A stretch of DNA of 45,268 nt from assembly GCA_002862545.1 (NCBI GenBank), contig PKDJ01000032.1:1-45268 (forward strand). Reading direction: 5' to 3'. Position numbers and translations under genes: made by a program. Below are positions 1-45,268 of this stretch, piece after piece. Within the stretch, counting starts at the first letter, position 1. Every line of letters starts with the position of its first letter. A model generated the notes under the pieces. It had not been told where the DNA came from, searched no databases, and was given only the letters and a program-made list of their open reading frames with translations. The stretch comes from Pseudomonadota bacterium (GTDB lineage Bacteria > Myxococcota_A > UBA796 > GCA-2862545).

Positions 1-336
1 CACATGGCGCATGATCAGCGCGCTGCCTGCCTCGGAGTCGATCACGTCGAACACGGGAAGCACGTTCGGATGACGAAGCCGACCCAGCAACACGCCCTCG
101 CGCATGAGGCGCGCCCCGAGCCGCCCCTCCGCGCGCGGGATCTTGACTGCGACCGTCGTGTTCAGCACCACATCGGTCGCACGGTAGACGGTGGAATACC
201 CACCTCGCCCGATGACATCGCCGACGATGTAGCGAGATCCTACGATTGCTTGCGGCGTCGACAGACAGCCCCCAAGTCCGCTGCTGGCCGATTTTAAGGG
301 CTCACAACCCGTCTGACCAGATGCTGCGGACCGCAC
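1..336 (-). CDS. Ser/Thr protein kinase, N-terminal fragment (cut by window edge)
   Basis: The first 112 codons of a eukaryote-like (Hanks-type) Ser/Thr kinase read leftward off the window. The visible part holds the glycine-rich ATP loop (GRGGYSTVY), the lysine in VAVKIP and the RHPNVLPVFDV segment that follows helix C; the catalytic HRD and DFG motifs lie outside. No ATG is available in frame upstream of the glycine loop; a GTG at 336 is the most upstream start I accept, and the 40 residues before the kinase domain are Ser/Gly-rich and uncertain. No membrane segment is visible. The kinase fold is clear; substrate and C-terminal domains are unknown. Confidence 0.85.
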   Translation of the reverse strand, partial: MRSAASGQTGCEPLKSASSGLGGCLSTPQAIVGSRYIVGDVIGRGGYSTVYRATDVVLNTTVAVKIPRAEGRLGARLMREGVLLGRLRHPNVLPVFDVIDSEAGSALIMRHV

Positions 337-605
337 TTCGACGTGGGTGACGGCGTGAGGCCGACTTCTCGCCCTCGCAATTGCCTTACAGCGACACAGT
401 CTTCCCGCGAGACAGAGTCCGCCAACATGCAGTCAGGCCTGCACGTCGACGACATGTGCTGCCGCTTGCCCCAGGGCCTCCCAATGGGCAGCACCCCGCA
501 ACGAGCACACGGGGGCCCAGCTCTGCGAGATGGCGCAGCTGCAGTCCTGCAGTCCGACGGTGTCCGGGATACGGCCGCCGTCGTTCAGAGCTGCGGAGTA
601 CGAAC

Positions 606-1802
606 ATGCACCCCCTCGACGCCTTGCGCGCGCGCGGATTCATCGAGAACCACACGCCGGAGGATAGCCTCCGTCAGGCGCTGAGCACTCCTGGCCTCGC
701 CTTCTACATCGGCTTCGACCCCACCGGAGACAGCCTCCACGTCGGTCACCTGGTGCAGGTGATGGTGATGCGTCGGCTCCAGCAGCACGGCCTCAAGCCT
801 GTCTTGGTCCAGGGTGGCGGCACCGCGATGGTCGGCGACCCCTCCGGCAAGAGCGAGGCTCGTCAGCTGATCACTCCCGAGATCATCGCCCACAACCTCG
901 CCTGCCAGAAAGTTCAGTTCGCGCGTTACCTCGACCTCGACGAGGTGATCTGGGTCGACAACTCGGAGTGGCTGTGCTCCCTGAAGTACGTCGACTTCCT
1001 CCGTGACATCGGACGGCACTTCAGCGTCAACCGCATGATTGCCGCAGAGAGCGCGAAGCAGCGGCTGGAGCGCAACCAGGGACTCAGCTTCCTCGAGTTC
1101 AACTACCACCTGCTCCAGAGCTACGACTACCTCGTGCTCCACGACCGGTACGACGTGCAGCTGCAGGTGGGCGGCAATGACCAGTGGTTCAACATCCTGG
1201 GTGGAGTCGACCTGATCCGCCGGATGCGTCAGCAGTCCGTCCACGCGATGACCACACCGCTGCTCACGACCGCCGACGGCAAGAAGATGGGCAAGACCGA
1301 GAAGGGTGCGGTCTACCTCGACCCCGAGCGCACCTCTCCCTACGACCTCTACCAGTACTGGATCAACGTCGACGACCGTGATGTGGGCCGCTTCCTCCGC
1401 CTCTACACCGACCTCCCGCTCGACCGGCTGGACGAGCTGGAGGCCCTGAAGGGAGCCGAGATCCGGGAGGCGAAGCGCGTGCTGGCCGAGGAGGCGACGA
1501 GCCTCGCTCACGGTCGTGACGCCGCTCGCAAGGCCGCGGAGGCGGCGAAGGCCCTGTTCAGCGGCGGCTCCAGCAACGACGTGCCCACCCACGATGCACC
1601 GCTGCCAGCGCCGCTCGTGAACCTGATGGCCGACAGTAGACTGGTGAAGTCTCGAGGCGAGGCCCGCCGCCTGATCAAGCAGGGAGGGTGTCGCCTCGGT
1701 GCCGACCGCTCCACCAAGGTGACCGACCCCGAGCTCGTCATCGAGTGCGAGACCGTGGTCTGGGCGGGCAAGAAGAAGGCCATGCGGATTCGACCCGGCT
1801 GA
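606..1802 (+). CDS. tyrS: Tyrosyl-tRNA synthetase
   Basis: Cytoplasmic class I aminoacyl-tRNA synthetase charging tRNA-Tyr with tyrosine at the expense of ATP. The 398-residue product has the usual bacterial architecture: Rossmann catalytic domain with the HIGH-type signature HVGH (residues 45-48) after FYIGFDPTGDSL, the KMSKS-type loop KMGKT (227-231), and a C-terminal S4 RNA-binding domain from about residue 335. The reading frame stays open upstream to 381, but homology begins at the ATG at 606 (MHPLDALRARG), so that start is chosen; no strong Shine-Dalgarno sequence is seen. It faces the dienelactone hydrolase gene tail to tail with 16 bp between. An essential housekeeping gene with no anomaly. 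Confidence 0.97.
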   Translation: MHPLDALRARGFIENHTPEDSLRQALSTPGLAFYIGFDPTGDSLHVGHLVQVMVMRRLQQHGLKPVLVQGGGTAMVGDPSGKSEARQLITPEIIAHNLACQKVQFARYLDLDEVIWVDNSEWLCSLKYVDFLRDIGRHFSVNRMIAAESAKQRLERNQGLSFLEFNYHLLQSYDYLVLHDRYDVQLQVGGNDQWFNILGGVDLIRRMRQQSVHAMTTPLLTTADGKKMGKTEKGAVYLDPERTSPYDLYQYWINVDDRDVGRFLRLYTDLPLDRLDELEALKGAEIREAKRVLAEEATSLAHGRDAARKAAEAAKALFSGGSSNDVPTHDAPLPAPLVNLMADSRLVKSRGEARRLIKQGGCRLGADRSTKVTDPELVIECETVVWAGKKKAMRIRPG

Positions 1803-1818
1803 GTGGGCGCAGCTGAGA

Positions 1819-2505
1819 TCAGCTGCTCCCCGCTCCGAGCATTCGCTCTACTCCAGCCACCGCCGCAGCTGTGGCCGATGCGTCGAACACACCCGGCACG
1901 CCCGTGTGGGAGAACCCGTGGCCAGCACCTGGGTGGCTGCGGATCTCGACCTCTGGCCGTCCGGCGAAGGCCGCCCGGACGGCCTCGACCTCATGAAGCG
2001 GGATGAGCGGGTCCGACTCGCCGAAGTCCAGAGAGAGGGGCACGCAGATGTCATCAGCGCGCCCGAGGAGAGCTCCCAGCCCGCCACCATGCCAGGCCGC
2101 GGCTCCGGCCACCAGACCGTCAGCAGCAGCCGTGAAGGCGAAGCGTCCACCAAAGCAGATGCCGAGCACGAAGAGGGAGCCTCGGCAGAGGGGGTCTTCC
2201 GTGATGGCATCGAGCAGTGCCTCCGTGTCGGCGTGACCGTCACTCGGAGCATGCTGCCGCCGACGAAGTAGTGCAGCGGGGTCGCCATGGGCAAGAGCGC
2301 CAGGCGCGCTGCGCCAGAAGGGGTCGATGACCCACACGAGCGCTCCCTTCGCCGCGAAGTGTGCAGCATGGGCGGCCACGTCCTGCCCAACCCCGTAGAT
2401 GCTGGGAACGATCACCAGGCCCGGTCCAGGGCGCGCTGGAGCAGCTCGAAGAACAGGTAGGGTCCCCGTCGCACCCTCGACGTTGATCATGCGGGCCACC
2501 GGCAC
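1819..2505 (-). CDS. Dienelactone hydrolase family protein
   Basis: An alpha/beta hydrolase of 228 residues, probably cytoplasmic. The catalytic triad of dienelactone hydrolases is visible: nucleophile Cys117 in GICFGG, Asp165 in GESDPLIP and His196 in GAGHGF. The segment equivalent to the QEIFGVN loop of characterised enzymes reads PSIYGVG, so the Glu that normally pairs with the resting cysteine appears replaced by Ser; this comparison is from memory of the family. The true substrate may therefore not be a dienelactone. A second ATG five codons in (MINVEG) is an equally possible start. No pathway neighbours for aromatic degradation are present. Confidence 0.88.
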   Translation of the reverse strand: MPVARMINVEGATGTLPVLRAAPARPGPGLVIVPSIYGVGQDVAAHAAHFAAKGALVWVIDPFWRSAPGALAHGDPAALLRRRQHAPSDGHADTEALLDAITEDPLCRGSLFVLGICFGGRFAFTAAADGLVAGAAAWHGGGLGALLGRADDICVPLSLDFGESDPLIPLHEVEAVRAAFAGRPEVEIRSHPGAGHGFSHTGVPGVFDASATAAAVAGVERMLGAGSS

Positions 2506-2851
2506 CTCCTCACTCGGCTCAACCTAGCCGTCCCACTCCGAGGTCCCCCTCGAAAGACTCGCTGGGGTGACTGGCCGGGGTGGGTCCAAGCCCACTCGCT
2601 TGGCCTGAGCCGAGCTGCGGCAGAGGGACAGGTTGGCTCTACCGAGGCCCTGCCCAACGTCTCTCGAGGCCTGCCACCAGCGCTCCGTGTCGCCTCGGAG
2701 TTGAAAGCGAAGCCGTCGAAGCCAGTGCGTACCATCTTCTGTCTGAGAATCTTTCACTGGCGTGTTTCCCATGGATGTCTGCTGACGGACTCCTAGAGTG
2801 TGTTCAGGAGATAGGCCGCAAGGCCGCAAACTGGTTCGATAGGAGAACGCC
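2506..2851. other. Intergenic region without recognisable gene
   Basis: A 346-bp stretch between the divergent hydrolase and small-membrane-protein genes. Open frames exist on both strands but their translations have no recognisable motif and the composition expected of shadow frames. A short tandem duplication (AGGCCGCA twice near 2813-2829) lies just upstream of the ribosome binding site of the next gene. No hairpin terminator or convincing promoter was seen, although promoters for both flanking genes must be here. Confidence 0.5.
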
Positions 2852-3100
2852 ATGACCCTCTTCGGCTCACTCGCCCGCGGCTTCGGTGCCTACGCCATCG
2901 CGCAGATGCTCTCAGGCATCGAGATGGGACTCGTCATCGCCCTCGGCGTACTCTGCTTCGACTGGGACCCCACGATGGTCGCAAGCGTCATGCCGCTCGG
3001 CCTCGTGCTGGTGGTCGTCCAGACCCCGCTCCTCGCCCGCGCCATGACCCTCGTTCGCGACCGCTGGACGGGCCGCAGCAGCCGTCTGGTGCAGGCATGA
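2852..3100 (+). CDS. Small membrane protein, paralogue of the 9058 gene
   Basis: A protein of 82 residues with two hydrophobic segments (roughly residues 10-36 and 44-62) separated by a short FDWDP turn; family not recognised. A good Shine-Dalgarno sequence (AGGAGAA) precedes the ATG. About half of the first 62 residues match the product of the gene at 9058-9282, with a shared pattern of RG-G-YA-AQ, GI/V-x-MG, DW-x-P, VMP-GL and QT, so the two are true paralogues. The stop codon overlaps the start of the CPBP protease gene (ATGA), implying translational coupling and a joint role. Function unknown. Confidence 0.75.
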   Translation: MTLFGSLARGFGAYAIAQMLSGIEMGLVIALGVLCFDWDPTMVASVMPLGLVLVVVQTPLLARAMTLVRDRWTGRSSRLVQA

Positions 3101-3984
3101 GGCGCGCGGAGGCCGTCATCGGCGGTGGCCAGATCGCTGCATTCCTGGGCGGTTGGGTCGTCTTCTTCATCTGCCTGCAGGTGGGCATGGTCGTCGCCTG
3201 GCTCGCGACGCTCGAGAACGGCTTCACGATGCAAGCCCTGACACAGATCGGCACGGAGAGCCCCCCGACCTGGCTCATCCTCGGTACGCTGGTCGTCCAG
3301 TTCTCCGGCATGCTCGGCCTCTCTGCCATCGTCCTCGGCGCAGGCCAGCTCGTCCGTCGCTTCTGGCTCGGCACGACCGAGCGCCCCTGGGTCAAGGGCT
3401 TCGCACTGCAGTCCGGCAGCGCGAACACCCTCGCATGGACTGCGGCCATTGCTGGCGGCCTGACCGTCGGCTGGCTCCCCGGCTTCGTCGCCCAGTGGCT
3501 CCGCGCCACCTTCCCGGCGCTCGACCTCGGCGCCCTGGCCATCGTCGGTGAGATCATCGAGACGGGCAGCACGGCCGAGATCGTCGCCCTGGGTGTCCTC
3601 ATCGCCATCGTCGCCCCGGTCGTCGAGGAGCTGGTCTTCCGCGGCGTGCTCTGGAGCGCTCTCGACCGCTGGCTGCCGACGCCCGCCGTCATCGCCATCA
3701 CGAGCATCCTGTTCGCTGGGTTCCACATGGACCCGACCCAGGCCATCCCGCTCCTGCTCACCGGCACCTTCTTCGGCTTCGTCCGCTGGACCACCGGCTC
3801 CGTCAAGCCCGCCATCGCGGTCCACGTCGTGAACAACAGCCTCGCCCTGGGCCTCGGCATCCTCGGCCTCGAGGCCGCCACGAGCTTCGTCGTCACCGCC
3901 AGCGCCATCATCACCGTGGCCATGTGCTGGGTGCTCTGGCAGAGCCGTCCCGCGACGAGCCCCCGCTTGGCCGCCGCCGCCTGA
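3097..3984 (+). CDS. CPBP family intramembrane metalloprotease
   Basis: A 295-residue polytopic membrane protein of the CPBP (CAAX protease and bacteriocin-processing, formerly Abi) family. The conserved membrane-embedded metalloprotease motifs are complete: EE at 177-178 followed by R182 (EELVFRG), the FxxxH motif ending in H210 (FAGFH) and the HxxxN motif H243/N247 (HVVNN). Several transmembrane helices precede them from residue 9 on. Its start codon overlaps the stop of the upstream small membrane protein (ATGA), so the two are probably co-translated. Substrate unknown; family members process prenylated proteins or small peptides, and the upstream small protein could be substrate or partner (inference). 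Confidence 0.92.
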   Translation: MRRAEAVIGGGQIAAFLGGWVVFFICLQVGMVVAWLATLENGFTMQALTQIGTESPPTWLILGTLVVQFSGMLGLSAIVLGAGQLVRRFWLGTTERPWVKGFALQSGSANTLAWTAAIAGGLTVGWLPGFVAQWLRATFPALDLGALAIVGEIIETGSTAEIVALGVLIAIVAPVVEELVFRGVLWSALDRWLPTPAVIAITSILFAGFHMDPTQAIPLLLTGTFFGFVRWTTGSVKPAIAVHVVNNSLALGLGILGLEAATSFVVTASAIITVAMCWVLWQSRPATSPRLAAAA

Positions 3985-4182
3985 GCTCGCAGTCGCTCGT
4001 CTATCTCCTCGGCCCGCCAGCTCCTGGCGGGCCGACTCACTCTTGGATCTCCTGCGCGGGTTGGTCCGGCGCTGCTCCGTGCACACGGGCTCGCCAACCA
4101 ACACCAAAAAATCAGGAGAGGTGCCTTGTCGCCAGTCGCCAGGCGAGACATAAGCCGCATGAATCACAAGGAGAACCACCAC

Positions 4183-5202
4183 ATGCGCAACTTCGTCATC
4201 GCTGCGGCGACCCTCACTCTCGCCGGCACGGCCAGCGCCCAGACCCTCAACATCAACGGTGCCTGCCCCGGCCCGATGGACGTCATCGGCAGCGGCTTCA
4301 CGCCACGCGGCTCCGTCGCCATCCTCACCGGTGGTGGCCCTGGCTCCGACGTGATGCCCGGTGGCCCCTGTGCCGGCGGCACCACCAACCTACGTGGCCT
4401 CTCCTTCATCACGACGATTCCCGCTGACGCGGCCGGCAACATCGCCGCCAGTCCGTCCATCGCCGGCGGGCTCTGCGGCACCTCCGTGCAGTTCCTCGAC
4501 GCCAGCACCTGCAACCTGTCCAACCGCACCGTGTTCGGCGCAGGCTCCCTCACGGGCTCCTACCAGGTCAACGAGGGCCCGTCCTGGACGACGGATCCTC
4601 CCACCTACTCCTGCGTCGAGGGCTGTGCCGAGGTCTTCGGCGGTAGCGCGGCCGATTACGTCTGCTCCACCAGCGGCAGCCGCGTCGACCACAGCAGCTA
4701 CGTCGACGGCTGGGGCGACCCCGCCTACTGCAGCGATCCGGTCGACCACGACTTCAAGCAGGGCGTCACGTACGACTGCGGCGCTGCCGGATGCTCCTAC
4801 AGCGCCTATGTGTCGGACCACTCCTGCGCGTCCGTGAACTACTGCTACTCGGCTGGCGCTCCCGCCGTCGACTGCGACCCGGCCACCGAGGTCGAGTACG
4901 AGGGCGCCTGCTACTACCTCGACGGCTCCGGTGGCGTCTGCGACCGCGGCTACACCCTCGCCCCGCAGTCCGTGCTCGCGATCATCGCGGACGACTTCAC
5001 CGGCAAGGACTACAAGAACGCGATCTCTGACAACTGCTGCATCGCGCACCGTGACCAGGACATCGAGGGCCAGGACTGGGGCCTGGGCGGCAGCTGCAAC
5101 GCACCGGGTCCGTGGCCGTCCGGGCCGACCCTCGGCGGCGCGGGCTGCACCGACCTCATGCTCATGAACCCGGCTCAGCTCACGCTCTGCATGTCCATGT
5201 GA
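4183..5202 (+). CDS. Secreted Cys-rich protein with duplicated-in-genome N-terminal domain
   Basis: A 339-residue exported protein. The ATG at 4183 is preceded by AAGGAG (4168-4173) and starts a Sec signal peptide ending TASA-Q. After it comes a domain of about 100 residues (pattern NGxCPG, GxxCAG, VQFxDxxxC) shared with the protein encoded at 17912-18622. The second half is Cys-rich and repetitive, beginning with a WTTDPPTYSC/CAEVFGG segment of a kind I associate with secreted myxobacterial proteins, and ends with paired cysteines (NCC). No enzyme motif is recognised. A strong hairpin follows the stop codon, suggesting a monocistronic transcript. An upstream in-frame ATG at 4159 is less likely because it would precede the Shine-Dalgarno sequence. 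Confidence 0.8.
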   Translation: MRNFVIAAATLTLAGTASAQTLNINGACPGPMDVIGSGFTPRGSVAILTGGGPGSDVMPGGPCAGGTTNLRGLSFITTIPADAAGNIAASPSIAGGLCGTSVQFLDASTCNLSNRTVFGAGSLTGSYQVNEGPSWTTDPPTYSCVEGCAEVFGGSAADYVCSTSGSRVDHSSYVDGWGDPAYCSDPVDHDFKQGVTYDCGAAGCSYSAYVSDHSCASVNYCYSAGAPAVDCDPATEVEYEGACYYLDGSGGVCDRGYTLAPQSVLAIIADDFTGKDYKNAISDNCCIAHRDQDIEGQDWGLGGSCNAPGPWPSGPTLGGAGCTDLMLMNPAQLTLCMSM

Positions 5203-5227
5203 CAGGCTGACTCGGCCGAGTCTTCGG

Positions 5228-5257
5228 CACCCCGCTCAGCCACGGCTGGGCGGGGTG
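5228..5257 (+). terminator. Hairpin terminator after the 4183-5202 gene
   Basis: A 13-bp stem, arms CACCCCGCTCAGC and GCTGGGCGGGGTG (one T-G wobble) with a 4-nt loop CACG, starts 25 bp after the stop codon and is followed by the pyrimidine-rich TCGTCGTCTT. Because the facing lipoprotein gene ends at 5369 it may serve both directions, but it lies closer to the forward gene. Confidence 0.65.
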
Positions 5258-5368
5258 TCGTCGTCTTGCCGTTGGAGGACCCGATGGTCGAGGCGCCTGC
5301 CAGGTCCGGGGCCGCACTCGGCAGGAGCCCCTGAGCGGTCATCGCCCTAGCAAGCCCCTAGGCCTCGC

Positions 5369-6892
5369 TCAGCAGTCGGTCGCCGTGTAGGTGATCTCGA
5401 CCCGAGCACCCGCGGGTGGCGCCTCGTCGAGCACGACCGTGTTCGAGCCCTCGACATACACCCAGCCTGCAGGCATGGGTGCACCATTGACGGTCACGGC
5501 GATGGTCGCGGGATCGGGTGTGCGGCTCAGCGTGAAGCGCCGAAGTGAACGAGCGCTCGCCTCACCCAGCGACGATGCATGCGTGCCCCAGTTGCTCGAG
5601 CAGATGTCCAGGGCGACCCCACCGGAGAGCGCAGCCGCCTCGATGTAGCCGGTGCCGATGCTCCCGCAGGAGTCGTGGAGATCGATCACGCTGGACACCA
5701 CCACGAGCGAGGGGTCGGTGACGTAGCCCTCGTAGAAGGCAATCCAGTCTGCAGGCGCGATGCCAGACTGCTCGGGCTCGTCCGACACCGCGATGACATG
5801 CAGCAGAGCTCCGGGGCGGGAGAAGCCCTCGTTGCAGCGGCCCGGCACGGTGTCCTGAAGAGCCACGCCGGCGAGGTGGAGCAGTGCCTCCGTGAGATCG
5901 TCTGGTCCGAAGTCGAAGAGCCCTGCAGACGTCGCCCGGCTGAACACCGCCTCGTAGTCTGGCGTGGCAGGCGTGATGATCCCCTCTTCGAAGCATCCGT
6001 GATCCTTGGTCACGACGCCGATCTGCCAGTCGAGCGTGACGGCATCGACTTGGCTGATGAACTGCGAGAAGTTGCGTCCGAGGTTGCGAATGTCGCCGCT
6101 CATCGAGCAGGACTGGTCCAGCGCGAACAGAACGTCAATGGGAGGGCTCTCGTCGACCACGAAGCTGTCGATCACGTCGGAGAAGAGAGGGTCGGCATCT
6201 TGGGTCGCACTCTGCGGCCCTCGGGGATCTGTAGAGTCCACGAACAGCTCGCCGAAGTCCGCCCCCACGTCAACCGGAGCGTAAGAGACGCTGACCGTCG
6301 TCGAGGTGCTCGGCGGGAGGGTGAGCGGCCACTCGTTGCTGTCTTCGAGGGTGAGGGCCTCCGTGCCCTCGTAGCGCGTGCCGTCGATGGTCAAGTCGTC
6401 GAGGCCGACGTTCTCGAGCGTGAGCACCAACGTCTCGGCACACGAGGACGTGAAGGTGTGGTGCTCCGGTGTGATCGAAAGCTCCGGCACGGCTCCGACG
6501 CCGGCCAGAGACACGACGACCTCGGGCTCGTCCGGGTCGTCGGAGAAGACGACCAAGGAGGCCTCGTTACGGTCTGCCTGCAGCGGGCTGAAGCTCACCT
6601 CGAGCTGCTGGCTCCCTCCCGACTCGAGCTCGATGGGCAGTGACGACACGTACGAGAAACTCCCCGTCGGATCGTCAAGTCGGAGGTCGTCGACCGTCAG
6701 CAGCCCCTCGCCCACATTGCGCACATCGATGCGCTGCGTCGCCACATCACCGGAGACGAGCACGTCGAAGAAGACCTCGAGGGGCGCCACCTCGATGTCT
6801 GGCGCGGGCTCGCCGCGCGGACGGCTCTCTCCCTTGAGGTTGTACTCCTGACAGCCGCCGAACAACACGGCGACGATGACGATGGGACGCAT
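5369..6892 (-). CDS. Lipoprotein with choice-of-anchor (ASH-like) repeats and von Willebrand factor A domain
   Basis: A 507-residue predicted lipoprotein. The start is the ATG at 6892, giving signal peptide MRPIVIVAVLFGGC with the lipid-attachment cysteine at residue 14; the frame stays open upstream but without signal. Residues about 30-230 hold two beta-sandwich repeats of the choice-of-anchor D/ASPM-SPD2-Hydin type (IDVRNVGEGLLTVDDL; LTLENVGLDDLTID). A VWA domain begins at about 252 with an intact metal-ion-dependent adhesion motif DQSCS (D259, S261, S263). The end (RTPDPATIAVTVNG to the final Cys) looks like a small beta domain. Probably an outer-surface adhesion or binding protein. No operon partner on this strand. 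Confidence 0.87.
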   Translation of the reverse strand: MRPIVIVAVLFGGCQEYNLKGESRPRGEPAPDIEVAPLEVFFDVLVSGDVATQRIDVRNVGEGLLTVDDLRLDDPTGSFSYVSSLPIELESGGSQQLEVSFSPLQADRNEASLVVFSDDPDEPEVVVSLAGVGAVPELSITPEHHTFTSSCAETLVLTLENVGLDDLTIDGTRYEGTEALTLEDSNEWPLTLPPSTSTTVSVSYAPVDVGADFGELFVDSTDPRGPQSATQDADPLFSDVIDSFVVDESPPIDVLFALDQSCSMSGDIRNLGRNFSQFISQVDAVTLDWQIGVVTKDHGCFEEGIITPATPDYEAVFSRATSAGLFDFGPDDLTEALLHLAGVALQDTVPGRCNEGFSRPGALLHVIAVSDEPEQSGIAPADWIAFYEGYVTDPSLVVVSSVIDLHDSCGSIGTGYIEAAALSGGVALDICSSNWGTHASSLGEASARSLRRFTLSRTPDPATIAVTVNGAPMPAGWVYVEGSNTVVLDEAPPAGARVEITYTATDC

Positions 6893-7097
6893 GAGGACCT
6901 CGGGCGAGACGCGCCGGTCTAACGCAGGTCCCCTCGCCTCTCCCAAGAATCCTCCGCACGCTGACCACCCTCCTCCCACAGCCCCTAGGCCCACACGACG
7001 CAGCGGCGTACTCCACAGTATCGTACCCATCTTCATGCGCGGTCGAGTCATCATGACCAGGCTATGTAGAGCGCACGAAGACACCCGCGGAGCAGTC

Positions 7098-7505
7098 ATG
7101 AGCACGAGCGGCGCCAGCGAGGCCTACAGCACCTTCCTCACCAACGAGGGCTACCGGCCCACGCTCGACTCCGACGGAGACGTGGTCTTCAAGAGAGAAG
7201 GCCGCACCTACCTCATCCTGATCGACGATGCAGACCCCACCTTCTTCCGCCTGGTCTTCCCCAACTTCTGGGAGATCGAGAGCGACCCCGAGCGGCTCCA
7301 AGTCCTCCTAGCAGCCCAGTCCGCCACCGCCGATACCAAGGTGGCAAAGGTGTTCATCGTGGGCGACAACGTCTGGGCAAGCGTCGAGCAGTTCGTCTCC
7401 GAGCCTGCCTCCGCCACGGCCGTCTTCGACCGTGCGCTGGGAGCCATCGACTCGGCCGTCAGTCGCTTCGTGGCGACGATGCGACAGCAGGCCGACGAGC
7501 ACTGA
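7098..7505 (+). CDS. YbjN-like / type III chaperone-fold protein
   Basis: A 135-residue soluble protein without signal peptide. Its layout (a short helix with YSTFLTNEGYRPTLDSDGDVVFKREGRTYLI, a strand-rich core, then a helix with VAKVFIVGDNVWASVEQFV) resembles the YbjN/secretion-chaperone-like fold that is common in myxobacteria. I recognise this by pattern only. The ATG at 7098 is chosen because the conserved-looking part begins there; the open frame to 6876 codes Pro/Arg-rich sequence typical of non-coding frames. Next gene is 74 bp downstream on the same strand and has its own AT-rich upstream patch. Confidence 0.6.
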   Translation: MSTSGASEAYSTFLTNEGYRPTLDSDGDVVFKREGRTYLILIDDADPTFFRLVFPNFWEIESDPERLQVLLAAQSATADTKVAKVFIVGDNVWASVEQFVSEPASATAVFDRALGAIDSAVSRFVATMRQQADEH

Positions 7506-7514
7506 CCCGCGTGG

Positions 7515-7531
7515 CCGGGAAAAATTTTCGG
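7515..7531. promoter_or_regulatory. AT-rich inverted repeat in the promoter region of the 7580 lipoprotein gene
   Basis: CCGGGAAAAATTTTCGG contains the inverted repeat GAAAA-A-TTTTC and is one of very few A/T runs in this GC-rich stretch. It sits about 50 bp before the start codon at 7580 and ten bases after the previous gene, the right place for a promoter or operator. The factor involved cannot be named from sequence. Confidence 0.35.
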
Positions 7532-7579
7532 TAGACAAACTCCCGCGGCCCGACACACTGGCGGGGCGGGGGTGCCGAC

Positions 7580-8398
7580 ATGAGACTGTCCACGATTACG
7601 CTGCTTGCTGCGGCAGGCTGCGCAGGTGGAGGTGTGTACTCACTCGACCAGGATGACACGGGAGAGGCCGCGTCCTCGCCCTACCAAGGCTCCTTCGACA
7701 CACAGGACGAGAGCGAGCTGCCGACCATCGAGGTCGATGGCCTCCGGGTCGAGGTGTGTGCCTCGGTCGACGCTCCCGACCAGGTGGCCGGACCGCTGTC
7801 CGTACACGGCGTGGTTGCCGACCTGGGCATCCTCGACCAAGCCGGCCGCCCCCTCACGGACGCTGCGACGCAGCTCGGCGGCGGCAGCTGCACGGGGGGG
7901 CAGCTCCGGCACGTCGGGGTGCGGGACGAGCAGGGCCAGCTCTGGCACTTCGCCTACGGGATGTTCGATTCCGACGGTCGGCAGGTCCTCACCAGCATGA
8001 CGCTCGACCTCGGTGATGCCGTCGAGGTCAGCTTCTCGAGTGCCTCAGACACGGAGGCCGCAGGCGAGCTCGTGTTCCGCACGGACGACACCATGCTGGC
8101 CGCGTTCCTCGGCGCTCCAGACATCTGGGATGCGAGTCATCAAGACCCTCTCGGCGGCCTCGAGATTCGCCCGGGGCTGTCCTATGGCATCAGCGAGACC
8201 TCGTGTGGAGTGCAGGAGTTCACCGAGCTGGAGTTCCACGGTGATGAGCTGGTCGTCACGGAGGTGGGAGACCGAACCGCCGTCTACGTGCATGGCACCC
8301 GGTACAACCTCCAGCACGGCAACAGCTGGACGCTGCAGTCCGAGCAGGCCTGCACCGACGGAGCCACGAGTCGCATCGACTGGGCGCTCTGGCGCTAG
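7580..8398 (+). CDS. Predicted lipoprotein of unknown function
   Basis: A 272-residue protein with a short lipoprotein signal (MRLSTITLLAAAGC, lipid cysteine at residue 14) followed by a Gly/Asp/Ser-rich linker and a mainly beta-strand body. No domain is recognised. Scattered cysteines (in VEVCAS, GGSCTGG, ETSCGV and EQACTD) could form disulfides, consistent with export. The ATG is close to GGGGGTG, a weak Shine-Dalgarno. The gene ends in a GC-only hairpin and is followed by decayed DNA. I cannot assign a function. Confidence 0.7.
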   Translation: MRLSTITLLAAAGCAGGGVYSLDQDDTGEAASSPYQGSFDTQDESELPTIEVDGLRVEVCASVDAPDQVAGPLSVHGVVADLGILDQAGRPLTDAATQLGGGSCTGGQLRHVGVRDEQGQLWHFAYGMFDSDGRQVLTSMTLDLGDAVEVSFSSASDTEAAGELVFRTDDTMLAAFLGAPDIWDASHQDPLGGLEIRPGLSYGISETSCGVQEFTELEFHGDELVVTEVGDRTAVYVHGTRYNLQHGNSWTLQSEQACTDGATSRIDWALWR

Positions 8399-8403
8399 CG
8401 CCC
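8382..8403 (+). terminator. Possible hairpin overlapping the stop codon of the 7580 gene
   Basis: Arms GGGCGCT and AGCGCCC flank an 8-nt loop and include the TAG stop. There is no T-run afterwards, so this is only a possible terminator. Confidence 0.25.
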
Positions 8404-9057
8404 GAGCACGCGCTCAGAGGCCGAGGACGCCACGCCCGCCCCACGTTCGCCGCGTCTCCGTCGTTGTATCCGTCGGCCCCGATGAGGATGTCGTCCAGAC
8501 CGTCTCCATCGACATCACCGACGCTCGCGATGGCCCCTCCGGCGACCCCCTTGGCCGTCCCCTCGCCTGTGAACGTGTGGTCCGCATAGCCTGGGTCGAG
8601 GCAGGACTCCTCCCCCGGGCTCCGGCCCAAGACCAGGTCGATCTTTCCCGAGATCTCTCCACGCTCTGAGCCGCCCGTCACCATCACACCCGTGCTGGAT
8701 GGTCACGGCGTGGCACTCACTAGGGCAGCACCTCGTCCTGAGGCAGGAGTGTGCAGCGTGCTGCAGCATCACTCGTCCGGCGCAGGACAGGCTCCCACCA
8801 CAGTGAGGGACGAGCCCCTCAGAGGATGGTGGCGATCGCCCATGCATGACAAGCCCCTGACAGGGCTTGCATCGAAAGCAATCAAATACATCTCAACTAC
8901 CGATGCTTAAAACTACACTATCCAATGATTTCTAGACCATGCGCGACACGGGAGAGCTCGAACCAACACTGAAGTGGCGCGTCCGATTGAACTGAAGCGC
9001 CCGTCTCTGCGTAGCTTGTAGCAGTGGTGATCGGGGCTGGAAGTCAATGGAGGAACA
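8399..9057. other. Intergenic region with gene remnant and AT-rich patch
   Basis: Besides the FG-GAP remnant (8414-8687) this 659-bp region holds an inverted repeat AAGCCC-N6-GGGCTT (8851-8868) and, immediately after it, an unusually AT-rich patch at about 8870-8935 within a GC-rich window. The patch could contain the promoter for the small membrane protein at 9058, but it ends over 100 bp before that start. No RNA gene was recognised. Confidence 0.45.
8414..8687 (-). pseudogene. FG-GAP (integrin alpha-type beta-propeller) repeat remnant
   Basis: Read leftward, this stretch encodes one clear FG-GAP repeat: GEISGKIDLVLGRS, then HTFTGEG, VGDVDGDGLDDILIGADGYNDGDA with the calcium-binding DxDxDxxxD loop. 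Near 8430-8440 the frame changes: the first frame reads VGRAWRPRP, whereas the neighbouring frame gives RGVLGL, the expected end of the blade, and then stops at 8414. Only one repeat of the several needed for a propeller is present and there is no signal peptide. I read it as a truncated, frameshifted remnant of a secreted repeat protein, not a functional gene. Confidence 0.6.
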
Positions 9058-9282
9058 ATGACCGTGGTGCACACTCTCCTTCGAGGGGTCGGGTCCTACG
9101 CTCTTGCGCAGCTCGCAACCGGCGTCCAGATGGGCGTGCTCATTGCCTTCGGCGTCATCGCACTTGACTGGGGCCCTGGCACCATCGCGGCGGTGATGCC
9201 GGCAGGCCTCGCCCTAGTCGCCGCACAGACGGCACTCTTTGCTGCCCTGTGGCCGAGCCGTCGAGCGGTCGAGGCTGCCTGA
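9058..9282 (+). CDS. Small membrane protein, paralogue of the 2852 gene
   Basis: A 74-residue protein with two hydrophobic segments (about 12-36 and 43-62) around an ALDWGP turn. It has a strong Shine-Dalgarno sequence (GGAGGAA, 5 bp before ATG). It matches the small membrane protein at 2852-3100 at roughly half of the aligned positions, including AQ, MG, DW, VMP and QT. Unlike that copy it is not followed by a CPBP protease gene; the zinc-sensor gene begins 178 bp downstream. Function unknown. Retention of sequence constraint in both copies suggests both are functional. Confidence 0.7.
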   Translation: MTVVHTLLRGVGSYALAQLATGVQMGVLIAFGVIALDWGPGTIAAVMPAGLALVAAQTALFAALWPSRRAVEAA

Positions 9283-9438
9283 GCAGAGCGTCACGCTCGG
9301 CGCTCAGGCTGCGCGTGACGCACCCCTCATCGTCTTCTCGACCCGGACGGGCTCGTCAGCACGTCCTTGCGGTGAAGGAAGCCTACGGACCACCGGTCCG
9401 AGGAGCCCGCTCGCACTTGCCGCCGCCAGCTCGATTCG

Positions 9439-9462
9439 ATACTTGAACGATCGTTGAAGTAT
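9439..9462. promoter_or_regulatory. Palindromic operator of the ArsR/SmtB-type gene
   Basis: A 24-bp palindrome, perfect except for two symmetric positions: outer arms ATACTT and AAGTAT, one mismatched G on each side, and a perfect core AACGATCGTT. Its right end overlaps the ATG at 9461. Size and imperfect dyad symmetry fit the operators of ArsR/SmtB metal-sensing repressors, which bind apo and release on metal binding. Overlap with the start implies that the transcript starts at or very near the ATG, or that the real start is the GTG at 9473. Confidence 0.8.
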
Positions 9463-9808
9463 GGAATCACCCGTGACGCACCCCAGCCCGTCCTGCGACG
9501 ACCACCCCGCACACGAGCACACCCTCGTGTCCGACGAGGTGCTGCAGCAGGCCGCCGCGATCTGTGCCGCTCTCGGTGAGCCGTCTCGCCTTCGGCTGCT
9601 CGAGCTCCTTCACCAGCAGCCTCACTGCGTCTCGGAGCTCGCCGCCGAGACCGGAGCGTCGATGTCCAGCGTGTCGCAGCGCCTCAAGGTGCTGGCGACG
9701 GCACGACTCGTGACCCGTACCCGCGATGGCAAGCACATCTACTACGCCCTCGCTGACGCCCACGTCCGCCACATCCTCGAGGAGGTCTTCGACCATGCCA
9801 CAGAGTGA
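9461..9808 (+). CDS. ArsR/SmtB-family zinc-responsive repressor
   Basis: A 115-residue winged-helix repressor. The helix-turn-helix spans about residues 55-80 (CVSELAAETGASMSSVSQRLKVL) and the wing follows (VTRTRDGKHIYYAL). The C-terminal helix carries the complete alpha-5 metal site of SmtB/CzrA-type zinc sensors with exact spacing: D99, H101, H112, E115. The N-terminus adds further potential ligands (C12, H15, H18, H20), as in sensors with an alpha-3N site, but only a single Cys (C56) stands at the alpha-3 position. It overlaps the following His-rich gene by 14 bp, so the two are co-translated. Expected to derepress itself and the His-rich gene when zinc is high. An alternative start is GTG at 9473. 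Confidence 0.92.
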   Translation: MESPVTHPSPSCDDHPAHEHTLVSDEVLQQAAAICAALGEPSRLRLLELLHQQPHCVSELAAETGASMSSVSQRLKVLATARLVTRTRDGKHIYYALADAHVRHILEEVFDHATE

Positions 9809-10148
9809 CTGCACCGCCCACGCCAACCACGACCACGTCCACGGCCCCGACTGCGGGCACGTGCGCATCGCTCATGATGGCCACGTCGACTACCTCCACG
9901 ACGGGCACCTGCATCATCCCCACGGCGATCATGTCGACGAGCACACGATCGCCGTGAGCGCGACGAATCCTGGAGCCTGCACGCCGTCGCATGCGTGCAG
10001 CGGCCATGACGCCGACCACGTCCACGGACCGGGCTGCGGTCACGAGGCCGTACCGCATGGCGACCACGTCGACTACTTGGTCGACGGCCACTTGCACCAT
10101 CCCCACGGCGACCACTGCGACAACCACGGCCCGGTGGACGTGCTGTAG
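9795..10148 (+). CDS. Histidine-rich metal-binding protein
   Basis: A 117-residue protein with 27 histidines and 6 cysteines, without signal peptide or membrane segment. It consists of two diverged copies of one module (residues about 14-46 and 75-107), each with HVHGPxCGH, HVDYLxDGHLHHPHGDH. The ATG at 9795 follows GAGG by 9 bp and overlaps the end of the zinc-sensor gene, so it is translationally coupled. I infer a cytoplasmic metal (zinc) buffer or chaperone induced through the upstream sensor. I recall similar proteins next to ArsR genes and sometimes labelled as transporter-associated, but no transporter gene follows here. Confidence 0.85.
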   Translation: MPQSDCTAHANHDHVHGPDCGHVRIAHDGHVDYLHDGHLHHPHGDHVDEHTIAVSATNPGACTPSHACSGHDADHVHGPGCGHEAVPHGDHVDYLVDGHLHHPHGDHCDNHGPVDVL

Positions 10149-10164
10149 CTCCTGGGGCGCCCCG

Positions 10165-10614
10165 CTACGGCTCGGGGTCGCCGAACGCGGTGCTCACGGC
10201 CACGAGCCACGTGCCGTCCGGCTGCCGCAGGAACACGCGCTCCGAGAGCCCCTCGCTGGTCTCTCCGTCCATCGTCACCCGGTAGCGGTAGGAGCCATAG
10301 ACCACACCCGGCGCGAGCCAGTGAACCTGCAGGTCGTCCGCCTCTAGGCGCTCTGGCCAGTCGTCGCTCCCCGTCGCGGGTGTTCCCTCGTCGAGCGCAG
10401 AGAAGCCAAGCAGCGGCCCCTCGGGCCCTGCCCTCACCAGGCGCTCGGTCGGCGCGTAGCAGGCCAGGTAGGCCTCACGATCGCGCTCCTGAATCGCCGC
10501 CACGTTGGCCTCGAACACGGCACGGGCAGCCGCCTCGTCCGCGCTTGGTGTCCCGGTCGGACGGGGGGGCAGGTGATGGGCACAGGCGAGCGTGAGCAAC
10601 AGCAAGTTCGTCAT
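10165..10614 (-). CDS. NTF2-like (SnoaL/DUF4440-type) lipoprotein
   Basis: A 149-residue product with a minimal lipoprotein signal (MTNLLLLTLAC, lipid Cys at 11) and then a cystatin-like alpha+beta fold typical of NTF2-like proteins: helical AAARAVFEANVAAIQERDREAYLACYAPTE, then strands ending GTWLVAVSTAFG. Such domains bind small ligands or act as enzymes with low sequence conservation, so no function can be given. It is convergent with the His-rich gene (16 bp between stops) and divergent from the MoeZ-like gene. Confidence 0.7.
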   Translation of the reverse strand: MTNLLLLTLACAHHLPPRPTGTPSADEAAARAVFEANVAAIQERDREAYLACYAPTERLVRAGPEGPLLGFSALDEGTPATGSDDWPERLEADDLQVHWLAPGVVYGSYRYRVTMDGETSEGLSERVFLRQPDGTWLVAVSTAFGDPEP

Positions 10615-10688
10615 GAACGGAACATGCCCGACCCGACGGCTGGGCGCCCGTCCGGAGCGAGTCGATTCACGATGGCGAGGAGCCCAGC

Positions 10689-11957
10689 ATGGAGCGAGAG
10701 GCCCTTCCGGCTATGAGGGCAGCGTCGGCAAACGTGGACAGCACGTCACTCGCTGGAGCAGCTCCCATGGCCACGACTCGAGTCCCCTCCGCCTCTGACG
10801 AGCCCGCCGAGCTGCCGGCTCTGTCCAACGAGGAGATCGGACGGTACAGCCGCCACCTGCTCCTCGACGAGGTCGGCTTGGCGGGGCAGCGGCGTCTCAA
10901 GGCCTCGAGCGTCCTCTGTGTCGGCACGGGAGGTCTGGGCAGTCCTGTCCTGATGTACCTCGCCGCTGCGGGCGTCGGACGCATCGGTCTCGTCGACTTC
11001 GACGTGGTCGATGCCTCCAACCTCCAGCGTCAGGTGATCCACGGGACGTCGACGCTCGGCACGTCGAAGGTTCGATCCGCCAAGGAGCGGATCCTCGAGA
11101 TCAATCCCAACATCCGAGTCGACGTGTACGAGGTCGCCCTCACGAGCGAGAACGCGCTGCGAATCCTCGAGCCCTACGACGTGGTCGTCGATGGCACCGA
11201 CAACTTCCCCACCCGGTATCTGGTCAACGATGCCTGCGTGATCCTTGGAAAGCCCTACATCTACGGCTCCATCTTCAAGTTCGAAGGACAGGCCAGCGTC
11301 TTCAACCTCGACGGCGGACCGAACTACCGCGACCTGTACCCGGAGCCCCCCCCGCCCGGGCTCGTGCCGAGCTGCGCCGAGGGCGGAGTGCTCGGCGTCC
11401 TCCCCGGAGTGATCGGCACCATCCAAGCCACCGAGACGATCAAGATTCTTCTCGGCACTGGCACCTCGCTCTCGGGACGCCTGCTGCTCTACGACGCCCT
11501 CGACATGTGCTTTCGGGAGCTCACGCTGCGTCGTGACCCCAGCGCAGAGCCCATCACGACGCTCATCGACTATGTCCAGTTCTGCGGTTCTCCGGCCGTC
11601 CAGCAGGAGCTGCTGGAGAGGAGCGACGACGAGCCCTTCGCGCGCATCACGGCGACAGAGGCTCGGTCTCGCCTCGACACAGGCTGGTCACCCGTGTGGA
11701 TCGATGTTCGCAGGCCACAGGAGTGGGACATCGCGAAGCTCGCGCTCGCGAGCCACTTCATCCCCCACGAGCGCATCAGCGAGGTCGCAGGTGAGCTCCC
11801 CCACGACCAGGACATCGTGCTGCAGTGCAAGAGTGGTGGTCGCTCTGCCAAGGCTGCAGCGACCTTAGCGGCGCTCGGCTTCACCCGACTGTACAGCCTC
11901 GAGGGCGGCATCAACGGCTGGGCGAGAGACGTCGACCCGACGCTGCCCACCTACTGA
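10689..11957 (+). CDS. moeZ: Sulfur-carrier-protein adenylyltransferase/sulfurtransferase (MoeB/MoeZ-like) with rhodanese domain
   Basis: A 422-residue E1-like enzyme that adenylates the C-terminal glycine of ubiquitin-like sulfur carriers (MoaD, ThiS, CysO type) and then transfers sulfur from its rhodanese domain. The adenylation domain has GTGGLGSP (79-86) and the catalytic segment PSCAEGGVLGVLPG with Cys229. The NYRDLYPEPPPPG stretch lacks the Zn-binding CxxC pairs of E. coli MoeB, as in MoeZ-type proteins. The rhodanese domain occupies about 315-420 with active Cys380 in CKSGGRS. The ATG at 10689 has AGGAG 6 bp upstream; homology starts later, so the ATG at 10767 is possible. No sulfur-carrier or molybdopterin gene is adjacent. 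Confidence 0.93.
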   Translation: MEREALPAMRAASANVDSTSLAGAAPMATTRVPSASDEPAELPALSNEEIGRYSRHLLLDEVGLAGQRRLKASSVLCVGTGGLGSPVLMYLAAAGVGRIGLVDFDVVDASNLQRQVIHGTSTLGTSKVRSAKERILEINPNIRVDVYEVALTSENALRILEPYDVVVDGTDNFPTRYLVNDACVILGKPYIYGSIFKFEGQASVFNLDGGPNYRDLYPEPPPPGLVPSCAEGGVLGVLPGVIGTIQATETIKILLGTGTSLSGRLLLYDALDMCFRELTLRRDPSAEPITTLIDYVQFCGSPAVQQELLERSDDEPFARITATEARSRLDTGWSPVWIDVRRPQEWDIAKLALASHFIPHERISEVAGELPHDQDIVLQCKSGGRSAKAAATLAALGFTRLYSLEGGINGWARDVDPTLPTY

Positions 11958-11968
11958 GTCCTGCGCTC

Positions 11969-12250
11969 TCAGAGCCTTCGACGCCCGACGGCGAGCAACC
12001 CGAGCGCACCCGCGACGCCACTCCAGGCCATCAGCTGCACTCCCGACGTGGCGCAGCCCTTGCCCTCTTCGTCCTCTTCTTCGACACAGGCTTCGGCCTC
12101 ACACACGCCCTCCACACCCTCCTCGGTGGCGCAGGCCTCCCCATCGTCGACCCCCTCACAGACGCCGCCTGAGTCGATGGGCACGGGGGTTGTGGACGCC
12201 ACGTCCGCGTGTGCTGTGGCGAGAAGCAGCAAGAGGGCACCCGAGATCAC
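11969..12250 (-). CDS. Small exported Cys-rich protein with MYXO-CTERM-like tail
   Basis: About 93 residues: a hydrophobic signal (VISGALLLLLATAHA), a Cys/Glu-rich middle with the pattern CEGVDDGEAC, GVEGVCEAEAC and an acidic run, then GC followed by a hydrophobic helix and a terminal RRRL. The tail (Cys, transmembrane helix, Arg cluster) matches the layout of the MYXO-CTERM sorting signal, in which the cysteine is used for lipid-linked surface anchoring after cleavage. The start is uncertain: I place it at the GTG at 12250 directly before the signal sequence, where a GGGAG lies too close for an ideal Shine-Dalgarno. Convergent with the MoeZ gene. Confidence 0.65.
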   Translation of the reverse strand: MISGALLLLLATAHADVASTTPVPIDSGGVCEGVDDGEACATEEGVEGVCEAEACVEEEDEEGKGCATSGVQLMAWSGVAGALGLLAVGRRRL

Positions 12251-12340
12251 ATCTCCCAGGGTCAGCCACGGACTGGCCGGAGGCTGGAGACTATCGCGAC
12301 AGGACGAGAGCGCCCCCACACTCGAGGCCACAGGATCAAG

Positions 12341-12361
12341 GTCAACTCCCGCAGAGTTGAC
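12341..12361. promoter_or_regulatory. Perfect inverted repeat with -35-like element upstream of the 12402 lipoprotein
   Basis: GTCAACTC and GAGTTGAC form an 8-bp perfect dyad around CCGCA, about 40 bp before the start at 12402 and within the 151 bp shared with the divergent small gene. The right arm ends in TTGACG, a sigma-70-like -35 hexamer; a clear -10 is not evident. This is a likely operator for a dimeric repressor or activator of one or both genes. Confidence 0.45.
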
Positions 12362-12401
12362 GTTCATGCTAGGGTCTAGATTCAGATTCGATAGGAGCCC
12401 T

Positions 12402-12872
<471 letters not shown>

Positions 12873-13137
12873 CGCACCAGCTCCCCTTGTGGCCGGCGTG
12901 ACCCCTCACGAGCGGTCCCACCTCCCCGGCCTGTGCGGGGCGGTGCTGACCGGACCCATCGGCCGGCTCGACCGGTGAGTCCCACGTGCCGTCGTGTGCG
13001 GGTGGATGCCTAGACGACGGGCGTCTCGCGGTGGGGAGCCTGTGAGTACGCTGTGTGCGCCGTACTGTCCTGACGGTCGCGTGGTGCTTCGGCGCGCCGC
13101 AGCGCTCCCTCGGCTGCCGGTTCACGTCGCAGGGGGC

Positions 13138-13677
13138 TCAGGCCGCCTGCGCTACCTTAGCGAGCATCATGTCGATGTCCGGTCCGTCATCGAGGGCTCG
13201 CCCATAGAAGGCATCGAGGACGACACCATCACGGATGAGGTACTCGCTCGGGAGCCGGTTGAACGTACCCGAGGTGACCAGGGGGTTGTTGGGGAACTTC
13301 GTGAGTGCCTTCATCACGGTAGGCACGCGCCCTAGCATGCGAACCTCGGCCATCCAGCTCGCCTCGGCTCCAAACGCCCGGAAGACGGACTCCTCAGGAT
13401 CGGAGGCCAGCCTGAAGGACGGGTTGAAGCGCTGCACATACTTGGCGATGCGCTTGGGTGGAGAGGGAAACACCACGACCAGGTCGACGCCCGACGCCTC
13501 GATCTCAGCCTGACGGCTGATGAGCTCGTGGACGCGCATCGAACAGAACGGACACGCGGCATAACGAAACAGCCCGAGCCACAGAGGACGCTCGCTCGCT
13601 ACGTCGATGGGCTCTCCACTCAGGTCCGTCATGGGAATGGGTGGAGCCTCCGCTCCAGCTTGCAGCCGCATGTACAC
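13138..13677 (-). CDS. AhpC/TSA-type thioredoxin-fold protein
   Basis: A 179-residue soluble thioredoxin-fold protein similar to peroxiredoxin-like AhpC/TSA family members. It carries a CxxC motif (CPFC, C42 and C45) after LGLFRYAACPFC, where a peroxiredoxin would have its peroxidatic cysteine. SGVDLVVVFPSPPKRIAKYV and FRLASDPEESVFRAFG follow the usual order of the fold. It may act as thiol peroxidase or disulfide reductase. The gene is divergent from the histidine kinase gene with 42 bp between starts, so the two promoters overlap. Start codon ATG at 13677; an ATG two codons later is also possible. Confidence 0.82.
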   Translation of the reverse strand: MYMRLQAGAEAPPIPMTDLSGEPIDVASERPLWLGLFRYAACPFCSMRVHELISRQAEIEASGVDLVVVFPSPPKRIAKYVQRFNPSFRLASDPEESVFRAFGAEASWMAEVRMLGRVPTVMKALTKFPNNPLVTSGTFNRLPSEYLIRDGVVLDAFYGRALDDGPDIDMMLAKVAQAA

Positions 13678-13719
13678 TCCGCCTCGTCAGTCGCCTCTCA
13701 CGTAGTCTGGCATTACGCC

Positions 13720-15222
13720 ATGTTCGTGGTTCGTGCCCTGATCATCGGCGCCGAGCACGATCTGCTCGACCGCCTCGTCCTCTTCTGCAACCACTTTGGG
13801 CTGCCACATGTGGCGCGCGAAGAGCTGGGCACGGATCCTCTGGACGAGACCTTTGAGGTCGCCATCCTGTGCGCTCGGGACGACCTCGACGCGCAGAGCC
13901 TCCTCGCCAGTGCGTCGGTCATGGGCGACCAAGTCAAGACCCTCGTGGTGCTTCCGACTGACACGGAGTGTCAGCTCGAGATCCTGGTTCAGGGCGCGAC
14001 AGACTTCGTCGTGTGGCCCTGCCCACCGCTGACGCTCGCCTCTCGGATTGCCATCGTCATGCGCGAGGCCCAGCGGCTCGAGGTCGCACAGACCGATGTG
14101 TTCCTGGGCGTGGTCGAGAGCGTGGGTGACGTGGTCGAGGTCACGAGCCCATCCGGACTCATCGAGTACGTCAACCCCGCACTCGAGCAGATCCTCGGCC
14201 ATCGCCCAAACGACGCCATCGGTCGGCCGGTCGAGGAGCTGTATGGCTCCGGCGAAGACGAGCACCAACCGATGCTCGGTCCGCAGGGCTCCGAGTCGCA
14301 CTCCGGCATCGTGATCACGCGACATCGCGACGGCCACATCGTGCACCTGGAGAGCACCGTCACCCCGGTCTTCGGACCAGACGGGCAGCTCCTGCGACGC
14401 GTCGCGATCCGGAGGGACATCACCGACCGCACAGCCGCACTCACCGAGCAGCTGACGGGTCTCGGCAGGCTCGTTGCGGGCCTTGCGCATGAGATCAACA
14501 CCCCGCTCGGCGTGAGCGTCACGTCGGCCTCGCTCCTTGAAGAGCAGCTCGCCTCCCTCTCGGAGCAGTCTCGACAGAGCCAGACCGGCAACAGTGAGCT
14601 GGAGCTCGCGGCCGAGGCCCTGGCGATCTTGCACACCAACCTGCAGCGGTCGGTGGGACTGATCCGCAAGCTGAAGACCGTGTCGGTCGATCAGACCGCC
14701 GACCCAACTCGCCGCATCGAGCTGGCTCCCTACCTCCAGGACCTGCGCGACAGCCTGAGCCCCCTCGCCCGTCGCTCGGGTGTGACCATCGAGCTCGACT
14801 GCGCAGCGGGCATCGAGGTGACGACACGACCCGGGGTCTTGGTCCAGATCCTCACGAATCTCGTCGTGAATGCCGGTGTTCACGCCTATCCGGGCGAACA
14901 GACCGGCACCGTCCACATCTCGGGCCGCGCCGACGACAAGCTCGTGGTCCTGCGATTCTCCGACCGTGGCGTGGGCATGCACCCGGAGGTCGCCAAGAAG
15001 GTCTTCGAGCCTTTCTTCACCACCGCGAGCAGCACCGGAGGCACGGGGCTCGGCTTGTTCATCGTCCACAACCTCGTCACAGAGGGGCTCGGGGGCACTC
15101 TGAGACTCCAGACGGCACGGGGCGAGGGCTGCAGCTTCGAGATCCGCTTCTCGGACCGCGAGGCCGCGGACCTGAGCAACGGCTACACCGACCCTCTCGT
15201 GGAGGCGCTGTCGGGAGGCTAG
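13720..15222 (+). CDS. PAS-containing sensor histidine kinase with receiver-like N-terminus
   Basis: A 500-residue soluble histidine kinase. Residues 1-118 resemble a receiver fold (VRALIIGAEHDLLDRL, FEVAILCAR, VKTLVVLPTD, GATDFVVWPCPP) but the phosphoacceptor and the conserved acidic pair are not evident, so it is probably a non-phosphorylatable pseudo-receiver. A PAS domain follows (about 122-244: FLGVVESVGDVVEVTSPSGLIEYVNPALEQILG). The kinase core has the H-box GLAHEINTPL with phosphoacceptor His257, N-box NLVVNAGVHA (380-389), DRGVGM and GTGLGLFIV. There are no membrane segments, so it senses a cytoplasmic signal. No response regulator is adjacent. The DnaB-like gene starts 83 bp downstream on the same strand. 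Confidence 0.9.
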   Translation: MFVVRALIIGAEHDLLDRLVLFCNHFGLPHVAREELGTDPLDETFEVAILCARDDLDAQSLLASASVMGDQVKTLVVLPTDTECQLEILVQGATDFVVWPCPPLTLASRIAIVMREAQRLEVAQTDVFLGVVESVGDVVEVTSPSGLIEYVNPALEQILGHRPNDAIGRPVEELYGSGEDEHQPMLGPQGSESHSGIVITRHRDGHIVHLESTVTPVFGPDGQLLRRVAIRRDITDRTAALTEQLTGLGRLVAGLAHEINTPLGVSVTSASLLEEQLASLSEQSRQSQTGNSELELAAEALAILHTNLQRSVGLIRKLKTVSVDQTADPTRRIELAPYLQDLRDSLSPLARRSGVTIELDCAAGIEVTTRPGVLVQILTNLVVNAGVHAYPGEQTGTVHISGRADDKLVVLRFSDRGVGMHPEVAKKVFEPFFTTASSTGGTGLGLFIVHNLVTEGLGGTLRLQTARGEGCSFEIRFSDREAADLSNGYTDPLVEALSGG

Positions 15223-15305
15223 TCCAGCGGTGCTCTCTGCTGGCATAGTGGTCTACTGCCCTCTGCTCTCGTCTCAGCCCCAACCGCATTCCGCTCGGAG
15301 CCCAC

Positions 15306-16148
15306 GTGCCACCCGACCTGCCTCCGCACTGGATCACCGGAGACGCTCTGACGCGCGACCTCAGGCGTCAAGCTCCCGGACTCAAGGCACTGCCTCCCCA
15401 CGACTGGCAGCATGCCATCGCTCGCCCCGGAGCACTCACGGTCATCGCCGGTCGTCCTGCCATGGGGCGTACGGCCATCACGCTGCAGCTGCTCCGAACC
15501 TTCGCGGTGGATGGGGGTCGCCCAGCCGCGCTCGTGTCCACCCTCGAGCCCTCGTCGATCCTGGTACAGCGCCTGCTGAGTGGACTATCGGAGGTCCCCG
15601 TCGGTCGCATCCGCACCCGCTGCCTGACCGACGCGGCCCGTGCCGAGCTCGCCTGCGCCGAGGAGCGCCTGACCACAAGCCCCCTCTACCTCGACTGCAC
15701 GAGAGCCCTCACTCCCGAGGAGCTGCGCGAGCGCCTGCTCGAGCTGCACACCCGCGCGGGTCCGCTCGAGCTCGTGATCATCGACGACCCCGAGGAGCTC
15801 CATGGTGACAGTCCCTGGCCGATGCTCGAGGCCCTCGCCGTCGAGCTGCAGTGCCCCGTCGTAGCGACGGCCCGGCTGGGCCGGAGCGTCGAGCTGCGTG
15901 AAGAACATCGTCCGCGACCCAAGGACCTCACGGATCGACTGGCTCGACGCCACGCCTCGACGCTCCTGCTGCTCTACCGTGAGGAGTACTACAGCGCCGA
16001 GCCCCTAGAGCCCGGCGTGATGGAAGTCTTCGTCGAGCAGCGCGAGGGTCCCACCTGGAGCCTGTTCCGCCTCGCGTGCTGCTTCGCGACGGGCACCTTC
16101 CACGAGGTCCCCGAGGCCGACCTGAGCACCGACTGCGAGGCCTGCTAG
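15306..16148 (+). CDS. DnaB-helicase-like RecA-fold protein lacking the N-terminal domain and Walker A lysine
   Basis: A 280-residue protein aligning by eye with only the C-terminal ATPase domain of replicative helicase DnaB. Visible are the Walker A region GRPAMGRTA (49-57, with Arg55 where DnaB has the catalytic Lys), the H1a-like STLEPSS with Glu81, VQRLLSGLSEVPVGRIR, Walker B LELVIIDD (154-161), and VVATARLGRSVELREEHRPRPKDLTD and LLLYREEYY, corresponding to the DnaB hallmark QLNRSVE/RP/LYRDEYY. The DnaB N-terminal domain is absent. The start is GTG, preceded by CGGAG at 7 bp. It may be a regulatory, non-hydrolysing relative; it follows the kinase gene by 83 bp and may be co-transcribed. 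Confidence 0.82.
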   Translation: MPPDLPPHWITGDALTRDLRRQAPGLKALPPHDWQHAIARPGALTVIAGRPAMGRTAITLQLLRTFAVDGGRPAALVSTLEPSSILVQRLLSGLSEVPVGRIRTRCLTDAARAELACAEERLTTSPLYLDCTRALTPEELRERLLELHTRAGPLELVIIDDPEELHGDSPWPMLEALAVELQCPVVATARLGRSVELREEHRPRPKDLTDRLARRHASTLLLLYREEYYSAEPLEPGVMEVFVEQREGPTWSLFRLACCFATGTFHEVPEADLSTDCEAC

Positions 16149-16406
16149 GCCAGGGCGCACGACCACCGCCTGGAGCCGCTGGCGCTCCGGACAGCGCCCC
16201 CCGGCCGTTCTCATCCGACTCCCAGCCGTCGCGGTAGTCGACGACACCTCCGCCAAGACCATCGGCACCTTCAGCACGCTCGTCCGCGACATTCACCTGA
16301 CCATGGATCACGATAAACCTGCGCATTGGTGCCGGACCGAGTAGTGTTCGACCCAGCATCCCCCGGCCCATGTCGAGGCCGGACCGCGATGCCTATCGAG
16401 GTGCTC

Positions 16407-17861
16407 ATGAACACCCGTGCTCTTCGCCCCGTCCTCGCACTCGGGCTCATCGCCATCCTCACCGGCTGTGGCGACGCGACCCGCTGTGGACCGGGCACCG
16501 CACTCTCGAAGGATGGCGTCTGCGAGGTCGTCGACGACACCGGGGCCGACACCGAGCCAAGCAGCACGGCGACGGCCTCCACCGACACCGACACCAGTGG
16601 CACAACCGAGACCGGCACGGCCACTGGAGGCACGACCGGCACGGCCACTGGAGGCACGACCGGCACGGCCACCGGAGGCACGACCGGTACGGCCACCGGA
16701 GGCACGACCGGCACGGCCACCGGAGGCACGACCAGCACCAGCACGGGGGGCACCACAAGCACGGGGGGCACTACGACGGGCCCGCGGGACTACCGACGAG
16801 TCGCCTACTTCGTCGAGTGGGGCGTCTACGACCGGGACTACCAGGTCTCCGACATTCCTGCAGACCTCCTGACCCACATCAACTACGCCTTCATCGACAT
16901 CTCGCCCGATGGCCGGTGTGTGGTCTACGACAGCTGGGCCGCCTACAGCCATCGCGGCGGTAACTTCGCCAACCTGCGGGCCCTGAAGGCCACCCATCCC
17001 GAGCTGCAGCTGATGATGAGCATCGGCGGCTGGACCCTGTCGCGGTTGTTCCCGATGGTCGCGAGCACCCCCGAGAGCCGGGAGACCTTCGTGTCCTCCT
17101 GCGTCGACTTCATGCGGACCGAGGGCTTCGACGGCATCGACGTCGACTGGGAGTACCCGGTCTCCGGTGGGCTGTACCCCGGCACCCCCGAAGACCGGGA
17201 GAACTACTCCTTGCTGATGGCGGAGTTCCGTCGCCAGCTGGATGCTGCGGGTGGCGGACCCCTGAGCATCGCTGCACCCGCGGGCGCCACCACCATCGAC
17301 AACATGGACGTCCCCGGCCTGATGGAGAGCCTCGACTTCATCAACATCATGACCTACGACCTGCACGGGGGCTGGGAGGCCACCACCCACTTCAACAGCC
17401 CCATGCGGGCGGCCCCCGACTTTCCGGATGGCATCGACGACCCACAGACCGTCGAGGTCGCCGTCGAGACCTACCTTGACCTGGGCGTGCCTCCCGACAA
17501 GCTCGTGGTCGGTCTGCCGACCTACGGGCGCGGCTGGGGCGGGGTTCCGGCCACGAACAACGGACTGTTCCAGCCGGGCGATGTCGTGATGGGCACCTGG
17601 GAGTCCGGCATCTTCGAGTACTGGGACATCACGAGCCGCTGGCTCACCCACCCGGACTGTGAGCGCCACTGGCACGCCGAGGCCGAGGTGCCCTGGCTGT
17701 ACTGCGCCGACGGCACCTTCATCTCCTACGCCGACGTCACGTCGTGGGAGGCCAAGCTAGAGCTGGTCCGGAGTCGCGGACTCGGTGGCGCAATGACGTG
17801 GGAGCTCAGCTCTGACGACGACGCGCACACCCTGATCAACACCATGGCGAGCGGACTGTAG
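16407..17861 (+). CDS. GH18 family chitinase, lipoprotein with Thr/Gly repeat linker
   Basis: A 484-residue secreted lipoprotein predicted to hydrolyse chitin or related beta-1,4-GlcNAc polymers. The ATG at 16407 (GAGG 6 bp upstream) gives a signal with lipobox ending LIAILTGC (Cys about 21). Residues about 70-125 are a Thr/Gly repeat linker. The GH18 barrel follows, beginning YRRVAYFVEWG, with the SIGGW strand and the catalytic motif DGIDVDWE (D242, D245, D247, proton donor E249), which is complete; LGGAMTWELSSDD is the last barrel strand. No chitin-binding module is seen. An in-frame ATG at 16389 is less likely. Confidence 0.95.
   Translation: MNTRALRPVLALGLIAILTGCGDATRCGPGTALSKDGVCEVVDDTGADTEPSSTATASTDTDTSGTTETGTATGGTTGTATGGTTGTATGGTTGTATGGTTGTATGGTTSTSTGGTTSTGGTTTGPRDYRRVAYFVEWGVYDRDYQVSDIPADLLTHINYAFIDISPDGRCVVYDSWAAYSHRGGNFANLRALKATHPELQLMMSIGGWTLSRLFPMVASTPESRETFVSSCVDFMRTEGFDGIDVDWEYPVSGGLYPGTPEDRENYSLLMAEFRRQLDAAGGGPLSIAAPAGATTIDNMDVPGLMESLDFINIMTYDLHGGWEATTHFNSPMRAAPDFPDGIDDPQTVEVAVETYLDLGVPPDKLVVGLPTYGRGWGGVPATNNGLFQPGDVVMGTWESGIFEYWDITSRWLTHPDCERHWHAEAEVPWLYCADGTFISYADVTSWEAKLELVRSRGLGGAMTWELSSDDDAHTLINTMASGL
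16611..16730 (+). repeat. 24-bp minisatellite in the chitinase linker
   Basis: Five tandem 24-bp units, each encoding Thr-Gly-Thr-Ala-Thr-Gly-Gly-Thr, differing only at a few silent positions, followed by degenerate units to about 16778. Near-identity at the DNA level points to recent unit expansion in a flexible surface linker. Confidence 0.9.
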
Positions 17862-17911
17862 AGCCCACGCTGCGGATGGGGTCGGGACGCGGGTTAGGAG
17901 CGCCCGACGAG

Positions 17912-18622
17912 GTGACCGTGCTCTTCCTGCTCTCGACGCTCGCGCTGGCCGCGCCCACTCTGCTGGTCACGGGCGACTGCCCTGGCGAGGTCCACCTCGA
18001 CATCACCGGACTGGCCTATGGCTCGACGGCCGCAGTCCTCGTCGGTCCCGAGCACGGCACCGATTCGCTCCGTGGTGGCCGCTGCGCGGGTCTGGAGACC
18101 GGCCTCGAGGCCCCTTCGCTGGTGACGACCGCTCGCGACACCGACCCTGATGGACGCCTGCTGCTGCGCCCGGTGATCACCAACCCCGCCGTGTGCACGC
18201 AGGTCGTGCAGATCGTCGACGGAGCCGACTGCAGCACCTCCGAGGCCTACCGCCTCGGTGACGCCCCTGGCGGCACCTTCCGCGGCTACGCCGACTGGAG
18301 TCAGGACGTCGCGACCCAGTCCGACGCCGAGCAGGACGAGGCCATGGACGTCGCCTGCGCTGCTGCCTGGCCTGGCTCGACAGCCGCCACGGTCGAGCAG
18401 CTCGCCTCGGGAGCGATCGAGGGCCTGCCCGCGACCAACGACTCCGGCCTGTGGCTGGTCGGCGCGTGCCCCGAGTGCATCGGTGACGACGACCCGAGCG
18501 CCGTCGACGGTCACTGTCGAAACTGCGTCGACCCCGGGCTGCCCTTCCCGAGCGAGCTTCCGCCGGAGGGCTGGAACACCAACTGCTGCACCAACGTCCG
18601 CTCGGCCGCGTGCATCGAGTGA
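17912..18622 (+). CDS. Secreted protein, paralogue of the 4183 protein's N-terminal domain
   Basis: About 236 residues. The signal peptide begins at one of two GTG codons (17912 chosen; 17918 has a better-placed GAGG) and reads VTVLFLLSTLALA-AP. The next 100 residues share the pattern of the 4183-5202 protein: TGxCPG, a G-TAAVLVGP strand, RGGRCAG, VTTARDTDPDG, VCTQVVQIVDGADC. The remainder is Cys-rich (GACPECIGDD, GHCRNCVDPG, NTNCCTNVRSAAC). No enzymatic motif. It lies 50 bp after the chitinase gene and may be co-transcribed; a role with that surface enzyme is only inference. Confidence 0.75.
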   Translation: MTVLFLLSTLALAAPTLLVTGDCPGEVHLDITGLAYGSTAAVLVGPEHGTDSLRGGRCAGLETGLEAPSLVTTARDTDPDGRLLLRPVITNPAVCTQVVQIVDGADCSTSEAYRLGDAPGGTFRGYADWSQDVATQSDAEQDEAMDVACAAAWPGSTAATVEQLASGAIEGLPATNDSGLWLVGACPECIGDDDPSAVDGHCRNCVDPGLPFPSELPPEGWNTNCCTNVRSAACIE

Positions 18623-18723
18623 CGATGACCTAGGCGAACCAGCGGTAGGGAATCCTCACCTCACGTCTTTGCGGTCCAGCGGAGCCCCACTGAGGAAGCG
18701 TGACGGCCTCGTGCTGCCCGCAC

Positions 18724-20220
18724 CTACCGCGACGCTCTGCCCACCGACGGCTCCTCCAGCCAGTCCAGGTACCAGTCCGCGAAGGACAGCCGCGGCGTGC
18801 CGTCCGGTGCGATGTGCGGCTGCAGGTCAGCGTCGTCTGCACGCGCGTCAAACCACATCGTGCCGGCCTCGGCGCCGTTGACCACGAGCACGCTCAGGAG
18901 CCCCGAGCCATGATCGCAGAGCGCCAGCACCCCGTCGATCGGTCGTGACCCCACGACGGCGGGGTCGAAGGGTCGCGCAGGGTCGCCGATGGCGCCGCCG
19001 ACGACACCGGGGGCACGCGGGTCCAGGATGCCGTTGAAGGGACCAGCGCCCGACGCCCCGACCGCGGTGAGGAACAGCCGGTAGTCCTCCGGGAGGCGCG
19101 TGCCGATGCGCGCCTCGAGGGCGCGGAGCGCCTCGGCGTCCAGCGGTGGAGCCAGAGCATAGCCGTGGGCCCGACCGCTGTAGGTCACACAGTCCGGGTC
19201 CTGCGCCGCCTTCCGGGCGAGGCCCGCTCGCACGGCACGCACCGACCAGACGCGCTCTCGCGGCACCAGCTCGGCGGCGGTGACGGCGTCCACGGCCACC
19301 TCCCCGAGACGCACGAGCTGCAGTGCGGGCCAGGTGGCGAACAGCGCACGCAGCCCCTCGGCTGAGCGGCGCGCGTCACCGCCGGCGAGCACGAGCTCCC
19401 GCAGCCGCGGCGGAGCAGGCGCCCGCTGAAGGCGAGCGCACAGACCCGGGCCGAGCTGCGTCGACAGCAGCGACAGCACCTCCACGTGGCGCCACCAGCC
19501 CGAGACCGCCGCGAGGTCGAGGTCGACCAGCTCCAGTCGACGCGGACCATGATCGGCGCCGTGGCCGACCGCGACGGCCGCCACCCGCTCTACCGGGGGC
19601 GGAGGCGCAGCCAGTCGTCCCTGCACCGTGAGCGAGGACAGCGCCGGCAGCACGGGCGCCAAGATGCCCCACGTCTCACCATCCAGATCCTCGAGCCACT
19701 CCAGCGTGGTGAGCGTCGGGAGCGCGCCCCCGGCGGCGAGAGCGCGCGCCATGGCCTCGGCCGACAGGCGGTCGATGCGGGGAAGCGCGAGAGAGCGCAG
19801 GCTGCGGATGCAGGGGTGAGCCAGAGTCGCCTTCACCACCTTGGCGGGGACCGACCGGTTCATCCGCAGGCTCACCAGCCGCCCCGCCTCGACCTCGGTG
19901 ATGCACATGTACGCCTTCGTGGCCAGGGGACCGAAGACCGGATCCTCCTCCACACGCCGCTTGGGTCGCCGCCCCGCCGCGACCCGGACCGTGCCGACCG
20001 TGAGCATCGGGCGACGCCCCAGCTCCAGCTGTCCATCCAGCCCGTCTGGCAGGCTCTCGACAGCCATCACCTCCCCGAGTGGCTCCTTCCTTGCGCCCGT
20101 CCAGGCTGGGTCGAGGTACAGCGGCGCGAAGCGATTCGCCCACTCGCTGAGCAGCTCCTCCTCGGTGCCAGGAAAGTCCCACACCCAGGAGCCCGCGGCG
20201 CCACTGATTCCAATCTTCAT
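18724..20220 (-). CDS. Leucine-rich-repeat-like protein with C-terminal SUKH (SMI1/KNR4) domain
   Basis: A 498-residue soluble protein. The N-terminal 60 residues (WANRFAPLYLDPAW) plus the region 110-345, rich in Leu repeats such as LRSLALPRIDRL, LTTLEWLEDL, ALSSLTVQG and RRLELVDLDL, resemble the LRR-like proteins common in myxobacteria. Residues about 355-490 fit a SUKH/SMI1-KNR4 domain: LDAEALRALEARIGTRLPEDYRLFL, then a Gly-rich segment, IDGVLALCDHGSGLLSVLVVNG and SFADWYLDWLEE. SUKH domains often act as immunity proteins against nuclease toxins, but also occur in regulatory fusions; no toxin gene is next to it. Convergent with the preceding secreted protein. Confidence 0.75.
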   Translation of the reverse strand: MKIGISGAAGSWVWDFPGTEEELLSEWANRFAPLYLDPAWTGARKEPLGEVMAVESLPDGLDGQLELGRRPMLTVGTVRVAAGRRPKRRVEEDPVFGPLATKAYMCITEVEAGRLVSLRMNRSVPAKVVKATLAHPCIRSLRSLALPRIDRLSAEAMARALAAGGALPTLTTLEWLEDLDGETWGILAPVLPALSSLTVQGRLAAPPPPVERVAAVAVGHGADHGPRRLELVDLDLAAVSGWWRHVEVLSLLSTQLGPGLCARLQRAPAPPRLRELVLAGGDARRSAEGLRALFATWPALQLVRLGEVAVDAVTAAELVPRERVWSVRAVRAGLARKAAQDPDCVTYSGRAHGYALAPPLDAEALRALEARIGTRLPEDYRLFLTAVGASGAGPFNGILDPRAPGVVGGAIGDPARPFDPAVVGSRPIDGVLALCDHGSGLLSVLVVNGAEAGTMWFDARADDADLQPHIAPDGTPRLSFADWYLDWLEEPSVGRASR

Positions 20221-20263
20221 TAACGCCGTATAACGGTGCAGATCAGCTCACGCTCACGCAGCA

Positions 20264-22051
20264 CTAGCCGCCGATGCAGTCCCGCGGATCAGGCAGCTCG
20301 AGGCACCCGCTCATCCACCGCTGACGCTCGATCAGCCAGGACTCGAGCAGGTCGATCTCGGCGTCGAAGCTTCCGTCCCGCGGTCCGTAGTCGGGCCATC
20401 GGTCGTAGTTCCGAGGCGCCGCCTCTGCGAGCTCAGCCTCCATGCTGGCCACTACGAACAGCATGGCGCCTTCGCTCAGCGCGCCGTCCAGCAGCACCGC
20501 GAGGCGGCTGAAGTAGCGGATGCGGAACACCGGGTCGTCGAACAGTCCGCGCCAGAAGCCGTGGTCGAAGACCCGGCTGCAGTCGTCCGTCTCGTTGGAG
20601 TTGTCCCACCACGTGGGGTCTGCGGCCCGGCCGTCGGAGGCGCAGCCCATCGTGCGGTCGAAGTCCCACACCGGCCCGGCCTGCAGCAGTCCCCCGCGAT
20701 CCTTGTGGAAGTAGGCGCTCAGCCTGAACGCATCTGGGTTCTTGGACAGGACGTTGAGGATGTGGTGATCGATCCACGCGTCCACGTCGATCATGGCGTC
20801 GTAGTGGCGGCCCGTGTGCGGGCTGCGGAAGTCGTCGCTGGCGAGGGCATGACCGAGGTCGTCCAGCAGGTCGGTGAGGTACTGACGCTGCGGCTCGGGC
20901 AGCCCCTGCTCGCCGGGGTCGACGTACACGAAGGGCGACTCGAAGTCGAAGGTGCCGTCCGCGTCCCCCGCCCAGAAGCCGACCTCGCCGGGGCCGGTGC
21001 GGTCCTCCTTGAACAGGTAGCCGCCCGAGACCTCGGGGAGGGCCAGATCGGTGGGCTCCAGGCGGGTGATCGGCACGCGCTCGGCGTCACGCTCGATGCG
21101 CTCCACCACGACGTAGATGCCCACGTAGTCGTCGAGGCCCACGTCCTCGCCATCCTCGGCGACGAACAGCTCGACGAAGCGGGTGCGCGGTGCGTACCTC
21201 CCGATGCGGTTGGACAGATCGTAGACGAGCGCGTTCCGCATGAAGGCGCGATCGAAGTCCAGCGGAGCGAGCAGCACCCAGTCCGCCTCGGCGGGCATGC
21301 CGAGCAGCGCCACGTCCATGTCTTCGTCGTCCAGCGGGCCCCAGGTCTCGATGCGGTAGGGCTTCTTCGGGTACCAGGAGGAGCTCGATCCGCGAACCTT
21401 GAGCCCCGAGCGCACACTCAGCGCCGGCTCCGCGAGCAGGCTGGCCCGCTCGGGGGCTGGCTCGACCACAGTCAGCGTGAAGGCGTCGTAGACCTCGCGT
21501 CGCTCGGTCGGGACACCCTCCTGACTCCAGGCCACCACGAGCGGCAGGTTGGACGAGAAGTCGACCGCATCAGGCTCGAGACGAAGGAAGGTCGGAGCCG
21601 CCATCGAGACCTGCCCGAAGGAGTGCTCGGCCAGCGCACGGACCGAGGCACTCCGGTCGAGGACGAAGGGCCCGTCGTAGCGCATCGCCTCGCCGGGCAC
21701 AGGCGGCGTGCCGTCGAGGGTGTACCAGATCACGGCGTCGGCGTCGGTGGTCGTGAGCTCCACCTCGACCTCCCCGACAAACGCTCCTCCAGGGGGCACC
21801 ACCTCGAGATCGAGGAGCGCTCCACCGATGTCAGTGGTGGTCGTCGAGCCTCCGGAGTCGGACGGCACGTCAGTCGACGAGGACGGCGTGGTCCCATCCG
21901 ACGGCGTGGACCCGGGCTCGGGCGTCGCTGAACCTCCGGCCGGTGGCAGTGTCTCGGCTGCGTCATCACGCGGTGCCTCCAGAGACGTCGAGCCCGTCTC
22001 ACAGGCCGCCAGGAAGCCACACAGGAGCACGAGGTGCGTGTTGGAGGGCAT
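20264..22051 (-). CDS. CotH-type kinase lipoprotein with chitobiase/FN3-like domain
   Basis: A 595-residue lipoprotein. The ATG at 22051 begins MPSNTHLVLLCGFLAAC (lipid Cys 17), followed by a Ser/Thr/Pro-rich linker. Residues about 80-140 form a beta-sandwich of the chitobiase C-terminal type (VELTTTDADAVIWYTLDGTPP). The rest is a CotH kinase domain: RGSSSSWYPKKPYRIE (ATP-binding Lys region), MRNALVYDLSNRIGRYAPRTRFVELFV, YVGIYVVVERIERDAERV and GPVWDFDRTMG with the acidic DFD pair (about 463-465). CotH proteins are secreted atypical kinases phosphorylating extracellular proteins. The gene is divergent from the alkaline phosphatase gene with 57 bp between starts. Confidence 0.92.
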   Translation of the reverse strand: MPSNTHLVLLCGFLAACETGSTSLEAPRDDAAETLPPAGGSATPEPGSTPSDGTTPSSSTDVPSDSGGSTTTTDIGGALLDLEVVPPGGAFVGEVEVELTTTDADAVIWYTLDGTPPVPGEAMRYDGPFVLDRSASVRALAEHSFGQVSMAAPTFLRLEPDAVDFSSNLPLVVAWSQEGVPTERREVYDAFTLTVVEPAPERASLLAEPALSVRSGLKVRGSSSSWYPKKPYRIETWGPLDDEDMDVALLGMPAEADWVLLAPLDFDRAFMRNALVYDLSNRIGRYAPRTRFVELFVAEDGEDVGLDDYVGIYVVVERIERDAERVPITRLEPTDLALPEVSGGYLFKEDRTGPGEVGFWAGDADGTFDFESPFVYVDPGEQGLPEPQRQYLTDLLDDLGHALASDDFRSPHTGRHYDAMIDVDAWIDHHILNVLSKNPDAFRLSAYFHKDRGGLLQAGPVWDFDRTMGCASDGRAADPTWWDNSNETDDCSRVFDHGFWRGLFDDPVFRIRYFSRLAVLLDGALSEGAMLFVVASMEAELAEAAPRNYDRWPDYGPRDGSFDAEIDLLESWLIERQRWMSGCLELPDPRDCIGG

Positions 22052-22108
22052 CAGCGAAGACTCCAGTCTCCGCCAGTGTACATGTCCCGCAGCCGGATAG
22101 GATGCGTC

Positions 22109-24175
22109 ATGCACTGGCTCCTCCTGCTCGGGCTCGCCGCCTGCGGTACTCCTGGCTCCACCCCGAGCCCGAACGACACCACGACACCTCCATCCACCGC
22201 GGGGTCGCCTGCGCCGTCCACGACCGCGCCGGACACGACGTCCACCAGCACGAGCACCGAGACGGGAGGCAGCACCGCGACCGGCACGGGCACGACCTCG
22301 ACGGGAACGAGCACGGGCTCCACCACCGGCAGCGACACGGCCTCCACCCCACCGACCGGCCCCTCACACCCTGACGCGCGCGCCGTGATCCTGCTGATCG
22401 GAGACGGCATGGGGCGGGGCCAGCTCGAGGCGGGCGGCTGGTACCGCACCGGCGACCCTCGCGGACTCACGCTGTGGACGCTCCCCCACCAGGCGCGCAT
22501 CAACCCGAACGGGGCCAGCGGCATCACCGACTCGGCCGCCTCGGCCACGGCGATGGCCACCGGGGCCATCACCTTCAACGGTGCCATCGGGGTGGACCGC
22601 GACCTGCTCGCCGTAGAGAGCCTCGTCGAGGTCGCACGAGCCACCGGAATGGCCACGGGTGTGGTGACGACCACGACGCTCCAGCACGCCACGCCGGCCG
22701 CGTTCACTGCCCACCATGACGACCGCAACGACGAGGTGACCATCGCCGACCAGCAGGTGCTCACGTCCGGCGCCGACGTGATGCTCGGCGGCGGCTGGTG
22801 GTACCTGGAGCCGGCCGGGGGCGATTCCCGCCGCGACGACGACGGGCTCCTCGGGGCCCTCGCCGACCGGGGCTACCCCTACGTGACCACGGCTGCGGAG
22901 CTGGCGGCGGCCGACCCCTCCGTCGGCAAGCTCTGGGGTGCCTTCTCCGGCAGCAACCTGCCCTATGTCGCCGAGCGGTCCGCCGAGGTCCCATCACTCC
23001 CCGACATGGTGGGCAAGGCGCTGGCCGTGCTCGACACCGACCCAGACGGGTTCCTGCTCGTCGTGGAGGCCGGGCGCATCGACCACGCGGGGCACAGCAA
23101 CGACGCCACCCGGCTCGTAGCGGAGGTCCAAGAGCTGGACGAGACGGTGGAGGCCCTCCTCGCGTGGATGGAGGGTCGCCCCGACGCCTCGCTGGTGGTC
23201 ACGGCCGACCACGAGACCGGCGGGCTCGACGTGGTCTCGGGGAGTGGTGTCGGCGAGGTCCCGGAGGTCACCTGGGAGTGGGGAGCCCACTCGAGCCGTC
23301 ACATCGATGCCTTCGGCGTGGGACCGGGGACCGAGCTCTTGGACGGACTCACGGGCAGCCACCGCGACGTTCACGCGCTGCTGAAGTCCCGCATCACCGG
23401 CGAGCCCTTCACCGCCCCCGCCACCGTGCCCCTCCCGAACGGCCAGCTGACCGACCTGCCCCACGAGGCAGTCCGCCAGGTGAACCCCAGCTCCTATGGT
23501 GTCGGCTGGAACCAGCTGGATGCCCTGCACGTGGGCGTCGACGCCTGGGGACTCACGGTGGGCGTCGCCGGCGTGTTCCAGCAGGATGCGAACGCGGTGG
23601 TGCTCCTGCTGGACACCGACCGCACCCCCGGCAGCGGACCGGCCCAGCTCATGGGCGCCCTCGACGACGACCGCGGCCTGCTGGACGTCGTGCTCACCAA
23701 CCTGCTCTTCCTGTCTCCCCCAGCGGTTCCGACCTTCGGTGCCGACTACGCCCTGGGCAGCTTGGGCGGCAGCGAGGTCTACTCTCTCGGTAGCCCCGCG
23801 GGACTGCGAGGCCTCCAGCCGCTCGACGACCTGCCCTGGCTCAAGTCCGCGGTCGTCTTCGGGCCCGGCGTGCGGCCCGAGGGTGAGGCTGTCGCCGCCG
23901 ACCCAGAGTGGGGGCTCGAGCTCGCCGTCAGCTGGTCCGAGGTCTACCCCGATCTCGACGGGGCCGTTCCGCCGGGGGCTGAGGTCGCCATCGCCGCCGT
24001 CCTCGTCAACAGCACCGGCACCCACAGCTCCAACCAGGCACTGCCACCATTCCCCGAGGGGCTCGACGAGAGCCCGGGCGAGGTACCGGTGCCGCTCCCC
24101 GGCGTCGTGGTCATCCCCATCGACTCCGATGGCGACGGCCGCGCCGACTCTGGCGGAGCCCCTCGCGTGGAGTGA
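22109..24175 (+). CDS. Alkaline phosphatase lipoprotein with C-terminal accessory domain
   Basis: A 688-residue lipoprotein (MHWLLLLGLAAC, lipid Cys 12) with a Thr/Ser/Gly linker to about residue 87. The PhoA-type alkaline phosphatase domain is complete: metal ligand Asp99 in IGDGMG, nucleophile Ser142 in TDSAAS, EAGRIDHAGHSND (320-332) and TADHETGG (365-372), then GAHSS. Residues about 430-600 (NPSSYGVGWNQLDALHVGV onward, QDANAVVLLLDTD) form an extra beta-rich domain and the end reads DSDGDGRADS, a short calcium-loop-like motif. The 688-residue length is greater than PhoA because of these additions. The start ATG has AGGAT 7 bp upstream; divergent from the CotH-like kinase gene. Confidence 0.94.
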   Translation: MHWLLLLGLAACGTPGSTPSPNDTTTPPSTAGSPAPSTTAPDTTSTSTSTETGGSTATGTGTTSTGTSTGSTTGSDTASTPPTGPSHPDARAVILLIGDGMGRGQLEAGGWYRTGDPRGLTLWTLPHQARINPNGASGITDSAASATAMATGAITFNGAIGVDRDLLAVESLVEVARATGMATGVVTTTTLQHATPAAFTAHHDDRNDEVTIADQQVLTSGADVMLGGGWWYLEPAGGDSRRDDDGLLGALADRGYPYVTTAAELAAADPSVGKLWGAFSGSNLPYVAERSAEVPSLPDMVGKALAVLDTDPDGFLLVVEAGRIDHAGHSNDATRLVAEVQELDETVEALLAWMEGRPDASLVVTADHETGGLDVVSGSGVGEVPEVTWEWGAHSSRHIDAFGVGPGTELLDGLTGSHRDVHALLKSRITGEPFTAPATVPLPNGQLTDLPHEAVRQVNPSSYGVGWNQLDALHVGVDAWGLTVGVAGVFQQDANAVVLLLDTDRTPGSGPAQLMGALDDDRGLLDVVLTNLLFLSPPAVPTFGADYALGSLGGSEVYSLGSPAGLRGLQPLDDLPWLKSAVVFGPGVRPEGEAVAADPEWGLELAVSWSEVYPDLDGAVPPGAEVAIAAVLVNSTGTHSSNQALPPFPEGLDESPGEVPVPLPGVVVIPIDSDGDGRADSGGAPRVE

Positions 24176-24178
24176 GGC

Positions 24179-25327
24179 TCAGTCTGCCGGCACCCAGCGC
24201 ACGAGCGTGAGGGTGAGGTCGAAGCCGAGGTCGCTGCTGGACGAGTTGGCCTGGTGCACCTCCACAGCGAGCACGTTCTCCCCCTCACGCAGCGCATCGG
24301 CCGGCACGATCCACTCGGCGTAGGTGGTCTCGTCGGCGCCGCCCATCGTGACGTCCGCGAAGGTCTCGTGGGTGATCTCCCCACCCGGCATCCCCGTCCG
24401 GAACAGCTCGGTGCCGTTGAGCCACACCACCGCCCCGTCGTCCCGGAGGAGGGTCAGGACGAGCTCCCCGACCTGCTCCGCGTCGGTCACCAGGACCGCA
24501 TGCCGGAAGTAGGCGGCCGGCCACTTGTCCCCCGCATCGGGGCCGTAGGGAAGCGCGGTGACGATGTGTGCGTCGCCGTAGCCGAGGGGCCCAGGACCCT
24601 CGCCCCACGACGCGTCGTCGAAGCCGAGCCCACTCCATCCGTCGCCGGGACCGCTCTCGGCGCTCTGCCAGCGCCACGTGCCACCCACGTCGACGACGGC
24701 CTCGTCCACGCGCACGGGCGGGTCTGGGATATCGTTGGTGCTGCCTGGGGTACCGCCTTGCACGAACTCCCAGCAGGCGCCCTCACAGCAGTCGGTCACC
24801 CGTGCCGCGGCGATGTCGGTGGACATGGCGCCGTACCGGACCACGCTCTGGTGAGCCCACGGGTCTCGAAGGACGACGACCTCACCGTCCGCGGAGAGGC
24901 GGAAGCCCAGATGCTCCGGCCCCTCCTCCGGTGCCCCGTCCGCCAGCAGCACCACGAAGCCTCCCGGCGGCACGACGAGGGACTCCTGAAAGGTGTGCTT
25001 CGTCGGCTCCGCGGCGTCGTCCGAGACGGACCAGCCGAGGAGGTCGACAGGCTCGAGGCCCGGGTTGTGGAGCTCTAGCCAGTCCGGCTCCGTGCCGTCG
25101 ACCTCCAGCGAGCCCCCGTTGTCGGGGAGGAGCTCGTTCACGCAGAGCGTCAGCCAGTCTGGCTCATCAGTCGTCTCCACGTCGGCGTCGGCATCAGCAT
25201 CGGCGTCGGCGTCCGTCACTGTCGGCGGGGTCACACCGCCGGTGTCCACCTTGGCCTGGCCACCACACGCGAGTAGGGCGAGCACGGCCCATTCGAGGCG
25301 GGGCCAACCCGCACGTGGTGTGCTCAC
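24179..25327 (-). CDS. Lamin-tail domain lipoprotein with galactose-binding-like domain
   Basis: A 382-residue lipoprotein: signal ending LALLAC (lipid Cys 21), an Asp/Ala repeat linker (TDADADADADADV), then a lamin-tail domain (about 60-165) with its typical CVNELLPDN, EPDWLELHNPGLEPVDLLGWSVSDD, PPGGFVVLLAD and FRLSADGEVVVLRD. The C-terminal 170 residues look like a jelly-roll domain (WSGLGFDDASWGEGPGPLGYG, LTLLRDDGAVVWLNGTELFRTGMP, NVLAVEVHQ). Lamin-tail domains in bacteria frequently accompany CotH kinases or secreted nucleases. It is tail-to-tail with the alkaline phosphatase gene (3 bp apart) and two genes from the CotH-like gene on the same strand. Confidence 0.9.
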   Translation of the reverse strand: MSTPRAGWPRLEWAVLALLACGGQAKVDTGGVTPPTVTDADADADADADVETTDEPDWLTLCVNELLPDNGGSLEVDGTEPDWLELHNPGLEPVDLLGWSVSDDAAEPTKHTFQESLVVPPGGFVVLLADGAPEEGPEHLGFRLSADGEVVVLRDPWAHQSVVRYGAMSTDIAAARVTDCCEGACWEFVQGGTPGSTNDIPDPPVRVDEAVVDVGGTWRWQSAESGPGDGWSGLGFDDASWGEGPGPLGYGDAHIVTALPYGPDAGDKWPAAYFRHAVLVTDAEQVGELVLTLLRDDGAVVWLNGTELFRTGMPGGEITHETFADVTMGGADETTYAEWIVPADALREGENVLAVEVHQANSSSSDLGFDLTLTLVRWVPAD

Positions 25328-25405
25328 GAGACGACCTGAGGAGAGGCGGCAGCGTCGGACATGACCCAGCCTAGCTCAGGCGGCTGCCCAGCCTCTCCCA
25401 TGCCC

Positions 25406-25921
25406 TCACTCGACACGCAGCTCCGATTCGGTGGAGCACACGACCGGCTGGGCGTCGTCCACGAGCTCCAGCAGACCCTGGACTCTGTAGGTGCCGAGAT
25501 CCAGCGGCGCGCTGCAGTCGTCGCCGTCGATCGGCAGGTCGGCACCGACGACCATCGACTCGCCAGGCTCCACCTCGATGACCACGGACTCGCCGAACGA
25601 CGCACAGTCTCCCGCCATGCAGGTGCCGTAGACGTCCGTGCTCGCAGGCAGCCCGGCGAAGGTCACCAGCCCAGTCGGGCACCGGTCGACGACGACGATC
25701 TCCAGTGGCTGCTCGGTGAGGTTCTCCACCGCTGCCTCGAGGAGGACGATCTCACCCGGAGAGGCCGCAGTGGCGGTCGAGCCATCGAACGTCACGAGCA
25801 CGCGTGCGTCGCAGCCCTCGTAGGAATCTTCGAGATCGTTGTTGTCGATGGGCAGGATCACCTCTGCGCAGCCAGCGAGGGAGTAGAGTGCGGCGAAGAG
25901 CGTGAGGGAGAGGCGGGACAT
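25406..25921 (-). CDS. Predicted lipoprotein of unknown function
   Basis: A 171-residue lipoprotein (MSRLSLTLFAALYSLAGC, lipid Cys 18) with a single beta-sandwich-like body (ATAASPGEIVLLEAAVENLTEQPLEIVVVDRC), four to six cysteines and a TYRVQGLLELV strand near the end. The strand pattern recalls immunoglobulin-like domains such as the BsuPI type, but I cannot assign a family. It lies upstream of the lamin-tail gene on the same strand, 78 bp away, so the two may form an operon. Confidence 0.65.
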   Translation of the reverse strand: MSRLSLTLFAALYSLAGCAEVILPIDNNDLEDSYEGCDARVLVTFDGSTATAASPGEIVLLEAAVENLTEQPLEIVVVDRCPTGLVTFAGLPASTDVYGTCMAGDCASFGESVVIEVEPGESMVVGADLPIDGDDCSAPLDLGTYRVQGLLELVDDAQPVVCSTESELRVE

Positions 25922-26205
25922 GGCTTCACTCCTGGTACGGCCAGAGGCTCTGCAAGGGATGTGCCCGGACGAGAGCCAAGGTAGCTCGGCGATCGGGCTC
26001 CGTGTGGCTCAGAGCCGGCGCGCAGATCACGACATGGCGATCACGGCGCCCACTCCAGGTGTGCCTGGAGCGCACTCGTCCGGCGCGACATCCGCGAGCG
26101 AGGCATCGCCGACGCCCTGGCGAGCGCATGCCGCATGACCGCTTCGGCCGCTGAAGCTGGGCCGCTCAGAACTCTCGGCCCCCTCGGACTCAAGCATCCG
26201 ACGCG

Positions 26206-27219
26206 TCAGCGCCACTGGAGCTGGTAGTCCAGGCTGTGCCCGATCTGCTCGGAGTAGCGACGGATGCTCTTGCGCGCGAGCTTGAGCGTGAGTGACGGCG
26301 GCAGCAGGCCGGCGATGGTCGAGACCAGCGTGGGGCGCTCACCCACAGGCAGCGCCGGCCCCGCTGGAAAGTCGACCTCGACCTTGGCCCAGCGCCGCTC
26401 GGCCCGGTCGAGGAAGGTCGACAGCTCACGGAACTGCAGCAGCAGGGGATCGGCTCGCCGTGCTCCCCAGTTCGCCGGCGGCATGAAGTCGACGAAGTGC
26501 ATGAGCTGGTAGTTGAGCTGCACCCAGAGGCTCTGTGCATCGAGCACGATCGGCGCGTTGTCGATCACACGGTGGCAGTGCAGCGCCTCGAGGTCGTCGA
26601 GGCGATGCAGGTTGGCCGTGAGCTCGGGAAGGAGCGCCTGGTCGTAGAACAGCCGCACGAGCGTCGGGAAGGCCTCGATCTGCAGCGCCTCCTCCTCCGT
26701 GAGGAGCTCCCGCAGAGCGGGCAGCTTGGCCACGTCCATCGCGAAGGTGTTGGTGCCCGTGCCGAGGATGGAGTGCAGCAGCGCCACCTTGGGAGAGTGC
26801 CCCTCGAAGTGCCGCGCGGCGTAGTCGTGACAGAAGACGAGGTGCTCGAGGAAGCTGCCGTCGGCGTGCTCCATCGAGAAGTCGCACTCGGTCTGCATGA
26901 AGTGGAGCAGCGCCGGATCGATGGGCGGCGTTGGCTGCTCGGACTCGGACGCAGCCCAGGCCGCCTCGATGGAGGCCGACGCAGAGTCACTCCAGAAGGC
27001 CTCCTTGCCCAGCTTGTCGCGCATCATCAGGCGCGGCAGGCGCCCCTCGAGGCTCCCGAAGATGGTGCGCCCCATGTCGAAGTCGGCTGCGGGCGCGATC
27101 CGCACCTGCCCGGCGTGGTCGACGGCCCCACCGGCGACGATGGCCGCCTTGCGCTGCAGGCTCAGCGTGGCAGACGAGGCGTCGGTCGTGGTCGAATCGG
27201 AGGACAGGACAGCATTCAT
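26206..27219 (-). CDS. Conserved-looking soluble protein of unknown function next to TetR regulator
   Basis: A 337-residue largely helical protein that I do not recognise. It has no signal peptide. Notable segments are FMQTECDFSMEHADGSFLEH, HLVFCHDYAARHFEGHSPKVALLHSILGTGTN and CHRVIDNAPIVLDAQSLWVQLNYQLMHFVDFMP, rich in His, Asp and aromatic residues that could form a metal or cofactor site. The ATG is preceded by AGGAG. It is divergent from a TetR-family gene with 75 bp between starts, the classic layout of a TetR repressor and its target, so expression is probably controlled by that regulator. Confidence 0.65.
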   Translation of the reverse strand: MNAVLSSDSTTTDASSATLSLQRKAAIVAGGAVDHAGQVRIAPAADFDMGRTIFGSLEGRLPRLMMRDKLGKEAFWSDSASASIEAAWAASESEQPTPPIDPALLHFMQTECDFSMEHADGSFLEHLVFCHDYAARHFEGHSPKVALLHSILGTGTNTFAMDVAKLPALRELLTEEEALQIEAFPTLVRLFYDQALLPELTANLHRLDDLEALHCHRVIDNAPIVLDAQSLWVQLNYQLMHFVDFMPPANWGARRADPLLLQFRELSTFLDRAERRWAKVEVDFPAGPALPVGERPTLVSTIAGLLPPSLTLKLARKSIRRYSEQIGHSLDYQLQWR

Positions 27220-27294
27220 GGAACGTTCTCCTCGTTACACAACACCCGTAATATAACACCTGTCACATGGCAAGCCCTTGTGTTAGGACTGCGC
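27220..27294. promoter_or_regulatory. Shared promoter/operator region with repeated AACAC half-sites
   Basis: The 75 bp between the divergent genes hold AACACC at 27241-27246 and 27255-27260, and TAACAC (27254-27259) pairs as an inverted repeat with GTGTTA (27280-27285). An AT-rich stretch (GTAATATAAC) lies between. These are candidate binding sites for the adjacent TetR-family protein. Confidence 0.4.
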
Positions 27295-27858
27295 ATGCCA
27301 CCTCGCGCCCGCTTCACTCCCGCAGCCGTGCTCGACGCCGCCCTCCAGGTCGTGCGCGAGGGGGGCCTCAGCGCCGTGAGCGCACGCTCCGTGGCCAAGG
27401 CTCTGAGTGCATCGACCGCGCCGGTGACCGCTGCGTTCGCCACGATGCAGCTGCTGAACGACGCCGTCGTCGAGCGCTTGCTCGCCCGCTTGACCGAGGC
27501 CGTCGAGGAGGCGAGCGGTCCCGATCCGCTGCGCGCAGCCGCCTTCGCCTTCGCACGCTTCACGGCGGACGAGCCGAACTTCTACGCGGCCCTCTTCCTC
27601 TCGCCCCACGCGACGCCGCCCGACTGGGTGCGCATTCGCCGCTCCTTCGCGGAGCGGCTCGACCGCTGCGAGCGCTTCGCCAGCCTCAGCCCCCGCCAGC
27701 GCGATGCCCTGGCCTGGCGCGCCAGCGTGGTGACCCACGGCATCTGCATCGAGATCTGGTCCGGCCGCTGGGACCGCACGCGCGACGATGATCTGCGGCG
27801 ACTGGTCGACCAGCTCGTCGAGCCGATCACCGCAGAGTACCTCCGGAGCGCTGGCTAG
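27295..27858 (+). CDS. TetR-family transcriptional regulator
   Basis: A 187-residue regulator. The N-terminal helix-turn-helix is visible as FTPAAVLDAALQVVREGGLSAVSARSVAKALSASTAPVTAAFATM, although the recognition helix ending is less typical (TAPVTAAFATMQLL instead of the common LYxHFxxK). The C-terminal ligand-binding part is helical. The ATG at 27295 follows AGGA by 6 bp; the open frame extends far upstream only because it runs antiparallel through the divergent gene. Probably represses the divergent gene at 26206-27219. Convergent with amt, 16 bp apart. Confidence 0.85.
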   Translation: MPPRARFTPAAVLDAALQVVREGGLSAVSARSVAKALSASTAPVTAAFATMQLLNDAVVERLLARLTEAVEEASGPDPLRAAAFAFARFTADEPNFYAALFLSPHATPPDWVRIRRSFAERLDRCERFASLSPRQRDALAWRASVVTHGICIEIWSGRWDRTRDDDLRRLVDQLVEPITAEYLRSAG

Positions 27859-27874
27859 CCCCCCGCCCGTGCCG

Positions 27875-29143
27875 CTACTTTCCGGGCACCGGCTCGAAGG
27901 TCAGCAAGCCAGCGTAGGCGTCGGCGCCGTGCTCGTGTCGGTCCAGGCCCTCGGCCTCCTCCTGGGCAGGCACCCGCAGGCCCACGGTGTGCGCCAGCGC
28001 CTGGAAGAGCACGAGGCTCACGGGCAAGCAGAACGCCGCCACGGCCACCACGCCGATCAGCTGGGAGGCGAGCGAGACCTCCGGTACGAAGACCCCGACA
28101 GCCAGCGTGCCCCACACCCCGCCCACGAGGTGAACGGGCACGGCACCCACCGGGTCGTCGATGCGCACGCGCTCGAGCAGGACCTCGGCGGCGACGCAGA
28201 GCAAGCCCGCCACCAGGCCGACGAGGACGGCCTGCGCCGGGCTGAGCAGATCCGCGCCCGCTGTCACCCCGACGAGGCCCGCGAGCGCCCCGTTGAGGGC
28301 CCGACCGAGATCGGCCTTGCCCGTCCCGATCCATGCACCTGCGGCTGACGCGAGCACGCCAGCGGCGGCGGCGAGCGTCGTGGTGACGCTGACCAAGGAC
28401 ACGGCACCCGGATCCGCCGACAGCACCGAGCCCCCGTTGAAGCCGTACCACCCGAACCAGAGGAGGAAGACGCCGATGGCGGCCAGCGGATGCGAGTGGC
28501 TCTGGATGGACCCGCCCTCCGGCGTGAAGCGCCCAAGCCGCGGCCCAAGCACCCAGGCGCCCACCAGTGCAGCCCAGCCGCCGACGCCGTGCACCACGGT
28601 GCTGCCCGCGAAGTCATGGAAGCCCACACTCGCCAGCCAGCCACCACCCCAGTGCCACATCCCCACGATGGGGTAGGCGAAGGCGACGTAGACGGTCGCG
28701 AATGCCAGGAAGCTGCCGAGACGCACGCGCTCGGCCACGGCGCCCGAGACAATGGTGGCCGCAGTCGCTGCGAACATCGCCTGGAAGAGGAAGTCCGTCC
28801 AGTACGTGTAGTGCCCGTCGGCATACGCCGCCGTGACTCCCGCTGGGTCGGTACCCACCCAGAAGCCGGCGAAGCCGAACAGCCCGCCCGCGAACGACTC
28901 GCCCGGGTACATCAGCCCGAAGCCGACCGTGGCGTACGTCAGGATGCCGATCGACAGGATGGCCACGTTCTTGAAGAGGATGTTGACCGTGTTCTTCGCC
29001 TGCCCCACACCCGCCTCGAGGCAGGCGAAGCCGAGGTGCATGACGAAGACCAGGAAGGTGGCGACGAGCATCCAGGTGTTGTTGACCCAGAACAGCACGG
29101 TCTCTGCGGTCAGGGTGTCGACGGGTACGGTCTCGGGGGACAT
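27875..29143 (-). CDS. amt: Ammonium transporter (Amt family)
   Basis: A 422-residue inner-membrane ammonium channel/transporter with 11 expected membrane helices. Signatures include FVMHLGFACLEAGVGQAKNTVNILFKN, the substrate-recruiting Asp in FHDFAGSTVVHGVGGW, the two pore histidines (VVHGVGGW and VHLVGGVWGTLAVG) and the C-terminal GLDRHEHGADAYAG that contacts PII proteins. The ATG at 29143 follows GGAG by 6 bp. A near-perfect sigma-54 promoter lies 41-56 bp upstream and two palindromes lie 90-140 bp further up, directly after the NifA-like activator gene. No PII (glnK) gene is in the window, unlike the usual amt-glnK pairing. Confidence 0.96.
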   Translation of the reverse strand: MSPETVPVDTLTAETVLFWVNNTWMLVATFLVFVMHLGFACLEAGVGQAKNTVNILFKNVAILSIGILTYATVGFGLMYPGESFAGGLFGFAGFWVGTDPAGVTAAYADGHYTYWTDFLFQAMFAATAATIVSGAVAERVRLGSFLAFATVYVAFAYPIVGMWHWGGGWLASVGFHDFAGSTVVHGVGGWAALVGAWVLGPRLGRFTPEGGSIQSHSHPLAAIGVFLLWFGWYGFNGGSVLSADPGAVSLVSVTTTLAAAAGVLASAAGAWIGTGKADLGRALNGALAGLVGVTAGADLLSPAQAVLVGLVAGLLCVAAEVLLERVRIDDPVGAVPVHLVGGVWGTLAVGVFVPEVSLASQLIGVVAVAAFCLPVSLVLFQALAHTVGLRVPAQEEAEGLDRHEHGADAYAGLLTFEPVPGK

Positions 29144-29183
29144 GCCTGCTCCGGCGTGGCGGGGGGTGCGATTCAAACCCCAC

Positions 29184-29199
29184 AGCAAGCCGCGTGCCA
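29184..29199 (-). promoter_or_regulatory. Sigma-54 promoter of amt
   Basis: On the minus strand TGGCAC-GCGGC-TTGCT matches the -24/-12 consensus (TGGCAC-N5-TTGCW) at every defined position. Transcription should start near 29171, giving a leader of about 28 nt before the amt start codon. The presence of a bacterial enhancer-binding protein gene directly upstream supports the call. Confidence 0.88.
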
Positions 29200-29287
29200 C
29201 CTACGAACCCGGGGCCACGAACCACACAGAGCCTCTGTCAAAGGCTGAAAACCCTCCAGCGAAGCCGCCACAGGCCGCCCAGAACAT

Positions 29288-29305
29288 ACCCACATAAATG
29301 TAGGA
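29288..29305. promoter_or_regulatory. Palindromic activator site A upstream of amt
   Basis: ACCCACATAAATGTAGGA matches the perfect palindrome found upstream of the activator gene (site C) at 16 of 18 positions. It is centred about 100 bp upstream of the -24 element of amt, a normal enhancer distance for sigma-54 activators. Confidence 0.7.
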
Positions 29306-29317
29306 CCCCTGCCCGAC

Positions 29318-29335
29318 TCCTACATTTAAGTAGGA
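29318..29335. promoter_or_regulatory. Palindromic activator site B upstream of amt
   Basis: TCCTACATTTAAGTAGGA matches site C at 17 of 18 positions when read on the other strand. It begins 30 bp from the start of site A, about three helical turns, so two dimers could bind on the same face. It ends 1 bp from the stop codon of the activator gene. Confidence 0.75.
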
Positions 29336-29336
29336 T

Positions 29337-30845
29337 TTAGTGGCGTCCACGTGGTGGCCGAAAGCGCCTAGCATCCAGCCCGTAGCGCCGGACCCGCAGG
29401 CCCATGATCCGCTCAGTGATTCCAAGTCTTCGGGCAGCCTCAGCCATGTTGCCGCGGGTGGACTTCAGCGTGTCCAGCAGGATCTCCCGCTCGACTGCGG
29501 CGAGGCGCTCCTTCAGCCCCTCCGGCAGCGCCGTGTCCGAGGCCTCGGCGGTCTGCAGGGTCGGGGGCAGGTGGTGGCCCTGGATCACGTCGTCGCGAGT
29601 CAGGAGCACCGCCCGCTCGATGCAGTTCTCAAGCTCCCGGACGTTGCCCGGCCAGTGGTAGGCCATGAGCATGTCGATGGCGGACGTGGAGATTCGGCGG
29701 ACCCGCCGACCGTGGGCCCGACTGCAGATCTCGACGAAGTGGTCCGCCAGCAGCAGGATGTCATCACCGCGCTTGCGCAGTGGCGGCATGTGGAGCGGAA
29801 ACACGTGCAGGCGGTAGTACAGATCCTGTCGAAACGTCCCCTGCTCGACCATCGACGTGAGGTCTCGGCTGGTGGCTGCCACGAGGCGCACGTCCGCCGA
29901 CAGCGTCTCCTCCCCTCCCACCCGCTCGAACTCGCGCTCCTGGATGACCCGGAGGAGCTTGACCTGAACCGGGAGGCTGAGCTCGCCCACTTCGTCGAGA
30001 AACAGGGTGCCGCCGCGCGCCCGCTCGAAGCGCCCGCGGCGCTGCCCGACAGCTCCCGTGAACGCCCCCCGCTCGTGCCCGAACAGCTCGCTCTCGACCA
30101 GCCCCTCGGGCAGCGCCGCACAGTTGACCTTCACGAAGGGACCGGCGCTCCGCGGACCGTGCCTGTGCAGAGCCTGGGCCGCGAGCTCCTTGCCCGTGCC
30201 GCTCTCTCCGAGGAGCAGCACCGTCGTCGAGGAGGGCGCGACCCGTCCGAGCTGCTCCATGACCTCCTGCACGGCCTTGGACTTACCGACGAGGCCACGC
30301 GGTCGCACCGGCGCCGTGGGCGCGATGGCCTGGGCGGACTCCTCGACAGGACGAAGATGCGCACCCAGAGCCCCAGCGACCGCCGTGAGCAGGTCCACGT
30401 CCTGGGTGAGCACACGGCGCCCGACGGTGGGTCGGTAGCCACTGAGAGTCCCCAGCACGCGCCCCTCGTGCCGCACGGGAACGCAGATGAACGCGTGCGA
30501 GCGAGACATTCGACCCACACCCGTGCGGTCGAGGAACAGCGGGTCGTTCGCAGCCGTCTCCACCGCGACCGGCTCACCCGTCGCGAACACAGTGCCCGTC
30601 AGTCCCTCACCTGGCTTGAAGCGCCCCCGGCGCACCTCCGTCGGGGTGAGCCCATGCGCCGCGACGACGACGAGCTCGTCACGCTCCGCATCGAAGCGGG
30701 TCAGCGCACTGCGCAGCAGACCGGCCTCCTCAGCGAGCAGCCGCAGCAGCGGACCGACGAGCTCCTCGAGACCACCGGGCCCCGAGAGGAGCTCGCCGGC
30801 AGACCTCGCAAGCGCGAGCCGAGCGCGGGGAGGAGGCGGACTCAT
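29337..30845 (-). CDS. NifA-like sigma-54-dependent transcriptional activator (GAF-AAA+-Fis HTH)
   Basis: A 502-residue enhancer-binding protein. A GAF sensor domain spans about 21-165, the AAA+ domain about 185-410 with Walker A GESGTGKE (213-220), the sigma-54 contact loop GAFTGA (260-265) and Walker B LFLDEV (281-286), and a Fis-type helix-turn-helix at about 455-495 ending [20 protein letters not shown], which is characteristic of NifA-like proteins. The CxxxxC motif of oxygen-sensitive NifA is absent from the interdomain linker. ATG at 30845 follows AGGAG by 6 bp. No nif genes are nearby; its position, shared palindromes and the amt sigma-54 promoter argue that it activates amt. Confidence 0.92.
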
Positions 30846-30863
30846 GCATGCTCCTGAAGCCAT

Positions 30864-30881
30864 TCCTACATAAATGTAGGA
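30864..30881. promoter_or_regulatory. Palindromic site C upstream of the activator gene
   Basis: TCCTACATAAATGTAGGA, two perfect 8-bp arms around AA, lies 19 bp upstream of the activator start codon, just before its Shine-Dalgarno. This position suggests negative autoregulation by promoter occlusion. Confidence 0.75.
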
Positions 30882-31003
30882 TAGCAGACTCGGCGTCACG
30901 CTGTGGGTCCGCAGCGAGATTTCGGTAGTCAGGCGAGGGTCAGGCCCCTACGTTGCAGCGCGCCGACCGGGCTCCTCCCCGAGCGCGCAGTTGAGGAGGT
31001 ACG

Positions 31004-32350
31004 TTGGGAAAGACGCGACGCCGGGCCCATGGTGGAGGCACCCCCACACTCAGCGGCAGCCGGAGTCCTGACCGCAGTGCCCGCGAGACGAAGCGGTGGA
31101 GCCAGTTCGACCAGGACGGGCTGGGCAACCATGCCTTCGGACGCGAGCGGCCAAAGGGACGGCCCGTGTGCAGTCTGACCCCGCTGCTCGACCTCTTGCC
31201 GGACATGAACACCGAGAACGATCCACGGATCGACCGGGCGCTGCGACCTGTGACCCACGAGGCCGGTGAGGACTACGATCACACCGACGAGCACAGCAAG
31301 TACAAGCAGGCCTACGTCGAGCTGGACGTGATGCCAGGCACCTGTGCGCCGAGAGACCTGTTCGCCAAGCCCGATGGCCCGCTGGAACACTACGGCCCGC
31401 AGAGCGAGGAGTACCTCGCCGCCCTGCGCATCGATGCGAACCAAGCCCAAGAGAAGCTCATCGCCTTCCTGCGAGGAGATCCGATCGGCGAGGCGTCGTA
31501 CAAGGAGCCCGCCAAGGGCAAGGAGCGCACCCCGGTGGAGGCCATTCAGGAGCGCCTCCTGGGCTCCTCCCTGTCGACCAAGCGGCGCGAAGAGCTGTAC
31601 CCCACGAAGAAGAACGAGCGCATCCACGAGAAGGTCGACAAGTACCGCGCCAAGGGCGGTGGCTTCGAGTGCTTCACGGACATCGCGCGCGGCAGCCTGG
31701 TCTTCGACACCCCCGCACAGCTGATCTCTGCACACGACGAGATCCTCAAGCGCCTCCATGATGTCGGCTGGAAGGTCGTCAAGGACACCAACCGCTTCCA
31801 GAAGGACGGGACCCCAGACGACCACTACCGCGACATTCTCCTGAACGTCGCCGTACCGCTGGGTGTCGCGGACCGGAACGATCACACCGTCACCGAGCAC
31901 GTCGTCGAGCTGCAGCTGCACCTCAAGGACATGCTCGCTGCGAAGAGTACGCCCACCACGAGCATTGCTCCCGAGCGGTACAAGAGGCTCCACGCATCCG
32001 CGAGGACGCTGCTGGCGGCGCACAAGGACACCACCTGCGCGATCGACTTCTCTGCGAAGGCACTCCACTCTCTCGAAGAGATCGCCGCAGCCGACTCACC
32101 CACCAAGATCGGTGGCGGCGCGGGCCTCAGCGGACACCACCTCTACAACGTCAAGCGCTACCTGTTCGAGCACGAGAAGGACCTGAAGAAGTCCGGCGTC
32201 GACGACTCACTGACCAGCCAGTGGAGGGTCTGGTCCGAGGTCTCGTCGAAGGACATCTACGACCCGGCCTGGGCCGAGGTGAAGAGCCACCACGGCGATG
32301 ACGTGGACGACCTGCAGGCGCTGCGTTTCACCGAGAAGAAGAAGCCGTGA
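31004..32350 (+). CDS. RelA/SpoT-like nucleotidyltransferase-fold protein
   Basis: A protein of up to 448 residues starting at TTG 31004, which has a strong Shine-Dalgarno (GAGGAGGT) 3-4 bp before it; a later ATG at 31205 lacks one. The first 80 residues are Arg/Gly/Pro-rich with no fold apparent. The central part matches the order of motifs in RelA/SpoT synthetase-like domains: TDIARGSLVF (about 225-234, compare DxxGxR), a variable alpha/beta segment, YRDILLNVAV (about 275) and TEHVVELQLHL (about 297-307, compare the ExQ strand). Whether it makes (p)ppGpp, another pyrophosphorylated nucleotide or modifies RNA cannot be told. A toxin role is possible but no antitoxin is evident. Confidence 0.62.
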   Translation: MGKTRRRAHGGGTPTLSGSRSPDRSARETKRWSQFDQDGLGNHAFGRERPKGRPVCSLTPLLDLLPDMNTENDPRIDRALRPVTHEAGEDYDHTDEHSKYKQAYVELDVMPGTCAPRDLFAKPDGPLEHYGPQSEEYLAALRIDANQAQEKLIAFLRGDPIGEASYKEPAKGKERTPVEAIQERLLGSSLSTKRREELYPTKKNERIHEKVDKYRAKGGGFECFTDIARGSLVFDTPAQLISAHDEILKRLHDVGWKVVKDTNRFQKDGTPDDHYRDILLNVAVPLGVADRNDHTVTEHVVELQLHLKDMLAAKSTPTTSIAPERYKRLHASARTLLAAHKDTTCAIDFSAKALHSLEEIAAADSPTKIGGGAGLSGHHLYNVKRYLFEHEKDLKKSGVDDSLTSQWRVWSEVSSKDIYDPAWAEVKSHHGDDVDDLQALRFTEKKKP

Positions 32351-32360
32351 GCGCGGCCGA

Positions 32361-33806
32361 CTAGGCCGACAGCGTCGGGAAGTGCAGCGGCGTCACGCCA
32401 GCGAGGTGCTGCATGAGCCGAACGACCTGACAGCTGTAGCCGAACTCGTTGTCGTACCAGACGTACAGCACCGCCGTGCGCCCACCGCCGATCGTGGCGT
32501 GCACGTCGACGATGCTCGCCCGCGGGTTGCCGACCAGGTCGGAGGAGACGATCTCCGGGCTCGTGGTCACGTCGATCTGATGCGCGAGCGGCGAGTCGAC
32601 CGCTACATTCCGCAGGTGGGCGTTGAGCGACTCGGCCGTCACGTCGTCGTTCAGCTGCAGGTTCAGGATGGCGAGCGAGACGTTCGGCGTGGGCACGCGA
32701 ATCGCGCTCCCGGTGAGCTTGCCCGCCAGCTGTGGAAGCGCCAAGGTCGCCGCCTTCGCCGCCCCGGTGCTCGTGATCACCATGTTGAGGGGCGCCCCCC
32801 GCCCCCGCCGGTCCTTGCGGTGGAAGTTGTCGATCAGGTTCTGGTCGTTGGTGTAGGCGTGCACTGTCTCCACGTGACCGTGAGCGATGCCCCAGCGGTC
32901 GTCGACGGCCTTGAGCACCGGCACGATGGCGTTGGTCGTGCACGACGCCGCACTGATGATCCGCTCGTCGCCCGAGAGGGTGTCGTGGTTCACGCCAAAG
33001 ACGACGTTCTTCACACCCTTGGCGGGTGCGGTGAGGATGACCCGCCCCACACCCGGGCTCTTCAGGTGCAGCGCGAGGCCCTCGGCGTCACGCCACTTGC
33101 CGGTGTTGTCGATCACCACGGCGTCTTCGATGCCGTGGGCCGTGTAGTCCAGCTGGTCCGGACTGTTGGCATAGAGCACGCGCACGACGTTGCCGTTGAT
33201 CACGAAGGCGCTCCGCTCCTCATCGACCTCCACGATGCCCTCGAAGGGTCCGTGGACGCTGTCGCGGACGAGGAGGCTCGCCCGACGATGCAGCTGGGAC
33301 GACGGGCCAGGACGCAGCACGATCGCGCGCAGACGGTACTTGTCGCCACCGCCGGTCTTCCGAATGAGGATGCGGGTGACCAGGCGGCCGATGCGCCCAA
33401 AGCCATAGAGCACCACGTCCTGGGGCCTCGGCGGCAGCGGCGCCTCCGCCCGGGAGACCGCCCGCAGCTGCTCCCTGGCCCAGTCGACGAGGTCGGGACC
33501 CCCCGAGGCGCGAAAGCGCACGACGAGCTTGCCGAGATCGACGCGAACCCGGCCGAGCTCCAGCGTGTTCATCAGCTCCAGCAGTGCGCGGGTCTCCGCG
33601 ACGAAGAGCGACTGGCCCGCCTTCGAGGACGCCAGGTCGTGGACCTGCAGGATGCGATGGGTGGTCTTGCGGACGAGAGAGTGCCCGAGCACCTCAGCGA
33701 CCACGGCCTGATCTCGGTAGAGCTGGCCTGCGAGAGGCACGATGGCCTCAGCATCGGCCTCGCGCTGCGTCCAGTCGGCGAGGGTCTGCTGGTCGAAGTC
33801 GCTCAT
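32361..33806 (-). CDS. gap: Glyceraldehyde-3-phosphate dehydrogenase, long form
   Basis: A 481-residue GAPDH oxidising glyceraldehyde 3-phosphate to 1,3-bisphosphoglycerate with NAD(P). A roughly 125-residue helical N-terminal extension precedes the Rossmann domain, which begins VVLYGFGRIGRLVTRIL. The catalytic segment ISAASCTTNAIVP carries the nucleophilic Cys and VHAYTNDQNLID follows. The C-terminus has WYDNEFGYSCQVV. Enzymes of this length with the extension occur in Pseudomonas and Vibrio as a second GAPDH, so it is probably not the glycolytic form. It lacks other glycolytic neighbours and is convergent with the RelA/SpoT-like gene (10 bp). Confidence 0.93.
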   Translation of the reverse strand: MSDFDQQTLADWTQREADAEAIVPLAGQLYRDQAVVAEVLGHSLVRKTTHRILQVHDLASSKAGQSLFVAETRALLELMNTLELGRVRVDLGKLVVRFRASGGPDLVDWAREQLRAVSRAEAPLPPRPQDVVLYGFGRIGRLVTRILIRKTGGGDKYRLRAIVLRPGPSSQLHRRASLLVRDSVHGPFEGIVEVDEERSAFVINGNVVRVLYANSPDQLDYTAHGIEDAVVIDNTGKWRDAEGLALHLKSPGVGRVILTAPAKGVKNVVFGVNHDTLSGDERIISAASCTTNAIVPVLKAVDDRWGIAHGHVETVHAYTNDQNLIDNFHRKDRRGRGAPLNMVITSTGAAKAATLALPQLAGKLTGSAIRVPTPNVSLAILNLQLNDDVTAESLNAHLRNVAVDSPLAHQIDVTTSPEIVSSDLVGNPRASIVDVHATIGGGRTAVLYVWYDNEFGYSCQVVRLMQHLAGVTPLHFPTLSA

Positions 33807-33935
33807 GGGGCCGCACTCCTGTCGTGGGAGCCCCAGCTATCGGGTCGAGCCTCGGAAGCCTACAGACAGAGAGGCGATGCTCGATCGTGAGCGTCCGAGG
33901 CAGCTCTCCGCCCCCGCCGCGCTCGTCGGAGCAGC

Positions 33936-35144
33936 CTATCGGCGTCGACGAGAGCGCTTGCGACGCCGTCCCGACCTGGCCGCGCCCGATGCATCCGCAT
34001 GGGGGACCGCGTCGTGACTGTGCCAGGGATGAGCGAAGTTCGGTGTCAGCGCGGCGCCCGTGTGGCGCTCGATGTCGCGCAGCAGCCCGCCGGTCGTCTC
34101 GTCGCACAGGCTCAGGGCCAGCCCCTCGCGCCCGGCCCGTCCGACGCGTCCGACCCGGTGCACGTAGGTGTCCGGATCGGCGGGCAGATCGTGGTTCACC
34201 ACCAGGTCCAGCTCGGCGATGTCGAGCCCTCGCGCCGCAACGTCCGTCGCGACGACCACGCGTGTCGCACCCTCCCGAAGCGCCTGAACCACTGCGGACC
34301 GTGCCGCCTGAGAGCGGTCGCCATGCAGAGCATCCGCCGCGACACCAGCGCGCTGGAGCAGGGTGCACAGCCGATCGGCTCCTCGCTTCGTCCGCACGAA
34401 GACCAGACAGCGGCCCGGCTGCCGGTCGACGAGGTGGGCCGTGAGCGCCGGCTTGTCGAGCTGCTTGACGTACAGGACCTGCTGTCGCGCCGACGCCACG
34501 GGCTTCGCGACCGGACCAACGTGTATGCGGACCGGGTCGCGAACCAGTCGTGCCGCGAGGCGCTCGACCCCCGCGGGAAAGGTCGCCGAGAAGAGCATGG
34601 ACTGGCGCTCCCGCGGCAGCGCCCCGACGATGCGCCGAATGTCATCGAGGAAGCCCTGATCGAGGAGACGATCCGCCTCGTCGAGGACCACGTGGGCGAC
34701 CCGGTCGAGGCTGACATGCCCTCTCCGGTGGAGGTCACGCAGTCGGCCCGGCGTGGCCACCACGATGTCGACGCCGCGCTCGAGCGCCGCGATCTGTGGC
34801 TCCACGGGCACCCCACCGTAGAGCACGTAGCTGGAGATGGTGAGCTGCCGGCCGTAGGCTGCAAAGCGCTTGCCCGTCTGAACGGCGAGCTCACGGGTCG
34901 GACAGAGCACCAGCCCCCGCGTCGGTGGCGGCGTCTCGGGACGGGTGCGACCGATGTTCTGCAGCATGGGCAGGGCAAAGGCGGCCGTCTTGCCGGTGCC
35001 CGTCTGGGCGATGCCCACGATGTCGCGCCCCCGAAGGGCCGACGGGATGGCCTTGGCCTGGATGGGCGTGGGTGCCTTGTAGCCGCGATTCTTCAGTACC
35101 CGAAGCAACGGATCAGCCAGTCCGAGCGCTGCGAAGCGTGCCAT
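33936..35144 (-). CDS. DEAD-box RNA helicase (RhlE-like)
   Basis: A 402-residue ATP-dependent RNA helicase. All core motifs are seen: Q motif (YKAPTPIQAKAIP), Walker A AQTGTGKT, PTRELA, TPGR, DEAD in VLDEADRLLDQGF, SAT (LFSATFP), ARGLD and HRVGRVGRAG. The last 25 residues are Arg/Lys-rich (RRRKRSRRRR), a common non-specific RNA-binding tail. Length and motif wording fit the RhlE group, whose members act in ribosome assembly and RNA turnover. The ATG at 35144 (MARFAALGL) is preceded by a G-run; the upstream open frame is a shadow of the neighbouring gene. Confidence 0.95.
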   Translation of the reverse strand: MARFAALGLADPLLRVLKNRGYKAPTPIQAKAIPSALRGRDIVGIAQTGTGKTAAFALPMLQNIGRTRPETPPPTRGLVLCPTRELAVQTGKRFAAYGRQLTISSYVLYGGVPVEPQIAALERGVDIVVATPGRLRDLHRRGHVSLDRVAHVVLDEADRLLDQGFLDDIRRIVGALPRERQSMLFSATFPAGVERLAARLVRDPVRIHVGPVAKPVASARQQVLYVKQLDKPALTAHLVDRQPGRCLVFVRTKRGADRLCTLLQRAGVAADALHGDRSQAARSAVVQALREGATRVVVATDVAARGLDIAELDLVVNHDLPADPDTYVHRVGRVGRAGREGLALSLCDETTGGLLRDIERHTGAALTPNFAHPWHSHDAVPHADASGAARSGRRRKRSRRRR

Positions 35145-35196
35145 CTGTCCCCCCGCCCTGTGTAGCCCACCGCCCGATCCAGCGACCGCACGGCCC

Positions 35197-35850
35197 TCAG
35201 TCGAACCCGAGCGAGGTCCCGAGCAGGAAGGCTGGCCTCGCAGTCCCTCCATCGAGCGTGAGATCACAGCCGAAGTCGAGCTGCGCTGTGGCCGACAGCG
35301 GTATCCACCCGCCCCCCCCGACGACGGGGTCACCGTTGAAGCCCCGACCGCCGTTGACGTAGACCCCCAGGGCGTCGAAGCCGCAGGAGGCTCCCCCTCC
35401 GAAGAAGCCGGTCGTGCCCGCCTCGGAGACGGTGGTCGTGGCGTGTAGCCAGAGACCGACGTTGTCGAGCCCGTAGGCCAGGTTGGTGCCCAGGTTGGCA
35501 CCGACGCTGCCGCCGCCCGGCTGCACGTAGACCTCCGGGACGAAGGACAGAGACCAGTGCTCGTCGAGGTGTCCACCCACCTTAGTGCCGAGCCCGACGG
35601 GCCCGACCAAGACGCCGTCGTCGAAGAGCACGAAGTCGGGAGCGCGAACCCGGGCCTCGAGGGTCTTGGAGAGCCCGATGCGGCCGACGACACCGCTGGT
35701 GCCCACCGCCGTTGGATCGACGATGGCCTGCACCCCGCCCTCGATCATGACGGCTCCCCCGCCGACGCTGGTGGTGGAGTCACCGATGCCGGGGCGGTCC
35801 GGGCTGAAGTTGAGCTCACCAGCGTGGGCGAGCGAGATCAGGAGGAGCAA
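35197..35850 (-). CDS. Secreted beta-rich, transporter/barrel-like protein
   Basis: About 217 residues from a TTG start at 35850 (GGAG 6 bp upstream), which gives a short signal LLLLISLAHA and mature protein GELNFSPDRPGIGDSTTSVGGG. This opening and the alternating strands (VGRIGLSKTLEARVRAP, WSLSFVPEVYVQPG, NLAYGLDNVGLWLHATTT, LGVYVNGGRGFNG) resemble outer-membrane beta-barrel proteins of the metabolite-transporter (phenol MetA-like) kind. An ATG at 35916 is possible but would give no signal peptide. No partner is evident. Function is inferred from fold only. Confidence 0.6.
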   Translation of the reverse strand: MLLLISLAHAGELNFSPDRPGIGDSTTSVGGGAVMIEGGVQAIVDPTAVGTSGVVGRIGLSKTLEARVRAPDFVLFDDGVLVGPVGLGTKVGGHLDEHWSLSFVPEVYVQPGGGSVGANLGTNLAYGLDNVGLWLHATTTVSEAGTTGFFGGGASCGFDALGVYVNGGRGFNGDPVVGGGGWIPLSATAQLDFGCDLTLDGGTARPAFLLGTSLGFD

Positions 35851-35991
35851 GGGGGACTCCGGGGCTGGGACCTCAACAGGCTCTCCTGAGCTATCTACGT
35901 CGAGGACGACGAGCATCCGTCCATGAGCGCCCCGCAGGCCGCTGCTGCTGGACGCCTTGTTCTTGTCACCGGAGATGCTACGGATGCGCCC

Positions 35992-36549
35992 ATGGCAGAT
36001 CCCCACCACGTCCCCGAGCTCGATGGCTTCGACCGCCTGACGGTGCGCCTGTACCGCCTCGGGCTGTGGGTGGCGTCGGTCGCTCTGCTGGTCACCGCGG
36101 GCGTGAGCCTGGCTGGCATTCCCATCATCGACGAGACCCTGCTCTTCGTCGATCTGGGCGTCGCCATGGCCGTCGCCAACATGCACCTCTACGCCAAGCA
36201 GATTCGCTGGGTGATCGGCGTGTCCTGCTTCGGGGGTCTCTTGCTCCAGAGTGCCGCCGCGGCCCTCACCTCCCCCATGGCCCTCTGGGTGTCCTGCGCC
36301 GGCATGGGCTTCGTGTTCGTCAGCCTGTCGGCCTTCGCCCTGAAGGAGCAGTTCTGCTTCCGCATCCCCTGGCTGCGCGCAGTGCCCCTGTTCCTGGCCG
36401 CCTCCCTCGTGCCCCTGCTCCTCGACGAGCCCTGGTTCGCCGGCCTGCTGCTGCTCCCCGCCGGACTGGTCATGACGACCCTCTCCTGGCAGAAGTCGGC
36501 CATGCCTCTGCACTTCGACGTCGGAGACAAGTCGCAGTACCAGATCTAG
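35992..36549 (+). CDS. DUF2301-like integral membrane protein
   Basis: A 185-residue membrane protein with about six hydrophobic helices. The sequence LYRLGLWVASVALLVTAG, PIIDETLLFVDLGVAMAVANMHLYAKQIRWVI and LKEQFCFRIPWLRAVP fits the DUF2301 family as I remember it; biochemical role unknown. The start is put at 35992 (MADPHH); an in-frame ATG at 35923 would add 23 residues without a Shine-Dalgarno. Divergent from the barrel-like gene. Confidence 0.75.
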   Translation: MADPHHVPELDGFDRLTVRLYRLGLWVASVALLVTAGVSLAGIPIIDETLLFVDLGVAMAVANMHLYAKQIRWVIGVSCFGGLLLQSAAAALTSPMALWVSCAGMGFVFVSLSAFALKEQFCFRIPWLRAVPLFLAASLVPLLLDEPWFAGLLLLPAGLVMTTLSWQKSAMPLHFDVGDKSQYQI

Positions 36550-36768
36550 CACCGCGGAAAGCCAGCACTCCGGCAGCCGCTGCAGACCGAGCGGCCGAGA
36601 GCTGGCCCACGCTCGCCACGTCCGCGAGGGCGACACGCTCGAACAGGGAGCCTGCAGCGAGGCGCAGCGCGACACGAGGACAGCGCGACGCTCCATCCGG
36701 ATAGACCCCGGGAGCGACACGTGCCCTGCCGTCCTCGGCCGGAATCATCTGCCGCCACGGAGACCGCG

Positions 36769-37686
36769 ATGGAGCTCGCACCCGGCACCCGGGTCGGCCG
36801 ATACATCGTCGAGGAACGCCTCGGCGCTGGAGGCGCGGGCGAGGTCTTTCGGGTCGTCGACGAGAGGGCCGGGACCACGCACGCTCTGAAGGTCCTCAGC
36901 ACGCTCTCGTCCGGACAGCGAGCCCGGCTGCTCCGTGAGGGACACACCCAGAGCACCCTCTGTCATCCGAACATCGTCCGAGTCACCGACTTCGTGACCG
37001 TGGGCCGCCGGCCCGGGATCGTCATGGAGCACATCGACGGCCCCGATCTCGCGACGCTCATTCGAACCCAGACGGTGTCGGTGCGAGGACTCGACGCCGT
37101 CGTCCGCGGCATCCTCTCGGGCGTGCATGCCGCCCACTGTTTGGGGCTTGTCCACCGAGATCTGAAGCCGTCCAACATCCTCCTGGCACGAGCGGGCGAC
37201 GGCTACGTGCCCAAGGTCGCCGATTTTGGGCTCGTCCTCGTCGACAACGACCATCGCCGCACCCGCACGGGCCAGCCCATGGGCACGCCGTCATACATGG
37301 CCCCCGAGCAGATCCGCGACGCCAAGCGCGTCGACCAGCGCGCCGACATCTGGGCCCTCGGCGCGATTCTCTACGAGCTGGTCACCCGACAGCGCGCCTT
37401 CCGCGCCGACAACCTCCTCTCCCTCTTCCTCCGAATCGCCGACGGAGCGTTCACACCGGTCGGCGAGCACGCGCCCAGTGCGCCCCAGCGCATGGCTCGG
37501 GCCATCGAGGGCGCTCTCGTCGTCAACCTCGACGACCGCATCCCCGACTGCGAGCGTCTCTGGGCGCTGTGGTCGACCCCCACGGACACGGACGCCGAGC
37601 TGCCCCCTCCGCCGGCGCTGCTGTCGATCGACTCAGAGGCCGAGACCCTGATTCTCGAGACGAGACCCACAGCGCTCTGCGATTAG
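36769..37686 (+). CDS. Ser/Thr protein kinase (soluble)
   Basis: A 305-residue eukaryote-like Ser/Thr kinase consisting of little more than the catalytic domain. Motifs: GAGGAGEVFR glycine loop, Lys41 (ALKVL), HRDLKPSN with catalytic Asp131, DFG Asp152, GTPSYMAPEQ activation segment end, and DIWALGAILYEL. The arginine before the catalytic Asp makes it an RD kinase. No membrane helix and only a 30-residue acidic/Pro tail, so it is cytoplasmic with no own sensor domain. ATG 36769 follows CGGAG by 6 bp; a GTG at 36721 is in frame but upstream of the homology. Confidence 0.94.
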   Translation: MELAPGTRVGRYIVEERLGAGGAGEVFRVVDERAGTTHALKVLSTLSSGQRARLLREGHTQSTLCHPNIVRVTDFVTVGRRPGIVMEHIDGPDLATLIRTQTVSVRGLDAVVRGILSGVHAAHCLGLVHRDLKPSNILLARAGDGYVPKVADFGLVLVDNDHRRTRTGQPMGTPSYMAPEQIRDAKRVDQRADIWALGAILYELVTRQRAFRADNLLSLFLRIADGAFTPVGEHAPSAPQRMARAIEGALVVNLDDRIPDCERLWALWSTPTDTDAELPPPPALLSIDSEAETLILETRPTALCD

Positions 37687-37926
37687 CTCACGGCCCAGCC
37701 GATGGAGGCCCTCTCCGGGGGGTCGGTTGCGACCCGATGATACAGCAGGCCCATGGCGGCATGTCGAGGCTTCACGGAGACAGGCTCGTGGCGTAGGCAG
37801 GGCTCGAAGTCACGGAGCGGTCACCACGGTCCAGAGCGGCCCTGCGTCGGGCTCAAGACTCTCCCCGAGTCTCTGGCGATAGACTCTCGATAGCCTCATC
37901 TCTGCCCGTGACCGCAGACTGCGTTC

Positions 37927-38280
37927 ATGAAGACACAAGCCACTTTTGTCGCGATGCTAGTCGGGCTGCCGAGCGCTGCTCTCGCCCAAAACTACACGGC
38001 CAGCATGGCCTCGTCGTCGTGCGCGCACCTGCGCAACGAGGTGCAGGTGGTCGACCTCCGCACCGAGCTGGCGACAGCCGAGGTGCGCGCACAGCGTGCG
38101 GCTCTCGATGGCATCGAGTCCCGCCTGCAGCAGCAGGTCGCCCCTGACGAGCTGATGGAGCTCGTCGAGGTACGCCTCGAGCTCGGAGCGAGGATTCGCG
38201 AGGGCGAGCGTGCTTTGCACATGGAGCGTGCAAACGCCCAGATGGTCGAGGCCCGGCTGCGAGCTGCCGGCTGTCGCTGA
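37927..38280 (+). CDS. Small exported coiled-coil protein
   Basis: A 117-residue protein with a Sec signal (MKTQATFVAMLVGLPSAALA-Q) and a mature part that is almost all charged helix (VDLRTELATAEVRAQRAALDGIESRLQQQVAPDELMELVEVRLELGARIREGERAL), probably a coiled coil, with one Cys near each end (SSSC and AAGC). Periplasmic location is inferred. No family recognised. Upstream lies a 240-bp gap without recognisable features. Confidence 0.65.
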   Translation: MKTQATFVAMLVGLPSAALAQNYTASMASSSCAHLRNEVQVVDLRTELATAEVRAQRAALDGIESRLQQQVAPDELMELVEVRLELGARIREGERALHMERANAQMVEARLRAAGCR

Positions 38281-38288
38281 CGCCTCGA

Positions 38289-39179
38289 TCAGCCCGTCCC
38301 GCGCGCTCCGCTCGTAGCGGCGTCGACCACAGCGAGGATCCGCCTCTGCACATCCGGCCCGTAGGCCGACGGGTGCAGCTGCTGTTCGCGCGTGTTCGTG
38401 TCGAAGTAGCGAGCCGTCACCCCCGCTAGCTCTGGCGCCGTCGCGGCCCAGATGGTCGAGCGTGCTGCCTTCGCCGCGCTCTTTCCACCGTCTTCCGCAA
38501 ACATCAGCCTGAAGAGCGGCCAGAAGAGCTTCATCCACCCTGGAAGGGCCTGCAGGGACATGCCGCGGGCCATGGCCGTCGAGGCTCGCCCTAGAAAGCC
38601 CACATTGACGCAGATGCCCTGAGGCTCGGGCTCGGCCGCGAGCGCCATCGAGAGCGACTCGAGCGCGCTCTTCGAGTGCGTGTAGATCATCAGACCCCTG
38701 AAGCCCTTCTCGGCCTGGAGGTCGTCGACGTCCACAGCGGCAGGCTTGTCGCCCCCCGTGACGTTGACGACCCGCGCAGCAGGCGCCTTGGACAGTGCGG
38801 GGAGCACGCCCATCGTGAGCCGCCACGGAGCCAGCACGTTTACGGCGAAGTGCATCTCGAGACCATCCACACTGTCGCAGCGCTCGTCACCGAAGTAGCC
38901 GGCGTTGTTGACGAGCACGTCGATGCGCTCGGTGGCGGCGCACAGAGCCTCTGCCAGGGCGTCGACCCCAGCAATGGACGACAGGTCACCGACGACCAGC
39001 TCCACACGGTCACTCCGAGCGGCCTCGGCAATGTGCTGCAGTGCGGCCTCTCCCCGCTCCCGGCTGCGCCCCGTGACGAGCACACGAGCGCCGGTCTTGG
39101 CGATGCCGACCGCACTCTGCAGGCCAATGCCGCCGGTGCCACCCGTGATCACGACCGTGCGTTCTTCCGTGTCGACCAT
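38289..39179 (-). CDS. Short-chain dehydrogenase/reductase
   Basis: A 296-residue SDR, similar in layout to retinol dehydrogenase/WW-domain oxidoreductase-type members. The cofactor motif TGGTGGIG follows VVIT, DLSS and NNAG come next, and the catalytic YxxxK is present as YTHSK. The usual active-site Ser strand reads VVNVTGGDK, so Thr may take the role of the Ser. Arg after the first strand (TGRSRERG) favours NADP. Substrate unknown. The ATG at 39179 is chosen over the upstream in-frame start at 39251 because it directly precedes the Rossmann fold. Confidence 0.88.
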   Translation of the reverse strand: MVDTEERTVVITGGTGGIGLQSAVGIAKTGARVLVTGRSRERGEAALQHIAEAARSDRVELVVGDLSSIAGVDALAEALCAATERIDVLVNNAGYFGDERCDSVDGLEMHFAVNVLAPWRLTMGVLPALSKAPAARVVNVTGGDKPAAVDVDDLQAEKGFRGLMIYTHSKSALESLSMALAAEPEPQGICVNVGFLGRASTAMARGMSLQALPGWMKLFWPLFRLMFAEDGGKSAAKAARSTIWAATAPELAGVTARYFDTNTREQQLHPSAYGPDVQRRILAVVDAATSGARGTG

Positions 39180-39260
39180 GATGCTCCCGGCCGACCTACA
39201 CGGGCCGCTGGACGCGTGGCGAGCCGTGGCAGCCCACCGCCCACGGCTCATCGAGCGCGT

Positions 39261-39455
39261 CTACTCTTCCGTCGTGCCCTCGGTGCCGTCACCCTCGTCC
39301 GCGGCGATGCAGCTGTCGCTCTCCGCGTCGTAGGTCTCGTCGTCGGCACAGATCGGCATGCACACGTCATCCTCGCTCACCTCACCGTCCGGGCAGTCCG
39401 GATCCGGGTCGCAGCCGAGCGCAAGCAATGGAAGCAAGAGTACGAACCAGCGCAT
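39261..39455 (-). CDS. Small Cys-rich lipoprotein
   Basis: A 64-residue lipoprotein: MRWFVLLLPLLALGC (lipid Cys 15) followed by an acidic Cys-rich segment (DPDCPDGEVSEDDVCMPIC, SDSCIAADEGDG). Such short DxxCPDGE/CxxxC proteins are frequent in Myxococcota. Located 81 bp upstream of the SDR gene on the same strand. Function unknown. Confidence 0.65.
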   Translation of the reverse strand: MRWFVLLLPLLALGCDPDPDCPDGEVSEDDVCMPICADDETYDAESDSCIAADEGDGTEGTTEE

Positions 39456-39607
39456 GTGTCCTCCCTACCAAGGCGATGAGCGGGCCCGAAGGGGATGCAA
39501 CCCGAAAAGGCAAGCTGCCCCTTACGGTCAATGGGGGCAACGAGGAGACAGCCCACCGACATCCGCGCGAAGTAGGCTACCCTGCCCCAGCGCCCTGGTG
39601 AATCCTC

Positions 39608-40606
39608 ATGACCATCACACCGCTCGTCATCGCCAGCCTCGCAGCACTCGCTGCCCCTCCCCTCGCCACGCCACCACTGCCGACCCCGGCGCAGCAGACG
39701 GACCACACGACCCCACTCCGCGCCGTCCTGCACCCGAGCCTCCAGGACTTCGCTCGGCACGTCGCGTACCTGGAGACCGTGGAGCTCAAGCTCTGGCTCG
39801 ACCAGACCAAGGACGGAGACCTGAGATTCGCCTCCTGGCCCCGCAGCCAGCCGCTCTCGGCAACGCCCGAGCGTGTCCTCACGGGCGGGACGACGGAGGT
39901 CGGGTCCGACGGAGAGCCACGCGGATACACCTTCAGCGGCGAGGGCACCACCTACCGAGTATCCCTCGGGGAGCGGTCCACGAGCACCTCGCCGTCGCTC
40001 GTCGTCCGGCAGGGAGAATCGCTGGTGCTCGAGCAGGCGGCACAACGCGTGGACACGGCAGCGGTGGTGGCCGACCCCGCTCCTGGGCCGACCGAGTTCA
40101 CGCCGACAGGTCGCGAGACCCTCTCGGCGTACAAACAGCTCCCCCCTGGCCGCTCACCCGAAGACCTCGCCAAGCTGCTGGCCGAGCATGACTTCGTGCT
40201 GCTCTCGACAACGCGTCGGCACGGACCCGACCCCACCAAGGACCCCGCCCTGCCACCGTCCATGTCCGACTCGAGCACCTGGACCATCGGCGCCTGCAGC
40301 ACCGTGGAGGCGTACTGGATCCTCGCGACCTACACGCGAGCCGACTGGCTGCCATCGCTGGCGGCACAGAGCGTCGCGTGGCGGGACCAGCCAGGCCACC
40401 CCACCCGCGAGATGGTGGTCTTGGATGATCCGGACAACCCGAGCCCGTACTTCGGCACGTCGATCTACGCCTACCGAGACAAGGCCTCGAGAGAGATCCT
40501 CGAGTACCGGTGGATCGCGGAGGGTGAGGGCGGCGTCTCCGAGGTCTCGATGAAGAAGCAAGATGGGTACACGTGGACCGTGAGCGCCTTCGACCTGGCC
40601 GACTGA
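39608..40606 (+). CDS. Secreted protein of unknown function
   Basis: A 332-residue protein with an Ala/Pro-rich signal (MTITPLVIASLAALAAPPLA). The body is mixed alpha/beta with no recognised domain; it contains YLETVELKLWLDQTKDG, TTRRHGPDPTKDPALPP and IYAYRDKASREILEYRWI. No repeats or extended cysteine pattern (one Cys in GACSTVEAYW). The ATG lacks a strong Shine-Dalgarno. I cannot assign a function. Confidence 0.6.
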   Translation: MTITPLVIASLAALAAPPLATPPLPTPAQQTDHTTPLRAVLHPSLQDFARHVAYLETVELKLWLDQTKDGDLRFASWPRSQPLSATPERVLTGGTTEVGSDGEPRGYTFSGEGTTYRVSLGERSTSTSPSLVVRQGESLVLEQAAQRVDTAAVVADPAPGPTEFTPTGRETLSAYKQLPPGRSPEDLAKLLAEHDFVLLSTTRRHGPDPTKDPALPPSMSDSSTWTIGACSTVEAYWILATYTRADWLPSLAAQSVAWRDQPGHPTREMVVLDDPDNPSPYFGTSIYAYRDKASREILEYRWIAEGEGGVSEVSMKKQDGYTWTVSAFDLAD

Positions 40607-40840
40607 CCCAGGCCAGCGACTCGCGGCCCGCTGGGGCGGAGAACAATCGAAACTTGAGGGACGCCTCCAGCCCTCATCCCGTATCGGCTCTGCCATTCGT
40701 AGCGTCGTTGGTGAGGGTGAATGCACAGCTCGCGCAGAGAACAGAACGGTGTCATCACCACTCGCGCATGCGCCCATAGACTCGGCTCGCGTCCATCGCC
40801 GAGCCTGGCCCGGACCGCTTCAGCACCCAGGAGCTGACTG

Positions 40841-41059
40841 ATGGACTGTGGGGTTCTGACCGTCGATGGACGATCCAACGACATCATCAGAGCGAGCAGC
40901 GCGGTCGGCCAGGCATTTCGGTCGACGCAGCAGGCCCTGACCGGACACTCACTCCGCAACCTGGTGGTCGAGGCTGACCGTGTGCGCTTCGATGAAGCGC
41001 GCGCTGCAGCGCTGCGCGATGACGAGGCCCTCTTACTCTGGTCTCCATCAGCGAGCTGA
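40841..41059 (+). CDS. Stand-alone PAS domain protein, in frame with the downstream kinase
   Basis: A 72-residue product that looks like the first two thirds of a PAS sensor domain: GVLTVDGRSNDIIRASSAVGQAF, then STQQALTGHSLRNLV. ATG with AGGAG 7 bp upstream. Its TGA stop (41057-41059) is the only stop between it and the histidine kinase start at 41087; the nine intervening codons are open and in the same frame. It may be an independent small sensor or the N-terminal part of one longer kinase, interrupted by a nonsense mutation, sequence error or read-through site. Confidence 0.6.
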   Translation: MDCGVLTVDGRSNDIIRASSAVGQAFRSTQQALTGHSLRNLVVEADRVRFDEARAAALRDDEALLLWSPSAS

Positions 41060-41086
41060 CGGCCCGACTTTACCGCCGCTCTACAG

Positions 41087-42244
41087 ATGCTCCTCAGCGA
41101 CGAGCAGCAGCTGCTCATCTCCTTCGCGCCCGAGTCGCGCTCAGACCTCGAGCGCCTGATCCCCGTCCTCGCAGAAGCCATCGGCCCCACCTCGAGCACA
41201 GCGTTCTACGACGCTGTCGCGGCGTTTCTCGCGAGCGAGCTGGGCGTCAAGTACGTCCTGATCGGCAAGCGGATGCCCGACGACCATGTCCAGACGATGA
41301 CCGCCCTGTGCGACGGCGAGCGGGTGCCCGACATTCGCTACGCCCTGGAGCACACTCCCTGTGCCGAGGTGATGGAGGACGGCGCCTGCTTCTTTGCACG
41401 CAACAGCCAGGAGCTGTTTCCACGAGACGCGCTCCTCGTGGACATGGGTGTCGAGAGCTACGGCGGCATCGCCGCCAAAGCGGCCACCGGAGAGCCGCTC
41501 GGGCTCGTCGCAGTCCTCCACGATCGTCCGCTCAGCGAGCCGGAGCACCAGCGCTTCGTCGAGCTGCTGACCCTCCTCGGTGATCGCATCGCGCCCGAGC
41601 TCGAGCGCCGCTCATATGTCGCCGCCATCGAGGACGCGCTGGCGGAGAAAGACACCCTCCTTCGCGAGATCCACCACCGCGTGAAGAACAACATGGCGAT
41701 GGCCTCGTCGTTGATCGCCTTGGAGGCCTCGCTCGGCACCTCCAAGTCTGCCGATGAGGTGCTTCTGGAGACCCGGCTGCGCCTGTCGACCATGGCCCTG
41801 CTCCACGAGCATCTCTACCGAACCGACAACCTCTCGTCTGTCAGCGTGCCCGACTACCTGCACGGGCTCGTGAGCCACGCAGCACAGTCCTTCCCGCGGT
41901 GTCGCTTCACGTGCGACCTCGAGCCCGCCGAGCTGTCGATCGACACCCTCTTGCCCCTCGGCTTGATCGTCAATGAGCTCGTGACGAACGCGCTCAAGTA
42001 CTCGTCTGGAGAGGACGTGCGCTTCGAGGTCTACTTCTCGAATGGGCCCGAGGGATCGGTGCTGCGGGTTCGCGACTACGGCGGGCTACAAGACGTCGCC
42101 ATCGTCGAGCGCTCGGCCTCGCTCGGACTGCAGCTCGTCCGAAACCTCTGCCGCCAGCTCCGGGCGACCCCGCACTTCGTCGCCGATGGCGGGCTGACCG
42201 TCGAGATCCGGTTCGGTCGGCAGCTTGGTCAGAGTGACGCCTGA
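41087..42244 (+). CDS. GAF-HisKA_2 sensor histidine kinase
   Basis: A 385-residue cytoplasmic kinase. Residues about 20-180 form a GAF-like domain (FYDAVAAFLASELGVKYVLIG, CAEVMEDGACFFARNSQELFP, GEPLGLVAVLHDRPL). The dimerisation/phosphotransfer region is of the HisKA_2 (HWE-related) type: LLREIHHRVKNNMAMASSLI with His196 as expected phosphoacceptor. The ATPase domain has NELVTNALKYSSG; the G-boxes are shortened (VRDYGG, SLGLQLVRNL), as usual for this class. The start has no Shine-Dalgarno, and the open frame continues upstream to the TGA that ends the PAS gene. Its stop overlaps the receiver start (TGATG). Confidence 0.9.
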   Translation: MLLSDEQQLLISFAPESRSDLERLIPVLAEAIGPTSSTAFYDAVAAFLASELGVKYVLIGKRMPDDHVQTMTALCDGERVPDIRYALEHTPCAEVMEDGACFFARNSQELFPRDALLVDMGVESYGGIAAKAATGEPLGLVAVLHDRPLSEPEHQRFVELLTLLGDRIAPELERRSYVAAIEDALAEKDTLLREIHHRVKNNMAMASSLIALEASLGTSKSADEVLLETRLRLSTMALLHEHLYRTDNLSSVSVPDYLHGLVSHAAQSFPRCRFTCDLEPAELSIDTLLPLGLIVNELVTNALKYSSGEDVRFEVYFSNGPEGSVLRVRDYGGLQDVAIVERSASLGLQLVRNLCRQLRATPHFVADGGLTVEIRFGRQLGQSDA

Positions 42245-42597
42245 TGGTGCTCGTCGTCGAAGACGAGGCGGTGCTGCAGATGGAGATGCAGCTCGAGCTG
42301 GAGGGCCGACGTGGCCTCGACCTCACCTGTGGGTTCAGACCAGAGCAAGCGTATGCAGTACTCTCCGAGAGCCCAGTGACCGTCCCGTGCATCGACATCA
42401 TGCTGTCCGGCAAGCCGATGGGGCTCGACATCGCTCGCCGCTGCGAGGCGCACACTGTGCCCTGCGTCTTCGTCAGCGGCAGCACGGATCCGACCACACT
42501 CGAGGCCGTCACGTCGCTGCGTCCTCTCGCGTTCCTCACGAAGCCCGTCGACTATGACCACCTCGCCAACCTCATTCGACGGGCAGCGAGCGCGTGA
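42244..42597 (+). CDS. Single-domain response regulator (receiver)
   Basis: A 117-residue receiver with no output domain. Acidic pair E6/D7 (VVEDEA), phosphoacceptor Asp51 in CIDIML, switch Ser78 (FVSGS) and Lys100 (TKP) are in place. Start overlaps the kinase stop by one base (TGATG), so kinase and receiver are co-translated and almost certainly cognate. Being output-less it probably acts through protein interaction or a phosphorelay. Tail-to-tail with the flavoprotein gene; stops abut at 42597/42598. Confidence 0.92.
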   Translation: MVLVVEDEAVLQMEMQLELEGRRGLDLTCGFRPEQAYAVLSESPVTVPCIDIMLSGKPMGLDIARRCEAHTVPCVFVSGSTDPTTLEAVTSLRPLAFLTKPVDYDHLANLIRRAASA

Positions 42598-43755
42598 CTA
42601 GCCCCTCAGAGCACCGAGGATGCGCACTCCGGCGTGCCGCGCCCCCGCGATGTTGCGAGACACAGGCCCGACGCGCAGCTCAGCCAGAGGTCCTGTGACA
42701 AACAGCCGGGGGTGCCAGCGAAGGTGGGCGTCGACCACCGGGTAGCCACAGGATGCACACGGCAGAGAGTGGTCGGCGATCAGCTTGTCGATGAGAGGAC
42801 CGCCCGGACGCTCACCGGAGAAGCCGGTCGCCAGCACGACCGCATCGACGACGATGGCGGCGTCAGCCAGCATCAGCGTGAGCTCTGGACCGGCGGTGGC
42901 GGCCGTGACCTCACCGAGGTGCAGCTCCAGCTGCTGACTGGAGACCGCTCTCCTGAGGGCCTTGTCGACCGCCGCGGGCATCGAGCCTGCATGTCGGGCC
43001 TGGGTGATCAGCTCGCGGCGCTTGCCGAGGTCGCCCACCCGCTGGAAGCCCCTGAGGTTCTTGGGCCCCATCCAGCCGGGATCGCTGTCGAACTGGTGGA
43101 CGCGTGCCGCATGTCGGCTGATCATGTGCACCTGCCGACCCGCATCAGAAAGCCGAAGCGCGACCTGCGCGGCCGAGATGCCGCCACCGACCACCGCGAC
43201 GCGCCGAGGACTGCGGGCGGGGTCGAGCACTATGCCTGACTCGAAGACGTGCTGAACGTCTGCCCCCTGACTGCGCAGCTCGGCTGCCCATTCGGGCCAG
43301 CGAGGCGCGTCGGCCGAGCCCATCGCCAGCACCACGTTGCGCGCCGACAGCTCGTCACCGTCGTCCAGTCGAACACGGGCGCTGTCACAGTCCAGCTCCA
43401 CCTCCGCGACGCGCGCGGCGCAGTGTCGTGCACGCAAGCCATACTTGTCGAGCACGTGGTCGCAGTGCTCGGCGAACAGATCGACCGCTGGACGGTTGTA
43501 GGGCCTCGCAAACCGCTTCCGCGCCTTTCCCGCAAATCGCAGGAGCGCGTAGGGATCGAGGTCGAGATGATGAACCGCCGGCGAACGCAGGAAGCGCATG
43601 CCCGTGTTCGACGTGCACCTGAGCCACGAATCCAGGAGGCGCTCGGCCGGGTCGACGATCAGCAGTCGCTCGGGCACCACGCCTGCCTCTGCGATCAGGC
43701 GAACCGCCATGTGCACGCCGTGGATACCGCCACCGATGATCACCCAGTCCAGCAT
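42598..43755 (-). CDS. FAD/NAD(P)-binding oxidoreductase
   Basis: A 385-residue flavoprotein with two dinucleotide-binding motifs: VIIGGGIHGVH (about 5-15) for FAD and VAVVGGGISAAQVAL (about 195) for NAD(P), plus the ATGF motif (VVLATGFSG) seen in flavin monooxygenase/lysine-ornithine hydroxylase relatives. Arrangement fits class B flavin monooxygenase-like proteins (DUF-type FAD/NAD(P)-binding). The late CASCGYPVVD contains two Cys. Substrate unknown, no siderophore genes nearby. ATG start, with an inverted repeat 26-38 bp upstream. Confidence 0.85.
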   Translation of the reverse strand: MLDWVIIGGGIHGVHMAVRLIAEAGVVPERLLIVDPAERLLDSWLRCTSNTGMRFLRSPAVHHLDLDPYALLRFAGKARKRFARPYNRPAVDLFAEHCDHVLDKYGLRARHCAARVAEVELDCDSARVRLDDGDELSARNVVLAMGSADAPRWPEWAAELRSQGADVQHVFESGIVLDPARSPRRVAVVGGGISAAQVALRLSDAGRQVHMISRHAARVHQFDSDPGWMGPKNLRGFQRVGDLGKRRELITQARHAGSMPAAVDKALRRAVSSQQLELHLGEVTAATAGPELTLMLADAAIVVDAVVLATGFSGERPGGPLIDKLIADHSLPCASCGYPVVDAHLRWHPRLFVTGPLAELRVGPVSRNIAGARHAGVRILGALRG

Positions 43756-44180
43756 CTACGCTCCATCACGCACCCGTTACGCAATCTGATTGCAAGAGCA
43801 ACCCAGATGCACTTGGGTCCATGTCGACGCGAGCCGCCCAAGCAGCCGTCCCACACATCCACGTCGGGCGTGCCACCTGCGCGTGAGCACCCTGCCCGTC
43901 GAGGGCAACAGGCAGGTGTCGTCAGGCACGCACAGCTCCCCTCCCATGGATGCGCGCGTGAGCGCCCGAGCGGCATCAGCGATAGGCGCTGTCACCATCC
44001 ACACGGGGCTTCGCCTGGTGCGGACTCTCCCCGCGGCCCCGCCCTGGGCCCTGCGCTGTCGAGGAGCAGCTCCCTCGAGCGCCGACGCGGCATCGCTGTC
44101 TCTCCGTAAGGGCGTCGCGACGCATCCACGCCCTCGCCACGGTACGGTGGCTCACCTGAAGCCCTGCCCGGGACGGTCCG
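43756..44180. other. Intergenic region without gene
   Basis: 425 bp between the divergent flavoprotein and beta-helix genes. Apart from the two dyads near 43781-43818 it shows no coding-like frame, RNA gene or terminator. Open frames here translate to Arg/Pro/His-rich sequence typical of non-coding DNA. Confidence 0.5.
43781..43793. promoter_or_regulatory. Inverted repeat upstream of the flavoprotein gene
   Basis: GCAAT-CTG-ATTGC, 26-38 bp before the start codon, in a short AT-richer stretch where the promoter should be. A second weaker dyad (ACCCA-N8-TGGGT, 43801-43818) follows. Candidate operators only. Confidence 0.35.
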
Positions 44181-45268
44181 ATGCTCGCTGGTCTCGCCTT
44201 CCTCGCCGCTGCGGCAACCCTGACCGTCGGGGACGACGACGACTACCGCACCATCACCGAGGCTGTTGCGGCGTCGGCCCCTGGGGATCAGATCGTCATC
44301 GCTCCGGGTGTGTATGCCGAGGAGCTCGAGCTCCCTCACGTGCTCTCGCTCGAGGGCACAGGCGCGAGCGCAGGAGACACGGTGCTCGTCAATCCGCGCG
44401 GGCGCATGCTCATGCGGAGCGCCTCCTCACTCAGCCTGACGAACCTCACGCTCGATGGAGGGGGCCGAGGAGGACTGCTGGAGGTCGTGGCGCCAGCAAC
44501 GAGCGTGGTGCTCACCGACCTCGAGCTCCACAGCGCCGGGCCGTATGCAGACACGCCGACTGCGGTCGTCCTCGACGTCAGCGACGCGGTGCAGCTCGAC
44601 CACGTCCGAGTCTCCGACCTCTTCATCGACGGGGTCTTTGTCGACACCCGCACAACGACGGTCCATGGCTCTACCTTCGAGCGCATCGACGGCGTGGCGC
44701 TGACCACCCACGACACGGTCACCCTCACCGACTGCACCTTCGCGAGCAACAGCGGCCGCGGGCTGGTGCTTCGCGAGCTCGTCCGCTCGTCCGTCAGGAT
44801 CGAGGGAAGTCACTTCGAGGGCAATGCGGGCGCACTCTTCATCGACCTGAATGGATTCTACGGCGGCGAGATCGCGGTCATCGGGAACCAGTTTCTCGAC
44901 AACCACGCCGAGGTCGCAGGGGGAGCCATCGATCTGTCCGAGCCCTCCTTCTTTGGCGACGTTCGGATCATCGGCAACGTCTTCGCCGGCAACAGTGCCG
45001 GCTCGCTGGGTGGCGCCGTTCGGATCAACGATCCCTACTACTTCAGCGACTACTACGACTACGTCGGCTACGACCGCACCTCCATCGAGGTCACGCTGGC
45101 GCGGAACACCTTCGTCGAGAACGCCGCGCCCAGCGGGGCCCACCTGCGCTGCAGGGACGACATCGCTCTGCACATGGCCAACAACCTCTTCGTCGGAGCG
45201 CAGGAGGGGAGCGGGATCTCCAGCGAGCGCCCGCCGAGACGCTCTGGCTACAACCTCTACTTTGCGAA
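44181..45268 (+). CDS. Right-handed parallel beta-helix protein (cut by window edge)
   Basis: At least 362 residues, open to the right edge. It starts MLAGLAFLAAAATLTVGDDDDYRTITEAVAAS with a short signal-like segment, then the characteristic PGDQIVIAPGVYAEEL motif that opens pectate-lyase-like beta-helices. Successive coils follow: LTNLTLDGGG, VVLTDLELHS, VQLDHVRVSDL, TVHGSTFERIDG, VTLTDCTFASNSGRG, IAVIGNQFLDNHAEVAGGAIDL, VRIIGNVFAGNSAG and ITLARNTFVENAA-like turns. Repeated N-x-F and GGAI motifs mark polymorphic/adhesin-like beta-helices. Probably exported; may bind or cleave polysaccharide. A 3-base GGG lies upstream of the ATG, a weak Shine-Dalgarno. Confidence 0.85.
   Translation, partial: MLAGLAFLAAAATLTVGDDDDYRTITEAVAASAPGDQIVIAPGVYAEELELPHVLSLEGTGASAGDTVLVNPRGRMLMRSASSLSLTNLTLDGGGRGGLLEVVAPATSVVLTDLELHSAGPYADTPTAVVLDVSDAVQLDHVRVSDLFIDGVFVDTRTTTVHGSTFERIDGVALTTHDTVTLTDCTFASNSGRGLVLRELVRSSVRIEGSHFEGNAGALFIDLNGFYGGEIAVIGNQFLDNHAEVAGGAIDLSEPSFFGDVRIIGNVFAGNSAGSLGGAVRINDPYYFSDYYDYVGYDRTSIEVTLARNTFVENAAPSGAHLRCRDDIALHMANNLFVGAQEGSGISSERPPRRSGYNLYFA

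Follow-up and report, generated by a model that had tools for sequence, protein, structure and literature searches.

This locus raises the question of what an SmtB-type repressor controls when the gene that overlaps its own encodes a small histidine-rich protein (hereafter the His protein) and no transporter lies beside the pair. The stretch of DNA analysed here, referred to as the window, is 45,268 nt of contig PKDJ01000032.1. An earlier note on this DNA had described a two-gene unit with a zinc-type sensor and no linked transporter, and this description is supported, with autoregulation of the unit as the likely mode. The operator at the start codon is conserved in relatives, and Pfam searches of the immediate neighbours and the larger ORFs of the first 20 kb found no transporter family and no linked metal exporter among the ORFs tested. 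The genome itself carries two heavy-metal P-type ATPases and two CDF proteins outside the unit, and no ABC-3 permease was found in its assembly, which is 88% complete. Just 3' of the unit lies a MoeB/ThiF adenylyltransferase fused to a rhodanese domain (MoeZ-like; 10689-11957, + strand), and a low-complexity Asp/Thr repeat occupies 12448-12872 within a predicted protein ORF. The features of the unit are collected in Table 1.

Table 1. Positions of the repressor, the predicted operator and the His protein within the window.
Feature	Position	Strand	Details
Palindromic operator (predicted), ATACTTGAACGATCGTTGAAGTAT	9439..9462	.	24 bp; overlaps the repressor start codon
ArsR/SmtB-family repressor gene	9461..9808	+	115 aa, ATG 9461; PF01022, NF033788, SmtB as best PDB match
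Repressor C56 and E59	9626..9637	+	at the positions of the SmtB alpha-3N ligands C61 and D64 (1r1t alignment)
Repressor alpha-5 metal site, DAHVRHILEEVFDHATE	9755..9805	+	D99, H101, H112, E115; motif search
Shine-Dalgarno AGGAGGT of the His gene	9780..9786	+	inside the repressor gene; 7-nt anti-SD match
His-rich protein gene	9795..10148	+	117 aa, 27 His, 6 Cys; family without a name
His protein module 1 (HVHGPDCGH...HVDEH)	9834..9944	+	alignment; beta strands at residues 23-50 in the model
His protein module 2 (HVHGPGCGH...HCDNH)	10017..10127	+	alignment and model; occurs singly in many ZnuB fusions

The repressor and its operator

The repressor matches PF01022 (E=6.3e-12, Pfam search) and NF033788 (E=2e-24, 85 bits against a cut-off of 55, NCBIfam search), and its closest solved relative is SmtB itself (PDB 1r1t, E=3e-17). 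The alpha-5 ligand set DxHx10Hx2E, claimed by the earlier note to be a full D-H-H-E zinc site, is indeed complete (D99-x-H101-x10-H112-x2-E115, residues 99-115) and aligns residue for residue with D104, H106, H117 and E120 of SmtB. The winged-helix domain, the ligand set and the inverted-repeat operator that characterize the alpha-5 zinc sensors of the ArsR/SmtB family are all present. A motif search for DxHx10Hx2[EHD], in which the last position may be E, H or D, found this set in 34 of 35 repressors adjoining the His gene. Judging by residue positions, three residues of the N-terminal tail, C12, H15 and H18, may possibly form together with C56 and E59 a second, alpha-3N-like metal site. The alpha-3 Cys is found in many relatives; in the alphaproteobacterial ones it is replaced by Ser or another residue or is absent, and the alpha-5 set is kept. 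The in-frame stop codon TGA at 9455-9457 makes ATG 9461 the earliest possible start, and GTG 9473 is a possible alternative. At one locus in another genome (L049), the repressor gene upstream of the His gene is seemingly broken by a frameshift, through either degradation or a sequencing error.

The palindrome reported by the earlier note over the start codon is matched at 11 of its 12 pairs, is the only 24-bp palindrome of such quality within the 45-kb window, and was equalled in none of 5000 dinucleotide shuffles of the 100 bp around it. SmtB operators are imperfect inverted repeats, and palindrome statistics on the relatives taken singly were for this reason mostly not significant; the relatives were therefore searched jointly for a shared motif, against shuffled controls. 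The joint palindromic motif upstream of the repressor genes reached a log-likelihood of 361, compared with 49-56 in eight shuffled sets, the control runs having used fewer restarts than the real run. The motif has two flavours, ACTTGAA..TTGAAGT and ATTCCAT..ATGGAAT, and at most loci the repressor start codon lies from 9 nt inside to 15 nt past its end. When the window is scanned with the 24-bp motif derived from its own site and those of its relatives, the best match is the 9439 site (20.6 bits; the next best scores 10.9). The motif also marks the repressor start in most loci of the window's phylum in which the repressor adjoins the His gene, a partial replication, given that a few of these contigs correspond to motif training loci. 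Several of the same-phylum loci share operators or upstream sites with the Myxococcota/Myxococcales contigs L027, L057 and L074, which makes Myxococcota the probable phylum of the window. On this sequence evidence, the predicted operator at the repressor start is real and conserved.

The His gene itself is also a likely target of the operator, as suggested by four loci (L034, L066, L070 and L076) in which the repressor is divergent or elsewhere and the motif precedes the matched His coding region by about 50-65 nt; in L070 and L076 these sites are near-identical to the window operator. Most solo His genes among the loci scanned have neither repressor nor operator motif. A genome-wide search for the palindrome, which the earlier note had recommended as a route to a distant transporter, led nowhere: two pattern searches of the 88%-complete genome found no second good copy. 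One candidate, TGAACGATTGTTCA at C20:18464, was rejected as it does not have the ACTT/AAGT flanks.

With respect to translation, the window's repressor start is preceded by only a 3-nt anti-SD match. This asymmetry with the His gene recurs across loci, with Shine-Dalgarno matches of at least 5 nt at 3 of 28 repressor starts and 21 of 28 His starts. Pairs of -35/-10 boxes overlapping or just before the operator score at least 9 of 12 in 15/32 relatives, compared with 1/64 control positions; in the window itself, no promoter above controls was recognisable. The placement of the boxes in relatives and the rarity of Shine-Dalgarno matches together make it likely that the transcript has a short, Shine-Dalgarno-poor leader of roughly 10-35 nt. 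The leaderless transcript that had been suggested for this locus is, in the strict sense, not supported by these signals, about half of the relatives having boxes that predict a short leader. The spacing TATCCT-N6-ATG seen in L088, whose genome belongs to the same family, is compatible with a leaderless start.

The His protein family

The His gene begins inside the repressor gene with a 14-nt overlap, and its product, which is 23% histidine, consists of two similar modules that constitute an internal duplication, just as the earlier note described. Searches of Pfam (E up to 0.1), NCBIfam, PHROG and PDB sequences gave no match to this protein, and a literature search found no papers that name its family or use "zinc transporter permease", a label discussed below. 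Relatives are nevertheless numerous: at least 566 are present in the genome collection, the best 80 of which are 66-82% identical to the window's protein, and the matches listed come from Proteobacteria, Planctomycetota, Verrucomicrobiota, Acidobacteriota, Myxococcota and others. An alignment of 55 His proteins has 30 columns that are invariant across phyla, comprising many His, three Cys and several Asp, Gly and Tyr, and its mean column identity across phyla is 73%. An AlphaFold model built with this alignment has two beta-meander lobes (mean pLDDT 83.7, pTM 0.76). The precise conservation of positions, together with the predicted model, suggests an ordered, site-specific fold rather than a floppy sponge.

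Comparison of the model to PDB folds with Foldseek yielded no significant match, 2cs7 and 6csl being weak, non-significant ones (E about 5-7). Among viral models, the top and only good structural match is A0A5K0U9W0 in BFVD (E=1.5e-3, probability 0.99), a protein of the giant virus Yasminevirus that bears the name of a cation efflux (CDF) protein.

In 38 of the best 80 of at least 566 relatives, a sample picked by similarity to the query and not an unbiased census, the His gene is immediately preceded by a repressor gene of the same orientation; profile search identified 35 of these, and the reading frame runs together in the other three (L006, L050 and L083). In L034 and L068 the repressor is divergent from the His gene. 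Within the window's phylum, the family occurs in 47/284 genomes, and the repressor is directly upstream in 17 of the 33 loci inspected. About half of the relatives in both the 80-locus and the same-phylum samples have neither an adjoining repressor nor an operator, which implies that the function of the His protein is independent of such regulation. A Pantoea plasmid also carries the repressor-His pair, as does a Pediococcus plasmid, where a transposase adjoins it; other annotated metal genes are absent near both. Only 2 of 38 genomes from the family and order to which the window belongs have the His gene, the window's own genome being one of them, and this patchiness indicates that the repressor-His unit behaves like an accessory cassette.

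Zinc genes beside and fused to the family

Of the same 80 loci, the best of at least 566 relatives, 12 have ZnuB within 6 kb, 11 ZnuA, 11 a Zur-like FUR, 5 HupE and 4 an ArsP_1-type permease, and on a Paraburkholderia plasmid the His gene adjoins znuABC. Within the window's phylum, one family has the His module itself at the C-terminus of ABC-3 (ZnuB-type) permeases whose PF00950 match exceeds the cut-off, and the alignment profile retrieves such fusions at E about 1e-8 to 1e-29.

Loci L133-L138, L146 and L147 encode permeases of this type with one or two C-terminal His modules. Two of them, MT837699.1 (L146) and MT836058.1 (L147), are gut contigs deposited as "Bacteriophage sp." (unverified) in which the fusion was recognised by eye; they look like bacterial sequence. 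A Rhodococcus plasmid encodes a free single module of 50 aa (L099:3968-4117) annotated as "zinc transporter permease", a label that was probably carried over from the ZnuB fusions.

Another set of permeases accompanies the family at two loci, L066:3974-5833 (-) and L076:3531-5660 (-). These proteins of 620-710 aa have a C-terminal ArsP_1 domain (PF03773), long His-rich tails and an N-terminal half that is ZIP-like by eye, and their genes are divergent from the His gene, near an SmtB-type repressor. By these sequence features, we regard them as candidate zinc exporters. ArsP_1-profile matches occupy a like divergent position upstream of the His gene in L062 and L074.

A proposed zinc-response cassette and its known counterparts

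We propose, with a probability of about two in three, that the two genes form an autoregulated zinc-response cassette in which zinc releases the repressor and a folded cytoplasmic His protein, made in excess, takes up the metal. At normal zinc, an apo repressor dimer would sit on the palindrome at the start of transcription and translation and keep the operon off; a rise in cytoplasmic zinc would fill the alpha-5 site and release the repressor, allowing a short-leader mRNA to be made. Little repressor and much His protein would come from this short message, since the repressor start has no Shine-Dalgarno sequence and the His gene has a strong one. The two beta-meander modules, lined with invariant His, Cys and Asp, would then take zinc as an acceptor, buffer or store, so that free zinc falls and repression returns. 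What the sequences show directly is the genes, the motifs, the operator, their conservation, the gene linkage and the fusions; the rest of this scheme, namely zinc as the metal, derepression, the cytoplasmic location, zinc binding with its stoichiometry and the excess translation, is inferred. Buffering as the response in place of efflux, as the earlier note had it, remains plausible; the ordered protein and the ZnuB fusions point to a zinc acceptor or store over a simple sponge. As to the choice among sink, store and acceptor, the fusions would favour an acceptor or store, and control by the repressor would favour a role in excess. Against the cassette as proposed, the ZnuB fusions and the Zur linkage could indicate a role in scarcity rather than in excess.

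The ABC-3 permeases with one or two modules at their C-terminus and the frequency of ZnuABC and Zur neighbours also agree with another role, in which the His protein would serve a zinc importer as chaperone or regulatory partner: it would receive zinc at the cytoplasmic face of a ZnuB-type permease, or inhibit it when loaded, and be made under repressor control when import overshoots. We consider this account, taken as a whole, unlikely: many loci have no importer nearby, and the window's own genome, at 88% completeness, has no ABC-3 permease, so that the free protein must work without one. A sink for toxic Cd or Pb, or for Ni/Co, with the repressor using its Cys-containing N-terminal/alpha-3 site or with alpha-5 responding to Ni/Co, is less probable still. 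The extra Cys residues could favour Cd/Pb, C56 and E59 align with the alpha-3N ligands of SmtB and are preceded by C12, H15 and H18, and HupE/UreJ genes lie near some His loci; against this, the alphaproteobacterial relatives keep the alpha-5 set with Ser or no Cys at alpha-3, and zinc importers and Zur dominate the neighbourhoods. That the His protein is an ordinary low-complexity peptide with no defined structure, paired with the repressor incidentally, might be supposed from its 23% His content and the weak promoter signals, and is very improbable in view of the invariant columns and cross-phylum identity of the family, the confident beta-meander model, the recurrence of the operon pairing and the presence of the operator at the His gene.

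The zinc-response cassette would also be a simple design, the operator over the start and the unequal ribosome sites giving scarce repressor and excess effector. More tentatively, and at somewhat less than even odds, the module may be a widespread undescribed intracellular zinc-handling fold that serves bacteria as a free store or acceptor controlled by an SmtB-type repressor, as a cytoplasmic receiving domain on ZnuB importers and possibly, in view of the Yasminevirus match, on CDF transporters. If true, this bears on the fate of zinc once it has been imported. Far less is known about the proteins that store or accept zinc in the bacterial cytoplasm than about pumps and sensors, and here a compact, highly conserved family without a database model is tied in some phyla to a zinc sensor and in others to zinc importers; with such small soluble proteins, the question of a dedicated zinc acceptor becomes testable.

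ZiaR and AztR are repressor-exporter systems, the exporters being ZiaA and AztA. SmtB/ZitA and smtB-zur of mycobacteria are cases in which an ArsR-family zinc sensor represses the zinc-excess response (PMC7174638). The window's unit is similar to all of these in placing a predicted ArsR-family zinc sensor over such a response; unlike SmtB/ZitA, ZiaR and AztR, with their exporters ZitA, ZiaA and AztA, the window's operon contains no exporter and its genome no second good operator. The ZnuB-type permeases that carry the same module at their C-terminus are membrane importers, whereas the window's two modules form a free protein of their own, with an ArsR-family repressor over it. The streptococcal proteins PhtA and PhtD also consist of small beta-sheet zinc modules with His motifs and are operonic with a zinc importer component (PMC3842936). 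The modules here are likewise predicted to be small beta-sheet zinc modules with His motifs, and the triad fold is hit weakly and non-significantly through 2cs7 and 6csl (E about 5-7); PhtA and PhtD are surface proteins, however, and the window's protein has no significant fold match and no Pfam match at E up to 0.1, the histidine-triad model included.

The closest counterparts are the repressor-metallothionein units SmtB-SmtA of Synechococcus, BxmR-BmtA of Oscillatoria and AzuR-NmtA of Anabaena, of which BxmR-BmtA is an operon and azuR lies within znuABC (PMC8790569). As in these units, an SmtB-type repressor with an alpha-5 site and an imperfect inverted-repeat operator stands over a small (here predicted) metal-binding protein and not a pump. 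The nmtA operator is located 36 nt upstream of the nmtA start (PMC8790569), whereas that of the window lies at the repressor's own start codon. The effector differs as well: with 6 Cys and 27 His in 117 residues and no Pfam or NCBIfam match, it is not a Cys-rich bacterial metallothionein of the SmtA/BmtA kind but a His-rich beta protein of an unrelated, nameless family. By this comparison, the unit is best read as the SmtB-metallothionein logic applied to a different metal-binding fold that has no name.
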